A stretch of 64,000 nucleotides of DNA, taken from the NCBI RefSeq assembly GCF_014219065.1, contig NZ_JACLGO010000005.1, forward strand, positions 62,001 through 126,000. Direction: 5' to 3'. This DNA comes from Halopseudomonas xiamenensis (GTDB taxonomy: Bacteria > Pseudomonadota > Gammaproteobacteria > Pseudomonadales > Pseudomonadaceae). The notes beneath the pieces are model-generated. The model did no database searches, was not told where the DNA came from, and was given only the letters and a program-made list of their open reading frames with translations. Numbering within the stretch: the stretch's first letter is position 1; each line of letters opens with the position of its first letter. Of this stretch, positions 1 through 64,000 are shown piece by piece. Both the position numbers and the translations under genes were made by a program.

Positions 1-147
1 GGCAATCGCATCGGCCACTTCATAGGCTTCTTCCAGCGTATGCGGCGCGATGCTGGCAAATGACTGCTGCAGATCCCAGGGGCAGCCATGCTCGGGATCA
101 CGCAGGCGCTCCATCAGGTACAGCAGATCCTCCAACTGGTAGCTCAC
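1..147 (-). CDS. mazG: MazG nucleoside triphosphate pyrophosphohydrolase, N-terminal part
   Basis: Only the first 49 codons lie in the window. They read VSYQLEDLLYLMERLRDP, then a GCPWD motif and HTLEEAYEVADAI, the characteristic MazG N-terminus with the EExxE-type metal-binding segment. The family hydrolyses NTPs to NMP and pyrophosphate, and in enterobacteria MazG lowers ppGpp and acts on damaged nucleotides. The GTG start at 147 overlaps the relA stop as GTGA, so translation is probably coupled to relA. The gene runs off the left edge of the window. Confidence 0.9.
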   Translation of the reverse strand, partial: MSYQLEDLLYLMERLRDPEHGCPWDLQQSFASIAPHTLEEAYEVADAIA

Positions 148-2390
148 GCCCGGCGCTCCTGGCGGTTGCGCCGCGCCTCGACCACATTGGGCAACTGGCT
201 GATACGCGCCAGCAACCGACCGAGCAGGTGCAGGTTGGGAATCTCCAAGGTCAGCAGCATGCTGGCGTAGTTGTCATCGCGGTTGGTGCGGGTGCTGGCC
301 TCCAGCACGTTGATCTTCTCGTTGGCCAGCAATTGCGACACATCGCGCAACAGCCCGGCACGGTCGTAGGCCTTGATATAGATCTCCACCGGATAGGTCT
401 GCACCGGCTCACCGCCCCAGCTCACCTCGATCAGCCGCTCGGACTCGCGGTCCTGCAACTGCATGGCGGTGGCGCAGTCGGCACGGTGCACGGTAACCCC
501 GCGGCCGACGGTGATGTAGCCGATGATCGGGTCGCCCGGCACCGGCTGGCAGCAGCCGGCCAGTTGCGTCAGCAGGTTGCCGACGCCCTGGATATGCACG
601 TCGCCGCGGCGCCCGGGCTTGCTCGGCCGGCGCGGGATCAGTTCCAGCTGTTCGCTGTGGCGGTCCGGCTCGACCAGCTGATGGGCCACGTTGACCACAT
701 GCGCCATGCGAATGTCACCGGAACCGACCGCGGCGAACAGGTCTTCCTGGCTGCGGATGCCCAGGCGCTCGATCAGCTTGGCATAGTCGGCGCCATTCAG
801 TGCCATGCGCGTCAGCTCGCGCTCGAGCATGAGTTTGCCGGCCTGCACGTTCTGCTCGCGGTCCTGCTGCTTGAACCAGTGCTGGACCTTGGCCCGCGCC
901 CGCGAGGTATGCAGGTAGCCGAGGTTGGCGTTCAGCCAGTCACGGCTTGGCCCACCGCTCTTGCCGGTGATGATCTCGACCTGCTCGCCGGTCTTCAGCA
1001 CATAGTTCAGCGGCACGATACGACCGTTGACCTTGGCCCCGCGGCAGTGATGACCAACCTCGGTATGGATGCGATAGGCGAAGTCCAGCGGGGTGGCGCC
1101 CTTGGGCACATCCAGCACGTGGCCGTCAGGGGTGAACAGGTAGATGCGATCCGGCTCGAAGTCCACCCGCAACTGGTCGGCCAGGCCGCCGATATCGCCC
1201 ATTTCCTCGTGCCACTCCAGAACCTGCCGCAGCCAGGCGATCTTGTCCTCGTAGGCGGTGGAGTTGCTGTCGACGTCGGTGCCCTTGTAGCGCCAGTGCG
1301 CGCACACACCCAGCTCGGCTTCCTCGTGCATGGCGTAGGTGCGGATCTGCACCTCCAGCGCCTTGCCTTCCGGGCCGATCACCGCGGTATGCAGGGAACG
1401 GTAGCCGTTCTCCTTGGGATTGGCGATATAGTCGTCGAACTCGTTGGGTATGTGCCGCCACAGGCTGTGCACTATGCCCAGCGCGGTATAGCAATCACGC
1501 ACCTGCGGCACCAATACCCGCACCGCCCGCACGTCATAGACCTGGTTGAAGTCGATGCCCTTGTTCTGCATCTTGCGCCAGATCGAGTAGATATGCTTGA
1601 CCCGCCCGGAGACGTCGCCGTCGATCGCCGCCTGCTCCAGCTCGTGGCGCAGTTGCGCCATGACCGCCTCGATGTACTCCTGGCGGTCCAGCCGGCGCTC
1701 ATCCAGCAGCTTGGCGATCTGCTTGTACTTGTGCGGTTCAAGATAGCGGAAGGACAGGTCCTCCAGCTCCCACTTGATATGGCCGATACCCAGGCGATGC
1801 GCCAGCGGCGCGTAGATGTCGAACACCTCGCGGGCGACCCGGTAGCGCTTCTCCTCTGGGGCATCCTTGACCGCACGGATGGCACAGGTACGCTCGGCCA
1901 GCTTGATCAGCGCCACACGCACGTCGTCGACCATGGTGACCAGCATCTTGCGCAGGTTTTCCACCTGGGACTGAGTATTGAAGGCGTTGGCCTTGACCGG
2001 GTTCTGCGACACGCTGATCGCCGCCATGCGCTGCACGCCATCGACCAGGGCCGCCACATCCGGCCCCAGGCAACGCTGCACCTCGGCCAGGTCGATCTTG
2101 CGCTCGCGTACCGCGCGATAGATCACCGCCGCGACCAGTGACTCCTGGTCGAGCTTGAGGTCGGCGAGAATCTCGGCCATTTCCAGGCCGGTGAGATAGC
2201 TGCTGGCACCATTGGCCCAGCGATGTTCGGTCTTGCTCGCCGCCTGGTCCAGCTCGCTGGCCCATTCACAGGCCTGCTTCAGTACCTGTGGCTCAGACAG
2301 CGGCACGCGCTGCTGGATGCGCCCGATCCAGGCATCGATATCCACAGTGCCATCCTGATTGACCGGATGTTCTGCTCTGACTTGTACCAT
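144..2390 (-). CDS. relA: RelA, ribosome-dependent (p)ppGpp synthetase
   Basis: This 748-residue protein makes pppGpp/ppGpp from ATP and GTP/GDP when uncharged tRNA enters the ribosome. The domain order is an N-terminal pseudo-hydrolase domain, a synthetase domain, TGS (starting DRIYLFTPDGHVLDVPKG), a cysteine-containing zinc-finger region (AGCCQPVPGD) and a C-terminal ACT domain. Near residue 316 the synthetase carries EFDD, the acidic ExDD signature of monofunctional RelA; bifunctional SpoT/Rel enzymes have RxKD. The HD motif needed for ppGpp hydrolysis is absent in the N-terminal domain (AVIYRAVRE at that place). The ATG overlaps the rlmD stop as TAATG and the 3' end overlaps mazG, giving an rlmD-relA-mazG unit. 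Confidence 0.97.
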   Translation of the reverse strand: MVQVRAEHPVNQDGTVDIDAWIGRIQQRVPLSEPQVLKQACEWASELDQAASKTEHRWANGASSYLTGLEMAEILADLKLDQESLVAAVIYRAVRERKIDLAEVQRCLGPDVAALVDGVQRMAAISVSQNPVKANAFNTQSQVENLRKMLVTMVDDVRVALIKLAERTCAIRAVKDAPEEKRYRVAREVFDIYAPLAHRLGIGHIKWELEDLSFRYLEPHKYKQIAKLLDERRLDRQEYIEAVMAQLRHELEQAAIDGDVSGRVKHIYSIWRKMQNKGIDFNQVYDVRAVRVLVPQVRDCYTALGIVHSLWRHIPNEFDDYIANPKENGYRSLHTAVIGPEGKALEVQIRTYAMHEEAELGVCAHWRYKGTDVDSNSTAYEDKIAWLRQVLEWHEEMGDIGGLADQLRVDFEPDRIYLFTPDGHVLDVPKGATPLDFAYRIHTEVGHHCRGAKVNGRIVPLNYVLKTGEQVEIITGKSGGPSRDWLNANLGYLHTSRARAKVQHWFKQQDREQNVQAGKLMLERELTRMALNGADYAKLIERLGIRSQEDLFAAVGSGDIRMAHVVNVAHQLVEPDRHSEQLELIPRRPSKPGRRGDVHIQGVGNLLTQLAGCCQPVPGDPIIGYITVGRGVTVHRADCATAMQLQDRESERLIEVSWGGEPVQTYPVEIYIKAYDRAGLLRDVSQLLANEKINVLEASTRTNRDDNYASMLLTLEIPNLHLLGRLLARISQLPNVVEARRNRQERRA

Positions 2391-3742
2391 TACCTTTTGT
2401 CCTTGCCCGACACGAACAGTGCCATGGCTTCCACATGCGCAGTCTGGGGGAACATGTCCATAATGCCCAGCTGCACCAACCGGTAACCCGCTGCCGCGAG
2501 AATGCCCGCATCGCGGGCCAAGGTGGCGGGATTGCAGGATACGTAGAGTATCCGCTGCAATCCGTTACGCGCCAACGTGGCAACGAGTTCCGCGGCCCCA
2601 TCCCTCGGAGGATCCAGTAGAGCAGCCTGAAACCCGGCCTGCAGCCAGTCTGTTTCAAGGCTGTTCGACAAGTCCGCCTGAAAAAAGTGCACATTCTCAA
2701 GCCCATTCAGCGAGGCGTTGCCGGTGGCCCTCTCGACCATCTCGGCGCTGCCCTCGACGCCGGTCACCAACGCCCCGGCCTGGGCCAGCGGCAGGGCGAA
2801 ATTGCCCACTCCGCAAAACAGATCCAGTACCCGTTCACCCGGCTGTACCGCCAGCCAGGCCAGCGCCTGGTTGACCATCTGCTGGTTGATGCCGGCATTC
2901 ACCTGGGTGAAGTCGCCGGCAGCGAAACGAAACTCCAGCTGCTGGTCGGGCAAAAGGTACGCCGGAGACCCGCCGCCATCCGAGATACGCGACACCGATT
3001 CCGCATCGGACTGCAGATAGCAGGCCATGTCGTGACGCGCCGCCAGCGCCAGCAGCCGCTGCGTATCGGCCGGCGGCAACGGCTGCAGGTGGCGCACCAG
3101 CATGCCCGGGCAGGCTCCGCCGATCAGTTCGACATGCCCCAGCCCGGCGCGTGCCTCCAGTTGCTGCAATACCTCCGGCAGCTCCTGCAGCAGGCTTTCG
3201 AGCACCGGCGTCAGTATCGGACACTGGCTGACCTCCACCAGTTCACTGCTGGCCCGCTGCCGGTAGCCGACCACCAGCCGCCTGGCCTGGACATCCCAGC
3301 GCATGGACAGCCGGGTACGTTGCCGATAACCATACTCGGGGCCGATCAGCGGCGGCATCCACTGCTGCGGCTGCAGGCCGGCGAAGTGCTGCAACTGCTG
3401 CGCCAGCGCCTGCTGCTTGATCTGCAGCTGGGTCTGCCGGGGCATGTGCTGCAGGCTGCAACCACCGCACAGCTCGGTATGCCGGCAGGCTGGCTCGCGG
3501 CGTTCGGCACTGGCCTGCAGCAATCGCTCCAGGCGCGCCTCGATCAGTTTGCTGCGCGCCCGTACCACCCGCGCAGTGACCTGCTCGCCGGGCAGGCCGC
3601 CTTCGACGAACACCGTACGCCCCTGCCAGCGACCAATGCCCCGACCATCGTGGGTCAGTCGTTCCAGCGCCAGTTCGATACGTTGGCCCACGGCGGCAGG
3701 CGCATCCGGTGTGCGCCGCGGTTTTCCACGCCCCCTGTTCAT
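2390..3742 (-). CDS. rlmD: RlmD, 23S rRNA (uracil-1939-C5)-methyltransferase
   Basis: A 450-residue SAM-dependent RNA methyltransferase (RumA/RlmD family) that forms m5U1939 in 23S rRNA. An N-terminal TRAM domain (RIELALERLTHDGRGIGRW) is followed by the iron-sulfur cysteine cluster CRHTELCGGCSLQH. The SAM-binding loop is DLFCGVGNFALPLA and the catalytic cysteine lies in YVSCNPATLARD near the C-terminus. The length matches the family (about 430-450). The start overlaps the cysM stop as ATGA, and the stop overlaps the relA start, so cysM-rlmD-relA-mazG look translationally coupled. Confidence 0.96.
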   Translation of the reverse strand: MNRGRGKPRRTPDAPAAVGQRIELALERLTHDGRGIGRWQGRTVFVEGGLPGEQVTARVVRARSKLIEARLERLLQASAERREPACRHTELCGGCSLQHMPRQTQLQIKQQALAQQLQHFAGLQPQQWMPPLIGPEYGYRQRTRLSMRWDVQARRLVVGYRQRASSELVEVSQCPILTPVLESLLQELPEVLQQLEARAGLGHVELIGGACPGMLVRHLQPLPPADTQRLLALAARHDMACYLQSDAESVSRISDGGGSPAYLLPDQQLEFRFAAGDFTQVNAGINQQMVNQALAWLAVQPGERVLDLFCGVGNFALPLAQAGALVTGVEGSAEMVERATGNASLNGLENVHFFQADLSNSLETDWLQAGFQAALLDPPRDGAAELVATLARNGLQRILYVSCNPATLARDAGILAAAGYRLVQLGIMDMFPQTAHVEAMALFVSGKDKR

Positions 3743-4641
3743 GGTTGGGCGTCGAACACTCCGGTGGACAGGTAACGGTCCCCCCGGTCGCAGATGATCA
3801 CCACGATGATCGCATCGCGTACCTGGGCATTCAGGCGCAGCGCCGCAGCCACCGCACCGCCGGAGGATACACCGCAGAAAATGCCTTCTTCACGGGCCAG
3901 CCGACGCATGGTGATTTCCGCTTCCTGCTGACTCATGTCCACCACCTGGTCGACCCGTGCATCATCATAGATGCTCGGCAGATACTCCTGCGGCCAGCGG
4001 CGTATCCCGGGGATCGCCGCGCCTTCGGTCGGCTGCAGACCGATGATCTGCACCTCGGGGTTCTGCTCCTTCAGGTAACGTGACACTCCCATGATGGTGC
4101 CGGTGGTGCCCATGGAGCTGACGAAATGGGTCACCCGGCCACCGGTATCGCGCCAGATTTCCGGGCCGGTGCCGCGGTAATGGGCCTCGGGATTGTCCAT
4201 GTTGCCGAACTGGTCCAGCACCTTGCCCTTGCCTTCGCGCTGCATCTGCGCGGCCAGGTCGCGGGCACCCTCCATGCCCTGCTCCTTGCTCACCAGGATC
4301 AGTTCGGCGCCATAGGCCGACATCGCCCACTTGCGCTCGTCACTGGAGTTCTCCGGCATGATCAGCACCATGCGGTAGCCCATGATCGCCGCCGCCATCG
4401 CCAGGGCGATGCCGGTATTGCCGGACGTGGCCTCGATCAGTGTGTCACCGGGCTTGATCGCACCGCGCTGCTCGGCCAGCTGGATCATCGACAGCGCCGG
4501 GCGATCCTTGACCGAACCGGCCGGGTTGTTGCCTTCCAGTTTCAGCAGGATGGTGTTGCCGGTATCGCCGGTCATGCGCTGCAGGCGAACCAGGGGCGTA
4601 TTGCCTATGCAGTCGGCAATGGTGGGAAACTCGCTATTCAT
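3739..4641 (-). CDS. cysM: CysM, O-acetylserine sulfhydrylase B
   Basis: A 300-residue PLP enzyme that makes cysteine, or S-sulfocysteine from thiosulfate, using O-acetylserine. The PLP lysine is K45 in NPAGSVKDRP and the phosphate/substrate loop is EATSGNTGIA. The CysM-type C-terminus (GIFCGVSSGGAVAAAL) and the short length separate it from CysK, which is about 320 residues. It is divergent from gacS across an 88-bp gap and is the first gene of the cysM-rlmD-relA-mazG run. Confidence 0.96.
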   Translation of the reverse strand: MNSEFPTIADCIGNTPLVRLQRMTGDTGNTILLKLEGNNPAGSVKDRPALSMIQLAEQRGAIKPGDTLIEATSGNTGIALAMAAAIMGYRMVLIMPENSSDERKWAMSAYGAELILVSKEQGMEGARDLAAQMQREGKGKVLDQFGNMDNPEAHYRGTGPEIWRDTGGRVTHFVSSMGTTGTIMGVSRYLKEQNPEVQIIGLQPTEGAAIPGIRRWPQEYLPSIYDDARVDQVVDMSQQEAEITMRRLAREEGIFCGVSSGGAVAAALRLNAQVRDAIIVVIICDRGDRYLSTGVFDAQP

Positions 4642-4729
4642 CGTTCATCCTTCGGGTGGAACAGATCAGCCATGGCGCCAGCTGTGCTTTTTGATCAATC
4701 GGCCTATGATAACGGCAACAGGGAAAGGG

Positions 4730-7546
4730 ATGCACATATTGAACAAGTTAGGTATCAAGGCCCGTCTGCTGCTGATGACCCTGCTGCCCACCGGCCTGAT
4801 GGCACTGGCCATCGGCGGCTATTTCAGCTGGCAGCAATTGCGCGAGGTCGAGCAGCAGTTGTTGCAACGCGGTCTGATGACCGTCGAATACCTGCAGCGG
4901 CCCGCCGCCAGCGCCCTGCTGGACGGCGAGGTGGAGCGCTTCGGGCCCATGCTCGGCGCCGCACTCAACCATACCGATGTACGCGCGCTGACACTGTATG
5001 ACACCGATATGCGGCAGCTCGCACACCACGGCCCACTGATGTATCCGGGCGGCACACCGCTGAGCGGTATCGACCTGACCGCCGGCACCGGCCTGCAGAT
5101 CCAGCGTGGCGAGCATAGCAGTCGATTCCTCATGCCGCTGCTGGCCAGCGCCGATCTGCCCCGGCGCGAGGCACACCCGCAGATCGAGGCCGACAGCCTG
5201 CTCGGCTGGCTGGAAGTCGAACTGAGCCACGGCAACATGTTGCTGCGCCAGTATCAGAGCCTGCTCGCCACCCTGGTCACCATCATCCTCGGCTTGGCCC
5301 TGACCGCGCTGGTGGTCGGACTCATGGGCCGCCGTATCACCGAGCCGGTGCTGCGCATCAATGCCGCCATCGCCAGGATCAGCCAGGGCCATTTCGATGT
5401 CCGCCTGAACGAACAGGGCAGCCGCGAGCTGGATGACCTGGCAAGCGGCATCAACACCATGGCGCAGACCATGCAGAGCGCCCAGGGCGAGCTGCAGCAG
5501 AACATCGACCAGGCCACCGAGGACCTGCGCCAGACCCTGGAAACCATCGAGATCCAGAACATCGAGCTGGACCTGGCGCGCAAGACCGCCCAGGAGGCCA
5601 GCCGCATCAAGTCCGAGTTCCTGGCCAACATGAGCCATGAGCTGCGCACACCGCTGAACAGTATCCTCGGCTTCGGCAGCCTGCTGCAGCGCAGCGAACT
5701 GAGCGGCCGCCAGCAGGAGTACCTGTCGACCATCGAGCGCTCGGCCGACAGCCTGCTGGCGATCATCAACGAGATTCTCGACTTCTCCAAGATCGAGGCC
5801 GGCAAGCTGATCCTGGAGAACCTGTCGTTCAACCTGCGCGACCTGATCGACGAGACCCTGACCATGCTCGCGCCCAGCGCCCACGACAAGGGCCTGGAGC
5901 TGGTCAGCATCATCTACCGGGACACCCCGCTGGGCCTGAGCGGCGACCCGATGCGGCTCAAGCAGATCCTCGCCAACCTGATCAGCAACGCGATCAAGTT
6001 CACCCACGAAGGCTCGGTCAGCGTGCGGGTCATGGCCGAACAGCAGGACGCCAACCAGGTGCTGCTGCGCATCAGCGTCAACGACACCGGTGTCGGCCTG
6101 TCGCCAACCCAGCAGAAGTCACTGTTCAAGGCATTCAGCCAGGCCGACAACTCGATCTCACGGCAGACCGGTGGCACCGGCCTGGGACTGGTCATTTCCA
6201 AGCGCCTGGTCGAACAGATGCAGGGCGAGATCGGCCTGCGCAGCCAGCCGGGGGAAGGATCGGAGTTCTGGCTGACCCTGCGCCTCGGGCTATCGCCGCA
6301 TGGCGAAGACGACCTGCCGGAACGGCCACTGCTGGGCATGCGCGCCGCGCTGGTCGAGCCACAACTGCTGAGCCGACAGATGCTGCTGCACAGCCTGGAG
6401 GACATCGGCCTGTCGGTCCGGGTGTTCGACAGCCCGCAGGAGCTGCATGAGGCGCTGACCTCGCCCACCAACCGCGATGACTCGCTGCAGCTGGCGCTGA
6501 TCAGCATGCGGCATACGGGTACGCCGCCGGGCGAGACCCTGGAGATGGTCCGCCAGTGGTCGGAACTGAACATCTGCAAGAGCATAGTGCTGACCGACAC
6601 CACCGAACATTATCCGCTGCTCGATCAGCTACCGCGCTCGCTGTGCCAGGCGCTGTCCAAACCGGTCTACACCCGCAAGCTGTATCGGGCAGCAATGCAC
6701 CTGCTGGGCAACGATCCGCTGACGGCGCGGGCGCCTGTTCCGCGCCAACCGCGGCTGCCACGGGTACTCTGCGTCGATGACCAACCGGCCAACCTCAAAT
6801 TGCTGGAAGCCTTCCTCGGCGATATCGGCGCGACCCCGCTGCTCGCCGGCAGCGGCGAGGAAGCCCTGGAGCTGCTCACCGAGCAAAGCGTCGACCTGAT
6901 CTTCATGGATGTGCAGATGCCGGGCCTGGATGGTCGCCAGACCACCGCCGAACTGCGCCTGCGCGAGGAGCTTGCCGGTTTCGATCCGGTGCCGATCATC
7001 GCCTTGACCGCCCATGCGCTGACCAGCGAACGACGCCAGTTGCTGCAGTGCGGCATGAACGACTACCTGACCAAACCGATCACCGCCGAACAGCTGCGCC
7101 ACAGCCTGAACAAGTGGACCGGCCTGGGCGCCGGCATGCCGCTGCCGGCAGCGGCCGCAACTACTGCGCCTGCCTGCCCGCCGACAAACACGACCGAGCC
7201 ACCTGCGCTGGCACAGGACACCGACCTGCAGGTAATCGATCTCGAAGAAGGATTGCGTCTGGCCGCCGGCAAGGCGGACCTGGCCAGCGACATGCTGAAA
7301 ATGCTGCTCGACGGCCTGCCCGAAGACAGCCGCCATATCAGCGCCGCCCTGGCGCGGGGCGACCGGGAAACGCTGCTGGAGATCATTCACAAGCTGCATG
7401 GCGCCAGCCGCTACTGCGGCGTGCCGCAATTGCGCGCCCGTTGCCAGACGGCGGAAACCCAGCTGAAGAAGGGCCAGGACAGCCGTGCGGCGGTGGAAGC
7501 GGTGCTGGAGGCTATCGAACGCCTGCGCGGTGCTTCAGTCGCCTGA
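4730..7546 (+). CDS. gacS: GacS/BarA-type hybrid sensor histidine kinase
   Basis: A 938-residue membrane sensor kinase of the Gac/Rsm pathway, whose partner response regulator is GacA. I start it at ATG 4730, preceded by a purine-rich AGGGAAAGGG, because the protein then opens with the GacS-like MHILNKLGIKARLLLMTLLP; the frame is open further upstream but lies over cysM. The order is a TM helix at about 12-32, a periplasmic sensor region, a second TM near 180-200, HAMP, HisKA with H303 in MSHELRTPLNSI, HATPase_c, a receiver with D727 in FMDVQMPGLDG, and a C-terminal HPt with H887 in IIHKLHGAS. All phosphorelay residues are present. The 3' end overlaps convergent acpS by 12 bp. Confidence 0.95.
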   Translation: MHILNKLGIKARLLLMTLLPTGLMALAIGGYFSWQQLREVEQQLLQRGLMTVEYLQRPAASALLDGEVERFGPMLGAALNHTDVRALTLYDTDMRQLAHHGPLMYPGGTPLSGIDLTAGTGLQIQRGEHSSRFLMPLLASADLPRREAHPQIEADSLLGWLEVELSHGNMLLRQYQSLLATLVTIILGLALTALVVGLMGRRITEPVLRINAAIARISQGHFDVRLNEQGSRELDDLASGINTMAQTMQSAQGELQQNIDQATEDLRQTLETIEIQNIELDLARKTAQEASRIKSEFLANMSHELRTPLNSILGFGSLLQRSELSGRQQEYLSTIERSADSLLAIINEILDFSKIEAGKLILENLSFNLRDLIDETLTMLAPSAHDKGLELVSIIYRDTPLGLSGDPMRLKQILANLISNAIKFTHEGSVSVRVMAEQQDANQVLLRISVNDTGVGLSPTQQKSLFKAFSQADNSISRQTGGTGLGLVISKRLVEQMQGEIGLRSQPGEGSEFWLTLRLGLSPHGEDDLPERPLLGMRAALVEPQLLSRQMLLHSLEDIGLSVRVFDSPQELHEALTSPTNRDDSLQLALISMRHTGTPPGETLEMVRQWSELNICKSIVLTDTTEHYPLLDQLPRSLCQALSKPVYTRKLYRAAMHLLGNDPLTARAPVPRQPRLPRVLCVDDQPANLKLLEAFLGDIGATPLLAGSGEEALELLTEQSVDLIFMDVQMPGLDGRQTTAELRLREELAGFDPVPIIALTAHALTSERRQLLQCGMNDYLTKPITAEQLRHSLNKWTGLGAGMPLPAAAATTAPACPPTNTTEPPALAQDTDLQVIDLEEGLRLAAGKADLASDMLKMLLDGLPEDSRHISAALARGDRETLLEIIHKLHGASRYCGVPQLRARCQTAETQLKKGQDSRAAVEAVLEAIERLRGASVA

Positions 7547-7915
7547 CCAGACGGCGAAGGCCAGCGCCTGCTCGCGCTCGTCGCTGAGTGACAGCAGCAT
7601 GCGACCGCCACCACCCTGCTGCAGCCGCTGCAGGGCCACCCCGCTGAGTATCACCTGTGGCGCACCCTGGGCATCATTGTCGATCTGCATGTGCTGCCAG
7701 GACATGCCCTTGGCCAGCCCGGTGCCCAACGCCTTGAGAATGGCTTCCTTGGCGGCGTAGCGCTTGGCCAGATAGCGCGCCGGCTGGGAATGGCTGAGAA
7801 AGCGCTGCAGCTCGGCCGGGGTGAGGATGCGCCGGGCGAAACGCTCGCCCTGGCGCCCCAGCACCGCCTGGATGCGGCTGACCAGTACCATGTCGGTGCC
7901 GATACCGATGATCAT
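7535..7915 (-). CDS. acpS: AcpS, holo-[acyl-carrier-protein] synthase
   Basis: A 126-residue enzyme that transfers phosphopantetheine from CoA to apo-ACP. It has the N-terminal [12 protein letters not shown] signature with the Mg-binding aspartate and the second motif [16 protein letters not shown]. Its start overlaps the pdxJ stop as ATGA. It is the last gene of the leftward rnc-era-recO-pdxJ-acpS run and converges on gacS with a 12-bp overlap, so the two transcripts are antisense over their ends. Confidence 0.96.
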
Positions 7916-8661
7916 CGGGGCGTTTCTGCCGCCATGATCAGCGCGCGCATCTCGTTCACCGCGCCCGCCAACCCGGAGAACAGCGCACGGGCGATGATCG
8001 CATGGCCGATGTTCAGCTCGTTGATGCCGGCAATCGCTGCGATCGGCTCGACGTTGTGGTAATGCAGGCCATGCCCGGCGTTGACCACCAGGCCCAGCTT
8101 GCGGGCATAGGCCACGCCCTCACGGATACGCTGCAGTTCCTTCTCCTGCTGCTCACCGCTTGTCTCGGCGTAATGTCCGGTATGCAGTTCGATCACCGGC
8201 GCGCCGGCATCCCGTGCGGCCTCGATCTGTCGCGGATCGGCATCGATGAACAGCGACACCTCGCAGCCATGGCCGGCCAGTTGCTCGACCGCCTGCTGGA
8301 CCCGCGCCAGGTTGCCCGCCACGTCCAGGCCGCCCTCGGTGGTCAGTTCCTCGCGCCGCTCCGGTACCAGGCAGACATGCGCCGGGCGGATTTCCGCGGC
8401 GAAGGCCAGCATTTCCTCGGTGACCGCCATTTCCAGGTTCATGCGGGTCTGCAGCACCTCGGCCAGCAGCCGCACGTCACGATCCTGAATATGCCGGCGG
8501 TCCTCGCGCAGATGCACGGTGATGCCGTCGGCCCCGGCCTGCTCCGCCTCGATGGCCGCCTGGATCGGGTCTGGATAACGGGTGCCACGGGCCTGGCGCA
8601 GGGTCGCCACATGATCGATATTCACACCAAGCAGTACGCGCTGCGGTTGAGTCACTGTCAC
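7912..8661 (-). CDS. pdxJ: PdxJ, pyridoxine 5'-phosphate synthase
   Basis: A 249-residue TIM-barrel enzyme that condenses 1-deoxyxylulose 5-phosphate with 3-hydroxy-1-aminoacetone phosphate in the DXP-dependent vitamin B6 pathway. Signature stretches are [32 protein letters not shown] and [11 protein letters not shown]. The length matches the family. It overlaps recO upstream and acpS downstream by 4 bp each, giving a tightly coupled recO-pdxJ-acpS order. Confidence 0.97.
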
Positions 8662-9371
8662 TCTCCTTTTCTGAAATCGGCCTGCCGGGCGAACAATTGC
8701 CGGCTGACCAGCGGGCGGTCGCCCAAATGGATACCCAGCGCCTGGCGCATCAGGCTCTTGGCGGCGCGCAGCGTAGCCGCCGCGCTCCAGTCATCGGCGG
8801 CCATGGCCAGCAGGGCGCTGCCGGGCAGCCCGGCATCGACCAGCAGCGGATCGTGCAGCACCTGCAGGCCATCGGCGGCATGCCAGAGATAACGCTGCTG
8901 CGCACTGACCGGCTGGCCGCTGGCATCCCTGGTCAGACTGAAACCATAGCCCAGGATGTCCAGTAGCTGCCATTCGAAACGGCGCAGCACCGGCTCCACC
9001 GCCGCGCCTGCAGCCAGTTGCTCCAGCGCCTGCTGGTAAGCGGCGAACAATAATGGTTGGGGATCACCGCTGGCCAACAGGCGCACCAGCAATTCGTTGA
9101 GATACAGGCCGCTGAACAGCGTCTGGCCCTGCAACAGGGCAAAGCTGCCGGCGACCTCGGCCTGGGTCAGGGTCTTCAGCTCGCCGCGCCCAGCCAGGCC
9201 TACCAGCATGGGTACGAAAGGTTGCGGTGCCAGCTTGCGCCGCTGGCCACGGGCACCGCGCCAGACCACCCGCTGCAGCCCCTGGTGCAGGGTCAGCAGG
9301 TCGACCAGCGCGCTGCTGTCGCGGTAGGGCCGACTGTGCAGTACATAGGCCGGACTCAGCGAAGGCTGCAT
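8658..9371 (-). CDS. recO: RecO, DNA repair mediator
   Basis: A 237-residue RecO protein, which with RecR loads RecA onto SSB-coated single-stranded DNA in RecFOR gap repair. The N-terminal OB-fold begins [20 protein letters not shown] and is followed by the helical C-terminal domain. I see no clear zinc-binding CxxC cluster, as is usual for gammaproteobacterial RecO. It lies 3 bp downstream of era and overlaps pdxJ as ATGA. Confidence 0.93.
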
Positions 9372-9374
9372 GGA

Positions 9375-10274
9375 TCAGTCGAAACGATAACCCAGCGAAT
9401 TCAACGCACGCTCGTCATCGGACCAGCCGCGCCGGACCTTGACCCAGAGGTTGAGCATGATCTTGCTGCCGAACAGTTTCTGCATGTCCATCCGCGCTTC
9501 CTGGCCAATCTTCTTCATCCGCGCCCCGCCATCACCGATGATGATCTTCTTCTGCCCCTCGCGCTCGACCAGGATCAGGGCGTGGATGTGCAACACCTTG
9601 CCTTCCTGTTTGAACTGCTCGATCTCAACCGCGACCTGGTAGGGAATTTCCGCGCCCAGCTGGCGCATGACCTTCTCGCGTACCAGTTCGGCCGCCAGAA
9701 AGCGCGAGCTGCGATCGGTCAACTGGTCTTCCGGATAGAAATGCTCGCCTTCGGGCAGCAGGCTGCCGATCAGCTGTTGCAGCCTATCGATATTGCGCCC
9801 GTGCAGCGCCGACACCGGCACCACCTCGGCGTTGGGCAACTGTTTGGTCAACCACTCCAGATGCGGAAGCATGTCCTTCTTGTCATCCAGGCGGTCGACC
9901 TTGTTGACCACCACCACTACCGGGCACTGCAGGTGGCGCACCTTGTTCCAGACCAGCTCGTCCTCATCGGTCCAGCGCGTGCGATCGACCACGAACAGCA
10001 CCACGTCCACCTCGCGCAGTACCTGCGAGGCGCTCTTGTTCATGAAGCGGTTCAGTGCCTTGTCATTGTCCTTGTGCAGGCCGGGGGTATCCACATAGAT
10101 GGCCTGCACATTGTCCTCGGTCTTGATGCCGAGCAGGGTGTGACGGGTGGTCTGCGGCTTGCGCGAGGTGATCGCCAGCTTCTGCCCGAGGATATGGTTG
10201 AGCAGGGTCGACTTGCCGACGTTGGGACGGCCAACCAGGGCGACATAGCCGCAGCGCGGTGCTGTATCAGTCAT
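9375..10274 (-). CDS. era: Era GTPase, 30S ribosome assembly
   Basis: A 299-residue GTPase that binds 16S rRNA near its 3' end during 30S maturation. The G1 motif is GRPNVGKST, with DTPG (G3) and NKVD (G4) following; the C-terminal KH domain contains the [13 protein letters not shown] loop. The start overlaps the rnc stop by 8 bp, the usual rnc-era arrangement linking rRNA processing and assembly. Confidence 0.97.
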
Positions 10275-10956
10275 TCACTTTCTCCACGCCCATGGCGATC
10301 AGGGCTTGTCTGGCGGCTTCCTGCTCGGCCAGGCGGCGGCTGCTGCCGACACCAAAGGTCTGTCCGGTCATCAAGGCGACCCGACACTCAACGCGGAACA
10401 CCCGGCAATGGGCCTCACCGCTTTCGTCAATCACTTCATACTGCGGCAGTTCGCTGTGCTGGCCTTGCAGGTATTCCTGCAGTCGGGTCTTCGGATCCTT
10501 GTTGTTGTCCACCAGGGTCAGGGATTCGATATGGCTGGCCAGCCACAGCAGGATGCGTTCCCGGGCGGCCTGCATGCCGCTGTCCAGGTAGATGGCTCCG
10601 ATGATGGCCTCGGTGGTGTCGGCGAGGATCGACTCGCGGCGAAAACCGCCACTCTTGAGTTCCCCCGAGCCCAGGCGTAGGTATTCACCCAGATCGAAGC
10701 CCTTGGCCAGTTCGGCCAGGGTCACGCCCTTGACCAGCCGCGCGCGCAGGCGCGACAGCTGGCCCTCACGCGCCTGCGGGAAGCGCTCGAACAGCGCCTC
10801 GGCCGCGACGAAGTTGAGAATCGAGTCGCCGAGAAACTCCAGGCGCTCGTTGTTGCGCCCACCCAGGCTGCGGTGGGTCAGCGCCAGGACCAACAGATCC
10901 TGGTCCTTGAAACTGTAGCCTATTCTTCTTTCCAGTCGGTCTAGCTTGTTGCTCAC
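10267..10956 (-). CDS. rnc: Ribonuclease III
   Basis: A 229-residue double-strand-specific endoribonuclease that processes rRNA precursors and structured mRNAs. The catalytic signature [11 protein letters not shown] at residues 37-47 contains the metal-binding E40 and D44; a second acidic cluster lies in [15 protein letters not shown]-terminal dsRNA-binding domain covers about residues 155-225 and ends [18 protein letters not shown]. The stop overlaps era and the start overlaps the upstream DUF4845 gene by 4 bp. Confidence 0.97.
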
Positions 10957-11330
10957 ATTAAGGGTCTGACAATATGGGTTTCATCGAAATGGACCAGCAG
11001 GTCCACGGTCTTGAGCATGGGCGCACGCACCTCATACTTGATGGTGACAGTATAGGTATTGGTTCCGCTGCTGGTCACGCTCACCGCATCCGCCGCCTTG
11101 ATATCGCGGATGCTGTTGATCTGCATCCCCTTGTTGATGTGCGAATGCATATCGCGCAGGGAGCCGATCTTGATGCTGGGGTCCTCATTCACCGAAGTGA
11201 CGATCTTGCGCAGGGCGAAATGGTCCAGGTAGATGGGGATCAGCTTCATCGCGATGACGACACCGAATACCACCAGCGCAATGACCGCCAGCCAGCCGAA
11301 AAAAGACATGCCTTTCTGAGATTGGCGCAT
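10953..11330 (-). CDS. DUF4845 single-pass membrane protein
   Basis: A 125-residue protein of unknown function in the family that sits between lepB and rnc in pseudomonads. I start it at ATG 11330, preceded by GAGGTT; the longer frame upstream runs through the intergenic region. One TM helix covers about residues 8-30 ([20 protein letters not shown]), followed by a small extracytoplasmic domain. The position suggests co-transcription with lepB and rnc; no biochemical role can be read from the sequence. Confidence 0.85.
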
Positions 11331-11395
11331 GGATAACCTCGTACGTCCGTTGTTGATATCAGTTCCTGCCACCATCCCTGGCTGAAGGGGTACCC

Positions 11396-12274
11396 CTAAT
11401 TGATCAGGCCAACTCTGGAGAAGCTCGGCAGATTGCTCAGTTTCGGTTCCGGCCAATGCATCCATACGGCGAAGGCCTTGCCGACAATATAGTTGTCCGG
11501 GACCATGCCCCACAACTCCTGTGGCATTTCCGGTGCGGACCAGTAACGACTGTCATTGGAGTTGTCACGGTTGTCGCCAACCATGAAATAGTGCCCCTCG
11601 GGGACAACCCACTCGCGCGCCGGCGGCGTCTGCGACAGGCGCTTGTAACGTGCTTCATGGGCTTCCTCGCCCAGCTGCTCCAGGTAGATATCGACCTGGG
11701 CCAGCGCCTGCAACGGATGCCCCGCGGGCACCTCGTCATCGCTGATGGTGCGCAGCAGCTCGCGCTGTACCACCTCACCGTTGACCGAGAGCTGCTTGTC
11801 GGCATAACCGATACGATCACCCGGCAGACCGACCACGCGCTTGATGTAGTTGATGCGCGGATCATTCGGATAACGGAACACCATCACATCGCCGCGCTGC
11901 GGGTCGCCCACCGGAATCACCTTGGTCTCCAGCACCGGCAGGCGTATGCCATAGGCGAACTTGTTGACCAGGATGAAGTCACCGACTTCCAGGGTCGGCT
12001 TCATCGAGCCGGAGGGAATCTGGAACGGCTCGACCAGGAACGAGCGCAGGATCAGTACCACCGCCAGTACCGGGAAGAACGACTTGCCGTATTCGACCAG
12101 CAAGGGTTCCTTGTTCAGCCGCTGCAGGGCACCGGGGTCGGCAACCTGTACCTGGGACTGGTAGCTGGCCACGGCGCGCCGGCGCTGGGGTGCGAACCAG
12201 ATGTAGTCGAGCAGAGCCAACAGGCCGGTAACGGCCACGGCGATCACCAGCAACAGCGGAAAGTTGATATGCAT
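11396..12274 (-). CDS. lepB: LepB, signal peptidase I
   Basis: A 292-residue inner-membrane protease that removes Sec and Tat signal peptides. It has two N-terminal TM helices (about 4-24 and 65-80) and a periplasmic catalytic domain. The catalytic serine is S90 in IPSGSMKPTL and the lysine is K145 in NYIKRVVGLPGD, the same numbering as E. coli LepB. The conserved GDNRDNSNDSRYW box is present. It lies 19 bp downstream of lepA. Confidence 0.97.
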   Translation of the reverse strand: MHINFPLLLVIAVAVTGLLALLDYIWFAPQRRRAVASYQSQVQVADPGALQRLNKEPLLVEYGKSFFPVLAVVLILRSFLVEPFQIPSGSMKPTLEVGDFILVNKFAYGIRLPVLETKVIPVGDPQRGDVMVFRYPNDPRINYIKRVVGLPGDRIGYADKQLSVNGEVVQRELLRTISDDEVPAGHPLQALAQVDIYLEQLGEEAHEARYKRLSQTPPAREWVVPEGHYFMVGDNRDNSNDSRYWSAPEMPQELWGMVPDNYIVGKAFAVWMHWPEPKLSNLPSFSRVGLIN

Positions 12275-12293
12275 AATCAGTCTTGCGACGCCC

Positions 12294-14093
<1,800 letters not shown>

Positions 14094-14202
14094 TGCAGGG
14101 TTCTTCCAGAGATGGTTTGCCAGACATGGCGGTGACCGGGGGCTCCCCCGAAAACAGCCCGCGAGTTTACCCGATTCCACTGCACAGCGCTATCTGTCCC
14201 CG

Positions 14203-14239
14203 CAGGGGATTGCCAGCACTGTACGCCGGCAATCCCCTG
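14203..14239 (-). terminator. Stem-loop after mucD, upstream of lepA
   Basis: A perfect 12-bp inverted repeat, CAGGGGATTGCC at 14203-14214 and its complement at 14228-14239, has a 13-nt loop. It lies 22 bases beyond the mucD stop and about 110 bases upstream of the lepA GTG. There is no clear U-tract, so it may attenuate or protect the mucD 3' end and not fully terminate before lepA. Confidence 0.5.
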
Positions 14240-14261
14240 CCCTCGCGACCATTCGACCGGC

Positions 14262-15692
14262 TTACTCGGACAGACGGAAGGTGATATAGCTGGCCCGTCC
14301 CTGGCGAATCACACGCATGGAGATGGAGCGATTGACCGGCAGCGCACTGGCGATCTTCTCGAAGTCCGCCGCCGATTCGACCGCGCGGTTGTTCAGGTTG
14401 GTGATGACATCACCAGGACGCAGGCCGATCATCGCCCCGGGGCCGGGACGAACCTCGCGCACCGCCACACCGGTGGACACGTCCAGCGCCTTTTTCTGCT
14501 CGTCGGTCAGCTCCACTACCGCCAGTCCGAGGCGGTTGTCCGAGACAGTCGGTGCCTGCGACGAGGACGAACCAGGGGCAGCGGCCAGGCCATTGTCATC
14601 CGGCAGTGCACCGATCTCCAGGGTCAGCTGCTGGCGCTTGCCGCCACGCATGATCTGCATGGTGGCCTTGCTGCCGGGGCGCAGGCGGCCCACCGCATGG
14701 GGCAGATCGGAGGACATGATGATGTCCTGGTTGTCGAGCTTGAGAATCACGTCGCCAACCTGCAGGCCACCTTTATCACCCGGCCCTTCCGGCATGATCT
14801 GGGCAACCAGGGCGCCGGCCGGACGCTCCAGACCGAAGGATTCGGCGAGATCCTTGTTGACCTCCTGGATCACCACGCCCAGCCAGCCACGGCGCACCGA
14901 GCCATCGGTTTTCAGTTGCTCGACCACATCCATTGCCACATCCACCGGGATGGCGAAGGACAGGCCCATAAAGCCGCCGGAGCGAGTGAATATCTGCGAG
15001 TTGATACCGATCACTTCGCCCTTGAGGTTGAACAGCGGACCGCCGGAGTTACCCGGGTTGATCGCCACGTCAGTCTGGATGAACGGGACATAGCTCTCGT
15101 TGGGCAGGCTGCGGCCCTTGGCACTGACGATGCCCGCGGTCACCGAGTATTCGAAACCGAACGGCGAGCCGATCGCCAGCACCCACTCGCCGGTCTTCAG
15201 ATCGGCGGACTTGCCCATCCGCACCACCGGCAGGTCGCCGCCGGCGTCGATCTTCAGCAGCGCCAGGTCCGAACGCGGGTCGGCGCCGACCAGGGTGGCC
15301 TCCAGCTCCCGACGGTCCGACAGCCGTACGAATATCTCGTCGGCGCCGCTGACCACGTGGTTGTTGGTCAGTACGTAGCCGTCCTTGGAGATGATGAAGC
15401 CCGAGCCCAGCGATTGCGCCTGGCGCTGCGGTGCGGACTGCGAACCATCGGGGAAGCTGCGCTCGAAGAACTCGCGGAAGATCGGCGGCAGGCCCTCCAG
15501 GTCGGGGATCATCGGCCCCATCGCCGAGGAACGGCGGGTCACGGTCTGACGGGTACTGATATTGACCACCGCCGGTGATGCTTCTTCGACCAGTTCAGTG
15601 AAATCGGGCAACTGCGCTGCGCCTGCCAACATCTGCCAGGACATCAGCCAGGCACCGACCACCACAAGCAACCATCGCTGTACTGCTGTCAT
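14262..15692 (-). CDS. mucD: MucD, periplasmic DegP/HtrA-like serine protease
   Basis: A 476-residue HtrA-family protease and chaperone of the periplasm. An N-terminal signal peptide (about residues 1-26, ending AGAA) precedes a trypsin-like domain with H112 (TNNHVVSG), D142 (RSDLALLKI) and S216 (NPGNSGGPLF), then two PDZ domains. In pseudomonads MucD clears misfolded envelope proteins and dampens AlgU activation. It overlaps mucC by ATGA at the end of the algU-mucABCD operon. All catalytic residues are present. Confidence 0.96.
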   Translation of the reverse strand: MTAVQRWLLVVVGAWLMSWQMLAGAAQLPDFTELVEEASPAVVNISTRQTVTRRSSAMGPMIPDLEGLPPIFREFFERSFPDGSQSAPQRQAQSLGSGFIISKDGYVLTNNHVVSGADEIFVRLSDRRELEATLVGADPRSDLALLKIDAGGDLPVVRMGKSADLKTGEWVLAIGSPFGFEYSVTAGIVSAKGRSLPNESYVPFIQTDVAINPGNSGGPLFNLKGEVIGINSQIFTRSGGFMGLSFAIPVDVAMDVVEQLKTDGSVRRGWLGVVIQEVNKDLAESFGLERPAGALVAQIMPEGPGDKGGLQVGDVILKLDNQDIIMSSDLPHAVGRLRPGSKATMQIMRGGKRQQLTLEIGALPDDNGLAAAPGSSSSQAPTVSDNRLGLAVVELTDEQKKALDVSTGVAVREVRPGPGAMIGLRPGDVITNLNNRAVESAADFEKIASALPVNRSISMRVIRQGRASYITFRLSE

Positions 15693-16174
15693 ATACCACT
15701 CCTTTCTCGTCTATCGCTGACAATGGCCGAACCCGAACCGGCCAATGCCACCCCCTGCACCCGGGGCATGAATGCCGGGTCGTTGTCCAGGCGCCGGCTG
15801 TGCCAGCGCACCGCGGCAAAGCCGACGGCCATGGCCGCAAACCCCGCCAGAATGATCGCCGGCTCGCCGGCACCGGCGCCGTGCGCCAATAGCGCACCGA
15901 CGAACAATGCCAGCAACGGCAACATGTACACCAGGGCCGAACCATGCAGCACCGCGCTTTCCGGAATGCCGATGAGCACCTCGTCGCCGACCCGGCAATG
16001 ACCATCGTCCAGCGCGCGGATAAAACCCTGGCGTGAGCCGACACCCAACCGCTGCATCAAGGACTGGCCGCAACCGGCGCGGGCCTGGCAACTGCTGCAG
16101 GCGCTGTGGCGTACGGTTTCGACCCATACCGCTCCCTGCTCCACGCTCAGCACCCGCCCACGTTCCTCGATCAC
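15689..16174 (-). CDS. mucC: MucC / RseC family inner-membrane protein
   Basis: A 161-residue protein of the RseC/MucC family (SoxR-reducing system RseC). It begins MIEERGRVLSVEQGAVWVET and has a cysteine cluster, CSSCQARAGCG, near residues 26-36, then two hydrophobic helices at about 80-120. RseC modulates the envelope-stress sigma circuit and is linked to SoxR reduction in E. coli. Its start overlaps the mucB stop as ATGA and its stop overlaps mucD. Confidence 0.93.
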   Translation of the reverse strand: MIEERGRVLSVEQGAVWVETVRHSACSSCQARAGCGQSLMQRLGVGSRQGFIRALDDGHCRVGDEVLIGIPESAVLHGSALVYMLPLLALFVGALLAHGAGAGEPAIILAGFAAMAVGFAAVRWHSRRLDNDPAFMPRVQGVALAGSGSAIVSDRRERSGI

Positions 16175-17127
16175 GGCTGCGCTCCAGCCATGGACTGACT
16201 CAGGGATTCGGCGATGCGCTCGGCGGTCCGCGGCGGGATCTCGCCGACCACAGTTGCCAGATACAGATCATCCTCGGTCATCAGGCGGCGACTGACCGCC
16301 ACCGTCGGGCCCAGTTGCGCCCGCAGGTCCTCGGCCAGACTGTCCTTGCCCAGCGGCTCGACGAACAGGGTGAAGCTGGCCAGGCCGTCGCTGTAGATCT
16401 GTGAAGTGACATGGGCATCGCCCTTGAGCGACCGCACCTGCCGATCCCCCAGCACGAAGCCCGGCGGCAACCAGCCCGGCTCCCAGAACTCGGTCGCGCC
16501 AGCCGATACATCCTCCGGCGCCTCCAGCTCGAGACAGGAGCTGCTGGGCTTGAGCCCGGTCTGGTAGTCAGGCGCATCGAAGGAGATCGCCGCGAACTGG
16601 AAGCGCTCAAGCAACTCCCGGCTTTCATCGACCAGTAACGACTTGAGCATCAACCCGGTCTGGTTGTCCAGGTACAGCTCGTAGGCATAGCGGAAGGCAT
16701 CGCGCGGCTGCAATGAAATGACTGTCACCGGGCGTGCGGCAATCCGCGTACCGCCCAATACCCGCAGGCTGTACCATTCGCCCAATTGCCTGGGGTCGGC
16801 CCGACGAGTCGAGATGTTCTGCGAGGATCTGTTCTGGGACAGGGAGGAGGCGCAGACCAGCTGACCATCATGCCGGACCCATTCCTGATGCCGGCCGGCG
16901 GTCTGCAGCAGGCGTTCATGAATGCCATCGCTGTCGACCTTGCGCCAGATATCCTGGGTGGTGAAGATGCCGGAGCGCTCATATACATAGGAGCCGTGAT
17001 AACTCTGCTCCTGCACTGCCTGCGCCATACGCTCCAGCCAGCGGCTGCTGTCATCGGCCCACAGGGCCGGCGCAACCAGCAAGGTGGCCAATCCGGACCA
17101 CCTCAACACGTGTTTCAATCGCGACAC
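16171..17127 (-). CDS. mucB: MucB / RseB periplasmic regulator of the anti-sigma factor
   Basis: A 318-residue periplasmic protein with a signal peptide at about 1-24 (ending APALWA). The N-terminal LolA-like domain contains QSYHGSYVYERSG and the C-terminal MucB/RseB domain includes WEPGWLPPGFVL. RseB-type proteins bind the periplasmic part of MucA and shield it from proteolysis until lipids or misfolded proteins are sensed. It is coupled to mucA by TAATG and to mucC by ATGA. Confidence 0.96.
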   Translation of the reverse strand: MSRLKHVLRWSGLATLLVAPALWADDSSRWLERMAQAVQEQSYHGSYVYERSGIFTTQDIWRKVDSDGIHERLLQTAGRHQEWVRHDGQLVCASSLSQNRSSQNISTRRADPRQLGEWYSLRVLGGTRIAARPVTVISLQPRDAFRYAYELYLDNQTGLMLKSLLVDESRELLERFQFAAISFDAPDYQTGLKPSSSCLELEAPEDVSAGATEFWEPGWLPPGFVLGDRQVRSLKGDAHVTSQIYSDGLASFTLFVEPLGKDSLAEDLRAQLGPTVAVSRRLMTEDDLYLATVVGEIPPRTAERIAESLSQSMAGAQP

Positions 17128-17738
17128 TAATTATTTTCCAGGCTCGCTGCGCGGGCGTAGGGAACCAGTTGCGGCGCTGCCTGCGCATTGTTTTCAGCAT
17201 GCTGGCGCAGATAGTTGCCGATGCGCTGCTCCTGCCAGGCGGAAGGTCCATTCGGCTGGGCCGGCTGGTCCTGATCGGCCAGTGACGAGAAGCCGGCCAG
17301 CACCGCACCCGGACGCGCCGGTGCCGCTGCCATGGCCGGTACGCCAGCGCTCGCCGGAGTGCTCTGGGGGGCCACCGCCATGGTGTTGTCGGTACTGACA
17401 TCCTGGTTGACCATGCGCACACCCACCAGCACCGCCACGGTAACCGAGGCAGCCACGGCAAGCCGACCAAGCTGCGCTTTCCAGCGGGGCGAGGAAGTGG
17501 CCGGGGCGCTGGAAGGAGTCGGTTCATCAGCCAGCGCCGCCGCAATGCCGGCAGACAGATCGATCTCTGCTTGCCACGGTTCCTTGTGCATGACGGACCG
17601 TGCCAACTGGTAACGTTCCCAGGTGCGACGGACCTCAGGATCCTGATCACCGGCATGAAGGACTCGGCGCAGTTCCAGTTGCTCTGCCTCGTCATCCATG
17701 AGCGCGGAGAGAGTCTCCCGCAAGGATTCGCTTCTCAT
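17127..17738 (-). CDS. mucA: MucA anti-sigma factor of AlgU
   Basis: A 203-residue single-pass protein. The cytoplasmic N-terminus (ETLSALMDDEAEQLELRRVL) binds AlgU; one TM helix lies at about 78-98 (LAVAASVTVAVLVGVRMV); the rest is periplasmic. Regulated proteolysis of MucA releases AlgU and, in P. aeruginosa, mucA truncations cause mucoidy. This allele is full length with no premature stop. The stop shares one base with the mucB start (TAATG), and 51 bp separate it from algU. Confidence 0.96.
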   Translation of the reverse strand: MRSESLRETLSALMDDEAEQLELRRVLHAGDQDPEVRRTWERYQLARSVMHKEPWQAEIDLSAGIAAALADEPTPSSAPATSSPRWKAQLGRLAVAASVTVAVLVGVRMVNQDVSTDNTMAVAPQSTPASAGVPAMAAAPARPGAVLAGFSSLADQDQPAQPNGPSAWQEQRIGNYLRQHAENNAQAAPQLVPYARAASLENN

Positions 17739-17789
17739 TGCTCTACCTCTATCATTTTGGCCCCACAGGGCATCACGGTTCCCCCGAGA

Positions 17790-18365
17790 TCACGCTTCGA
17801 GCAGCGGTTTCAGGGCTTTGTCGATGGCTTCCCGTGCTCTGAATATCCTTGACCGCACAGTCCCCACCGGGCACTCCATCACATTGGCTATGTCTTCGTA
17901 GCTCAGGCCCTCGAACTCACGCAGGGTCAGCGCCATTCGCAAATCTCCCGGCAACAGCTGCAGGGTTCGGTTGACTACCTGTTCTATCTCGTCTCGCAGC
18001 AGATCCCGCTCGGGAGAGTGGATATCCTTGAGGGCGCTGTCGCCATCGTAGTACTCGGCATCTTCGGCCGCTATGTCTGAGTCGGGTGGACGCCGCCCCC
18101 TGGCTACCAGATAGTTCTTGGCGGTATTGATCGCAATCCGATACAGCCAGGTATAAAAGGCGCTGTCCCCTCTGAAATTTGCCAAGGCTCGATAGGCCTT
18201 GATGAAAGCTTCCTGGGCGACATCCTGCGCCTCATGCGAGTCGTGAACAAAACGCGTCACCAGGGCCAGAATCTTGTGCTGGTACTTGAGTACCAGCAGG
18301 TCGAAGGCACGCTTATCTCCCTGCTGCACCCGTTCGACCAGCTGCTGGTCGGTTTGTTCGGTCAT
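17790..18365 (-). CDS. algU: AlgU (AlgT/RpoE-like) extracytoplasmic-function sigma factor
   Basis: A 191-residue ECF sigma factor for envelope stress, osmotic stress and exopolysaccharide genes. Region 2 contains HDSHEAQDVAQEAFIKAYRAL and FYTWLYRIAINTAKNYL; region 4 contains LREFEGLSYEDIANVMECPVGTVRSRI. It heads the algU-mucA-mucB-mucC-mucD operon. Two promoter-like sites of its own type lie upstream, which implies autoregulation. Confidence 0.97.
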   Translation of the reverse strand: MTEQTDQQLVERVQQGDKRAFDLLVLKYQHKILALVTRFVHDSHEAQDVAQEAFIKAYRALANFRGDSAFYTWLYRIAINTAKNYLVARGRRPPDSDIAAEDAEYYDGDSALKDIHSPERDLLRDEIEQVVNRTLQLLPGDLRMALTLREFEGLSYEDIANVMECPVGTVRSRIFRAREAIDKALKPLLEA

Positions 18366-18410
18366 GTGCCTGTACCGCCACGCTGACCTGCCGGACTCAA
18401 TCTATTGCGA

Positions 18411-18436
18411 TAGACCCGCGATGTAACCAAAAGTTC
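18411..18436 (-). promoter_or_regulatory. Proximal AlgU (sigma-22) promoter of algU
   Basis: On the minus strand GAACTT (18431-18436) is followed after exactly 16 bases by TCTA (18411-18414). The AlgU/RpoE consensus is GAACTT-N16/17-TCTnA, so the -35 match is perfect and the spacing correct. The site ends 45 bases from the algU ATG. The algU-nadB gap (18366-18690, 325 bp) holds this site, a second similar site, a 12-bp palindrome and a putative nadB promoter; I see no gene in it. Confidence 0.8.
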
Positions 18437-18459
18437 TCCCCTCACTCAGGTTCAGCTCT

Positions 18460-18486
18460 AAGAGCCTGCGGCCGCAGAAAAAGTTC
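18460..18486 (-). promoter_or_regulatory. Distal AlgU-type promoter candidate of algU
   Basis: A second perfect GAACTT (18481-18486, minus strand) is followed after 17 bases by TCTT (18460-18463), so the downstream box is weaker than in the proximal site. Tandem AlgU-dependent promoters are known for algU in P. aeruginosa. The spacer contains the perfect palindrome CTGCGGCCGCAG at 18466-18477. Confidence 0.5.
18466..18477. repeat. 12-bp palindrome inside the distal algU promoter spacer
   Basis: CTGCGGCCGCAG is a perfect palindrome centred between the GAACTT and TCTT boxes of the distal AlgU-type promoter. It could be an operator or chance in GC-rich DNA. Confidence 0.4.
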
Positions 18487-18600
18487 CGCGGCAGGATGGC
18501 CCAATGATGATATTCGGCACTCGGTCGCGCGGCAATGCCAGCCAGCGATTGTTCTGGTCCAGAGTCGGTGGAACGGCGACAGACCCTGGATATGGCAGTA

Positions 18601-18627
18601 TTGTGAATCACTTGCCTTCTATATACT
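18601..18627 (+). promoter_or_regulatory. Putative sigma-70 promoter of nadB
   Basis: TTGTGA at 18601-18606 and TATACT at 18622-18627 resemble -35 and -10 boxes, but the spacing is only 15 bases. It lies about 64 bases upstream of the nadB ATG and points the right way. Confidence 0.35.
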
Positions 18628-18690
18628 ACCCGGTGCCGGACCGCCGCTTGCGGCCAGTTCGTGCCGACCAATCCGGACAAAGAGACTCCC

Positions 18691-20304
18691 ATGGCCCGAC
18701 AACAGCAATACGATGTACTGGTAATCGGCAGTGGTGCAGCGGGTCTGACGCTGGCCTTGCATCTGGCGGACAATCTGCGTGTCGCCGTGATCAGCAAGGG
18801 GCGGCTGTCGGAGGGGTCGACCTTCTGGGCCCAGGGTGGCGTGGCGGCGGTGCTGGATGATACCGACACGGTCGATGCCCACGTGCAGGATACCCTGATT
18901 GCCGGCGCCGGGCTGTGCCATGAAGAAGCCGTACGTCAGATCGTCGGCGATAGCCGCGACGCCATCGGCTGGCTGGTGGAACAGGGCGTGCCCTTTACCC
19001 GCGAACGCCGGGAAGACGGCAGCGAGAGCGATGATTTCCACCTGACCCGCGAGGGCGGCCACAGCCACAGACGCATCATCCACGCCGCCGATGCCACCGG
19101 TGCGGCGATCTTCAACACCCTGCTGCAACAGGCTCAGGCCCACAGCAATATCGAACTGTTGGAAAACCGGGTCGCCGTCGACCTGATCACCAGCGCCAAG
19201 CTGGGCCAGCCCGGCAACCGCTGCCTGGGCGCCTACATCCTCGACCGCGACAGCGGACATGTGGACACCTTCGGCGCCCGCTTCACCGTACTGGCCACCG
19301 GCGGGGCGAGCAAGGTCTATCTATATACCAGCAATCCCGACAGCGCCTCGGGGGATGGCATCGCCATGGCCTGGCGCGCCGGCTGCCGGGTGGCCAACAT
19401 GGAATTCAACCAGTTCCACCCCACCTGCCTGTATCACCCGCGGGCCAAGAGCTTCCTGATCACCGAGGCCCTGCGCGGCGAGGGCGCCCTGCTCAAGCTG
19501 CCGGACGGCAGCCGTTTCATGCCGCGCTTCGATGACCGTGCCGAACTGGCGCCCCGCGACATCGTCGCCCGGGCTATTGACCATGAGATGAAACGCCTGG
19601 GCCTGGATTGCGTGTACCTGGACATCAGCCACAAGCCCGCCGACTTCATCCGTGAGCACTTCCCCACCGTGCATGAGCGCTGCCTGAGCTTCGGCATCGA
19701 TATCACCCGCGAACCCATCCCGGTGGTACCGGCGGCGCACTACACCTGCGGCGGGGTGATGGTGGACAGCACTGGCCTGACCGATGTTGACCATCTCTAC
19801 GCCATCGGCGAAACCAGCTTCACCGGACTGCACGGCGCCAACCGCATGGCCAGCAACTCGCTGCTCGAATGCATCGTCTACGGTCGCGCCGCCAGCCGTG
19901 ACATCCTGGACAAGCTGCCCGAGTCGGCGCTACCGGACCAACTGCCAACCTGGGACGAGAGCCTGGTCACCGACTCGGATGAGGATGTGATCATCTCGCA
20001 CAACTGGGAGGAGCTGCGCCGCTTCATGTGGGACTATGTGGGCATAGTACGCACCACCAAGCGGTTGCAGCGGGCCAAGCACCGGGTCGATATGCTGCTG
20101 GCCGAGATCCATGAGTTCTACAGCAACTACACCGTCTCCCGCGACCTGCTGGAGCTGCGTAACCTGGCGCTGGTGGCCGACCTGATCATTCGCTCGGCCA
20201 TGCTGCGCCAGGAAAGCCGCGGCCTGCACTACACCCTGGATTATCCGCAGCAGCTGGAGCAGGCGCAGGACACTATTCTGCAGCCGCCCAGCGCTGACGA
20301 CTGA
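18691..20304 (+). CDS. nadB: NadB, L-aspartate oxidase
   Basis: A 537-residue FAD enzyme that oxidises L-aspartate to iminoaspartate in de novo NAD synthesis. I use the ATG at 18691 ([18 protein letters not shown]), about 12 bases after AAAGAG; a GTG ten codons upstream is possible but would add a non-homologous tail. The FAD GxGxxG lies at residues 13-18. The flavoprotein motifs [19 protein letters not shown]-like [10 protein letters not shown], and [13 protein letters not shown] are present. Its 3' end overlaps convergent ygfX by 32 bp. Confidence 0.96.
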
Positions 20305-20725
20305 AACGCAGGCGTAGACGCAGGCGACGCAGCGAGTCTTCGGTGGCGGCATCCGCCGGCAGGATCACCGAGATCGGCAGCCAGCGCCCCGGCTGACGCA
20401 GGCGCACCACCGTCAGCAGCGCGCTGACATAGGTATCGGCGAGCAGCCGGGCGCCCATTTCCGTGCCATCACGGCGCAAGATATGCCAACCCTGGCTGTC
20501 GAAGCGCAACCCGGTGACCGAATCGGCATGCCGCAGGCTGACCTGACGCGGCCACACCCACAGACAATAGGCCCACAGCAGCACCGCGCACAGTGCCGCC
20601 GGAATCGGCGGCAAGGCACTACGGTACAGGGCCATGCAACCGAGCATGGTCAGCAATATGATCAGGCCGCCCAGCCAGCGTGATGGCTGGCGCTTGAGCA
20701 GCAGGGCATCAGTCGGGTTGGACAC
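20273..20725 (-). CDS. YgfX (CptA)-type small membrane protein
   Basis: A 150-residue protein with two hydrophobic helices near residues 18-37 and 39-58, then a basic C-terminal tail rich in RLRLRLR. Its position, overlapping sdhE by 17 bp on one side and convergent with nadB on the other, matches the YgfX family next to SdhE. E. coli YgfX (CptA) has been reported to affect FtsZ and MreB; whether it is a toxin here cannot be read from the sequence. The 32-bp overlap with nadB makes the two mRNAs complementary at their ends. Confidence 0.8.
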
Positions 20726-20963
20726 GATCCAGTATCATCCTCACAATGCGTTTCAGATCCGGGTCTTCCGGCTCGCCGCGCTGCATGAACCAGACGAACA
20801 TGTCCTGGTCCTCGCATTCCAGCAGGCGACGGTAGCGAGCCTGATCCGCCTCATCCAGTGACGAATAGACCTCTTCCAGAAAAGGCAGTAGCAGAACATC
20901 CAGCTCGAGCATGCCGCGCCGGCTATGCCAGTACAATCGCTTTTTTTCCACCTCTGCCGACAT
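20709..20963 (-). CDS. sdhE: SdhE (YgfY/CptB), flavin assembly factor for succinate dehydrogenase
   Basis: An 84-residue SdhE family protein that promotes covalent attachment of FAD to SdhA. The RGxxE motif is present in [13 protein letters not shown], and [18 protein letters not shown] follows. I prefer ATG 20963 ([13 protein letters not shown]); an ATG four codons upstream at 20975 is also possible. It is divergent from ygfZ across a gap of about 130 bp and overlaps ygfX by 17 bp. Confidence 0.92.
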
Positions 20964-21093
20964 CACTCTCTCCATTCAATGAAACCTGTTCGGGCACAAG
21001 CTGCAGTATAACCGTTACCGGAGTCTGTTGCCGGCGCATCTGTGGCAGAATGAATCCAGTTCAACATCCATCGATAGGGAGTCTGTCCGAACC

Positions 21094-22083
21094 ATGCACG
21101 AGACCAACGATCTGTCCGCGCTGTTTCCGCAGCAGTCGCCTTCCCCCCTCCCCGCCACCGCACTGGCCCTGCTCGGTCATGAGCGCATCCTCAGTGTCAG
21201 CGGCGCGGATGCCAGCCGTTTCCTGCAGGGGCAGCTGACCTGCGATATCGCCGCGCTGCAAGCGGGCGACAGCACCCTGGGTGCACGCTGCAACCCCAAG
21301 GGGCGCATGCAGTCGAGCTTCCGCCTGCTCAAGCTCGACGAGCAGCATTACCTGCTGGCTATGGCCGCCGAGCTGCTGGAGCCCCAGCAGGCGGACCTGG
21401 CCAAGTACGCGGTGTTCTTCAAGGTGCAACTGGCCGATGTCAGCGACCAGTGGCTGCGCCTGGGGCTGTGGGGCGAGCAGCTCGACGCCAGCCTGGTAGC
21501 AGCCGGCATCGACCGCGAGAAGCTTGATGCTGCCCAGGGCCTGGCCCTGCCGGTGGGCGCATCGATGCTGGAAGTCTGGCTGCCGGCCAGCCGCGCCGGG
21601 TCCGCCGTCCAGGCAATGCTGCAGGAAGCCCAGCCGGCGGCGTTGAACGACTGGCAACTGCAGCAGATACACGCCGGCATCGGCCAGGTCTGCAGCCAGA
21701 CCCGTGACAGCTTCATCCCGCAGATGCTCAACCTGCAACAACTGGGCGGCGTCAGTTTCCGGAAAGGTTGCTATACCGGACAGGAAATCGTCGCGCGGAT
21801 GCAGTACCTGGGCAAGCTCAAGCGGCGCATGTATCGCCTGAGCTGGGCCGGTGACAAGCTGCCGGAACCGGCGACCCCGATCCTCGACAGCAACAGCGGC
21901 CAGGCCGTGGGCGAGGTGGTGATGGCGGCGCGTGGCGAGCAAGGTGTCGAACTGCTTGCGGTACTGCAGAACGAAGCGGCACAATCGACTACACTGAGCC
22001 TATCCAATATCACCGAGCCATCATTGAGTGTGGCAACACTACCCTACGAAGAGCAGATGGCTGCCGAGGCTGCCAAGCAATAA
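21094..22083 (+). CDS. ygfZ: YgfZ, folate-binding iron-sulfur cluster assembly protein
   Basis: A 329-residue GcvT-fold protein needed for certain Fe-S enzymes such as MiaB. The signature KGCYTGQE lies at about residues 224-231 within FRKGCYTGQEIVARMQYLGK, including the conserved cysteine. Start ATG 21094 (MHETNDLSALFPQ) is chosen because GGGAG lies 15-20 bases upstream and the open frame further upstream is not family-like. It is followed after 15 bp by the HDOD gene. Confidence 0.94.
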   Translation: MHETNDLSALFPQQSPSPLPATALALLGHERILSVSGADASRFLQGQLTCDIAALQAGDSTLGARCNPKGRMQSSFRLLKLDEQHYLLAMAAELLEPQQADLAKYAVFFKVQLADVSDQWLRLGLWGEQLDASLVAAGIDREKLDAAQGLALPVGASMLEVWLPASRAGSAVQAMLQEAQPAALNDWQLQQIHAGIGQVCSQTRDSFIPQMLNLQQLGGVSFRKGCYTGQEIVARMQYLGKLKRRMYRLSWAGDKLPEPATPILDSNSGQAVGEVVMAARGEQGVELLAVLQNEAAQSTTLSLSNITEPSLSVATLPYEEQMAAEAAKQ

Positions 22084-22098
22084 TCAAGGAAGAATGTC

Positions 22099-22932
22099 AT
22101 GACTGATCTGGCCCTGCGCGTGCAGGAAGAATTGATTCAGGCGATCGAGCGCGACCAGTTGGTGCTGCCGACGCTGCCCGAGGTCGCGCTGCGTATCCGC
22201 GAAGCCGCCGAGAACCCGGACATCAGCATCCCCGAACTGGTACGTCAGATCAGTACCGACACGGCCTTGAGCGCGCGCCTGATCAAGGTGGTGAACAGTC
22301 CGCTGCTGCGCTCGCGCCAGGAGATCACCGACCTGAGCATGGCGGTCAACCGCCTGGGCATCGTCTATACCGCCAACCTGGCCACCGGACTGGCGATGGC
22401 GCAGCTGTTCCAGGCCACCACCGACGTCATCGACCAGAAGATGCGCGAGGTCTGGGCGCGCAGCACCGAGGTAGCCGGCATCAGCCATGTGCTATGCCAA
22501 CACTACACCCGGCTCAAACCCGACCAGGCGACCCTCGCCGGACTGGTACACCAGATCGGCGTGCTGCCGATCCTCAGTTACGCCGAGGAGCACAGCCAGT
22601 TGCTCGACGACTCCGTCAGCCTGGGCCTCATCATCGAGCGGATTCATCCGCTGCTTGGCGATCGCATCCTGGCCGCCTGGGATTTTCCCCAGCCTCTGCG
22701 CCACGTACCCAGCCAGCACCTGGACTTCCAGCGTGCCCCGGCAACGGTAGATTACGCCGATATAGTCCAGGTCGCCCTGCTGCAGAGCCTGACCGGCAGC
22801 GAACACCCTTATGCGCAGATGGACTGGAGCGATATTTCCTCGTTCGCCCGCCTCGGCCTCGACCCGGCCGCGGACCAGGAGCAGGAAGACCTGTCGGCGG
22901 AAATGGAAGCCGCCATGCTGCTGCTTGGCTGA
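22099..22932 (+). CDS. HDOD domain protein
   Basis: A 277-residue protein consisting essentially of one HDOD (HD-related output) domain: [39 protein letters not shown] and a [12 protein letters not shown] segment. HDOD domains lack the metal-dependent phosphodiesterase residues and act as signalling or scaffold modules, often with c-di-GMP pathways in pseudomonads. It has a good AAGGAAG ribosome site before ATG 22099 and follows ygfZ closely. The partner is unknown. Confidence 0.88.
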
Positions 22933-22948
22933 ACAGGTGTAGAATCGG

Positions 22949-22968
22949 GTGCCGGCGCTGTCCGGCAC
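22949..22968 (+). terminator. Hairpin between the HDOD gene and the nitronate monooxygenase gene
   Basis: GTGCCGG (22949-22955) and CCGGCAC (22962-22968) form a 7-bp stem with a 6-nt loop, 17 bases after the HDOD stop. There is no U-run. It may be an attenuator or simply part of the 65-bp spacer that ends with AAGGAG and ATG 22998. Confidence 0.35.
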
Positions 22969-22997
22969 TCCACCATTCAGCAGCACAAGGAGCTTCC

Positions 22998-24062
22998 ATG
23001 CACGGCACTCCCTCTTTCCTGACCCGTCTCGGCATCCAGTTGCCCATCATCCAGGCTCCCATGGCCGGTGTGTCCACGCCAGAGCTGGCGGCGGCAGTAT
23101 CCAATGCCGGCGGGCTCGGCTCGCTGGGCATCGGGCCGAGCCCGGTCGAGCAGGCACGGCAGATGATCGAACAGACCCGCGCGCTGACCTCCCGACCGTT
23201 CAACGTCAATCTGTTCTGCCATGCTCCGGCGCAACCGGATGCGGCCCGCGAAGCGGCCTGGCTGCAGCACCTGGCACCGCTGTTCGCCGAGGCGGGGATG
23301 GCCCCACCCAGTACCATCAAGGCCGGTTACAAGAGCTTCATCGAAGATGAACAGGCATTCGACATGCTGCTGGAATTGCGCCCGGCGGTGGTCAGCTTCC
23401 ACTTCGGCCTGCCCGCTGCCGAGCGCATAGACGCGCTGCGCCAGGCCGGCATCTGCCTGCTGGCCACGGCCACCAATCTGCGTGAAGCCAGGCAGGTCGA
23501 GCAGGCCGGGATCGACGCCATCGTCGCCCAGGGCATCGAAGCCGGCGGCCACCGCGGCATGTTCGACCCCATGGCCGCTGATGAGCAGTTGAGCACCTCG
23601 GTACTGGTCCGCTTGCTGGTGCGCCACACCAACCTGCCGGTTATCGCCGCCGGTGGCATCATGGATGGCGCCGGTATACGCGGCGCGCTGGAACTGGGCG
23701 CCGCCGCGGCCCAGCTCGGCACCGCCTTCATCCTGTGCCCGGAGTCATCGGCCAACGCCGCCTACCGTCAGGCCCTGCAGAGTGAGCGGGCCGGCACCAC
23801 ACGGCTGAGCGCCAGCCTCTCGGGCCGTCCGGCGCGGGGCATGCTCAACCGCCTGATCAGCCATGGCGCAGCCGCCGGCAGCCCGCCGCCGGCCGATTAT
23901 CCGATCGCCTATGACGCCGCCAAGCAGCTGAATGCCGCCGCCAGCCAGCGCGGCAATCACGAGTTCGCCGCGCAATGGGCCGGTCAGGGCGCGCCGCTGG
24001 CCCGCGAACTACCGGCAGCCGAGCTGATGCAACGGCTGGTCGCGGAGTGGCGCGGCGCCTGA
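22998..24062 (+). CDS. Nitronate monooxygenase (class I NMO / 2-nitropropane dioxygenase-like)
   Basis: A 354-residue FMN TIM-barrel enzyme that oxidises nitronates, such as propionate-3-nitronate, to protect against nitro-toxins. It shows [20 protein letters not shown] at the N-terminus, [13 protein letters not shown] with the conserved histidine, and the flavin-phosphate loops [19 protein letters not shown] and GTAF. ATG 22998 is preceded by AAGGAG 6 bases upstream. The related enoyl-ACP reductase FabK is possible but less likely, because the GGHRG motif is NMO-like. Confidence 0.9.
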
Positions 24063-24073
24063 GCCGCGCCACT
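24046..24073. terminator. Hairpin spanning the nitronate monooxygenase stop codon
   Basis: AGTGGCGCGGC (24046-24056) and its exact complement (24063-24073) form an 11-bp GC-rich stem with the loop GCCTGA, which contains the TGA stop. It lies between two convergent genes only 22 bp apart and could act on transcripts from both sides. It lacks a U-tract. Confidence 0.45.
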
Positions 24074-24084
24074 GCTTGCCCGGG

Positions 24085-24900
24085 TCAGCGGTTGGTCCAC
24101 TGGGGTGGGCGTTTTTCCAGGAAGGCACTGACCCCCTCGCGGGTATCCTCCAGGTCGAACAGGTCGACGAAGCGTTCGCGCTCGCTCGCCAGCAGGCTGT
24201 TCAACGACTGGCTGCGCGCCCCCTGGATCAACTGCTTGCAGGCCCTGACCGCCTGCGGGCTCTGGCGGCTGACCTGGGCCGCCAGGCGCAACGCGGTAGC
24301 CAGCGCCTGGTCCTGCTCGACCACCTCCTCGACCAGCCCGATGCGCTCTGCCTTGACCCCGTCAATGCGCTCGCCACAGAGAATCATGCGCTTGGCCCAG
24401 CCCTCACCCACCAGCCAGGCCAGCGCCTGGGTACCACCGGCGCAGGGCAGCAGCCCGACACCGGCCTCCGGCAGGCCCAGTTGCACCTGACGCTCGGCAA
24501 TGCGGATATCGCAGGCCAGCGCGCATTCCAGTCCACCACCCAGGGCGTAGCCGTTGAGCGCGGCTATGGTCACCCCGGAAAAATCCCGCAACGCCTCGAA
24601 CGCCTGGCCGAACAGGCGCGCCACCAGGCGGGCGTAGGCCTTGTCGCCCTCGGCGAACATCTTCAGATCGGCGCCGGCGGAAAAGAACCGTTCGCCACGC
24701 CCGGTAATGACCAGTGCATAGATATCCGGGTCCGCGCTCAGATGACCGATCAGCTCATACAGGCCGTGAAGGGTATCGGTATCCCAGGTGTTGGCGGGCG
24801 GATTGTCGATGGTCAGCAAGGCGGTGTGCCCGGCCTTCTGCACCACCAGTTTGTCGGTACGCGGAACCAGCGCGGTATAGGGCTGCAGGGCGTGTTCCAT
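24085..24900 (-). CDS. Enoyl-CoA hydratase/isomerase (crotonase) family protein
   Basis: A 271-residue crotonase-fold enzyme acting on an enoyl-CoA; the acyl chain specificity is not evident. The oxyanion-hole segments are FSAGADLKMFAEG and ALNGYALGGGLECALACD. Both acid-base glutamates expected of a true hydratase are present, in GGGLECAL and in GLPEAGVGLLP. ATG 24900 is preceded by GAAGGAG. It is a single gene, convergent with the monooxygenase gene and 149 bp from the stop of gntR; that gap contains nothing I can name. Confidence 0.9.
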   Translation of the reverse strand: MEHALQPYTALVPRTDKLVVQKAGHTALLTIDNPPANTWDTDTLHGLYELIGHLSADPDIYALVITGRGERFFSAGADLKMFAEGDKAYARLVARLFGQAFEALRDFSGVTIAALNGYALGGGLECALACDIRIAERQVQLGLPEAGVGLLPCAGGTQALAWLVGEGWAKRMILCGERIDGVKAERIGLVEEVVEQDQALATALRLAAQVSRQSPQAVRACKQLIQGARSQSLNSLLASERERFVDLFDLEDTREGVSAFLEKRPPQWTNR

Positions 24901-25049
24901 GGCGAACTCCTTCGGATGATGGAGCCCTCATCATTGAACATCCCGGCGCCGGCTTCAACCCGACCGGCTATCAGTCATCCCCCTCTTTTCTGTTGCCGTT
25001 CAGGGGTGGCCAGCCTCCCCGTTACCAGGATTGCTCTGGATCAAGCCTG

Positions 25050-25679
25050 CTACATACCATTGCGCGCCTCGGCCAGCATCGACAAGCTGATCTTGCGGAC
25101 TTCGATCTTGCTCTGCTCGATATGGGAGCGCAGCAGCATCTGTGCCTCATCGCGTTTGCGCGCTGCCAGGGCAGTCAGAATGCGTGCGTGTTCGTTGTAG
25201 GTTTCCTCGATGCGGGCGCTCTTGTAGAAATCCAGGCGCCGGACGATACGAATGCGATCACAGACCTCGGCATGCACACGCATCATTTCGCGATTGCCAG
25301 CCGCGGCCAGTAGACCACAGTGGAACGCCTCATCCAGATCGGCCACCTGTTTCATGCCGTGCTCACGCCGCTCCGGCGGCACCATCCATACTCGGTTGAG
25401 GTCGGCAAGCGCGCCGGCCAGGTCCGGCAGGCCGCACAAACGCTCGATGGCAACGCTCTCCAGCACAACGCGCAAATCGTAGAGCTCGTCGATCTGATCG
25501 AAGTCCAGTGGCTTGACCGTCCAGCCCCGGCGAAAACCCACTTCCATATAGCCCTCGCGCTCCAGGCGATAGAGCGCGTCACGCACCGGCGTGCGTGATA
25601 CCTGGTAACGCGCGGCCAGTTCGGTCTCGCTGAAGCGATCATGGGGCAGCAGCTGGTAGTCGAAGATTTCCTGCTTCAA
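25050..25679 (-). CDS. GntR-family (FCD/FadR type) regulator, start codon unresolved
   Basis: A regulator of about 209 residues or slightly more. The winged helix contains SETELAARYQVSRTPVRDALYRLEREG, and the C-terminal FCD ligand domain runs from about residue 65 (DELYDLRVVLE) to the end, with FHxxLLAAAGN and a late H as expected. The coordinate uses TTG 25679, but recognisable GntR sequence (LKPQTNALAEQIYQRLKQ) continues upstream in frame to a TGA at 25743-25745, which is the stop of the AtzH-like gene; no ATG, GTG or TTG lies in that stretch. An ATG at 25731-25733 is one base out of frame. It is the last gene of the ureide operon and probably represses it from the two palindromes at 33235-33264. 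Confidence 0.85.
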   Translation of the reverse strand: MKQEIFDYQLLPHDRFSETELAARYQVSRTPVRDALYRLEREGYMEVGFRRGWTVKPLDFDQIDELYDLRVVLESVAIERLCGLPDLAGALADLNRVWMVPPERREHGMKQVADLDEAFHCGLLAAAGNREMMRVHAEVCDRIRIVRRLDFYKSARIEETYNEHARILTALAARKRDEAQMLLRSHIEQSKIEVRKISLSMLAEARNGM

Positions 25680-25742
25680 CCGCTGATAGATCTGCTCGGC
25701 CAGGGCATTGGTCTGGGGCTTTAAAATGGCATCACCTGCTGT

Positions 25743-26138
25743 TCAAAGCGTACTGAGATCGACACTCACATGCGCGGAAACCACTTTCCAGCCAGCTGGA
25801 AAACGTACCCAGGTCTGCATTTGTCGGCCCGTACGACGGGTTTCACCGTCACTGAATTCCGTACTGACAGTGGCATAGTTTTCATCAAAAGTGGATATCA
25901 CCGTATTGCGCAGTAGCCGGCCTTGGCCCACCGGCGTACAGACGCGCCGATAAGCGGCGATATCCCGGGCGCCGTAGAGATTTTCGGCAACGCCGTAACG
26001 CACGGTATGATCGGTGTTCCAGAAGTAGTCGTCCAGCACCTCCAGCTCGTTGGCCAGCAAGGCACGCTCGTAGTCTTCAAAGGCCAGGCGCACGGCCTCG
26101 ACCACATGGGGCAGATTGATCTGCGGTTCCTTGTTCAC
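25743..26138 (-). CDS. AtzH-like / HpxZ-like (DUF3225) protein
   Basis: A 131-residue NTF2-like cone-fold protein: [27 protein letters not shown], then [14 protein letters not shown], then [21 protein letters not shown]. AtzH of Pseudomonas sp. ADP is a decarboxylating amidohydrolase for 1,3-dicarboxyurea in cyanuric acid breakdown, and HpxZ belongs to oxalurate catabolism. Neither the AtzE/HpxY amidase nor the AtzG/HpxX subunit is encoded here, so its role must differ in detail. The start is GTG, overlapping the upstream hydrolase stop as GTGA. Confidence 0.82.
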
Positions 26139-26815
26139 GCTCGATCCTCGGTCATGGCGGCGCTCAGCGCCGACAGGTTAGCGGTGTGTCCGACGATGCC
26201 GCCCTGGGCAACGACCATCTCCAGTGTTGCCTGTTTGAAGGCCGGAAAATAGCTTTCGGTTGCGTCTTCTATCAGCAGGCAACGGTAGCCTCGGTCATTG
26301 GCTTCGCGCATGCTGGTCTGCACGCAGACTTCGGTGGTGACGCCGGCGAAAATCAGAGACTCGATGCCCTGCGCGACCAGCCTGTCCTCCAGGCCGGTCG
26401 CGTAGAACATCCCCTTGCCCGGTTTGTCGATCACCCACTCACCGGCAATCGGCGCCAGTGCCGGGATGATCTGATTGCCCGGCTCGCCGCGCACCAGAAT
26501 GCGCCCCATCGGCCCAGGGTCACCGATGTGCAATCCGACCGCGCCCCCTTCGCGCTTGGCCGAAGGGCAGTCCGACAGATCCGCAAGATGCGATTCGCGG
26601 GTATGAAGCACCAGCATGCCCTGCTCCCGGGCCAGAGCCAGAGCCAGCAGTGAGGCTACCGCTGGAACAATGGCCTGCAGCAGCGTCACGTCGTTACCCA
26701 GGGCAGCACCGAAGCCGCCGGGCTCGAGAAAGTCCCGCTGCATATCGATAACGACCAGCGCCGTGCGCGTTGGCTCGAAGCTGAAAGTGGCCGGTCTGGC
26801 CGGCAGTCTGATCAT
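26135..26815 (-). CDS. Isochorismatase-fold cysteine amidohydrolase, triuret hydrolase (TrtA) candidate
   Basis: A 226-residue cysteine hydrolase with the full catalytic triad D24 (VVIDMQRDF), K131 ([10 protein letters not shown]) and C164 ([20 protein letters not shown]). It is clearly paralogous to the BiuH-like protein two genes upstream, sharing [21 protein letters not shown] and the REANDRGY tail. Triuret hydrolases are close BiuH relatives described beside biuH genes, so triuret is my leading substrate guess, but specificity cannot be read directly; another ureide or amide is possible. The start overlaps the ABC ATPase stop as ATGA. Confidence 0.75.
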
Positions 26816-28365
26816 GCTGCACCTGCCGCACGCTGATCTTCATGCCCCCCGCCGGCCATATAGTGGCCCAGCGTGGCACGATCCGCCTGGTCGGCGGCCA
26901 CCTCGAAATTGATTTCGCCCTCGTGAATGACCAGGATGCGGTCGGACATTTCCAGCAGTTCGTCCAGATCCTCGCTCAGCAGCAATACGGCCGCGCCCTG
27001 GGCGCGAGCATCGCGCAGCCGCTGGTGGATGATCGCCACCGAGGCGAAATCCAGACCAAAAACCGGGTTGGACACGATCAGTGTGCGAACGTCGTCGGTC
27101 AGCTCACGGGCCAGTACTGCACGCTGCACGTTACCGCCGGACAACGTACCGATCGGCCGCAGCGGGTCCGCCGGACGCACGTTGAACTGCTGAATCAGCG
27201 CCGTAGCCTGGGTCTGAATAGCCCGCCGGTTGATCAGCCAACCCTGACGGCACAGCGGCGGCTGGTCGAAGTTGCGCAGTGCCAGGTTGTCCGCCACGCT
27301 CATGCCGGCGATGCAGGCATTGCGCAAGGGCTCTTCCGGCAGACTGAAGACCTTCTCGCGTTGCATTTCCCGACGGCTGGCCTGGTAGCGCGCGCCGTTG
27401 ATGCGAATCTCGCCACTGGCTGACTGGCGCTGTCCCAACAACGCCTCGGTCAACTCGCGCTGGCCGTTGCCGGAGATGCCGGCAATACCGACGATCTCGC
27501 CAGGGCGCACAGCCAGCGACAGCTTGCTGACCGCCAGTGTGCCCTTGTCGTTGGCCACGCTCAGCTCACGCACATCCAACCGTGGCGCGGCCGATGGATC
27601 GACCGGCTTCTGGCTGACCGGATCGGCGGCCGATTCGGCGGCACCCATCATCCAGGTGGCCAGTTCTTCCTGGGAGGTAGCACTGACCTGAGTACTGCCG
27701 ACCAGCCGGCCCTTGCGCAGCACGCTGACATCGTCAGCGAAGCGTGACACCTCGCCGAACTTGTGGGTGATCATCAGGACCGAGATATCGCCCTTGTGCG
27801 CCATGTCGCGCATCAGGCCCAACACCTCCTCGGCCTCCTGCGGCGTCAGTACCGAGGTGGGTTCGTCGAGGATGATCAGGTGACGATCCAGGTACAGCTG
27901 CTTGAGAATTTCCAGCTTCTGCTTTTCGCCCGCCGCCAGCGAGCTGACGGGGCGTTCGATATCCAGCCGGAACGGCATGCGCTGCATGAACTCGTTGAGG
28001 CGTTTGCGCTCCAGCGGCCAGTCGATGCGCCAGTTCAGGTCGCCGCGTGACAGTACCAGATTCTCTGCCACGCTCAGGCCCGGCGCCACGGTAAAGTGCT
28101 GATACACCATGCCGATGCCCAGCGCATGGGAGTCTCGCGGGGTACGGATCTGCTGTTGACGGTTGTTGACCAGCAGTTCGCCGTCGTCCAAAGGACCGTA
28201 ACCCACGATCCCCTTGACCAGGGTGCTCTTGCCCGCGCCGTTCTCGCCCAGCAACGCATGGACAGTACCGGCCCGTACGGTCAGCGATACCTCCGCCAAC
28301 GCCTGAAAGCTGCCGAAGGACTTGCTCGCGCCAATGATTTCCAGACTGAGCGCACGCATGATCAA
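26812..28365 (-). CDS. ABC transporter ATPase with two ABC domains (BMP-associated, NupO/YufO type)
   Basis: A 517-residue protein of two fused ATP-binding cassettes energising a BMP-type importer. Domain 1 has Walker [10 protein letters not shown], the Q-loop region and Walker [12 protein letters not shown]. Domain 2 has a degenerate Walker A ([16 protein letters not shown]) and the signature [15 protein letters not shown]. This tandem layout is that of nucleoside, purine and sugar importers. It overlaps biuH by ATGA and the next hydrolase by ATGA, so it is embedded between the two hydrolase genes. Confidence 0.93.
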
Positions 28366-29057
28366 TGCTCGCTCAGCAGCTCGACGAGCGACGCCGAGTC
28401 GGACACCGCACCGAATACGCCGCCCTGCATCTTGACCATGTGCAGCGCCGCCAGGTGGTTACCGGGATCGGTGGCACCACAACAGTCCTCCAGCAACAGG
28501 CACTCGAAGCCGCGATCATTCGCCTCACGCATGGTGGTGTGCACACAGACGTCGGTGGTGATGCCGCACAGGATCAGATTCTCGATACCGCGAGTACGCA
28601 GGATCAGCTCCAGGTCGGTGGCGCAGAACGAACCTTTTCCGGGCTTGTCGATGATCACTTCGCCGGCCAGCGGCTGCAGCTCCGGAATCAGTTCCCAGCC
28701 CGGCTCGCCACGCACCAGAATACGCCCGCAGGGACCCGCATCGCCGATACCGGCACCGATGCGCTGGGATCGCCAGCGCTTGTTCGCCGGTAGATCAGAC
28801 AGGTCCGGGCGGTGCCCTTCCCGGGTATGGATGATATGAAAGCCCTGCTCGCGCATGACCTTCAACACGCGGCTGATCGGCTCGATGGGCGCCCGTACGG
28901 CCGCCAGATCGTAGCCCATGGTATCCACGTAGCCGCCCTCACCGCAGAAGTCGGTCTGCATATCGATGATGATCAGCGCGGTGTTGGCCGGCTGCAACTG
29001 GCCGTTGTACGGCCAGGGATAGGGTTCGGAAACAAGAAAGCGCTCGCTCAAGGTCAT
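28362..29057 (-). CDS. biuH: Biuret amidohydrolase (BiuH)-like cysteine hydrolase
   Basis: A 231-residue isochorismatase-fold enzyme. Biuret amidohydrolase converts biuret to allophanate and ammonia. The triad is D32 (IIIDMQTDF), K138 ([10 protein letters not shown]) and C171 ([19 protein letters not shown]). These sit exactly four positions before the D36, K142 and C175 I recall for Rhizobium leguminosarum BiuH, and the N-terminal [28 protein letters not shown] and [11 protein letters not shown] segments match that protein from memory. RutB-type ureidoacrylate hydrolases are more distant. The start overlaps the formamidase stop (TAATG), and the stop overlaps the ATPase gene. Confidence 0.82.
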
Positions 29058-30064
29058 TACTCCTGACTGTCCGGGTTGTAGAGTCGCTCGGGCGCGGCAA
29101 AACCGCAGCTGCTGCCATCGGTGTGGACCACCTCATCCTCCCAGGGCAGGCGGTACTGGCCAGCGGCCAGGTCGTGCATGTAGGTATAGGGGCAGTCCTG
29201 TGCTCCGCCCTTGACTGCCACATAACCACGGTGGCCGAACTGATAGATGTTGTTTTCCACACCCCAGTGCTTGCGCGCCTCGCGCACCAGGTCCGGACGC
29301 AGTTCGCAGGAGACGATCTCGTCCGCGCGGCCACCGCCTTCGGCCATTGGCGTGCCGTCGAAATCGACAAACATGGCTTCGCCCATCGAATCGAAGGTGC
29401 CATCAGAGCCACACATGCACACGCTGGCGGTCTGCATCAGGTTGGTGAACGAGTTGACCTGGTTGGTGATCTTCCACGAATGCCGAATCGGCGCGGTATA
29501 ACCGGCGGTACGGATCATGATCTCTGCACCCTTGTAGGCGCACTCGCGGGCCATTTCCGGGAACATGCCGTCGTGGCAGATGATCAGCGCCAGCTTGCTA
29601 CCGCGCGGACCATCGCACACCGGGATGCCGAGGTTGCCCGGTTCCCAGGGCTCGACCGGGACCCAGGGGTGCAGCTTGCGGTAGTACAGACGCACTTCAC
29701 CGGTATCATCAACGATGATGCCGCTGTTGTAGGGATTACCGTGCGGGTTGGCTTCCATGATCGAAAAGCAGCCCCAGATGCTGTGATCGATGCAGGCCTG
29801 CTTGAGTGCCGCGACTTCCGGCCCATCCAGGGTACACATGATGTCGGGCGACGTATCCATCGACAGACCGTGCAGCGAGTACTCCGGAAACACGATCAGG
29901 TCCATGCTCGGCATGCTGCGTCGGGCCTTGCCGATCATCGCCACGACCTTCTGCGTCTGCACCCAGAGTTCATCGCGGGTATGCGGGTCGGGCAGGGTCA
30001 GCTGTGCCAGCCCGATTACGACGCCATTAGGTGATTTGTTCAGTCCACCAAGTCCACTTGCCAT
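29057..30064 (-). CDS. amiF: Formamidase (AmiF-like, nitrilase superfamily)
   Basis: A 335-residue C-N hydrolase; AmiF of Helicobacter pylori (334 residues) hydrolyses formamide to formate and ammonia. The nitrilase triad is E61 (VFPEYSLHG), K130 ([14 protein letters not shown]) and C163 ([10 protein letters not shown]). Formamidase-specific stretches such as [17 protein letters not shown] and [14 protein letters not shown] are kept. Other short amides cannot be excluded. It lies between the second permease (12-bp gap) and biuH (1-bp overlap), so it is part of the ureide operon. Confidence 0.88.
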
Positions 30065-30075
30065 GTCAGTTACCT

Positions 30076-30996
30076 CTATCGATTGAGACTGAGCTCACCT
30101 GGAGCTCCCGTCAGTGTGCGGTTGGGACGACAGGTGGCGAGCATCACTGCCATCGTCAGGATGTAGGGCGCCGCGCTGTACAGGTAGTAGCCGGAGCTGA
30201 TACCGACCGACTGAAGCGCCGGACCGATAGCGCCGGCCGCGCCGAATACCATCGATGCCCACAGGCAGTTCAGCGGTTGCCAGCGAGCAAAGATCACCAG
30301 TGCAACGGCCATCAGTCCCTGCCCGCTAGACAGCCCCTCGTTCCAGCTGCCGGGGTAATAGAGCGACAGGTAGGAGCCGCCGACGCCGGCCAGAAAGCCA
30401 CCGACAGCCGTCGCCATGACGCGTACTCGCAGTGGGCGGTAACCCAGCGCCTGGGCCGACTCGGAGTGGTCACCGACCAGTCGCAGAACCAGCCCCCAGC
30501 GCGTGCTGCGCAGCCCCCAGTGCAGAAAGATCGCCAGCGCCACACCGATAAAGAACAGCATGTTGATGTTCAAGGCTGAACGAACGCGCCCGTCGTCGCT
30601 CCAGGCGCCGAGGGATATCGACGGCAGCATCGGAGCCTGGGGCTGAATAAAGGCCTTGCCAAGGAAGAACGCCAGTCCGGTCCCGAGCAGCATCAACGCG
30701 ATACCAAAGGCAATATCATTGACCCTCGGCAGCGAACAGACGATGCCGTGCAACAGGCCCAGTAACAGCCCGGCGCCGCCCGCCGCCAGCACTCCGGTCC
30801 AGGCCGAACCGGACAGGTAGGCCACGGCGTAGCCGGTCATCGCCCCGGCCACTAGAATGCCCTCCAGACCCAGGTTGATGCGGCCACTTTTTTCCGTCAG
30901 ACACTCGCCCAGACTGACGAACAGGAACGGCGTGCCGACCCGCACCGCACCCGCCAGCAGAGCCAGCAGGAAGGTCACCAAGTCCAGATCACCCAT
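30076..30996 (-). CDS. ABC transporter permease 2 (BMP-associated, NupQ/YufQ type)
   Basis: A 306-residue integral membrane protein of the branched-chain amino acid/ribose permease family (BPD_transp_2), with eight or more hydrophobic segments. The EKSGRINLGLEGILVAGAMTGY loop near residues 35-56 is typical of BMP-linked nucleoside and purine importers. I choose ATG 30996 (MGDLDLVTFLLALL); the frame is open five codons further upstream. It overlaps permease 1 by 8 bp. Confidence 0.9.
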   Translation of the reverse strand: MGDLDLVTFLLALLAGAVRVGTPFLFVSLGECLTEKSGRINLGLEGILVAGAMTGYAVAYLSGSAWTGVLAAGGAGLLLGLLHGIVCSLPRVNDIAFGIALMLLGTGLAFFLGKAFIQPQAPMLPSISLGAWSDDGRVRSALNINMLFFIGVALAIFLHWGLRSTRWGLVLRLVGDHSESAQALGYRPLRVRVMATAVGGFLAGVGGSYLSLYYPGSWNEGLSSGQGLMAVALVIFARWQPLNCLWASMVFGAAGAIGPALQSVGISSGYYLYSAAPYILTMAVMLATCRPNRTLTGAPGELSLNR

Positions 30997-32101
30997 GTTG
31001 CACCTCGGCACCCTTTGATTTATTGGCGTGCTCTTCCAGTCTGATGCGCCATTGAGTAATACGACCCACCAGCGCCTCCCAGGCCAGCAGATTGGTGAAC
31101 AGCAGGCCCTGCAGAATCAGCGTGGTGGCGTCGGGCAGATCCAGCCGGCGTTGCAGCAGGCTGCCGCTGGCCTCGATACCCCCGACCAGGGTCGCGCAGA
31201 CGATGATTGCCAGCGGGTTATGCCGAGCGGCGAAGGACACCAGAATCCCGCTGATGCCATAGCCGACAATCAACGAAGCGTTGGCACTGCCCTGTACCGC
31301 GCTGACTTCGTACATGCCCGCCAGCCCGGCAGCCGCGCCACCCAGCACACAAGTCAGAATCACCAGGCGATTGACCGGCAGGCCCAGCATCCGCGCGGTG
31401 CGCACGTTGCCGCCGACAACGTCCAGCGCAAAGCCCTTGACGCTATGGCGCACCAGCACATAGGCCAGCACGCAGGCAACAATGCCAGCCACCAGCCCCC
31501 AGTGAACGCGAAAGGAGTCCTCGCTGATCATCCCGATCATCAGCGAATAATCCAGTCCGACAGTGGAGGGTTTGTTCAAGCTGGAGGGATCGCGCAGCGG
31601 CCCTTCTACCAGATGGTTGAACAGGGCAATGGCGATATAGGACAGCAGCAGACTGCCGATGGTCTCATTCAGACCGCGCTTCTGCCGAAGCCAGCCGTTG
31701 AGACCGATCCAGAACCCGCCAACCAGCATCGCCACCATGCCCATCGCAATCAACGTTGCCAGGGGCGGCAGACCGGTCAGCCATAGTGGTAGCGTTGCTG
31801 CGGCCAGACCACCCAGCACCAGCGCGCCTTCGCCACCGATGATGATCAGACCGGCACGCGCAGGCAGCGCTACACAGAGCGCAGTCAGCATCAGGGGAGC
31901 AGCCCGCTGCAAGGTGTTTTCCCAGGCAAAGGACGAACCGAATGCGCCCTCGAACACCAGGGCGAGGGCCTCGAACGCCGGCTTACCCTGAAAAGCCAGG
32001 AACAGCACGAACAGTGCGAAGGAGCTGATAATCGACAGCACGGTAGGCAGGCCGGGCAATGCCAGCCTGGCCAACCTGCTTGCAAGATAATGTGGATTCA
32101 T
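30989..32101 (-). CDS. ABC transporter permease 1 (BMP-associated, NupP/YufP type)
   Basis: A 370-residue multi-span permease of the same family. It shows the RAGLIIIGGEGALVLGGLAAA loop, followed by LNETIGSLLLSYIAIALFNHLVEG, both typical of YufP-like subunits. With permease 2 it forms the membrane channel fed by the binding protein encoded immediately upstream (3-bp gap). ATG 32101. Confidence 0.9.
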   Translation of the reverse strand: MNPHYLASRLARLALPGLPTVLSIISSFALFVLFLAFQGKPAFEALALVFEGAFGSSFAWENTLQRAAPLMLTALCVALPARAGLIIIGGEGALVLGGLAAATLPLWLTGLPPLATLIAMGMVAMLVGGFWIGLNGWLRQKRGLNETIGSLLLSYIAIALFNHLVEGPLRDPSSLNKPSTVGLDYSLMIGMISEDSFRVHWGLVAGIVACVLAYVLVRHSVKGFALDVVGGNVRTARMLGLPVNRLVILTCVLGGAAAGLAGMYEVSAVQGSANASLIVGYGISGILVSFAARHNPLAIIVCATLVGGIEASGSLLQRRLDLPDATTLILQGLLFTNLLAWEALVGRITQWRIRLEEHANKSKGAEVQHG

Positions 32102-32104
32102 GGA

Positions 32105-33214
32105 TCAGATATCGCCGCGAACGCCTTCGACGAGGTAGTTCATCTGCTCCAGCACCACGTCGGTCTGCCCCAGCGCCTCGCCCTCGGCCAGCACCACATT
32201 GCCCTTGTTGTCCTTCAGCGGGCCCTTGAACAGGGTGAACTCGCCAGCAATCATGGATGCCTTGACAGCATCCGCCTGCTCACGCGCCTCGGCGCTGACG
32301 TTCGGGCCGTAATCAGACGCCTTGACGAAGCCTTCGGCCAGACCGCCGCGCAGGAAGTTGTTCATGGTCTCGCCCTTCTGGGCTGCCTCAACGTGTGCCC
32401 GGTAAGGCGTCTCCCAATTCCATTCGGCACCGGTCAGATAACCATTGGGGGCCAGGGCTGCCTGACTGGCGTGGTAACCGCAACTCATTACGCCACGGCG
32501 CTCGGCCGTTTCCACGATCACCTTGGGTCCATCAACGTGACAGGTCAGCACATCGCAGCCCTGGTCGATCAGGCCGTTGGCAGCTTCCGCTTCGCGCACC
32601 GGCAAGGACCAGTCACCGGTAAAGATCACGGTGGTGGTGATCTCCGGATCGACCGAGCGAGCGCCCAGAGTGAAGGCGTTGATATTACGCAACACCTGGG
32701 CCACCGGTTTGGCGGCGATAAAACCGATGCGCTTGGTCTTGCTCATGTGACCCGCGACCACGCCGTTGAGATACTGCCCCTCATCGATATAACCGAAAAA
32801 GCTGCCGACATTCTTCGGATGCTTGCTCTCGTCCCAGAGGCCACCACAGTGGGCGAAGCGCACGTCCGGGTAACGCTGAGCCACGCGCAACACGTGAGGA
32901 TCGAAATAACCGAAGGACGTGGCGAAGATCAGCTCGGCCCCATCCTGGCGGATCATGGCTTCCATGGCCTGCTGCACGGCGGAGGTTTCCGGCACGTTCT
33001 CTTCTTCGATGACCTTGACGTTCGGCATGCTGCGAATGATGCGAGCCGCCTGGGCGTGGGCCTGGTTGTAACCGAAGTCGTCACGCGCCCCCACGTAGAC
33101 GAAACCCACCACAAGGGGTTTGTCCGCTGCGCGGGCAAAGCTGAATGGCATGGCTGCAGTGATACCGATCAAGCCGGCCAGTTTGAGAAATTTACGACGA
33201 TCTAAATCCGACAT
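32105..33214 (-). CDS. BMP-family substrate-binding protein with Tat signal
   Basis: A 369-residue periplasmic binding protein of the Bmp/PnrA family, which elsewhere binds nucleosides, purines or ureides. The start is ATG 33214 with AGGAAG about 6 bases upstream. The N-terminus, MSDLDRRKFLKLAGLIG, carries a twin-arginine motif (R6-R7) followed by a hydrophobic stretch and FARA cleavage site, so export through Tat is likely. BMP motifs are GFVYVGARDDFGYNQAH and GSFFGYIDEGQYLNGVVAG. It is the first gene of the nine-gene operon and lies about 47 bases downstream of the predicted sigma-54 start point. Confidence 0.9.
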   Translation of the reverse strand: MSDLDRRKFLKLAGLIGITAAMPFSFARAADKPLVVGFVYVGARDDFGYNQAHAQAARIIRSMPNVKVIEEENVPETSAVQQAMEAMIRQDGAELIFATSFGYFDPHVLRVAQRYPDVRFAHCGGLWDESKHPKNVGSFFGYIDEGQYLNGVVAGHMSKTKRIGFIAAKPVAQVLRNINAFTLGARSVDPEITTTVIFTGDWSLPVREAEAANGLIDQGCDVLTCHVDGPKVIVETAERRGVMSCGYHASQAALAPNGYLTGAEWNWETPYRAHVEAAQKGETMNNFLRGGLAEGFVKASDYGPNVSAEAREQADAVKASMIAGEFTLFKGPLKDNKGNVVLAEGEALGQTDVVLEQMNYLVEGVRGDI

Positions 33215-33234
33215 GGGCATCTTCCTGGTTGAGT

Positions 33235-33264
33235 ATGTATTCATGTGTTCAATCATGTATACAT
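33235..33264 (-). promoter_or_regulatory. Tandem GntR-type operators upstream of the ureide operon
   Basis: The perfect 10-bp palindrome ATGTATACAT (33255-33264) contains TGTATACA, a typical FadR/FCD-class half-site pair. A one-mismatch copy, ATGTATTCAT, lies at 33235-33244, exactly 20 bp away, two helical turns. The perfect copy covers the predicted transcription start. The operon-encoded GntR protein is the obvious candidate ligand-responsive repressor; binding is inferred. Confidence 0.6.
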
Positions 33265-33271
33265 GCTGCAT

Positions 33272-33287
33272 AGCAGGATACGTGCCA
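33272..33287 (-). promoter_or_regulatory. Sigma-54 (RpoN) promoter of the ureide operon
   Basis: On the minus strand the sequence is TGGCACGTATCCTGCT. It has the -24 GG and -12 GC with exactly ten bases between, a full TGGCACG upstream element, and CTGCT against TTGCW downstream. The predicted start is near 33261. The remaining intergenic sequence to ung (33288-33435) contains several GCAC motifs but no convincing NtrC palindrome that I can see. A sigma-54 promoter fits nitrogen control. Confidence 0.8.
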
Positions 33288-33435
33288 GGCTTAATCCTTG
33301 GATCTAGGCTCTTTCATGCCACGTAGTGACTTATTTTGGGTCACACCCGCCCGCTTCGCACAAAGTTCGGGCCTATGCACATTGGGCCGGACATCTTTGC
33401 GCACATGAAAGCAGGGCTTGAACGGAGCATGGGTA

Positions 33436-34140
33436 TCAATGCCCCTCGAGTTCAGGCAGGCTCCAGTCGATGGGCTCGCGACCCTGCTCGACCAGGTAGG
33501 CATTGGCCGCCGAGAAATGCCCGCAGCCGAGAAAGCCGCGGTGCGCCGACAGCGGCGAGGGATGCACGCTCTTGAGCACACAATGACGGGAGCGGTCGAT
33601 CTGCTGGCCCTTCTTCTGCGCATAGCTGCCCCAGAGCATGAACACCAGGTGCTCGCACTGGGTGTTGAGGATATCGATGATGCGCGAGGTAAAGCGCTCC
33701 CAGCCCTGGTTGGCATGCGCGCCGGCCTGCCCCTGGACCACGGTCAGTACCGCATTGAGCATCAGCACACCCTGATTGGCCCAGTGCTGCAGGTAACCAT
33801 GCGCGGGTATCGGATGGCCCAGGTCACGCTGAATTTCCTTGAGGATATTCTGCAGCGAGGGCGGCGTACGCACCCCCGGTGGCACGGAAAAGCTCAGGCC
33901 ATGTGCCTGGCCCGGCCCGTGATAGGGGTCCTGGCCGATGATCACCACCTTGACCCGGTGCAATGGCGTGCTGTTCAGCGCATTGAAGATCAACGGGCCG
34001 GGCGGATAGACCTGCTTGCCGGCGGCCTTCTCCGCCAGCAGGAACTCACGCAGTTGCTGCATGTAGGGCTGCTCGAACTCGTCACCCAGCGCCTGCTTCC
34101 AGTCCTCGGCCAACTGTACGGGACGGCTGCTCATGGTCAT
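33436..34140 (-). CDS. ung: Uracil-DNA glycosylase
   Basis: A 234-residue family-1 UDG that excises uracil from DNA. The water-activating motif is [13 protein letters not shown] near residue 69 and the DNA-intercalating motif is [14 protein letters not shown] 34140 or the second ATG two codons later (MSSRPVQ) may be used. The start overlaps the stop of the upstream small membrane protein gene as ATGA. Confidence 0.96.
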
Positions 34141-34466
34141 CGCGCCAGCGGAACGGACTGGGCGCTGCAGCGCACCACGCGCTGGCGATTATCCACCAGC
34201 AGGCCGGACAGGCCATTGTGCCGGGTATCGTGCAGGATCATCACGCCATCCACGCATTCGGCGACATGGTTGGCTGCCTTGGCCTGCAGCTGGCCGGCCT
34301 CGGCCGAGCCGATGGTCACCAGGCTGAACTCGGCCACCAGCAAGCCCTCTTCCTCCCGGGCGAAGTTCAGGTAGCCATAGAAATGCAGCACGGCCATGGT
34401 CAGGAACAGCGTACCCAAGGCGGTGAAGATGAATGGCAGCTTGTTGACTTCCTGCTTCTCGCTCAT
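34137..34466 (-). CDS. Small single-pass membrane protein, unknown function
   Basis: A 109-residue protein not assigned to a family. One TM helix lies at about residues 10-31 ([22 protein letters not shown]); the rest is a soluble domain with two cysteines ([35 protein letters not shown] in outline) that could form a disulfide if extracytoplasmic. It has a GGAG ribosome site, follows the QEGLA gene by 18 bp and is coupled to ung by ATGA. No function can be stated. Confidence 0.7.
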
Positions 34467-34484
34467 GCGAAGAACTCCTTTGAA

Positions 34485-35768
34485 TCAGAGAATATTGGCG
34501 TAGTCGGCCTCGATGCGGTCGAGACTGAGATTGGTCAGGAACCCGGAAAAGCACATCCAGGCGCTCAGGGCATTGAGGTCGGCGAAGGGTTCCGGCAGGT
34601 AGCGCGGCGGCACCACCAGCCCCTCCTCCACCAGTTGGCCGAGGGTACGCATGTCTTCCAGGGTGGTCTTGCCGCAGAACAGCAACGGAATCTGCTGCAG
34701 CTTGCCCTGGCGCACCGCCAGCTGGATATAGTTGTAGGTCAGGATGAAGCCCTTGAGGTAGGCCAGGTCCTTGGTGAAGGGCAGGCCATCGCTGCTGGAG
34801 CCGCGGAACACGCGGCTGGCATTGTTGTAGCTCTCCTCATCGCTGTAACCCTCGCCCTGGTAGAAGCCGAACACATCGAGAAAATCACCACCGGACTCGG
34901 CCAGCTGGATCGCCCGGGTGCGGTTGGTCAGCTTGCGCAGGCGCGACGGATAGGAGGCGAAGGTGATCACCTCCATGAGGATCGCCAACCCTTCCTGGGT
35001 CACGGTGGAGGACGGCGGCCCCTTGGCCAGGAAGGTGCAGATCGGCTGATGCTGGCCATTGAGGCTGGTGGCTACGTGCACCATACCCTCGTGCACCGCG
35101 AGGATCTTCAGGTCGCGCTGGTTGAACATGGCGTCACTGCGGATCTTGATATAGTCGGCGCCGGCCGCCGCATCGGCGACGATACCATCGGACTCGAAGA
35201 CCCGCACCGCCTGGTCATCGGGGAATACCTTGTCCATCTGCTCCTGCAGGATGGCCACCGCCTCGGGGGCGGCGATGGTTTTCGGGTCGCGGCCCAGGTC
35301 ATCACCGATATTGCTCAGCGACTCGCTGAGCATGATGCCCAGGTCGGTGATGGTCGGGTCGCCGGCATGGAAGGCATCCGAGGCCGAGCCGTACAGCTCC
35401 TGGGAAATGCGGCCCATCTCCGGGGTACCGCGCGCTTCGAGCATGCGCAGGACCATGCGGTATTCGCGACACATGCGCCGCATGATCTGGCCAACCGGGT
35501 TGAAGGTGCCGAGCTGGCGGGTGATATCGCGTTCTATGTCCTGGAACAGCTGCAGGCGCTCGGCCGGATCGAAGGCCATAGGCCGGCGCTTGTAGTAATC
35601 CGGGCCGACATCCGGGAGTTTCTTGCAGCCATCGCGGAAGAACTGGTCACGGATAGCGTCGTCCCACTTGATCGCATCCAGCACCCGAATCGGCGCCTGG
35701 GCCTCGACGATACGGTCGGACAGGCTGCGGATGACCAGTTGGTACTGCTCGCTCTGTTTTACCGCCAT
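34485..35768 (-). CDS. QEGLA-motif protein (DUF1704/MATCAP-like putative metalloprotease)
   Basis: A 427-residue protein of the family annotated as flavohemoglobin expression-modulating QEGLA motif protein. It contains an HExxxH motif, H226-E227-GMV-H231, in AVHEGMVHVATSLNG and the name-giving Q258-E259-GLA 27 residues later. In eukaryotic MATCAP relatives these residues bind zinc and cleave peptides; the bacterial role is unclear. ATG 35768 (MAVKQSEQYQLVI) is preceded by GGGAGCAG. The open frame continues upstream only because a 7-bp repeat translates without stops. Confidence 0.85.
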   Translation of the reverse strand: MAVKQSEQYQLVIRSLSDRIVEAQAPIRVLDAIKWDDAIRDQFFRDGCKKLPDVGPDYYKRRPMAFDPAERLQLFQDIERDITRQLGTFNPVGQIMRRMCREYRMVLRMLEARGTPEMGRISQELYGSASDAFHAGDPTITDLGIMLSESLSNIGDDLGRDPKTIAAPEAVAILQEQMDKVFPDDQAVRVFESDGIVADAAAGADYIKIRSDAMFNQRDLKILAVHEGMVHVATSLNGQHQPICTFLAKGPPSSTVTQEGLAILMEVITFASYPSRLRKLTNRTRAIQLAESGGDFLDVFGFYQGEGYSDEESYNNASRVFRGSSSDGLPFTKDLAYLKGFILTYNYIQLAVRQGKLQQIPLLFCGKTTLEDMRTLGQLVEEGLVVPPRYLPEPFADLNALSAWMCFSGFLTNLSLDRIEADYANIL

Positions 35769-35799
35769 GCGCTGCTCCCTGTGTTGTCGCTGCTTGCTT

Positions 35800-35861
35800 C
35801 GTTGCTCGTTGCTCGTTGCTCGTTGCTCGTTGCTCGTTGCTCGTTGCTCGTTGCTCGTTGC
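35800..35861. repeat. Heptanucleotide tandem repeat (CGTTGCT)n
   Basis: Eight perfect head-to-tail copies of CGTTGCT occupy 35800-35855, followed by six more matching bases. On the minus strand the unit is AGCAACG, located 32 bases upstream of the QEGLA ATG, so copy-number change would alter its leader or promoter spacing. A seven-base unit is not a multiple of three. Confidence 0.95.
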
Positions 35862-35868
35862 CGTGCGA

Positions 35869-36038
35869 GGAAACATTGATCTGGCTGGGTTGTGGAGTGG
35901 CCAGGTCAGGTACCGTCCAGTCCAGACACGCCGTGAATACATCCCTGTAGGCTCGCGGTTGCCATCCATGGCAACCGACGGTCTGGACTGGACGGTACCT
36001 GACCCGGCTCGTGAGCCTCAGAGTGGATCAATGTTTCC
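35869..36038. repeat. Nested inverted-repeat element between the QEGLA gene and lysS
   Basis: An outer pair of perfect 13-bp arms, GGAAACATTGATC (35869-35881) and its complement (36026-36038), encloses an inner pair of perfect 24-bp arms (35904-35927 and 35981-36004, beginning GGTCAGGTACCG). Between the inner arms is a third hairpin, GGTTGCCA-TCCA-TGGCAACC. There is no open reading frame, so it resembles a MITE- or REPIN-like element. With the heptamer array and two downstream hairpins it accounts for the 397-bp gene-free stretch 35769-36165. Confidence 0.85.
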
Positions 36039-36059
36039 GGCGAATTCGTTTTTCGGGGT

Positions 36060-36127
36060 GTAGCGCACCCGCGCTACGCCTTCGGCCTTGCCGCCAAATC
36101 AACCCTGTCGTCGCGCAGGCGCGCGAC
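36060..36127 (-). terminator. Two hairpins downstream of lysS
   Basis: GTAGCGC-ACCC-GCGCTAC (36060-36077) and GTCGCGC-AGGC-GCGCGAC (36110-36127) are perfect 7-bp stems with 4-nt loops, 39-106 bases beyond the lysS stop. Neither has a U-run. They may end the prfB-lysS transcript or belong to the adjacent repeat region. Confidence 0.4.
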
Positions 36128-36165
36128 AACCCGACACCCTACCCAAGCCCCCGCGGATTCCCGCC

Positions 36166-37668
36166 TCAGACCTGTGGCCGCATATGCGGGAACAGGATCA
36201 CATCGCGGATCGACGGCGAGTTGGTCAGCAGCATCACCAGGCGGTCGATGCCGATGCCTTCACCGGCGGTCGGCGGCATGCCGTATTCCAGGGCGCGGAC
36301 GAAGTCGGCATCGAAGTGCATGGCCTCGTCGTCGCCGGCGTCCTTCTCGGCCACCTGGGCATGGAAGCGCTCGGCCTGGTCCTCGGCATCGTTCAACTCG
36401 GAATAGGCGTTGGCGATCTCGCGGCCACCGATGAACAACTCGAAGCGATCGGTGACGTTCGGGTCTTCATCATTGCGTCGCGCCAGCGGGGACACCTCGA
36501 ACGGATAGCGGGTGATGAAGGTCGGCTGCTCCAGCAGATGCTCGACCAGCTCCTCGAAGATCATCACCTGCAGCTTGCCCAGGCCTTCATGGCCCAGCAC
36601 CTTGGCCCCGGCCTTCTTCGCGATGTCCCGCGCCCGCTCGATATCATTCAGGTCATCGGCGCTGATGTCCGGGTTGAACTTGAGGATCGAATCGAACACC
36701 GACAGCCGGGCGAACGGCTCGCCGAAGTGGAACACCTTGTCGCCGTAGGGTACGTCGGTGCTGCCGAGCACCGCCTGGGCCAGCTCGCGCAGCAGTTCCT
36801 CGGTCAGGTCCATGTTGTCTTCGTAGTCGGCATAGGCCTGATAGAACTCAAGCATGGTGAACTCGGGGTTGTGCCGGGTCGAAACGCCTTCGTTACGGAA
36901 GTTGCGGTTGATCTCGAAGACCTTCTCGAAGCCGCCGACCACCAGCCGCTTGAGGTACAGCTCGGGAGCGATACGCAGGAACATGGGCAGGTCCAGCGCA
37001 TTGTGATGGGTCTCGAACGGCTTGGCCGCGGCACCGCCGGGGATAGTCTGCAACATCGGCGTTTCCACTTCCAGGAAGCCCCGATCGGAGAGAAACCGGC
37101 GGATATGCGAAATGATCTGCGAGCGCACCAGGAAGGTATGCCGGGTGTCCTCGTTGACCATCAGGTCGACGTAGCGCTGGCGATAGCGCTGCTCGGTATC
37201 GGTCAGGCCGTGGTGCTTGTCCGGCAGCGGACGCAGGGACTTGGTCAGCAGCTTGACCGAGGTCATGTGCACGTACAGGTCACCCTTGCCGGAGCGCGCC
37301 AGGGTGCCCTCGGCGGCGATGATATCGCCCAGGTCCCAGCTCTTGATCGCTTCCAGTGTCTCGCTCGGCAGGCCCTTGCGGTCGACGTAGACCTGGATCC
37401 GCCCGCTCATGTCCTGCAGCACCATGAAGGCGCCACGGTTGAGCATGATGCGCCCGGCCACCTTGACCGCAATACCGGCCTCGGCCAGCTGTTCCTTGCT
37501 GCTGTCGGCATACTGTTTCTGCAGATCACCAGCCAGACTGTCACGGCGGAAATCGTTGGGGAAAGCCTGGCCCTTGGCCCGCTCTGCGGCAAGTTTTTCC
37601 TTGCGCAGCGCGATCAGGCTGTTCTCTTCCTCTTGCAGTGCATGCTCATTCAGCGGTTGTTCGCTCAT
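36166..37668 (-). CDS. lysS: Lysyl-tRNA synthetase, class II
   Basis: A 500-residue class II aminoacyl-tRNA synthetase charging tRNA-Lys. An N-terminal OB-fold anticodon domain ([20 protein letters not shown]) is followed by the catalytic core: motif 1 near FLEVETPML, motif 2 with [20 protein letters not shown], and motif 3 [16 protein letters not shown] 37668 ([12 protein letters not shown]) is used; the frame upstream of it overlaps prfB. It follows prfB by 53 bp, the standard prfB-lysS order. Confidence 0.97.
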
Positions 37669-37721
37669 TTCGGTGTCCTGGGTAAATCGCTTCGGTAGTC
37701 TGGCGCCGGATCGGCGGTTGG

Positions 37722-38817
37722 TCACAGGCCCTGTTTCAGGCTGGCCTCGAGAAATTCATTGATATCGCCATCCAGCACGCCATCGCAGTCACTGTCCTCG
37801 ATGCCGGTGCGCAGGTCCTTGATCCTCGACTGGTCGAGTACATAGGAACGGATCTGGTGGCCCCAGCCGATATCCGACTTGGCGTCTTCCTGGGCCTGGG
37901 AGGCGGCGGTGCGCTTCTGCATCTCCTGCTCGTACAACTTGGCCCGCAGCATCTTCATCGCGGTGTCCTTGTTGGCGTGCTGGGAGCGCTCGTTCTGGCA
38001 ACTGACCACGGTGTTGGTCGGCACGTGGGTGATCCGCACCGCCGAATCGGTGGTGTTGACGTGCTGACCACCGGCGCCGGAGGAACGGTAGGTGTCGATG
38101 CGCAGGTCGGACGGATTGATCTCGATCTCGATGTTGTCATCGATCTCCGGCGACACGAATACCGCGGTGAACGAGGTATGGCGACGGTTGCCCGAATCGA
38201 AGGGGCTCTTGCGCACCAGGCGGTGCACACCGATCTCGGTACGCAGCCAGCCGTAGGCGTACTCGCCCTTGACATGCACGGTCGCACCCTTGATCCCGGC
38301 CACTTCGCCTGCGGTCAACTCCATGATGGTCGCTTCAAAGCCGTTATGATCGGCCCAGCGCAGGTACATGCGCAGCAACATGTTGGCCCAGTCCTGGGCC
38401 TCGGTGCCGCCGGAGCCGGCCTGGATATCCAGGTAGGCGTTGTTCTGGTCCATCTCGCCGCTGAACATGCGGCGGAATTCCAGCGCTTCAAGACGGGTCT
38501 GCAGGCGCTCCAGTTCGCTGGTCACATCGGCAACGGCGCCTTCGTCATCTTCCTCGACGGCCATTTCCAGCAGCTCGGAGGCATCGTCCAGGCCAGTGTG
38601 CAATTCATCCAGCGTGCCGACGATCTCGGCCAGGGAGGCACGCTCACGGCCCAGGTTCTGCGCCCGTTCGGGCTCGTTCCAGACGCTCGGGTCTTCCAGC
38701 TCGCGCTCTACTTCGGTCAGCCGATCACGTTTGTGATCGTAGTCAAAGATACCCCCTGATGGTCTCGGAGCGGCCACGCAGGTCTTTGATGGTGTTCAGA
38801 ATCGGATTGATTTCCAT
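37722..38817 (-). CDS. prfB: Peptide chain release factor 2 (programmed +1 frameshift)
   Basis: RF2 recognises UGA and UAA stop codons and triggers peptide release. Translation begins at ATG 38817 ([20 protein letters not shown]), runs 24 codons to an in-frame TGA at 38743-38745, shifts +1 and continues, giving 364 residues. The anticodon-like SPF motif is in [12 protein letters not shown] and the catalytic GGQ motif in [15 protein letters not shown]. The coordinates span both frames. It is divergent from the phosphoketolase-like gene and upstream of lysS. Confidence 0.96.
38743..38757 (-). promoter_or_regulatory. prfB +1 frameshift site with internal Shine-Dalgarno
   Basis: The minus strand reads AGG GGG TAT CTT TGA C: an SD-like AGGGGG three bases before the slippery CTT, and a poor-context TGA followed by C. 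This is the classical autoregulatory RF2 frameshift signal; low RF2 favours the shift at codon 24. Confidence 0.95.
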
Positions 38818-38970
38818 GGTGACAAATCCCGTCAGGAAAAAGGAGCTATTGTAACGGAAAACCCCGCCCCGGTGCAGTGACAAGGGTGCCGATTGACCCA
38901 CGTCAGCTGTCGCTTCGACCAGCGGAGCTACACTGGGGAAATCTTCCAGACAATCTCAGCGGGGTTTCCT

Positions 38971-41376
38971 GTGAGCCAACTGTTTCCTCCCCAGACCACC
39001 CTCGACCAGCATGCCGAGCAGTGCCCGGCCTTCGCCCGCTGGCGCGCCGGGCATGGCGTACTGCAACATACACCGACAACCCAGGCCGCGGTCTACCGGC
39101 TGGCCCACCAGTTGCAACAGAGCCACCAGCAGCCCAGCCTGGAAAGTACCTATGACATGTTCAGCGCCCTGGACCGGCTGACCAGCGCCGGGCTCTGGCT
39201 GGTGGTACACATGACCTACGCCAAGCGCTGCCAGCCCGACGGTACGCCATTGCACGCGGAAGATTTCAAGCGCCAGCCCGAGGGCCATACCGGCGGCGCG
39301 CTGAACATGGTCCCCGCCTATGCCGCCTACCTGGCACTGAACAGCCTGACCGGCAGCACCCGCAGCTGGCTGATGGGCCAGGGCCATTGTGTGGCGGCGA
39401 TCGACGCGATCAACGTGCTCACCGGCAACCTGCATCCGGAACAGGCCCAGCGCTATACCAGCCAGAACGGACTGAACCAATTGCTGCAGGACTTCTACGG
39501 TTACGCCCAGTTGCCTGACGGTCGCCCGGCGGCACCGCTGGGCAGCCATGTCAATCCGTGGACCGCCGGCGGCATCATCGAAGGCGGCTACCTGGGCTTT
39601 GCCGAACTGCAGTATGCGCACATGCCGCTGCCCGGCGAGACCCTGGTGGCCTTTCTCTCCGACGGCGCCGCCGAGGAGCAGCGCGGCAGCGACTGGATTC
39701 CACGCTGGTGGCGGGCCGAGGACTGCGGCGCCGCGCTGCCGGTGATGATCGCCAACGGCCGGCGCATCGAACAGCGCACCGAGCTGGGCACCCAGCACGG
39801 CCTGGATGGCTTCGTCGAGCACCTGAGTCGCTGCGGCTTCGACCCGATCCGCTTCGATGGCCGCGACCCGGCGGCCTTCGTCTGCACCCTGTACGAGATG
39901 GAGCAGCGCCTGGCCCGACGCGTCTACGAATATCAACGCGGACTGCTGCAGTATCCGCTGCCGGTGCCCTACGCCATCGCCGAGACCACCAAGGGCTTCG
40001 GTTTCTATGGAGCTGACGAGAACGCCGCGCACAACCTGCCGCTCCCGGGCAACCCACGGCATGATGAGGCCTCCCGTTCGCTGTTCAACGAGCATGCCGC
40101 CCGCCTGTGGGTAGCGCCGGAGGAACTGCGCCAGGCCTGCAGCACCCTGAACAATCATGCCGGGCAACGCCCACTGGAGCGCGACCATCCACTGGCGCTG
40201 CGCCACCCCGAGGAGCCGCAGCTGCCGCAGGTCGAGTGGAACAGCGAGCGTGTCTCGCCGATGCAGGCGGTGGATCGGTTCTTCGTCGAGCTGGTGGCGG
40301 CCAACCCCGAGCTGCGACCCCGGGTCGGCAACCCTGACGAGCTGGCTAGCAACCGCCTGACCGGCGTACTCAAGGCCCTCAAGCACCGCGTATCGGAACC
40401 GGAGAATGAACTCGAGGCCATCGACGGCCAGATCATCACCGCGCTCAATGAGGAGGCCGTGGTCTCGGCCTGCCTGGCGAACAAGGCCGGGCTCAACCTG
40501 GTGGCCAGCTACGAGGCGTTCTGCGTGAAGATGCTCGGTGCGATACGCCAGGAGGTCATCTTCGCCCGCCACCAGAAGGAAGTCGGCCGCCCCGCCGGCT
40601 GGCTGGGCTTCCCGCTGATCGCCACCTCGCACACCTGGGAAAACGGCAAGAACGAGCAGTCGCACCAGGACACCACCTTCTGCGAGGCACTGCTCGGCGA
40701 GATGCACGATGTGATGCGGGTGATCTTCCCCGCCGACTACAACAGCACCCTGGCGGTACTGCCCTCGGTCTACCGCGAGCGCGGCCGGCTCAGCTGCATG
40801 GTCATCCCCAAGCGCGACCAGCCCGGCCGGCTGAGCGCCGAGCAGGCCCGGCAACTGGCCGACCAGGGCGCCCTGCTGCTGGAGGAGTACCAGGGCAGCG
40901 GCGAACCGCTGCTGCTGATCGCCAATGGCGCCTACCAGTTGGGAGAGATGCAGCGTGCTGCCGAGCGGCTGCGCGAACGCGGGCAGAGCTGGCAACTGGT
41001 CTATCTGCAGGAACCGGGGCGCTTCCGCGTGCCGCGGGACGAGCATGAAGCGGCACTCTGCGCCAGCCAGGCCGAGATAGAGGCACTGTTCCCCAGCGCC
41101 GTCAGCCGCCGGGTGATGCTCACCCATATGCGCTCGGAAGTGGCCCACGGGCATCTGGCCAACCTTTTCCCCGAGCTGAACAGCAGCCGCGTGCTCGGCT
41201 ACCGCAACCGCGGCGGCACCCTGGACGAGGCCGGCATGCTGTTCGCCAACCGTTGCAGTTGGGCCCATGCCGTGGCGGCGGCGGCCGAGGTCTGCGCGGT
41301 CGATCCGCTCAGCTGGTTGCACGAAGACGAACTGAGCGCGGTACGCGGCCAGTACAATCCGACCATCCTGCGCTGA
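38971..41376 (+). CDS. Divergent phosphoketolase (XFP superfamily) protein
   Basis: An 801-residue thiamine diphosphate enzyme of the phosphoketolase superfamily, which splits xylulose 5-phosphate or fructose 6-phosphate with phosphate to acetyl phosphate. The TPP motif is SDGAAEE (D231-G232) with N262-G some 30 residues later. Substrate-domain segments include EGHTGGALNMVPAY, a SHQD motif near H565 and a C-terminal VLGYRNRGGTLDEAGMLFANR. Several canonical phosphoketolase boxes are altered, so activity is not assured. The start is GTG 38971 (VSQLFPPQTTLDQHAE); ribosome-site support is weak (GGGG about 8 bases upstream). It converges on recJ with a 7-bp gap. Confidence 0.8.
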   Translation: MSQLFPPQTTLDQHAEQCPAFARWRAGHGVLQHTPTTQAAVYRLAHQLQQSHQQPSLESTYDMFSALDRLTSAGLWLVVHMTYAKRCQPDGTPLHAEDFKRQPEGHTGGALNMVPAYAAYLALNSLTGSTRSWLMGQGHCVAAIDAINVLTGNLHPEQAQRYTSQNGLNQLLQDFYGYAQLPDGRPAAPLGSHVNPWTAGGIIEGGYLGFAELQYAHMPLPGETLVAFLSDGAAEEQRGSDWIPRWWRAEDCGAALPVMIANGRRIEQRTELGTQHGLDGFVEHLSRCGFDPIRFDGRDPAAFVCTLYEMEQRLARRVYEYQRGLLQYPLPVPYAIAETTKGFGFYGADENAAHNLPLPGNPRHDEASRSLFNEHAARLWVAPEELRQACSTLNNHAGQRPLERDHPLALRHPEEPQLPQVEWNSERVSPMQAVDRFFVELVAANPELRPRVGNPDELASNRLTGVLKALKHRVSEPENELEAIDGQIITALNEEAVVSACLANKAGLNLVASYEAFCVKMLGAIRQEVIFARHQKEVGRPAGWLGFPLIATSHTWENGKNEQSHQDTTFCEALLGEMHDVMRVIFPADYNSTLAVLPSVYRERGRLSCMVIPKRDQPGRLSAEQARQLADQGALLLEEYQGSGEPLLLIANGAYQLGEMQRAAERLRERGQSWQLVYLQEPGRFRVPRDEHEAALCASQAEIEALFPSAVSRRVMLTHMRSEVAHGHLANLFPELNSSRVLGYRNRGGTLDEAGMLFANRCSWAHAVAAAAEVCAVDPLSWLHEDELSAVRGQYNPTILR

Positions 41377-41383
41377 ACCCGGC

Positions 41384-43102
41384 TCAGCAGGCCTGCAGAT
41401 GCCTGACCAGCAGCTGCAGGCTCTGCCGCCCGCGATACTCGTTGACGTCCAGGCTGTAGACCAGGCGCGCCCGGCGCACGTTCGGATCGGGCCAGACCTG
41501 TGGGTCGATATTGAAGGCAATGGCATCCAGCACCTCACTGCTGCCCGGCGGTTGCAGCACCATCTTCAGATGCCGCTCGCCGACCAGTCGCTGCTGGATC
41601 AGGGTGAATTCTCCATGGAAGCCCGGCTCGGGAAAATGCTGGCCCCAGGGCCCGGCCTCACGCAGCGCGGCTGCCAGTTGCAGATTGAACTCCTGCACTG
41701 CCAGCTCACCATCACAGACCAGCCGGCCGGTCAGGTCCTCGGCACACAGTTGCCGGCGTACCTCACGGTCGAAGGCCTGGCGGAACGCCTCGAAGTGCTC
41801 CGCCGGCAGTGACAGCCCGGCAGCCATGGCATGCCCACCGAACTTGCTGATCAGCCCCGGATTGCCCGCCGCCACCGCATCCAGCGCATCACGGATATGC
41901 AGACCGCTGACCGAGCGGGCCGAGCCCTTGATCTGCCCGTCCCCGGCATCGGCAAAGGCGATCACCGGACGGTGGTAGCGATCCTTAAGCCGCGAGGCGA
42001 GGATGCCGATCACCCCCTGGTGCCACTCGGCATCGAACAGGCACAGGCCGAAGGGCAGGTCGGCTTCCTGCAGCTCGGTGCTGTCGAGCATGGCCAGCGC
42101 CTGCTGCTGCATGTCCCGCTCGATGCTCTTGCGGTCACGGTTGAGGCTGTCCAGCTCCATGGCCATGTCCCGCGCCAGCTGCTCATCCCCGGTCAACAGG
42201 CATTCGATGCCCAGGCTCATGTCATCCAGCCGCCCGGCCGCATTCAGACGCGGCCCGATGATGAAACCCAGGTCGCTGGAAGCCAGGCGCTCAGCGGGAC
42301 GCCGGGCGACTTCCAGCAGCGCGCGGATACCCGGCCGGCAGCGCCCGGCGCGAATCCGCGCCAGCCCCTGGTGCACCAGGATGCGGTTGTTGGCATCCAG
42401 CGGCACCACGTCGGCCACGGTGCCGAGCGCCACCAGATCGAGCAGCTCGCCAAGATTCGGCTGCGGCCGCTGGGCGGTGAACCAGCCGCTGTCGCGCAGC
42501 GCCACACGCAAGGCCATCAACACATAGAAGATCACCCCGACCCCGGCAATCGACTTGCTGGGAAAGTCGCAACCGGGCTGGCTGGGATTGACGATGGCAT
42601 CGGCATCCGGCAACTGCTCGGCCGGCAGGTGATGGTCGGTCACCACTACCTTGAGTCCGGCGGCACGCGCCGCCGCCACGCCGTCGATGCTGGAGATGCC
42701 GTTATCCACGGTGACCAGCACATCGGGGCGCCGCGCCAGCGCCACCTCGACGATCTCCGGGGTCAGGCCGTAGCCGTATTCGAAGCGGTTGGGCACCAGG
42801 TAGTCGACCTGCGCCGCACCCAGCGCGCGCAGGCCGAGCACCGCGACGGTGCTGGCGGTGGCTCCGTCGCAATCGAAGTCGCCGACCACCAGGATCGACT
42901 GGCGCTGCTGCAGCGCTTCGCGCAATACCGCCACCGCCTGATCCATGCCCTTGAACAGTTGCCACGGCAACAGCGCCTGCAGGCTGCGATCCAGTTCCGC
43001 CGCGCTGCGCACGCCGCGCGCGGCATACAGACGGGTCAGCAGCGGTGGCAGGTCACCCAGGTCGGGCAGTTCATCAGGCAGGACACGGGACTCGATGCGC
43101 AT
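41384..43102 (-). CDS. recJ: RecJ, single-stranded-DNA 5'-3' exonuclease
   Basis: A 572-residue DHH-family exonuclease acting in recombination and mismatch repair. Motif I is VVGDFDCDGATAS, the DHH motif is D156-H157-H158 in VVTDHHLPAEQ, and the DHHA1 part contains SARSVSGLHIRDALDAV and KFGGHAMAAGLSL. ATG 43102 (MRIESRVLPDELP) is chosen over a longer open frame overlapping yaeQ. It lies 5 bp downstream of yaeQ. Confidence 0.96.
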   Translation of the reverse strand: MRIESRVLPDELPDLGDLPPLLTRLYAARGVRSAAELDRSLQALLPWQLFKGMDQAVAVLREALQQRQSILVVGDFDCDGATASTVAVLGLRALGAAQVDYLVPNRFEYGYGLTPEIVEVALARRPDVLVTVDNGISSIDGVAAARAAGLKVVVTDHHLPAEQLPDADAIVNPSQPGCDFPSKSIAGVGVIFYVLMALRVALRDSGWFTAQRPQPNLGELLDLVALGTVADVVPLDANNRILVHQGLARIRAGRCRPGIRALLEVARRPAERLASSDLGFIIGPRLNAAGRLDDMSLGIECLLTGDEQLARDMAMELDSLNRDRKSIERDMQQQALAMLDSTELQEADLPFGLCLFDAEWHQGVIGILASRLKDRYHRPVIAFADAGDGQIKGSARSVSGLHIRDALDAVAAGNPGLISKFGGHAMAAGLSLPAEHFEAFRQAFDREVRRQLCAEDLTGRLVCDGELAVQEFNLQLAAALREAGPWGQHFPEPGFHGEFTLIQQRLVGERHLKMVLQPPGSSEVLDAIAFNIDPQVWPDPNVRRARLVYSLDVNEYRGRQSLQLLVRHLQAC

Positions 43103-43107
43103 GGGAC

Positions 43108-43647
43108 TCAGCGTTCCCCCAACAGCCATTCGAGGGCCAATTCATGCTGGGTATCGGCATCGCTGACATAGAGCACGCCATCGCTGATCATCACGCTCCA
43201 GTCGATGCTGCGCCCCAGCTCGCCGGCCAGCGCATCCAGGGGCGCCTGGGGCAGCACGGCGATGCTCAGGTTGCTCAGCTGCGCCACCGTCGGCACCACC
43301 TTGCCGGCCCAGACGCGGTTGTTGCCATACACCAGCAACGAGCAGCGCTCGGCGCGGCGCGAGCCGGTGGTCAGCCGCTCCGCATCGGGCTGGCCGACAT
43401 CGATCCAGTGCTCGATGCGATCATCCAGGCTCTTCTGCCACAGCGCCGGCTCATCCACCTCCGACAGACCGCGACCGAACGCCAGGCGCTCCTGATACCA
43501 CAGCGCATAGGCGAGAATCCGCGCCGCCAGGCGCTGCCCGGTTTCCGACGGATGCCGCGCCACGGTCAGGCGCAGGTTCTCGTATACGCCGCGGTCGGTA
43601 TCGGTGAGGTTCAGCTGGACCTTGCAGGGAATGGACTGGAGCGCCAT
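43108..43647 (-). CDS. YaeQ family protein
   Basis: A 179-residue protein with the YaeQ N-terminus MALQSIPCKVQLNLTDTDRG, the central RHPSETGQRLAARILAYALWY and LSEVDEPALWQKSLDDRIEHWIDVGQP. YaeQ has a PD-(D/E)XK nuclease-like fold and was linked to RfaH suppression, but its biochemical role is unknown. ATG 43647 lies downstream of GGAACATCCG, and the gene is 5 bp upstream of recJ, suggesting one transcript. Confidence 0.92.
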   Translation of the reverse strand: MALQSIPCKVQLNLTDTDRGVYENLRLTVARHPSETGQRLAARILAYALWYQERLAFGRGLSEVDEPALWQKSLDDRIEHWIDVGQPDAERLTTGSRRAERCSLLVYGNNRVWAGKVVPTVAQLSNLSIAVLPQAPLDALAGELGRSIDWSVMISDGVLYVSDADTQHELALEWLLGER

Positions 43648-43720
43648 GGCAGCGGATGTTCCTGATTCAGACGGGCCGGCAGTGTAACGCAAAACCACCG
43701 TGCCCGTCCGACTGCGGCAC

Positions 43721-44209
43721 TCACCCGTCGTCACGCTCCTTGGGCTCGATGATGTGCGGCAGTACCTGGAGGATGAACAGCATCAACAGGGTCGCCAGTA
43801 CCGCCGTGGCTTCCAGGCCCAGGCCGACACAGACGCCGACCGCGGCGGTCATCCACACCCCGGCGGCGGTGGTCAGGCCCTTGACCTCGTTCATCCTGCC
43901 ACCCTTGATGATGGTACCGACGCCGAGAAAGCCGATGCCAGCGACTATACCCTGCACTACCCGGCTCAGGGCGTCGTCCTCCGCACCGATCAGCACGAAG
44001 CCGATCACGAACAGTGCCGAGCCGGTGCATACCAGCATGTGCGTGCGTATCCCCGCCGCCTTGCCGTGGGTTTCGCGCTCATAGCCGAGCAGCCCACCGA
44101 GCAGGGCCGCCAGCAGCAGGCGCAGGCTGACACGGGTCGCCTGCTCCACATCGGTGAGATCGGAAAACTCACTGACCAGGGTGGTCAGAATGACTTGTGA
44201 GACATCCAT
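43721..44209 (-). CDS. MgtC/SapB family membrane protein
   Basis: A 162-residue MgtC-like protein with about four TM helices. It shows LLLAALLGGLLGYERETHGKAAGIRTHMLV and GIGFLGVGTIIKGG, the family signatures. It lacks the C-terminal ACT-like domain of long MgtC proteins. Relatives act in Mg2+ limitation and in inhibiting F-ATPase, but short forms are poorly characterised. Its start lies inside opgH (41-bp overlap) with no clear ribosome site, so a later start is possible. Confidence 0.88.
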   Translation of the reverse strand: MDVSQVILTTLVSEFSDLTDVEQATRVSLRLLLAALLGGLLGYERETHGKAAGIRTHMLVCTGSALFVIGFVLIGAEDDALSRVVQGIVAGIGFLGVGTIIKGGRMNEVKGLTTAAGVWMTAAVGVCVGLGLEATAVLATLLMLFILQVLPHIIEPKERDDG

Positions 44210-46406
44210 CGGCCGGTACCCGTGTTATCCGCTGTTTGCGCTGCCCATCGAGCAGCATGACCGGCGACACCGGACCAGCCGGGCCGCCTTGCACTTCCCG
44301 CACCGGGCGGCGCACTATCTGCTGCAACAGCAGGCGCCCCCATACCGATTGCGGCTGCGCCCGCCAGACCTGCCGATGCAGGTGCGCCATGGCCTCGCCA
44401 TCCTGCGCCAGCAGGCTCAGTTCCTGATGCGTGAGACTATCCGGCCCGCGCTCCAGGCAATGCTGGCAGAGCGTATCCAGCCGTTGCCGGCGCAACCCGC
44501 CGCGCCCGCGACGGCCCAGCGCCACCTGCAGGGCATTGTGTCGCGGGTCGATCACCGACTCGCAGAAGCCGGGCTGCTGTGTACCGGCCAGCGGATTGTG
44601 CGCGAGTTCTTCCAGCAGCGTCGCGCCATGCACTTCCTCTGCGGTCATCAGCCAGCCATGGCGTTTCAGTCGCTGCCCCAGTTGTACCCTGCTCAACACC
44701 ACGGAAATCGGCGCGGCGAAGATCAATGGCAACGCCACCGGCAACGACCAATAGAAGAACATGGGTTTCAGCCACAGCGCGAACAGCGCCCAACCCAGCC
44801 CGAGGATCGAGCCCGGTGCCTGGTAGATGAACGCCTTGAGCCAGCCGGTCTCGCTGGTGCGGTTCTGGCCGGCCCAGCGCAGGTTGATATTGAGCAGCGC
44901 CTCGGCGACATAGCGCGAATGCGAGAGCATGCGGATCGGCGCCAACAGCGCGGAAATCAGTATCTCCAGCAACACGCTGCCAAACAACCGCAGGAATCCG
45001 CCGAAGGCCCGCAACCGCCGGCTCAGGGCAGCATCGGCCAGGCCTAGGAACTTGGGCAGGAACAGCAGTGCCAGGGTACAGGCGACCAGGCTCCCCGCCC
45101 GGAACGGCTGCCATTGCGGCCACAGCGGATACAATTGGTGCGGGTCGGGAAAATAGTTGATCGGCCACAGCACCAGACGGGTGGTGGCGATGGTGGTCAA
45201 CACCAGGAACGCCAGCCACAGCGGCGAGGCCAGGTAGGACATAATGCCGTTGAGCAGCGCCAGGCGGTGGGCGAACCTGAGCTTGCGGCTGCGCAGCAGC
45301 AGCCACAGATGCTGCATGTTGCCCTTGACCCAGCGCCGGTCGCGGGTCAGCTCGTCGACCAGCGAGGGCGGTGACTCCTCCCAGCTGTCGCGCAGCCCCG
45401 GCTCCAGCCAGACCTCGTAGCCGGCCCGCCCAAGGTAGGCCGCCTCGACGAAGTCATGACTCATGATCGGCCCGCGGAACAACCCCCAGCCTGGCAGCTT
45501 GCGCAGGCCGCAATGGGCCATGAACGGCTGGATACGCAGGATCGCGTTGTGGCCCCAGAAGGCCGCCTCGCCCAGTTGCACCGCCGCCAGGCCGGTGCTG
45601 AACAAGGGGCCGTACAGCTGGCTGGAGAATTGCTGCACCCGGGCGAACAGCGAGCGGCCGTTGAGCAGTTCCGGGCTACTCTGCAGGATGCCCACCGCCG
45701 GATGCCGCTGCATCAGCTGGACCATGCGCACCAGGGTATCGCCGGCCATCAGGCTGTCGGCGTCGAGCACCACCATGTACTGATAGCCCCGCCCCCAGCG
45801 GCGCAGGAAATCGGCGACATTGCCGCTCTTGTAGTTCAGGTTGACCTGGCGGCGACGATAGAACAGCCGTCCCGCCGCGCCCAGCTGCCGCACCAGACGA
45901 GACCAGGCGGCCTGTTCCTGCAGCCATATGTCCGGGTCGCGGCTGTCGGACAGGATGAAGAAATCGAAGTGCTCGAGCTGGCCAGTGCGCTCCAGGCTGC
46001 GGTACACCGCGCTCAGGCCGCCCAGGCTGCGTTCGATCGGCTCATGGTAGATCGGCATCAGGATGGCGGTACGTGCCAGCGGCGTTGCCGCCAGGGTGTC
46101 GGCATCCTGCTGGCGCAGCAGCGAATGCCGATCCCCACCCAGGCGGCGCAGGACGAATCCGGCCACGGCGATCCAGAAGCCGAAGGAGATCCAGGCAAAC
46201 AGGATGGCGAACAGCACCAGCATGCCGATCTCCACCCCATTGCCACCCTGGTAGGGCAGCACCGAGAGCATGAACCAACTGGCCAGCAGCGTCTGCCCAC
46301 CGACCAGCAACAACAGGATACTGCGGCGCAGCAGGGCGGCCAGTCGCCAACGGCGGCGGGAAGCGGCCAGATCGACCGTCTTGGCAACCCCGGTGCGGGT
46401 CAGCAT
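44169..46406 (-). CDS. opgH: OpgH (MdoH), glucans biosynthesis glucosyltransferase H
   Basis: A 745-residue inner-membrane GT2 glucosyltransferase that polymerises the beta-1,2 backbone of osmoregulated periplasmic glucans from UDP-glucose. Catalytic features are MPIYHEPIERSLGGL, VVLDADSLMAGD (DxD) and the acceptor region RDRRWVKGNMQH. At least six TM helices flank the GT domain. It starts at ATG 46406 (MLTRTGVAKTVDLA), directly at the first TM, so it lacks the cytoplasmic N-terminal domain of about 100 residues seen in many OpgH proteins; a similar segment is encoded by the preceding small frame, joined by TGATG. Confidence 0.92.
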   Translation of the reverse strand: MLTRTGVAKTVDLAASRRRWRLAALLRRSILLLLVGGQTLLASWFMLSVLPYQGGNGVEIGMLVLFAILFAWISFGFWIAVAGFVLRRLGGDRHSLLRQQDADTLAATPLARTAILMPIYHEPIERSLGGLSAVYRSLERTGQLEHFDFFILSDSRDPDIWLQEQAAWSRLVRQLGAAGRLFYRRRQVNLNYKSGNVADFLRRWGRGYQYMVVLDADSLMAGDTLVRMVQLMQRHPAVGILQSSPELLNGRSLFARVQQFSSQLYGPLFSTGLAAVQLGEAAFWGHNAILRIQPFMAHCGLRKLPGWGLFRGPIMSHDFVEAAYLGRAGYEVWLEPGLRDSWEESPPSLVDELTRDRRWVKGNMQHLWLLLRSRKLRFAHRLALLNGIMSYLASPLWLAFLVLTTIATTRLVLWPINYFPDPHQLYPLWPQWQPFRAGSLVACTLALLFLPKFLGLADAALSRRLRAFGGFLRLFGSVLLEILISALLAPIRMLSHSRYVAEALLNINLRWAGQNRTSETGWLKAFIYQAPGSILGLGWALFALWLKPMFFYWSLPVALPLIFAAPISVVLSRVQLGQRLKRHGWLMTAEEVHGATLLEELAHNPLAGTQQPGFCESVIDPRHNALQVALGRRGRGGLRRQRLDTLCQHCLERGPDSLTHQELSLLAQDGEAMAHLHRQVWRAQPQSVWGRLLLQQIVRRPVREVQGGPAGPVSPVMLLDGQRKQRITRVPADGCLTSHSDHPGQ

Positions 46407-46672
46407 CAGTAGTCTCCGTAGGCGATGCTGCCGCGCTGCAGCGCTGGTGCCAGCGGCGGGCAACGCAGCTGCGCGGGCGGGGGTTCCGGCAACATGCCGC
46501 GCTGGCGCAGCAGCTGCAGGCTGGCGCCGAACAAGTCCGCCTGCTGCGCGGCAATGCTGTCGGCCAGCGCCTGCAGCGCCGCCTGCTGCAGCTGCGGCGT
46601 CAGTGTCCAGCCGGCCCAGCGCAGCCAGGCCAGAATACGCCGCAGGGCTTGCTCAGAGGGGGTGGCGCGCAT
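46406..46672 (-). CDS. Small protein between opgG and opgH, resembling a detached OpgH N-terminus
   Basis: An 88-residue frame (MRATPSEQALRRILAWLRWAG...) that ends with PLAPALQRGSIAYGDY. This ending resembles the APAL-R-SSI-P-PW stretch that in full-length pseudomonad OpgH leads into the first TM region. Its stop overlaps the opgH start (TGATG) and it begins 13 bp after opgG. It is either a real separate subunit or the result of a frameshift in opgH. E. coli OpgH uses its N-terminus to bind FtsZ; a like role here is only a guess. Confidence 0.65.
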   Translation of the reverse strand: MRATPSEQALRRILAWLRWAGWTLTPQLQQAALQALADSIAAQQADLFGASLQLLRQRGMLPEPPPAQLRCPPLAPALQRGSIAYGDY

Positions 46673-46684
46673 AGTGTTCGCTCA

Positions 46685-48229
46685 TCATTGGATGACCTTC
46701 AGCACATCGCTGTCCGGCATCAATTGGTAGGTCCAGGTTTCGCTCAGGGTCTGCTCACCCTCGTGCAGGAAGGCGCGGATCGACAGCGGCCGGTTGGCCG
46801 CCGGACGCACCAGCATGGATAGCCGCCAGCGTTCGAGCGCGGGGATGTACTCGACGAAATGCTCCAGCAGTTCGCCCTCCTCCAGCGCCGTCACCTGCCC
46901 AGCCACCGGCGCATCCGCGGCCAGCTTGTCCAGCGGGCCACCGGCAAAATCGACGATCACCCGCACCGCTCCCTTGGCATTGCCGCCACCGATGCGGGTG
47001 CCGTCGCCGAGAAAGCTGTCCACCGCCTGGGCCATGGGGTTGCGCGCCAGCTCGGCATTGCCGAAGCGCACACGGTAAGCATAGCTGTAGGACTGCTGGT
47101 CCTGCAGTTTGCCCTCCGGGGTCCAGAACGCGACTATGTTGTCGTTGGTCTCGTCCGGGGTCGGCAGCTGGGTCAGCACCACATGGCCCTTGCCCCAGTC
47201 ACCGCTGGGCTCGACCCAGGCACTGGGCCGCGTGCCATAGTGGGCTTCCGGATCCATGTAGCTGGCGAAGCCGGTATCGCGCTGCAGCAGGCCGAAGCCC
47301 TTCAGCTGCTGGGTGGCGAAGTAGTCCATGCTCAGTGCCGCCGGGTTGTTCAGCGGGCGCCACAGCCATTCGTCGCTGCTGCCATCATGCACCAGCAGGC
47401 CGTCGGAATCATGCACCTCCGGGCGCCACTCGCCATCCGGGCGCAGGGTGTTCTCACCGTAGTAGAACATGCTGGTCAAGGGCGCCACGCCGGCCAGCTC
47501 GATGCGCTGGCGCGGGAACAGCACCGACTTGACCTCCAGCACGGTTTCGTCACCTGGAGTGACCTCGAACTGGTAGGCCCCGGCCAGACTCTTGCCATCG
47601 AGCAGGCCGTAGAAGGTAAAACTCTTGGCGTCGGCCTTGGGCTTCTCCAGCCAGAACTCTACGAAGGCGGGAAACTCCTCACCACTGGGCAGGCCGGTAT
47701 TGACCGCCACGCCGCGCCCGGACAGGCCGAAATTGTTGTGCCGACCGACCGCGCGGTAATAGCTGGCCCCGGCAAATACCAGGAACTGATTCTGCACATC
47801 CGGTGCGCTGAACGGGAAGGTCAGCTTGAACCCGGCATAACCCAGGTCGACCGGCAGCAGCTTCTCGATCTCGCTGTTGGGATAGCTGAACTGGTTCTTG
47901 TCGAAGCTCAGTGGCTCGGCCTGATCACCATCGACGATATGGATATCCACCGCATGCTGGTAGAACAGCCCCGGCGGGATCAGCATCAGGTTGAACGCCG
48001 CCCCCTCTTCACGCCACAGGCTGCTCTCGGGCTTGAAGCGGATACCCTGGTAGTCGTGATAGCTCAATTCCTGCAGGAACCGGGGCACCTGCTCCGGCGC
48101 CTGCCAGTCGCTGCCCGCCAGCCTCTCGGCCTTGTCGACCACCGTCTGGAAGTCGAACGGCTCAGCCCACGCCGTCATCGGCAACAGGCACAGCAGGGGA
48201 TACACCAGGCGCTTCAGATCCATCGTCAT
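46685..48229 (-). CDS. opgG: OpgG (MdoG), periplasmic glucan branching protein
   Basis: A 514-residue periplasmic protein needed for synthesis and beta-1,6 branching of osmoregulated periplasmic glucans. A signal peptide spans about 1-22 (LLCLLPMTAWA). Family motifs are GIRFKPESSLWREEGAAFNLMLI, FLVFAGASYYRAVGR and YYGENTLRPDGEWRPEVHDSDGL. Two ATGs at 48229 and 48223 are possible. It heads an opgG-small frame-opgH transcript; the 177-bp gap upstream to exoD presumably holds its promoter, but I cannot assign one. Confidence 0.95.
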   Translation of the reverse strand: MTMDLKRLVYPLLCLLPMTAWAEPFDFQTVVDKAERLAGSDWQAPEQVPRFLQELSYHDYQGIRFKPESSLWREEGAAFNLMLIPPGLFYQHAVDIHIVDGDQAEPLSFDKNQFSYPNSEIEKLLPVDLGYAGFKLTFPFSAPDVQNQFLVFAGASYYRAVGRHNNFGLSGRGVAVNTGLPSGEEFPAFVEFWLEKPKADAKSFTFYGLLDGKSLAGAYQFEVTPGDETVLEVKSVLFPRQRIELAGVAPLTSMFYYGENTLRPDGEWRPEVHDSDGLLVHDGSSDEWLWRPLNNPAALSMDYFATQQLKGFGLLQRDTGFASYMDPEAHYGTRPSAWVEPSGDWGKGHVVLTQLPTPDETNDNIVAFWTPEGKLQDQQSYSYAYRVRFGNAELARNPMAQAVDSFLGDGTRIGGGNAKGAVRVIVDFAGGPLDKLAADAPVAGQVTALEEGELLEHFVEYIPALERWRLSMLVRPAANRPLSIRAFLHEGEQTLSETWTYQLMPDSDVLKVIQ

Positions 48230-48406
48230 TCTGCTATCTCCACAGGCGGTGAACAGTGGCGGTCGTTACGTAACGGCACTGAGTATTTAGTGTCACCAGG
48301 CGTGAAGACAGTTCCACCTAACGATCATGCCGCCATCGGCACCCCGAATCATGACAGTCCGCAGCGGCGTGATCGTTCCCTCTTCCGGCGCTGCGCGACT
48401 TTCACG

Positions 48407-48991
48407 CTAAAGGAGACCGTAGGCAATCACCCCGCCAATCCCGAGCGTGGCAGCGTAGGCGATCAGTACCAGAACACCATCATGGGCAATACGCGCCAAC
48501 CCGAAACAGGTCAGCGACACGCCGGCACTGCTGGCGGCGAAGGGTATGGGTTCGAGCAGCGGCAGGGTGACTGCCAGCGCCAGGCAGACCAGGGCGATCG
48601 GCAGGCTGCCGGGACCATCCACCAGCAGCACCAGCCGCTGCTTCACGAACCTGTCGATAAAGCGGGCCGGGCGGCGCATCCAGGTCACTGCCTTGCTCAG
48701 CTTCTGCTGCTTGATCTTGCGCCGCAGGATCCAGCCCGGCAGCCAGATATGCCGTTTGTACACCAGCATCTGTATGGCGATCAGGAACACTGCCACCCCC
48801 ATGGTGGACGGCAGGCCGGGAATGCCGCTCAGCGGCGATACCAGGATGAGGCCGATCAACAGCAACAACGGGCCGAAGGAGCGGGTACCCACGCCCTCCA
48901 CCAGTTGGCCCATGGATACCGCCTGCTCCCCCTCGGCAGCTTGCTCCATACGGTCCAGCAGTTGTTCCAGGTTGCTCAGTTCCTGCGTCAC
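48407..48991 (-). CDS. ExoD family membrane protein
   Basis: A 194-residue protein of the ExoD family (exopolysaccharide synthesis, first known from Sinorhizobium). It begins VTQELSNLEQLLDRMEQAAEG, contains LLLIGLILVSPLSGIPGLPS, and has four or so hydrophobic helices. The start is GTG 48991, preceded by GGGAGGG; the frame is open upstream but that part is not family-like. It is separated from the oxidase-linked small membrane protein by 55 bp. The biochemical function is unknown. Confidence 0.85.
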   Translation of the reverse strand: MTQELSNLEQLLDRMEQAAEGEQAVSMGQLVEGVGTRSFGPLLLLIGLILVSPLSGIPGLPSTMGVAVFLIAIQMLVYKRHIWLPGWILRRKIKQQKLSKAVTWMRRPARFIDRFVKQRLVLLVDGPGSLPIALVCLALAVTLPLLEPIPFAASSAGVSLTCFGLARIAHDGVLVLIAYAATLGIGGVIAYGLL

Positions 48992-49046
48992 CGCGCCGCC
49001 CTCCCCTGCTGTGCAAAGGCTCCTGCCAACGGCCCACCGATCTGCT

Positions 49047-49388
49047 TCAGATACATGGCGGCAGAAACAGTATGGGCATCGCCACCGCCAGGGTGGCCAG
49101 CGCTGACAGCAGATACAGGCAGGCAGCGCTGCGCGCCATGAAGCGCTTGAGCGAATCACTGTCGGCGTGCCCCTGCCAACACCAGCGCGCGGCCCAGGCG
49201 AGCAACGCCACCACCACCAGGGTCAGCGGCAGCAACAACATGTTGATCCAGCTCAGGGCGCCGGCGGCCGGGTCCGGTGGGGCCAGCTTGCAGGCCACCG
49301 ACAGGCCGCCATACAGCACCACGAACCAGACCGCCCAGACGCTCAGGCCGAGAATCAGGTGCAGCGGATGCGTACGTGTTAATCCCAT
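49047..49388 (-). CDS. Small membrane protein of the cytochrome oxidase locus
   Basis: A 113-residue protein with three hydrophobic helices: about residues 10-32 (LILGLSVWAVWFVVLYGGL), 48-67 and 87-108. No cofactor motif is visible. It begins 9 bp downstream of the fused oxidase gene and so is probably co-transcribed. It may be a small accessory subunit or assembly factor; I cannot assign a family. Confidence 0.7.
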   Translation of the reverse strand: MGLTRTHPLHLILGLSVWAVWFVVLYGGLSVACKLAPPDPAAGALSWINMLLLPLTLVVVALLAWAARWCWQGHADSDSLKRFMARSAACLYLLSALATLAVAMPILFLPPCI

Positions 49389-49397
49389 GTCGCGCTC

Positions 49398-51899
49398 CTA
49401 CCAGGCCATCGGCAACAGGATGAAGGCAGCGAAGCCGAGCCAGAACACCCCCAGGGTATAGCTCCAGAACGGCTGCAGTACCTGCGGCTCATAGGGCAGC
49501 CGTACGCTGACATAGCCACGCTGCACACGCACCGCCTGCATGGCACTGAGCAATGCCGCCAACGCCCCGTGGAACAGCAGATAGCAGAGCATCACCGTCA
49601 GCACCGCGTCATAAGCCGAACCGGTCGGACTCAGTTCAGCCAGCAACAACACCCAGACCAGCAACAGCACATGCACCACGCCGAGTAATGCCACCAGCCA
49701 CAGGCCACCCGCCAGCTGGCTGGTGCTGCCGCGCTGCAGTTGCCGGTTCAGCCAGTGATAGAGCGCCACCGCCAGGCTCAGGCCGAGACCGCTGGCAAGC
49801 AGCAATGGCACATCGAGCGGCCCCTGCTCCGGCGCCTGCCATTGCGGCGCGGCGGTCCACAGGTAGAACCAGCCGAACAGCAGCGAGGCGTACAGCGAGC
49901 CGTTGGCCATGAGCGTCAGCAACATGCCCCAGCGCCCCGGCCCATCCAGGGTACGCGAATGCAGTGGCGGATCGCAGGGATCATCCGCCCGCAGCGGTGC
50001 GGCGCGTGGATGCCCACCGTTGTGCCAGCTCCAGCGCAACATGATGACGGTGCTGACCAGCACCGCAGCCAGCGCCAACCAGTAGCTCTTGAGCAGCAGC
50101 CCCAGGCATACCACCGTCAGCGCCAGCCCGGCCTGCAGCGGAATCCATGAGTTGCTCGGCAGATGTACCCGCTCGCGCAGCCGACCGCTCACCGCATCTG
50201 AGCCCCAGGTTTCCCGCAGCCCATGGTGGATGGTCGCCAGCGAATGCTCGCCGCGCTCGATCTCGTCGGGCAGCTGCGGGTTGTCCCACAGCGGGTGGCG
50301 GCTGCGAATGGTCGGCAGGCTGATGAAATTGTAGGTGGTCACCGGCATGGCCACCGCCCATTCCAGCGTATCCGCCGCCCAGGGATTGCGCGGCGCGCGC
50401 CGACCGAAGCGAAAGTGCATGCCGATATCGAGCAGGAACATGGCAATGCCGATGGCCATGATGAAGCCACCGATGGTCGACAGCAGGTTCAACCAGTCCC
50501 AACCCAGCCCCGCCTCGTAGGTGTACACCCGCCGCGGCATGCCCAGCAGCCCGGTCAGGTGCATCAGCAGGAAGGTGACGTTGAAGCCGATGAACACCAG
50601 CCAGAACGCCCAGGCACCGAGCACATTCGATGGCATGCGCCCGGAAACGTGAGGCAACCAGTAATACAGACCGGCAATCAGCGGGAACAGCATGCCACCG
50701 ACCAACACGTAATGCAGGTGGGCAACCACGAAGTGGGTGTCGTGCACCTGCCAGTTGAACGGCACCAGCGCCAGCATCACCCCAGTCAGGCCACCAGCGA
50801 CGAAGATGATCAGAAAGCCCAGTATCCACAGCATCGGCAGGTTCCACACCACCCGCCCGGTCCACAGCGTGGCCAGCCAGGCGAAGACCTGGATGGTGGT
50901 GGGGATCGCCACCAGCATGCTGGCCATGGAGAAGAAGGCCTGTGCCAGCTGTGGAATGCCGACGGTGAACATGTGGTGTACCCAGAGGCCGAAACTGATG
51001 AAGCCCATGACGATGACCGCCAGCACTATCCAGCGATAGCCGACGATCGGCCGCCGGGCGAACACCGGGATCAGCGTCGAGACGATGCCCGCCGCCGGCA
51101 GGAAGATGATGTACACCTCGGGATGGCCGAACAGCCAGAACAGGTGCTGCCAGAGCAGCGGATCGCCGCCACCGGCGACTTCGAAGAACACCATGCCGGC
51201 GGCCCGCTCCAGTTCCAGCAGGATGCTGGCAAGGATCAGCGGCGGAAAGCCGAATACGATCATCAGCGCCATGGCCAGGATATACCAGCAGAACAGCGGC
51301 ATCTGCCGTAGCGACATGCCGTTGGCACGGGTACGCAGGATCGACACGATCAGCTCGATGGCGCCGGTCATCGAGCTGATCTCGACGAAGGTGATGCCCA
51401 GCAGCCAGAAGTCCGACCCGGGGCCCGGCGAGAAGGTGCTGCTGCTCAGCGGCGTATACATGAACCAGCCCGAATCCGGGGCGATGTTCAGCAGCAGGCT
51501 GGAAAGGATGATCAGCCCGCCGAACAGGTAGCAGAAATAGCCCATGGCGCCGAGCCGCGGAAAGGCCAGGTCGCGCGCGCCGATCATCTTCGGCACCAGA
51601 TACATCGCCACGCCCTCCAGGATCGGGATGGCGAACAGGAACATCATCAAGGTCCCGTGCATGGTGAACAGCTGGCTGTACAGGTCAGCGCCGATGATGC
51701 TCTGCTCCGGCAGGGCCAGCTGGGTGCGCAGCAGCATGGCCAGCAGCCCACCGACCAGGAAGAAGAACAGCCCGGTAACGATGAAACGCAGGCCGACCGA
51801 GGTGTGGTTGACCGCCGCCAGGGCGCCGATGCCCGGCAGGTTGCCCCACACCCGGTCGAACTGTGCGTGCAATTGTGCGTTGTCCTGCTGCTCACTCAT
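49398..51899 (-). CDS. Cytochrome c oxidase, fused subunits I and III
   Basis: An 833-residue heme-copper oxidase polypeptide. Residues up to about 560 form subunit I: heme-ligand TMHGTLMMF, the CuB/Tyr box WLFGHPEVYI with the glutamate typical of A1-type oxidases, the CuB pair VHHMFTVG, and the heme ligands HDTHFVVAHLHYVLVG. A linker is followed by helices resembling subunit III (SLYASLLFGWFYLWTAAP and later segments). It reduces O2 to water and pumps protons. ATG 51899 (MSEQQDNAQLHAQFDRVWG); the start overlaps the coxB stop by 8 bp. No heme A synthesis or Cox11 gene is in view. Confidence 0.92.
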   Translation of the reverse strand: MSEQQDNAQLHAQFDRVWGNLPGIGALAAVNHTSVGLRFIVTGLFFFLVGGLLAMLLRTQLALPEQSIIGADLYSQLFTMHGTLMMFLFAIPILEGVAMYLVPKMIGARDLAFPRLGAMGYFCYLFGGLIILSSLLLNIAPDSGWFMYTPLSSSTFSPGPGSDFWLLGITFVEISSMTGAIELIVSILRTRANGMSLRQMPLFCWYILAMALMIVFGFPPLILASILLELERAAGMVFFEVAGGGDPLLWQHLFWLFGHPEVYIIFLPAAGIVSTLIPVFARRPIVGYRWIVLAVIVMGFISFGLWVHHMFTVGIPQLAQAFFSMASMLVAIPTTIQVFAWLATLWTGRVVWNLPMLWILGFLIIFVAGGLTGVMLALVPFNWQVHDTHFVVAHLHYVLVGGMLFPLIAGLYYWLPHVSGRMPSNVLGAWAFWLVFIGFNVTFLLMHLTGLLGMPRRVYTYEAGLGWDWLNLLSTIGGFIMAIGIAMFLLDIGMHFRFGRRAPRNPWAADTLEWAVAMPVTTYNFISLPTIRSRHPLWDNPQLPDEIERGEHSLATIHHGLRETWGSDAVSGRLRERVHLPSNSWIPLQAGLALTVVCLGLLLKSYWLALAAVLVSTVIMLRWSWHNGGHPRAAPLRADDPCDPPLHSRTLDGPGRWGMLLTLMANGSLYASLLFGWFYLWTAAPQWQAPEQGPLDVPLLLASGLGLSLAVALYHWLNRQLQRGSTSQLAGGLWLVALLGVVHVLLLVWVLLLAELSPTGSAYDAVLTVMLCYLLFHGALAALLSAMQAVRVQRGYVSVRLPYEPQVLQPFWSYTLGVFWLGFAAFILLPMAW

Positions 51900-52602
51900 C
51901 GCCAGTCGCTCCTTCCAGCCAGGCAGCGTACTCACTCGGCGCATGGGCCCGGACGGTGAATTTCATGTGTGCATGCCCGATACCGCAGAACTCCGCGCAC
52001 TGGCCGTGGTACAGCCCCGGCTCGTCGGCCTGCAGACGCAGCACATTGGTGCGCCCCGGCAGCATGTCCAGCTTGCCGCCCAGGCGCGGCACCCAGAAGG
52101 AGTGAATGACGTCGTCGCTGGTCAGGTGCAGGTCCACCGGCGTGCCGGCCGGGATATGCAGCTCGTCGCGCAGGCGGATGCCACTGTCAGGATAGCTGAC
52201 GTCCCACCACCATTGGCGGGCGGTGACGTCGATGCGCACCACCTCGCTATCAGCCAGCGGCAGGGGCAGCATGCGGTGGCCGATGGGAATGCCGAACGCC
52301 AGCAGCAGGGTGATGCTGGTCACCGGCAGAACCAGCCCACCACCGATGATCCAGCGGTTGTGCACCCGCCGCGCCTGCTCCTGCGACCACTGGCGCGGAC
52401 GGCGACGCAGGGCATACAGCCACAGGCTTACCACCGCAATCAGGGTGACCGTGGCGAAGCCGACCATCGCCCACCACAATCCGGCCGCGCCGGCAGCGGA
52501 AGGCCCGGCCGGGTCGAGTGCGGAATAGGGTCCGCTGCAGCCGCCCAATAATGCTGCCAGGCCGGTCAGGCCAGTGGCTGCTACGCTTGAGGCATACCGC
52601 TT
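51892..52602 (-). CDS. coxB: Cytochrome c oxidase subunit II (lipoprotein), 5' end unresolved
   Basis: Subunit II carries the CuA centre that receives electrons from cytochrome c. The CuA ligands are in GQCAEFCGIGHAHMKF, with the earlier histidine in SDDVIHSFWVP, and an aromatic patch ARQWWWDVSYPD. Two TM helices follow a lipoprotein signal, LAALLGGC, with C at 52537-52539. No ATG, GTG or TTG precedes the signal in frame before the divergent DUF2231 gene; the end given (52602) is where homology-like sequence begins (KRYASSVAATGLTG). The nearest ATG, 52592-52594, is out of frame and meets TAG after four codons. There is no fused cytochrome c domain. Confidence 0.85.
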   Translation of the reverse strand, partial: KRYASSVAATGLTGLAALLGGCSGPYSALDPAGPSAAGAAGLWWAMVGFATVTLIAVVSLWLYALRRRPRQWSQEQARRVHNRWIIGGGLVLPVTSITLLLAFGIPIGHRMLPLPLADSEVVRIDVTARQWWWDVSYPDSGIRLRDELHIPAGTPVDLHLTSDDVIHSFWVPRLGGKLDMLPGRTNVLRLQADEPGLYHGQCAEFCGIGHAHMKFTVRAHAPSEYAAWLEGATGDE

Positions 52603-52644
52603 GTGTGCGTGTGACGCGGACCTTGGTTCAGGAGAGAGTCGTGC

Positions 52645-53124
52645 ATGATGAATGAATCCATCGCCAGCAAGATGTCGATCGGTGGCCACCCGATCCATCC
52701 GATGCTGATCCACTTCCCGGTGGCCGCCCTGATCGGCCTGATCGGCACCGATCTGGCCTACGCCCTGACCGCGGATTATTTCTGGGCCCGTGCCGGCCTG
52801 TGGCTGGCTGGCGTGGGTACGCTCGGTGGCTGGCTGTCGGGCAGCGTCGGCCTGCTCGACCTGCTGATAGTCCCGCAGATTCGTCGGCTGATCACCGCCT
52901 GGTGCCACGCGGTACTGGCCGTCATGCTGTTGTCGCTGGCATCGCTGAACTGGTTGCTGCGCATCGGCGCAGCGGAGCAGGCCATCCTGCCCTGGGGGCT
53001 GTACCTGTCGCTGCTCAGCGGTCTGGCGATTGCCGCCACCAGTTTCCTCGGTGGGCAATTGGTGTACGACCATGCAATTGGCGTGGACTTCGAGGAAGCC
53101 CCCGAACCGCCTCAGCCCGAATGA
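52645..53124 (+). CDS. DUF2231 membrane protein
   Basis: A 159-residue protein with four TM helices. It begins MMNESIASKMSIGGHPIHPMLIHFPVA; the GGHPIHPMLIHFP motif is the DUF2231 hallmark, with histidines that could bind metal or heme. AGGAGAG lies about 10 bases upstream of the ATG. It is divergent from coxB and faces the CopD-like gene, a placement common beside this type of oxidase locus. The function is unknown. Confidence 0.85.
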   Translation: MMNESIASKMSIGGHPIHPMLIHFPVAALIGLIGTDLAYALTADYFWARAGLWLAGVGTLGGWLSGSVGLLDLLIVPQIRRLITAWCHAVLAVMLLSLASLNWLLRIGAAEQAILPWGLYLSLLSGLAIAATSFLGGQLVYDHAIGVDFEEAPEPPQPE

Positions 53125-53150
53125 GCGACGCCAGCGTGACACTGGCGGGC

Positions 53151-53585
53151 TCATAGCGGCAACTCCAGCATAGGCTTGGCCAGCACCAGCCAGAGAATCA
53201 GCACCAGCAAGCAACAAAGCACCGCCCCGGCGGCGAGGCACCAGCCCCGCAAGGGCTTCTCACCGCCGCGTTCCATCCGCAGCACCAGCAAACCGATCAG
53301 CACATGGCATAACACCAGCGCGGTCACCGCCGTCAGCTTGAGGATCAGCCAGCCATCGACGGTCCGGTCCACGACGAAGACCAGGGTGCCGGCAATGATC
53401 GCCAGCAGCGCCGCGGGGGTGGCAATCCGGGTGAAGACGAAACGCTCGATCGAGTTATGCGGATTGCTGCGCACTATCATGCTGGAACCACGACCACTGT
53501 GGCTGGCAATCAAGGCAGGCAGGTACAGCAACGCCGCTATCCAGAACACCAGCGCCATGATGTGCAATACCAGAAACCAGAGCAT
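53151..53585 (-). CDS. CopD/HemJ-like four-helix membrane protein
   Basis: A 144-residue protein with four TM helices. It begins MLWFLVLHIMALVFWIAALLYLPALI, as in CopD-like and HemJ-like (UPF0093) proteins, where the histidine in the first helix is conserved. Relatives act as copper importers or as protoporphyrinogen oxidase; either would fit next to a heme-copper oxidase. The sequence does not decide between them. Confidence 0.75.
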   Translation of the reverse strand: MLWFLVLHIMALVFWIAALLYLPALIASHSGRGSSMIVRSNPHNSIERFVFTRIATPAALLAIIAGTLVFVVDRTVDGWLILKLTAVTALVLCHVLIGLLVLRMERGGEKPLRGWCLAAGAVLCCLLVLILWLVLAKPMLELPL

Positions 53586-53710
53586 TCGGAGTCAACTCCT
53601 GTCATCTCACGAGGTGATCGCCCTGGCGACAGAGCGAAGCTAACAGTGGGACAACAGGAATCTGCGGTTTGCACAACCGATCTTGCACACAAGGACGGCA
53701 TCACAAATGA

Positions 53711-53743
53711 CAACGGCACCCGACTGTGGGTCGAGTGCCGTTG
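53711..53743 (-). terminator. Hairpin downstream of thrC
   Basis: CAACGGCAC (53711-53719) and GTGCCGTTG (53735-53743) pair perfectly, and an inner CGAC/GTCG extends the stem. It lies 37 bases beyond the thrC stop. Only short T-runs follow on the minus strand. The rest of the 194-bp spacer to the CopD-like gene shows nothing I can name. Confidence 0.55.
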
Positions 53744-53779
53744 GCGTGGTGCTGTAGTGGGCCTCGCGGCCCGGCAGGG

Positions 53780-55186
53780 TTACAACGGCTTGCCGCGGTT
53801 GCCGTGGGCGGCAACGAACTGCTGGATATCGGTGAGGCTGTTGGGCAGCACCGTGCAGCGCTCCTCCCGCTCGAACAGGTCGGCCAGGTGCGCCGGCAGT
53901 TGCGGCTCCTGGACCTGCGCCTTGCGCACCGCCTCGGGGAACTTGACTGGATGCGCGGTGCCCAGGGTGATCATCGGTGTGACCATGCTGCGCCGGCACT
54001 CGCGGGCCGCCCGTACACCAATCGCGGTATGCGGGTCGAGCAGCTCGCCGCACTCGCGGTAGACCTCGGCGATGGTCGCGCAGGTGGCCTCGTCATCCAC
54101 TGCCAGCGAGTCGAACAGACGCCGGGCTTCGGTCCAGCGCTCCGGCTCCACCGACAGCTTGCCGCTCTGGCGAAAGTTGTCCATCAGCTCCTTGACCAGC
54201 GCACCGTTGCGACCGTGCAGGTCGAACAGCAGGCGCTCGAAGTTGGACGACACCATGATATCCATCGACGGCGACAGCGACGGGTGCAGGGTGTCCTTGT
54301 CGTACTGGTTGCCGCTCATGAAGCGGTGCAGGATATCGTTGCGGTTGGTGGCCACCACCAGTTGGCTGATCGGCAGCCCCATGTTGCGCGCCAGGTAGCC
54401 GGCGAAGATATCGCCGAAGTTACCGGTCGGCACTGAGAACGCCATGGAGCGCTGCGGGCCGCCCAGCTGCAGGGCAGCATGGAAGTAGTAGACGATCTGC
54501 GCCATGATCCGCGCCCAGTTGATCGAGTTGACCGCGACCAGGCGGTTGCCCTTGAGGAAGCCCTGGTCGGCGAAGCTGGCCTTGACCATCTCCTGGCAGT
54601 CGTCGAAGTTGCCTTCGATGGCGATGTTGTGGATGTTGTCGCCGGCGATAGTGGTCATCTGTCGGCGCTGCACTTCCGACACCCGGTTGTGCGGGTGCAG
54701 GATGAAGATATCCACGCTGTCGCAACGGCGGCAGCCTTCGATGGCCGCTGAGCCAGTATCACCGGAGGTGGCCCCGAGGATCACCGCCCGTTCGCCGCGC
54801 TTGGTCAGGAAGTGATCCAGCAGGCGACCCAGCAGTTGCAGGGCAAAGTCCTTGAACGCCAGGGTCGGGCCGTGGAACAGCTCCAGCACCCACTCGTTGG
54901 CGTTCAGCTGGCGCAGCGGCGCCACCGCGTTGTGCGCGAAGACGCCGTAGGTATCCTGCAGGATGGCCTTGAAATCGGCATCGGAAATGCTCTCGGCAAC
55001 GAACGGGCGCATCACGTTGAAGGCCAGTTCGTGGTACGGCAGGCCGGCCCAGGAGGCAATCTCTTCCTGGGTAAAGCGCGGCAGGTTCTCCGGCACATAC
55101 AGGCCGCCGTCGGACGCCAGTCCGGCGAGCAGCACTTCTTCGAAATTGAGGGCCGGTGCCTGGCCGCGGGTACTTATATAACGCAT
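53780..55186 (-). CDS. thrC: Threonine synthase
   Basis: A 468-residue PLP enzyme converting O-phosphohomoserine to threonine. It belongs to the long, E. coli-like class: N-terminal MRYISTRGQAPALNFEEVLL, the PLP lysine in LAFKDFALQLLG, and GATSGDTGSAAIEG. It follows hom by 35 bp; hom-thrC is the classical pseudomonad threonine branch. Confidence 0.97.
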   Translation of the reverse strand: MRYISTRGQAPALNFEEVLLAGLASDGGLYVPENLPRFTQEEIASWAGLPYHELAFNVMRPFVAESISDADFKAILQDTYGVFAHNAVAPLRQLNANEWVLELFHGPTLAFKDFALQLLGRLLDHFLTKRGERAVILGATSGDTGSAAIEGCRRCDSVDIFILHPHNRVSEVQRRQMTTIAGDNIHNIAIEGNFDDCQEMVKASFADQGFLKGNRLVAVNSINWARIMAQIVYYFHAALQLGGPQRSMAFSVPTGNFGDIFAGYLARNMGLPISQLVVATNRNDILHRFMSGNQYDKDTLHPSLSPSMDIMVSSNFERLLFDLHGRNGALVKELMDNFRQSGKLSVEPERWTEARRLFDSLAVDDEATCATIAEVYRECGELLDPHTAIGVRAARECRRSMVTPMITLGTAHPVKFPEAVRKAQVQEPQLPAHLADLFEREERCTVLPNSLTDIQQFVAAHGNRGKPL

Positions 55187-55221
55187 CTGTTCAAACCTTC
55201 GGTCTGAGCTTCAAGCTCGGG

Positions 55222-56529
55222 TTAATCCAGGTGTTCCACACGGATCCGCATCAGCGGGCTGCTGACTTCATCCAGCGCTTCCAGCGCAGCGATAGCCTCG
55301 TTCATGCTCTTCTCGCGTACGCGGTGGGTGAGAATGATGATGGGTACCAGACCGTCCTGCTCTTCCACATCCTTCTGCATGATCGATTCGATATTGATGC
55401 CGCGCTCGGACAGGATGCTGGCCACCCGCGCCAGCACACCGGGACGATCCTGGGCATGCAGACGCAGGTAGTAGGCGGTTTCCACCTCGCCTACTGGCAG
55501 GACCGGCAGGTCCGACAGGGTCTCGGCGCGGAACGCCAGGTGCGGCACGCGGCTTTCCGGCTCGCAGGTCACCGCCCGTGCCACATCGATGATGTCGGCT
55601 ACCACCGCCGAGGCGGTCGGCTCAGCGCCGGCGCCGGCGCCGTAGTACAGGGTCGAACCCACCGCATCGCCGTTGACCATCACCGCGTTCATTACGCCAT
55701 GTACATTGGCCAGCAAGCGGTCCGCCGGGATCAGCGTCGGGTGCACGCGCAGCTCGACGCCCTTCCCGGTACGCCGGGCGATACCCAGGTGCTTGATGCG
55801 ATAACCGAAGGCCTCGGCGTAGTGCACGTCCGCCGTGGTCAGCTGGGTGATGCCTTCGGTGTAGGCCTTGTCGAACTGCAGCGGGATACCGAAGGCGATG
55901 GAAGCCAGGATCGTCAGCTTGTGCGCCGCGTCGATGCCTTCCACGTCGAAGGTCGGATCAGCCTCGGCATAGCCCAGCGCCTGGGCTTCGGCCAGTACGT
56001 CCGGGAAGGCACGGCCCTTGTCGCGCATCTCGGTGAGGATGAAGTTGCCGGTACCGTTGATGATACCCGCCACCCACTGCACGCGGTTGGCCGCCAGGCC
56101 TTCGCGCAGCGCCTTGATGATCGGGATGCCACCGGCGACCGAGGCCTCGTAGGCAACCATGACACCCTTGTCCCGGGCGGCGGCGAAGATCTCGTTGCCA
56201 TGTACGGCGATCAGCGCCTTGTTGGCGGTGACCACATGCTTGCCGTTGGCGATGGCCTGCATGACGATCTCCAGGGCCAGGCCGTAACCACCGATCAGCT
56301 CGACGATGATATCGATGTCGGGGTTGTTGACCAGTGCCAAGGCGTCGTCACAGACCTGGACGTTGTCACCGATGTTGCAGGATGGGTTCGGGTGCCGGGT
56401 GGCAATATGGGTCACCTCGATCGCCCGGCCTGCCCTGCGGGCAATCTCCTCGGCGTTGCGCTGCAGAACATTGAAGGTGCCACCGCCGACGGTGCCCAGA
56501 CCACATATACCCACTTTGACCGGTTTCAA
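55222..56529 (-). CDS. hom: Homoserine dehydrogenase
   Basis: A 435-residue NAD(P)H enzyme reducing aspartate semialdehyde to homoserine. The Rossmann motif is VGICGLGTVGGGTFNVL; the catalytic domain has AYEASVAGGIPIIKALREGL and ANRVQWVAGIINGTGNFIL. A C-terminal ACT domain (LRLHAQDRPGVLARVASILSERGINIES) suggests feedback by threonine. It is monofunctional, without an aspartokinase fusion. It lies 77 bp after dsbC and before thrC. Confidence 0.97.
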   Translation of the reverse strand: MKPVKVGICGLGTVGGGTFNVLQRNAEEIARRAGRAIEVTHIATRHPNPSCNIGDNVQVCDDALALVNNPDIDIIVELIGGYGLALEIVMQAIANGKHVVTANKALIAVHGNEIFAAARDKGVMVAYEASVAGGIPIIKALREGLAANRVQWVAGIINGTGNFILTEMRDKGRAFPDVLAEAQALGYAEADPTFDVEGIDAAHKLTILASIAFGIPLQFDKAYTEGITQLTTADVHYAEAFGYRIKHLGIARRTGKGVELRVHPTLIPADRLLANVHGVMNAVMVNGDAVGSTLYYGAGAGAEPTASAVVADIIDVARAVTCEPESRVPHLAFRAETLSDLPVLPVGEVETAYYLRLHAQDRPGVLARVASILSERGINIESIMQKDVEEQDGLVPIIILTHRVREKSMNEAIAALEALDEVSSPLMRIRVEHLD

Positions 56530-56606
56530 ACCAAGCCCCCACGTTTATCCATGTTGTAGTAACTGTATGTTGTAACTGCGTTGCTCAGCCCACCAGCGGT
56601 GAGCCG

Positions 56607-57329
56607 CTACTTGTTGTTGGCAATGGCCTCTTGCGCCAGCGCCTGGGCCGGCTTGTAGCCGGGCACCAGGGTGCCATTGGCCATGAAGATCGCCGGCGTG
56701 CCCTGCACACCCACCTGGCCACCCAGTTGATACTGCTCGGCCACCGGGTCGTCGCAGGTGGCCGGGGTCACCGACTTGCCCTGCTTGGCGCGGGTCATGG
56801 CGCTCTGGCGGTCGTCCGCACACCAGATCGAGCGCATGACCTCGGCGGTCTTGCTGTCAGCCCCGGCACGCGGGAACGCCGCATAGCGCACCTCGATGCC
56901 CAGCGCGTTCAGATCGCCGATTTCCTCATGCAGCTTGCGGCAATAACCGCAATCCACATCGGTGAACACGGTGATGTGCGTTTTCGGCTGTTCGGGAGCA
57001 AAGACCACCAGCTCCTCGGTCGGGATACCATTGATCACCTCGCCAATGGCCTTGGCCTCGACCTCGGCGGTCAGGTTGCGCGGCTGGCCACCATTGACCG
57101 CGATCATCGCGCCCTGAAACAGATAACTACCATCGGCGCTGCCATACAGCACCCGTCCGTTCTGCAGCTGGATCTGATACAGACCGCTGACCGGCGTCTC
57201 GGAAATGCTCGAGACCGACATCGGAAAGTTCAGACTGTCCAGACTCTGGCGAATGTTCTGTTGTGCATCCGCCCAGGACTGGGCCGCGCACAGGGTCAGC
57301 AGGCCAACTGCCAAGTGTTTCAGTCGCAT
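56607..57329 (-). CDS. dsbC: DsbC, periplasmic disulfide isomerase
   Basis: A 240-residue periplasmic thioredoxin-fold isomerase. A signal peptide covers about 1-20 (HLAVGLLTLCAAQSWA), then a dimerisation domain, then the active site C127-GY-C130 in TDVDCGYCRKLH and the cis-proline loop VQGTPAIFM. A second cysteine pair, C163-type, is present in SIWCADD and PATCDD. ATG 57329 is chosen; the frame upstream overlaps xerD. The xerD-dsbC-hom-thrC order is typical of pseudomonads. Confidence 0.96.
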   Translation of the reverse strand: MRLKHLAVGLLTLCAAQSWADAQQNIRQSLDSLNFPMSVSSISETPVSGLYQIQLQNGRVLYGSADGSYLFQGAMIAVNGGQPRNLTAEVEAKAIGEVINGIPTEELVVFAPEQPKTHITVFTDVDCGYCRKLHEEIGDLNALGIEVRYAAFPRAGADSKTAEVMRSIWCADDRQSAMTRAKQGKSVTPATCDDPVAEQYQLGGQVGVQGTPAIFMANGTLVPGYKPAQALAQEAIANNK

Positions 57330-57385
57330 ATATCGATCCCTAACAGATCCTGAAAGACTGGCAAGCTTAACATGAAACCCGCTTC

Positions 57386-58303
57386 TCACCCACGGGGATG
57401 ATGACTGGCATGCAGCTCGCGCAAGCGGTGCCTGGCGACGTGGGTATAGATCTGCGTGGTGGACAGGTCACTGTGGCCGAGCAGCAGTTGCACCACGCGC
57501 AGATCGGCGCCGTGATTGAGCAGATGGGTGGCGAAGGCATGCCGTAACGTATGAGGCGACAACGGGCGACGAATGCCAGCCTGAGCGGCGTGCAGCTTGA
57601 TCCGGTGCCAGAAGGTCTGCCGGGTCATCTCCCGGGCCTGCTGACTGGGAAACAGCACATCACTGGGCTTGCCCTTGAGCAGCGCCGGACGCGCCTCGGT
57701 ACAGTAGCGCACGATCCACGCCAGCGCTTCCTCTCCCAGCGGCACCAGCCGCTCCTTGCTACCCTTGCCGACGATGCGCAACACACCCTGGCGCGGATTC
57801 AACTGGTCGAGCCGCAGCCCGACCAGCTCGCTGACCCGCAGGCCGCAGGCATACAGCACCTCCAGCATGCAGCGATCACGCAGCCCGAGACTGTCATCGA
57901 TATCCGGCGCCGCCAGCAGCGCCTCCACATCCGCCTCGCTCAGCGTCTCGGGCAACGGCCGGCCCAGGCGGGGCATGGCGATATCCAGCGTCGGGTCTTC
58001 GCCAATCAGCCCCTCACGCAGGGCATGCCGATAGAAACCACGCAGACAGGACAGCAGGCGCGCGGTGGAACGCGCCTGATAGCCGGCATTGATGCGCCAG
58101 GCCAGGTGCTCCATCAGCAGGGGCCGCGAGGCCGCATACAGCCCGCCACGCCCCTGCAACCAGCCGGCCAGCAGGCTCAGGTCGGTGCGATAGGCCTCCA
58201 GGCTCTTGTCCGCCAGGCCACGCTCCAGCCACAGGGCATCGACAAAACGACCGATGGCCTGCTGATCGGCATCGCTGGGCGGGGGAAGTTCAGGTGCGTT
58301 CAT
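57386..58303 (-). CDS. xerD: XerD tyrosine recombinase
   Basis: A 305-residue site-specific recombinase that with XerC resolves chromosome dimers at dif. All six catalytic residues are visible: R156 (CGLRVSEL), K180 (IVGKGSKERLVPLG), H251 and R254 (HTLRHAFATHLL), H277 (LGHSDLSTTQ) and Y286 (IYTHV). The N-terminal SAM-like core-binding domain spans about residues 15-105. Context with dsbC and hom identifies it as the chromosomal XerD and not an integron or phage integrase. Confidence 0.96.
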   Translation of the reverse strand: MNAPELPPPSDADQQAIGRFVDALWLERGLADKSLEAYRTDLSLLAGWLQGRGGLYAASRPLLMEHLAWRINAGYQARSTARLLSCLRGFYRHALREGLIGEDPTLDIAMPRLGRPLPETLSEADVEALLAAPDIDDSLGLRDRCMLEVLYACGLRVSELVGLRLDQLNPRQGVLRIVGKGSKERLVPLGEEALAWIVRYCTEARPALLKGKPSDVLFPSQQAREMTRQTFWHRIKLHAAQAGIRRPLSPHTLRHAFATHLLNHGADLRVVQLLLGHSDLSTTQIYTHVARHRLRELHASHHPRG

Positions 58304-58455
58304 GGCTGTCTCGGATCAACATGCCGAGGATGATAAAGGCTTTGGCCGAGCGGTTCGAGCACCAGGCCTGATGGAGGGTACGCTGCCGCTCTTCACGCCA
58401 TCATCCTTCTCCCTGGGCGTTCTACCTGCCCTAGCGTTCCGCTTCGCCCCCAATC

Positions 58456-58538
58456 GTCATCCTTCGCGAAGGCGAAGGATCCAGGGCTCCGGCTGACTCG
58501 AAGTGATCTGTGGATCCTTCGCCTTCGCGAAGGATGAC
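58456..58538. repeat. 28-bp perfect inverted-repeat element
   Basis: Two perfect 28-bp arms (58456-58483 and 58511-58538) flank a 27-bp loop. Each arm starts or ends GTCATCC/GGATGAC and contains the self-palindrome CCTTCGCGAAGG. The core of the type GTCATCC-n-GCGAAnGCn-GGATCCA resembles dispersed intergenic repeats of several proteobacteria. In the 403-bp gene-free stretch 58304-58706 the only other structure I can support is the rplS terminator. Confidence 0.9.
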
Positions 58539-58659
58539 GGGGGTGGGGTGTGAAGGGTGACGAGGTCCCACATTGTGTTGGGTCAAGATCGGGATCTATT
58601 CGGCGTTTCCCAAGGGGAGAGGGAGTAGATGGTGCTTGCCGCCAGGGATGGCAGGCCAC

Positions 58660-58685
58660 AAAAAACCGCCCGAAGGCGGTTTTTT
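58660..58685 (-). terminator. Rho-independent terminator of the rpsP-rimM-trmD-rplS operon
   Basis: AAAAAACCGCC-CGAA-GGCGGTTTTTT is a perfect hairpin with a UUCG-type tetraloop on the minus strand and six U after the stem, 22 bases past the rplS stop. It is symmetric, so it can also stop rightward transcription. Confidence 0.92.
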
Positions 58686-58706
58686 GAGTACCAGGTAAAG
58701 ACTCGA

Positions 58707-59054
58707 TCAGCCGAGCTTTTCCTTGATACGTGCGGCCTTGCCGGACAGGGCGCGCAGGTAGTACAGCTTGGCTTTGCGCACGTCACCGCGACGCTTGACA
58801 GTGATGCTGTCAACCATCGGGGAATAGGTCTGGAAGGTACGCTCGACGCCGACACCGCTGGAGATCTTGCGCACGGTGAAAGCGGAGTTCAGACCACGAT
58901 TACGCTTACCGATAACCACGCCTTCAAAGGCCTGCAGACGCTGACGGTCGCCTTCCTTCACTTTAACCTGGACGATGACAGTGTCACCCGGCGCGAACGC
59001 GGGGACTTCACGGGTCATTTGCTCTGCTTCGAGCTGGGCAATGATGTTGGACAT
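58707..59054 (-). CDS. rplS: 50S ribosomal protein L19
   Basis: A 115-residue L19, which sits at the 30S-50S interface. It begins [20 protein letters not shown] and contains [26 protein letters not shown] and the basic end [24 protein letters not shown] 59054 is preceded by AGGAG. It is the last gene of the rpsP operon, 32 bp after trmD. Confidence 0.98.
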
Positions 59055-59086
59055 TTCTAAAACTCCTACAAGCCGCCGGACTTGCT

Positions 59087-59836
59087 TCAATGGTTATCGG
59101 TTTCCTGCTCGCGGATGTATTCCGCCAGCAGTTGCTGCTGTTCTTTGCTCAACGTCAGTTCCGCAAGCAGGTCCGGGCGGCGTTGCCAGGTTCTGCCCAA
59201 GGACTGCTTGAGACGCCAGCGCCGGATCAGTGCATGATTACCACTGAGCAGCACCTCCGGTACGCGCTGCCCCGCAAACTCTTCCGGGCGGGTGTAATGC
59301 GGACAATCCAGCCACCCTTCCGAAAACGAATCCTCCACCGCCGAGTCCGCATGCCCGAGCACGCCGGGGATCAGGCGGGTTACCGCATCCAGGAGCACCA
59401 TGGCTCCCAGCTCACCACCGGACAACACGTAGTCGCCGATGGAAACTTCCTCGTCGACGCACATCTCGATGATGCGTTCGTCGATCCCCTCGTAGCGGCC
59501 GCACAGCAACACCAGGCTGTCCAGTTGCGCCAGCTGCTCTGCCCGTTGCTGGGTCAGCGGCTGCCCCTGGGGCGACAGATAGATCACCCTGGGGGTTGAG
59601 GGAGCCTTCTCGCGGATGGCTTCAATCGCCTCCAGCAAGGGCTCGACCTTCATCAACATGCCCGGACCACCCCCGAAGGGTCGATCATCGACCGTACGGT
59701 GCCGGTCGTGGGCATACTCACGGGGATTGCTGTACTCGACAGTCAACTGGCCCCGCTTGACGGCCCGCCCAGTCACTCCGTGGTCGGTCAAGGCCGTGAA
59801 CATCTCGGGAAACAGGGTTACCACACCGGCCCACAC
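59087..59836 (-). CDS. trmD: TrmD, tRNA (guanine-37-N1)-methyltransferase
   Basis: A 249-residue trefoil-knot SPOUT methyltransferase that makes m1G37 and prevents +1 frameshifting. Motifs are [23 protein letters not shown], the substrate loop [18 protein letters not shown], and the knot [28 protein letters not shown]. The start is GTG 59836 (VWAGVV), 3 bp after the rimM stop, shorter by a few residues than many homologues. Confidence 0.97.
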
Positions 59837-59839
59837 CGG

Positions 59840-60382
59840 TCAGAACTCCGGATCCCAGTCGACCTGCATGATACCCTCAGCCAGGTCGATGTGCTTTACG
59901 TACCGCTCCGGCAGATACGGCAGCAGCCGCTCACGCTGGTCGATACTGCCCGCACAGGGCTTTACCACCATGACATCATTGGAGCCGGTTTCCAGCAGGT
60001 GGTCGATACGACCAAGCAGTTGCCCATCCAGGGTCACTACCTGCAAACCTTCCAGCTGATACCAGTAGAACTCGCCATCGTCCAGCTCCGGCAGTTCGGA
60101 TTGCGGCACGCAGATTTCCCAATCCACCAGTTCCAGCGCCTGATTCCGATCGGTCAGCCCCTTGAGCTGTACCACCAGAATGCGTCCCTGAACGCGCCCC
60201 GCAACAACGGACACCTGACGCTGTTCATTACCCCGGCGAATGGTCCACTCGGGATAGTCCAGCACGTTGTCCAGCGGATCGGTGTGCGAATACACCTTCA
60301 CCGCTCCGCGTATGCCATGAACCGATACGATCTTGCCGAGGATCACCAACGGCGACCCAGCCGGCTCGGGCTGGCGAATCAT
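59840..60382 (-). CDS. rimM: RimM, 16S rRNA processing / 30S maturation factor
   Basis: A 180-residue RimM protein with an N-terminal domain (VILGKIVSVHGIRGAVKVYSHTDP) and a PRC-barrel C-terminal domain (EFYWYQLEGLQVVTLDGQLLGRI). It binds S19 during assembly of the 30S head. It lies 1 bp after rpsP and 3 bp before trmD. Confidence 0.96.
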   Translation of the reverse strand: MIRQPEPAGSPLVILGKIVSVHGIRGAVKVYSHTDPLDNVLDYPEWTIRRGNEQRQVSVVAGRVQGRILVVQLKGLTDRNQALELVDWEICVPQSELPELDDGEFYWYQLEGLQVVTLDGQLLGRIDHLLETGSNDVMVVKPCAGSIDQRERLLPYLPERYVKHIDLAEGIMQVDWDPEF

Positions 60383-60383
60383 A

Positions 60384-60632
60384 TCAGGCAGAGGCCTGAG
60401 CTTCCTTCAGCAGAGAAGCAACGCGCTCGGACGGCTGTGCGCCCTGACCCAGCCAGTAGCTCACACGCTCCTGGTTGACGGACAGACGGGTTTCACCACC
60501 GGCGGCAACCGGGTTGAAGAAACCGACGCGCTCAACGAAGCGGCCGTCGCGGGAATTGCGGCTGTTGGCAACAGTCAGATGATAGAAGGGGCGCTTCTTG
60601 GAACCGCCACGAGCAAGACGAATAGTTACCAT
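60384..60632 (-). CDS. rpsP: 30S ribosomal protein S16
   Basis: An 82-residue S16 that begins [21 protein letters not shown] and contains the [10 protein letters not shown] motif. It is the first gene of the rpsP-rimM-trmD-rplS operon. CAGGAAAC serves as the ribosome site. Confidence 0.98.
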
Positions 60633-60703
60633 GTGAACATCGTTTCCTGTATTTGAGTAGCACTCATGGATTCATTACGGGCAAGTAGCCCGAAAGGTCG
60701 CGT

Positions 60704-60732
60704 ATTCTACGGAATATCGCGGACAAATGAAA
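60704..60732 (-). promoter_or_regulatory. Putative sigma-70 promoter of the rpsP operon
   Basis: On the minus strand TTTCAT (60727-60732) and TAGAAT (60704-60709) are separated by 17 bases, about 70 bases upstream of rpsP ATG. The GC-rich GCGACC discriminator follows the -10 box, as is usual for growth-rate-controlled ribosomal promoters. The -35 match is weak. Confidence 0.45.
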
Positions 60733-60783
60733 CTCCTTTGTGAAGCGCCCCGGCAGCAGGCCGTCAGCGCTTCTGGATTGGGC

Positions 60784-60804
60784 CCTGCCGACACACCCGG
60801 CAGG
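60784..60804 (-). terminator. Hairpin after ffh
   Basis: CCTGCCG (60784-60790) and CGGCAGG (60798-60804) form a perfect 7-bp stem with a 7-nt loop, 2 bases after the ffh stop. There is no U-run behind it. Confidence 0.45.
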
Positions 60805-60806
60805 CC

Positions 60807-62204
<1,398 letters not shown>

Positions 62205-62360
62205 CGACGAATTCTCCTTTGCCCCGCGTGCCCCGCTACGGGTTGAGGCGTTCTGGCCGGCAAGTATACATTGGGGTTTGTGTGGATGCAGCAAGCGCTT
62301 TATCCTCAGCACAGCTTGTGCGACACTCCCTTCTCAATTGATAAGCATTTGCAAGGACGT

Positions 62361-63161
62361 ATGACAGCTCTGATATCCAGCCTGCTTGCCGCTGTGTTCT
62401 ATCTCGGCGGCACGCTCTACCAGGTACGCTGCCTGCGGCAGCGGCAGATCGCCAGTCCCGGGCTGTTGCGTGGCATCGGGGCCATGGCGCTGGTCGCCCA
62501 TGCGGTGAGTCTCTACGTCCAGCTGTTCACCGGCCATGGACTGTCGTTCGGCTTTTTCCACGTGTCCTCGCTGATCGCCTGGCTGGTCATCGCCGTGACC
62601 CTGGTATTCAGCCTGCGCGCCCCGGTGACCAGCCTGCTGCTGGTACTCTTCCCCCTGGCGCTGATCACCGAACTGCTGGCCTGGCTGTTCCCCGGCCATG
62701 GCGCGGCGACCATTCCCGGCAAGTCGAGCCTGCTGATCCACGTGCTGCTGTCGATCCTGGCCTACGGCATCCTGACCATCGCTGCGTTCCAGGCGACCCT
62801 GCTGGCGTTCCAGGACCACCAGCTCAAGCACCGCAACCCGGTGCGCTTCAACCGTACATTCCCACCGCTGCAGACCATGGAGGAGCTGCTGTTCCAGTTC
62901 CTGCTGTGTGGCGAGGTATTGCTGACCCTGTCGCTGATTTCCGGCTTCGTGTTCCTCGACAACATGTTCGATCAGAGCGTTGCGCACAAGACGCTGCTCT
63001 CGTGCCTGGCCTGGGTGGTCTTCGGCATCCTGCTGTGGGGCCGGCATTTCCGCGGCTGGCGTGGCAGCAATGCCATCCGCTGGACGCTGGGCGGCTTCAT
63101 TCTGCTGATGCTGGCGTTCTTCGGCAGCAAGCTGGTCAGCGAATTCATCCTGCCAATGTGA
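62361..63161 (+). CDS. YpjD/CcsA-like inner-membrane protein
   Basis: A 266-residue protein of the cytochrome c assembly (CcsA/YpjD) family with about eight TM helices. Motifs include LYVQLFTGHGLSFGFFHVSSLIAW, KSSLLIHVLLSILAYG with the conserved histidine, and HKTLLSCLAWVVFGILLWGRHFRGWRG, the WGxxxxWR-type heme-handling region. It is regularly found between ffh and a CorC-type gene. ATG 62361 follows AAGGACGT. Direct evidence for heme transfer in this clade is lacking. Confidence 0.88.
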   Translation: MTALISSLLAAVFYLGGTLYQVRCLRQRQIASPGLLRGIGAMALVAHAVSLYVQLFTGHGLSFGFFHVSSLIAWLVIAVTLVFSLRAPVTSLLLVLFPLALITELLAWLFPGHGAATIPGKSSLLIHVLLSILAYGILTIAAFQATLLAFQDHQLKHRNPVRFNRTFPPLQTMEELLFQFLLCGEVLLTLSLISGFVFLDNMFDQSVAHKTLLSCLAWVVFGILLWGRHFRGWRGSNAIRWTLGGFILLMLAFFGSKLVSEFILPM

Positions 63162-63195
63162 TGGCCAGCCCCACCAACCCGTGCCGAGGTAACTC

Positions 63196-64000
63196 TTGAG
63201 TGACACAAGCACCGGCGTACTGTTACTGATATTGGTCTTGCTCATCATCTGCTCGGCCTTCTTCTCCAGCTCCGAGACAGGGATGATGAGCCTCAACCGC
63301 TACCGTCTCAGGCACCTGAGCAAGAAGGGCCACCGCGCCGCCCAGCGCGCCGAACAGATGCTCGGTCGTCCCGACCGCCTGCTGGGCACCATCCTGGTGG
63401 GCAACAATATCGTCAATATCCTTGCCGCCTCGATCGCCACCGTGATCGCGGTGCAATTGTGGGGTGACGCGGGTATCGCCATCGCCACCGTGGTGCTGAC
63501 CATCGTCATCCTCATCTTCGGTGAAATCACGCCAAAGACGCTGGCGGCACTGCATCCTGAGATGATCGCCTTCCGCGTCTGCGCCCCGCTGAACCTGTTG
63601 CAGCGCGTGCTCTACCCGGTGGTCTGGCTATGCAGCTCGATAAGCAATGCCCTGCTCCGCCTCATGGGAATCAATCCGACGGGCAGCAATGATGCCCAGC
63701 TCAGCACCGAGGAGCTGCGCACAGTGGTGAACGAGGCAAGCCTGGGCATCACCCGCAAACGCCAGAACATGCTGCTGAGCATCCTCGACCTGGAAAAGAT
63801 GACCGTCAACGACATCATGGTGCCGCGCAACGAGGCCTATGGCATCGACCTGGACGATGACATGTCGATCATCCGCGACCAGTTGCAGACCAGCCATCAC
63901 ACCCGGCTACCGGTGTTTCGCGGGGATATCAACAATGTCACCGGGCTGCTGCACATGCGCGACATCGCCCGGCTGCTGAGCCGCGACGAGCTGACCAAGG
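63196..64000 (+). CDS. CNNM/CorC (HlyC/YfjD) family transporter, N-terminal part
   Basis: At least 268 residues are present and the gene runs off the right edge. The start is TTG 63196 (LSDTSTGVLLLILVLLIICSAFFSSSETG) with GAGGT six bases upstream; no ATG is better placed. The CNNM (DUF21) membrane domain shows SSSETGMMSLNRYRL and GNNIVNILAASIATV, then IFGEITPKTLAA, followed by the start of the CBS pair (VNDIMVPRNEAYGIDLDDD). Relatives mediate Mg2+/Co2+ efflux. Confidence 0.92.
   Translation, partial: MSDTSTGVLLLILVLLIICSAFFSSSETGMMSLNRYRLRHLSKKGHRAAQRAEQMLGRPDRLLGTILVGNNIVNILAASIATVIAVQLWGDAGIAIATVVLTIVILIFGEITPKTLAALHPEMIAFRVCAPLNLLQRVLYPVVWLCSSISNALLRLMGINPTGSNDAQLSTEELRTVVNEASLGITRKRQNMLLSILDLEKMTVNDIMVPRNEAYGIDLDDDMSIIRDQLQTSHHTRLPVFRGDINNVTGLLHMRDIARLLSRDELTK

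Follow-up and report, generated by a model that had tools for sequence, protein, structure and literature searches.

The nine leftward genes at 25050..33214 of the window, which is the whole 64,000-nucleotide stretch of Halopseudomonas xiamenensis DNA that was analysed, very probably form an operon for scavenging nitrogen from triuret and biuret, equipped with a dedicated importer. The core of this operon is already known, given that nitrifier synteny is in print (PMC12625717) and that the same genes lie around the BiuH of Rhizobium 3841. One of the nine genes encodes a formamidase of a subfamily that, judged by its residues and tree position, is distinct from classical AmiF and tends to travel with BiuH clusters. 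Neither this BiuH-linked subfamily, nor a sigma-54 element before the operon, nor the Glu-to-Gln change of the binding protein was found in print.

Operon organisation

The earlier note's claim of nine leftward genes was borne out, as ORF inspection and profile searches found all nine ORFs on the minus strand, each matching the expected family. The features are as follows:

33272..33288, minus strand: candidate sigma-54 promoter CTGGCACGTATCCTGCT (TGGYAC-N5-TTGC, conserved upstream of the operons of relatives)
33235..33264, no strand assigned: candidate GntR operators, a pair of ATGTATACAT-like palindromes set 20 bases apart
32105..33214, minus strand: BMP-type periplasmic binding protein (PF02608, 148 bits; AtzT 6pi5, 215 bits; signal read from the sequence)
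30989..32101, minus strand: ABC permease 1 (PF02653)
30076..31011, minus strand: ABC permease 2 (PF02653)
29057..30064, minus strand: formamidase, BiuH-linked AmiF subfamily (NF009803, 565 bits, cut-off 406; 35 fixed columns; clade; co-occurrence)
28362..29057, minus strand: BiuH biuret hydrolase (NF050097, 419 bits, cut-off 370; 6azo, 427 bits; residues; tree)
26812..28365, minus strand: double-ABC ATPase of the importer (PF00005, two stretches)
26135..26815, minus strand: TrtA-type triuret hydrolase (TrtA 6xix, 306 bits; five of six specificity positions; clade with 6xix, 100/96)
25743..26138, minus strand: AtzH/TrtB-like protein of the NTF2-fold family (PF11533, 161 bits; NF033625 HpxZ, 157 bits, cut-off 135; Tyr23, Arg47)
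25050..25727, minus strand: GntR/FCD regulator (PF00392, PF07729)

Three starts would differ from those listed. An ATG at 30996 is likelier than the listed GTG for permease 2, an ATG at 28359 is likelier than the listed TTG for the ATPase, and the GntR gene probably begins with the ATT at 25727 rather than the first listed TTG. The description of most junctions as overlapping holds for five of eight by the listed starts (overlaps of 23, 1, 4, 4 and 4 bases; remaining gaps of 3, 11 and 15-18 bases) and is reduced to four of eight when the ATG starts of permease 2 and the ATPase are used.

The G+C content of the operon is 0.59-0.64, against 0.61-0.69 around it. A recent foreign origin by base composition was rejected, as there is no clear step across the operon edges. 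The genes flanking the operon, for uracil-DNA glycosylase and enoyl-CoA hydratase, had no match in the loci of 80 relatives even at E 1e-5, with a control query that worked; thus, the operon sits elsewhere in those genomes, or the fetched flanks end too early.

Hydrolases and the proposed pathway

Both isochorismatase-fold enzymes can be named from their sequences, one as BiuH and the other as a TrtA-type triuret hydrolase. The BiuH exceeds the curated cut-off of its profile, carries the catalytic Asp/Lys/Cys in the alignment, and has Y, Y, S, D, T and V at TrtA positions 35, 41, 134, 160, 187 and 205. The second enzyme has TrtA 6xix as its best PDB match (306 bits, compared with 202-204 bits for BiuH proteins). 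It keeps the catalytic D24, K129 and C162 and the substrate-binding E72, K132 and Q202, and agrees with TrtA at F35, N41, E160, Y187 and I205, with M rather than A at position 134. Among the 81 rows assigned to TrtA, 19 have this methionine, and the published A134S change in TrtA is harmless. Six of the 81 carry BiuH-type residues and were counted, not dropped; one of these six (L045) is identical to the BiuH row of its locus, so one gene was picked twice.

A phylogeny of BiuH, TrtA and RutB rows placed the TrtA-type enzyme in a clade with 6xix (25 rows, 100/96), apart from BiuH. The tree was built from 30 of about 100 sources including the window, with carbamoylsarcosine amidase left out; RutB and one outgroup from the same genome lie on very long branches and are unsurely placed. 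Rows L028, L088 and L092 fall outside both clades.

The AtzH/TrtB-like protein is likely a carboxybiuret decarboxylase, as suggested by Tyr23 and Arg47, which align with AtzH Tyr22 and Arg46 in a numbering fitted within this analysis. NCBIfam names the protein HpxZ (oxalurate breakdown; NF033625). That role is not favoured, because the profile search gave no match to hpx models among the other eight operon genes.

In the proposed pathway, the BMP protein would capture a small planar ureide and pass it to the ABC importer. TrtA would then take one ammonia off triuret to give carboxybiuret, the AtzH/TrtB-like protein would aid its loss of CO2 to give biuret, and BiuH would take off a second ammonia to give allophanate. 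The last two ammonia would be freed by an allophanate hydrolase encoded elsewhere in the genome. For homologues of TrtA and BiuH, these reactions are established in the literature. Such an enzyme is absent from the nine genes and was found at G000:C17:14807-16465, adjoining urea carboxylase; no urease scored over the cut-off in this genome. The coupling of a BMP importer to stepwise poly-urea deamination, put forward in the earlier note, gains support from the BiuH and TrtA profile and PDB matches, residues and tree, and also from the AtzT-related binding protein, the AtzH catalytic residues and the conserved layout. That note had listed the formamidase as one more operon part; the gene is indeed there, and it is the unexplained piece, with no step in the triuret/biuret pathway as proposed. 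Its role may be that of a terminal amidase acting on substrates with a formyl group or on free formamide.

Binding protein and importer

The binding protein carries a Tat-like signal, RR-x-FLK, and AtzT is its nearest relative among solved structures. The AtzT aromatic clamp (Tyr45/Trp194) and Ser97-Phe98 are kept, so that four of these purine-contact residues are shared, and Glu165 is replaced by Gln. The same replacement occurs in 88 of 92 operon binding proteins and in none of the nine BMP proteins compared. A ureide fingerprint made of N218H and N220D was rejected, because the same residues occur in 3s99 and in all seven other BMP proteins checked; with these common to the controls, only E165Q stands. 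We hypothesise that this Glu-to-Gln change is a single-residue specificity determinant of the importer. The ligand may also be purine-like, since purines occupy the closest binding proteins of solved structure and the affinity of AtzT for cyanuric acid is low (340 uM). No experiment on the cellular uptake of biuret and triuret was found in the literature.

Conservation among BiuH relatives

Loci of up to 10 kb on each side were fetched for the best 80 of 588 confirmed BiuH relatives, a sample therefore biased to close relatives; two genome draws, of 274 (class) and 398 (phylum), served as less biased samples. Within the best 80 of 588, the fetched locus contained the binding protein and both permeases in 76, the ATPase in 75, TrtA in 65, allophanate hydrolase in 39, the formamidase in 36 and TrtB in 22. 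The nine-gene arrangement is not due to chance, given that importer genes accompany biuH in 75-76 of the 80. Complete, atzF-headed versions of the operon lie on two plasmids, and the annotated record of Rhizobium 3841 has importer, formamidase and TrtA-like genes around the characterised BiuH.

Of 75 relatives, 34 have a TGGYAC-N5-TTGC element ahead of the operon, compared with eight of 2859 control windows. The copy in the window has CTGC for TTGC and alone is not beyond chance (two matches, 3.82 expected). Transcription would probably start from this candidate sigma-54 promoter under nitrogen shortage, and the operon's own GntR protein would probably repress it until substrate is present.

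Formamidase subfamily

The formamidase scores above its curated cut-off and keeps the Glu/Lys/Cys residues. Comparison of 55 members of the subfamily with five canonical AmiF gave 35 columns with fixed differences, including one deletion. In the tree, the protein falls outside the characterised-AmiF clade (five canonical rows, 98/94) and within its sister clade (45 rows, 100/97). The phylum draw of 398 genomes contained 15 carriers of the subfamily, every one of which also had BiuH; these come from nine families, with five from a single one. The class draw of 274 genomes added two carriers, both without BiuH.

Among the best 80 of 588 BiuH relatives, 36 have the formamidase gene, which in 30 of them lies immediately upstream of biuH; the enzyme occurs both with allophanate hydrolase nearby (12/80) and without it (24/80). 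An AtzD-family gene is present in 19 of these 80; the formamidase was found in 17 of the 19 AtzD loci and in 19 of the other 61, an association that is probably in part shared ancestry. Fisher tests of the formamidase against BiuH and against AtzD ignore relatedness.

Alternative interpretations

Falling a little short of an even chance is the reading that the formamidase serves free formamide as an extra nitrogen source and is co-regulated with the ureide genes, since both answer nitrogen shortage. Its catalytic residues are kept, two carriers outside the operon adjoin a cytosine/purine-type permease, one of these two (L163) also has an AmiE-kind carbon-nitrogen hydrolase nearby, as in amide-utilisation clusters, and a canonical formamidase adjoins a urea importer on a plasmid. 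However, the limitation of the subfamily to BiuH genomes in one draw and its fixed differences from canonical AmiF are left unexplained. A rather unlikely addition to the triuret/biuret pathway is that formyl-capped ureides are cut by TrtA and then by BiuH to formamide, which the formamidase splits into formate and ammonia. Ammonia and CO2 would be stripped from the amino end, and the formamidase would parallel the allophanate hydrolase that finishes the amino-capped chain. With one carbamoyl exchanged for a formyl, N-formylbiuret is an analogue of triuret and formylurea an analogue of biuret. Formylurea is the second-best published TrtA substrate at 0.07 U/mg (triuret 24, biuret 0.0004), yet this is 0.3% of the triuret rate, and "formyl" is missing from the main text of the BiuH paper. 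The strict companionship with BiuH in the phylum draw, the position directly before biuH, and the occurrence of the formamidase with and without allophanate hydrolase, as for two separate finishers, are in its favour, while the two genomes carrying the subfamily without BiuH argue against it. Also counted against it is the assumption that formyl-capped ureides are natural nutrients. We tentatively, and with some doubt, suggest a second, undescribed ureide arm, in which the same transporter would import formyl-capped ureides, TrtA and BiuH would strip them to formamide and the AmiF subfamily would finish this, alongside the allophanate hydrolase arm; compounds of this kind are expected to arise when pyrimidines, purines and triazines are damaged or their rings opened.

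It is very unlikely that the importer and hydrolases act mainly on cyanuric acid or a purine-derived ureide, with triuret incidental. The AtzD-family cyanuric acid hydrolase gene of 19/80 relatives and the purines held by the nearest binding proteins fit this; against it, the literature presents TrtA as an enzyme of high specificity for triuret, the residues behind that specificity are retained here, and this genome gave no AtzD-family match in a search in which no control gave signal either. The most improbable reading by far makes the formamidase the last enzyme in place of allophanate hydrolase. The operon itself lacks atzF, as do the surroundings of the formamidase in the 24 relatives noted above, but both enzymes occur together in 12/80 loci and on two plasmids, and an allophanate hydrolase is encoded at another place in this genome; a substitute role was rejected on that co-occurrence.

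Comparison with known systems

The formamidase shares with canonical AmiF (Helicobacter 2dyu, Bacillus 5g3o) its fold family and E60, K133 and C166, residues whose roles in formamidase we presume. It differs in its fixed columns, its separate clade and its neighbour genes.

The TrtA-BiuH-AtzF pathway of triuret breakdown is known from Herbaspirillum BH-1 and Rhizobium leguminosarum 3841 (PMC7948467). The operon resembles it in the published catalytic and specificity residues of TrtA and BiuH and in a TrtB-like partner, whereas here the allophanate hydrolase lies outside the operon and a formamidase inside; the words formamidase and ABC transporter are absent from the main text of that paper. 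In nitrifier genomes, bmpA-nupABC adjoins biuH, trtA, trtB and atzF (PMC12625717), so that the earlier suggestion of an undescribed BMP importer with BiuH/TrtA-like enzymes holds at most for experiments, the synteny being already printed. The importer type adjoining pathway genes is alike, and a gntR gene appears in the figure legend. In contrast, the bacterial clusters there include atzF, the importer is called a nucleoside transporter, and the text has no formamidase (the stem "formamid" is absent). The AtzT/atzSTUVW importer of Pseudomonas sp. ADP likewise has a BMP binding protein with a Tat signal, the clamp and Ser97-Phe98, and sigma-54 control has been reported for the atz operons; however, Glu165, Asn218 and Asn220 of AtzT are Gln, His and Asp here, and the regulator is GntR, not AtzR (PMC6834077).

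Urea fertiliser contains biuret and triuret as impurities, and the oxidation of urate likewise yields triuret (PMC7948467). For these compounds, the operon offers a concrete importer, a promoter that is likely under nitrogen control, and a formamidase that has been overlooked and that, through its link with BiuH, points to a candidate class of substrates.

Operon layout and genomic setting

All nine genes of the leftward operon described in the earlier note were confirmed and named by profile search:

25050-33214, leftward: BMP-type binding protein, two permeases, formamidase, BiuH, double-ABC ATPase, second isochorismatase-fold hydrolase, AtzH-like protein and GntR/FCD regulator

Most junctions had been said to overlap, and with starts as listed five of the eight do so, the others being gaps of 3, 11 and 15-18 bases. 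The window belongs to contig 55 of a 4.28-Mb genome, and many of the genes scanned around the operon are housekeeping genes (e.g., GTP diphosphokinase, era, lepA, lysS and uracil-DNA glycosylase). The closest matches of BiuH among those listed are from Stutzerimonas, Halopseudomonas and Pseudomonas.

Elsewhere in the window, cytochrome c oxidase subunit I (49398-51944, minus strand) has 848 residues, of which the CtaD model spans only 42-545, leaving ~300 C-terminal residues outside it. The ORF of a QEGLA-motif protein (34485-35969) has at its start 9.6 copies of the tandem repeat TTGCTCG (35794-35861), whose unit length, 7 bases, is not divisible by three.

BiuH, TrtA and the proposed ureide cascade

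The first hydrolase scored 419 bits against the biuret amidohydrolase profile (cut-off 370), and its best structure match was BiuH (6azo; 427 bits). The second scored 248 bits, under this cut-off, and matched TrtA (6xix) at 306 bits versus 202-204 bits for BiuH proteins. Residues distinguishing TrtA from BiuH have been listed (PMC7948467). In the alignment, positions 35, 41, 160, 187 and 205 are Y, Y, D, T and V in the first hydrolase (BiuH type) and F, N, E, Y and I in the second (TrtA type); position 134 is S in the window's BiuH, as expected, and M rather than A in its TrtA. Both retain the catalytic D24, K129 and C162 and the substrate-binding E72, K132 and Q202. A phylogeny of the kind proposed earlier as a check agreed with these assignments, with the window's TrtA grouping with 6xix (100/96), its BiuH with 6azo (90/86), and RutB outside both groups on a branch too long for placement (63-row tree).

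AtzH is reported to convert dicarboxyurea to allophanate, and Tyr22 and Arg46 were implicated in it through mutagenesis (PMC6219798); both residues are retained in the window's AtzH-like protein. TrtB, of the same family, is reported to decarboxylate carboxybiuret (PMC7948467, PMC12625717), a role that fits the window's protein because there is no AtzE-type amidase among the nine genes. In the proposed cascade, TrtA would convert triuret to carboxybiuret and ammonia, carboxybiuret would yield biuret and CO2 by TrtB or spontaneously, BiuH would convert biuret to allophanate and ammonia, and an allophanate hydrolase encoded elsewhere in the genome would release two further ammonia. On contig 17, allophanate hydrolase (837 bits) adjoins urea carboxylase (1937 bits). 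A profile search of the genome found no urease over cut-off, and the cyanuric acid hydrolase family had no match; the control genomes gave none in that search either.

The importer

AtzT, the best solved relative of the window's binding protein, was reported to carry a Tat signal and to bind guanine at 0.11 µM and cyanuric acid weakly, at 340 µM (PMC6834077). An RR-x-FLK signal can be read at the start of the window's protein, which retains the AtzT ligand contacts Tyr45, Ser97, Phe98 and Trp194 and the second-shell Asn169. The position of Glu165 differs: 88 of 92 operon binding proteins carry Gln here (three have T and one has I), whereas AtzT, adenine-bound 3s99 and 7/7 BMP proteins of other systems have Glu. 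To judge by these residues, the ligand would be planar, with a different hydrogen-bond pattern. N218H and N220D were rejected as special marks of the operon protein, since 3s99 and the seven other-system proteins have both.

In seven Bradyrhizobium loci (L037, L050, L052, L053, L080, L081 and L083), a second BMP-type importer lies 3' of the biuret operon, at ~14-19 kb of the locus, with a binding protein that is 32-35% identical and has the purine-type Glu. A deaminase-fold gene lies between the two and an amidohydrolase after the second importer (L081 and L083 inspected); this region is possibly an adjoining purine-use cluster.

Distribution in relatives

Gene content was counted at the loci of 80 BiuH relatives, the best of 588 confirmed. 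Of these loci, 75-76 contain importer genes and 65 contain TrtA; allophanate hydrolase was counted in 39, formamidase in 36 and TrtB in 22. Twelve of the 80 have both formamidase and allophanate hydrolase, 24 only the former, 27 only the latter and 17 neither. A gene of the AtzD (cyanuric acid hydrolase) family is found close to the operon in 19 of the same 80, at varying places and strands (e.g., L016:14046, minus; L038:10690, plus), and the formamidase is present in 17 of the 19.

An importer-formamidase-BiuH-TrtA operon headed by atzF is present on a Pseudomonas luteola plasmid (L145) and on a conjugative Klebsiella plasmid (L146), where it lacks the AtzH-like gene and is flanked by IS5-like and IS1 transposases; the pathway can therefore move.

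The formamidase and its link to BiuH

The window's formamidase exceeds the formamidase profile cut-off and retains the catalytic E60, K133 and C166. It differs from canonical AmiF, which forms a separate clade in the tree, with 35 columns (one a deletion) fixed differently between canonical AmiF (n=5) and the window's subfamily (n=55). Of 398 Pseudomonadota genomes drawn evenly, 15 carried the subfamily (>=72% identity to the window's formamidase) and each of these also had a BiuH of >=70% identity, versus 11 of the 383 genomes without the subfamily. This genome aside, 13 of the 14 carriers had the formamidase within ~10 kb of importer or biuH genes; in the remaining one (G357) it was on a different contig from biuH. 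Two further carriers, from another draw of 274 genomes of the class, had no BiuH match at E up to 1e-20, so the link is strong but not absolute (15/17 carriers, both draws combined). In these two carriers (L163 of G055 and L162 of G192) the formamidase adjoins a cytosine/purine-type permease, and L163 has a carbon-nitrogen hydrolase nearby, plus genes read as a urea importer and urease.

The formamidase has no place in the cascade from triuret through biuret to allophanate. TrtA has reported activities of 24 U/mg on triuret, 0.07 on formylurea, its second-best substrate, and 0.0004 on biuret (PMC7948467). Loss of the amino end of formylurea would give formylcarbamate. The latter would lose CO2, giving formamide, the formamidase substrate, and by the same logic N-formylbiuret would take the part of triuret. 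Allophanate hydrolase and formamidase may thus be finishing enzymes for amino-capped and formyl-capped ureides, respectively. It is at least as likely that the formamidase provides access to a further nitrogen source, free formamide.

Regulation

A sigma-54-like site, CTGGCACG-N4-CTGCT, lies upstream of the first gene of the operon (33272-33288) and is alone within chance. Among relatives, the motif TGGYAC-N5-TTGC precedes the binding-protein gene in 34 of 75 versus 8 of 2859 control windows (kinship ignored), and lies on the opposite strand in 1 of 75. Two ATGTATACAT-like palindromes directly follow the site (33255-33264, exact; 33235-33244, one mismatch), and the window has three such sites versus 0.41 expected. 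In 8 of 54 relatives, a TTGTATACAA-like site (>=8/10) comes after the sigma-54-like one, versus 1.8% of shuffles. All six atzF-headed operons inspected have a TTGTA-type palindrome upstream of atzF, and two of the six a sigma-54-like element. The operon is probably under nitrogen control through sigma-54 plus GntR repression; atz operons are reported to be under sigma-54 control (PMC6834077).

The GntR gene itself apparently starts with ATT (25725-25727, minus strand). The aligned codon is ATT in three relatives (L014, L015 and L016) and ATC in another (L017), with ATG nearby in L018. This is possibly a deliberately weak start codon.

Comparison with known systems

Among the papers listed from the open-licence literature, a part of all matches, none hinted in its title, the opening of its abstract or its term counts at a connection of formamidase, or of formylurea, with biuret, triuret, allophanate or cyanuric acid, or at sigma-54 control of biuH/trtA operons. 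This is no proof of novelty. The pairing of a BMP importer with BiuH/TrtA-like enzymes, thought in the earlier note to lack an experimental description, is not new as synteny, since bmpA-nupABC with biuH, trtA, trtB and atzF has been shown in nitrifiers (PMC12625717); that claim holds at most for experiments. The words transport, operon and formamid are absent from the main text of the BiuH structure paper (PMC5806882). In Rhizobium 3841, the source of the crystallised BiuH, the annotated record gives the order BMP, two permeases, formamidase, isochorismatase-family hydrolase (BiuH), atzD, ATPase, cysteine hydrolase and cupin.
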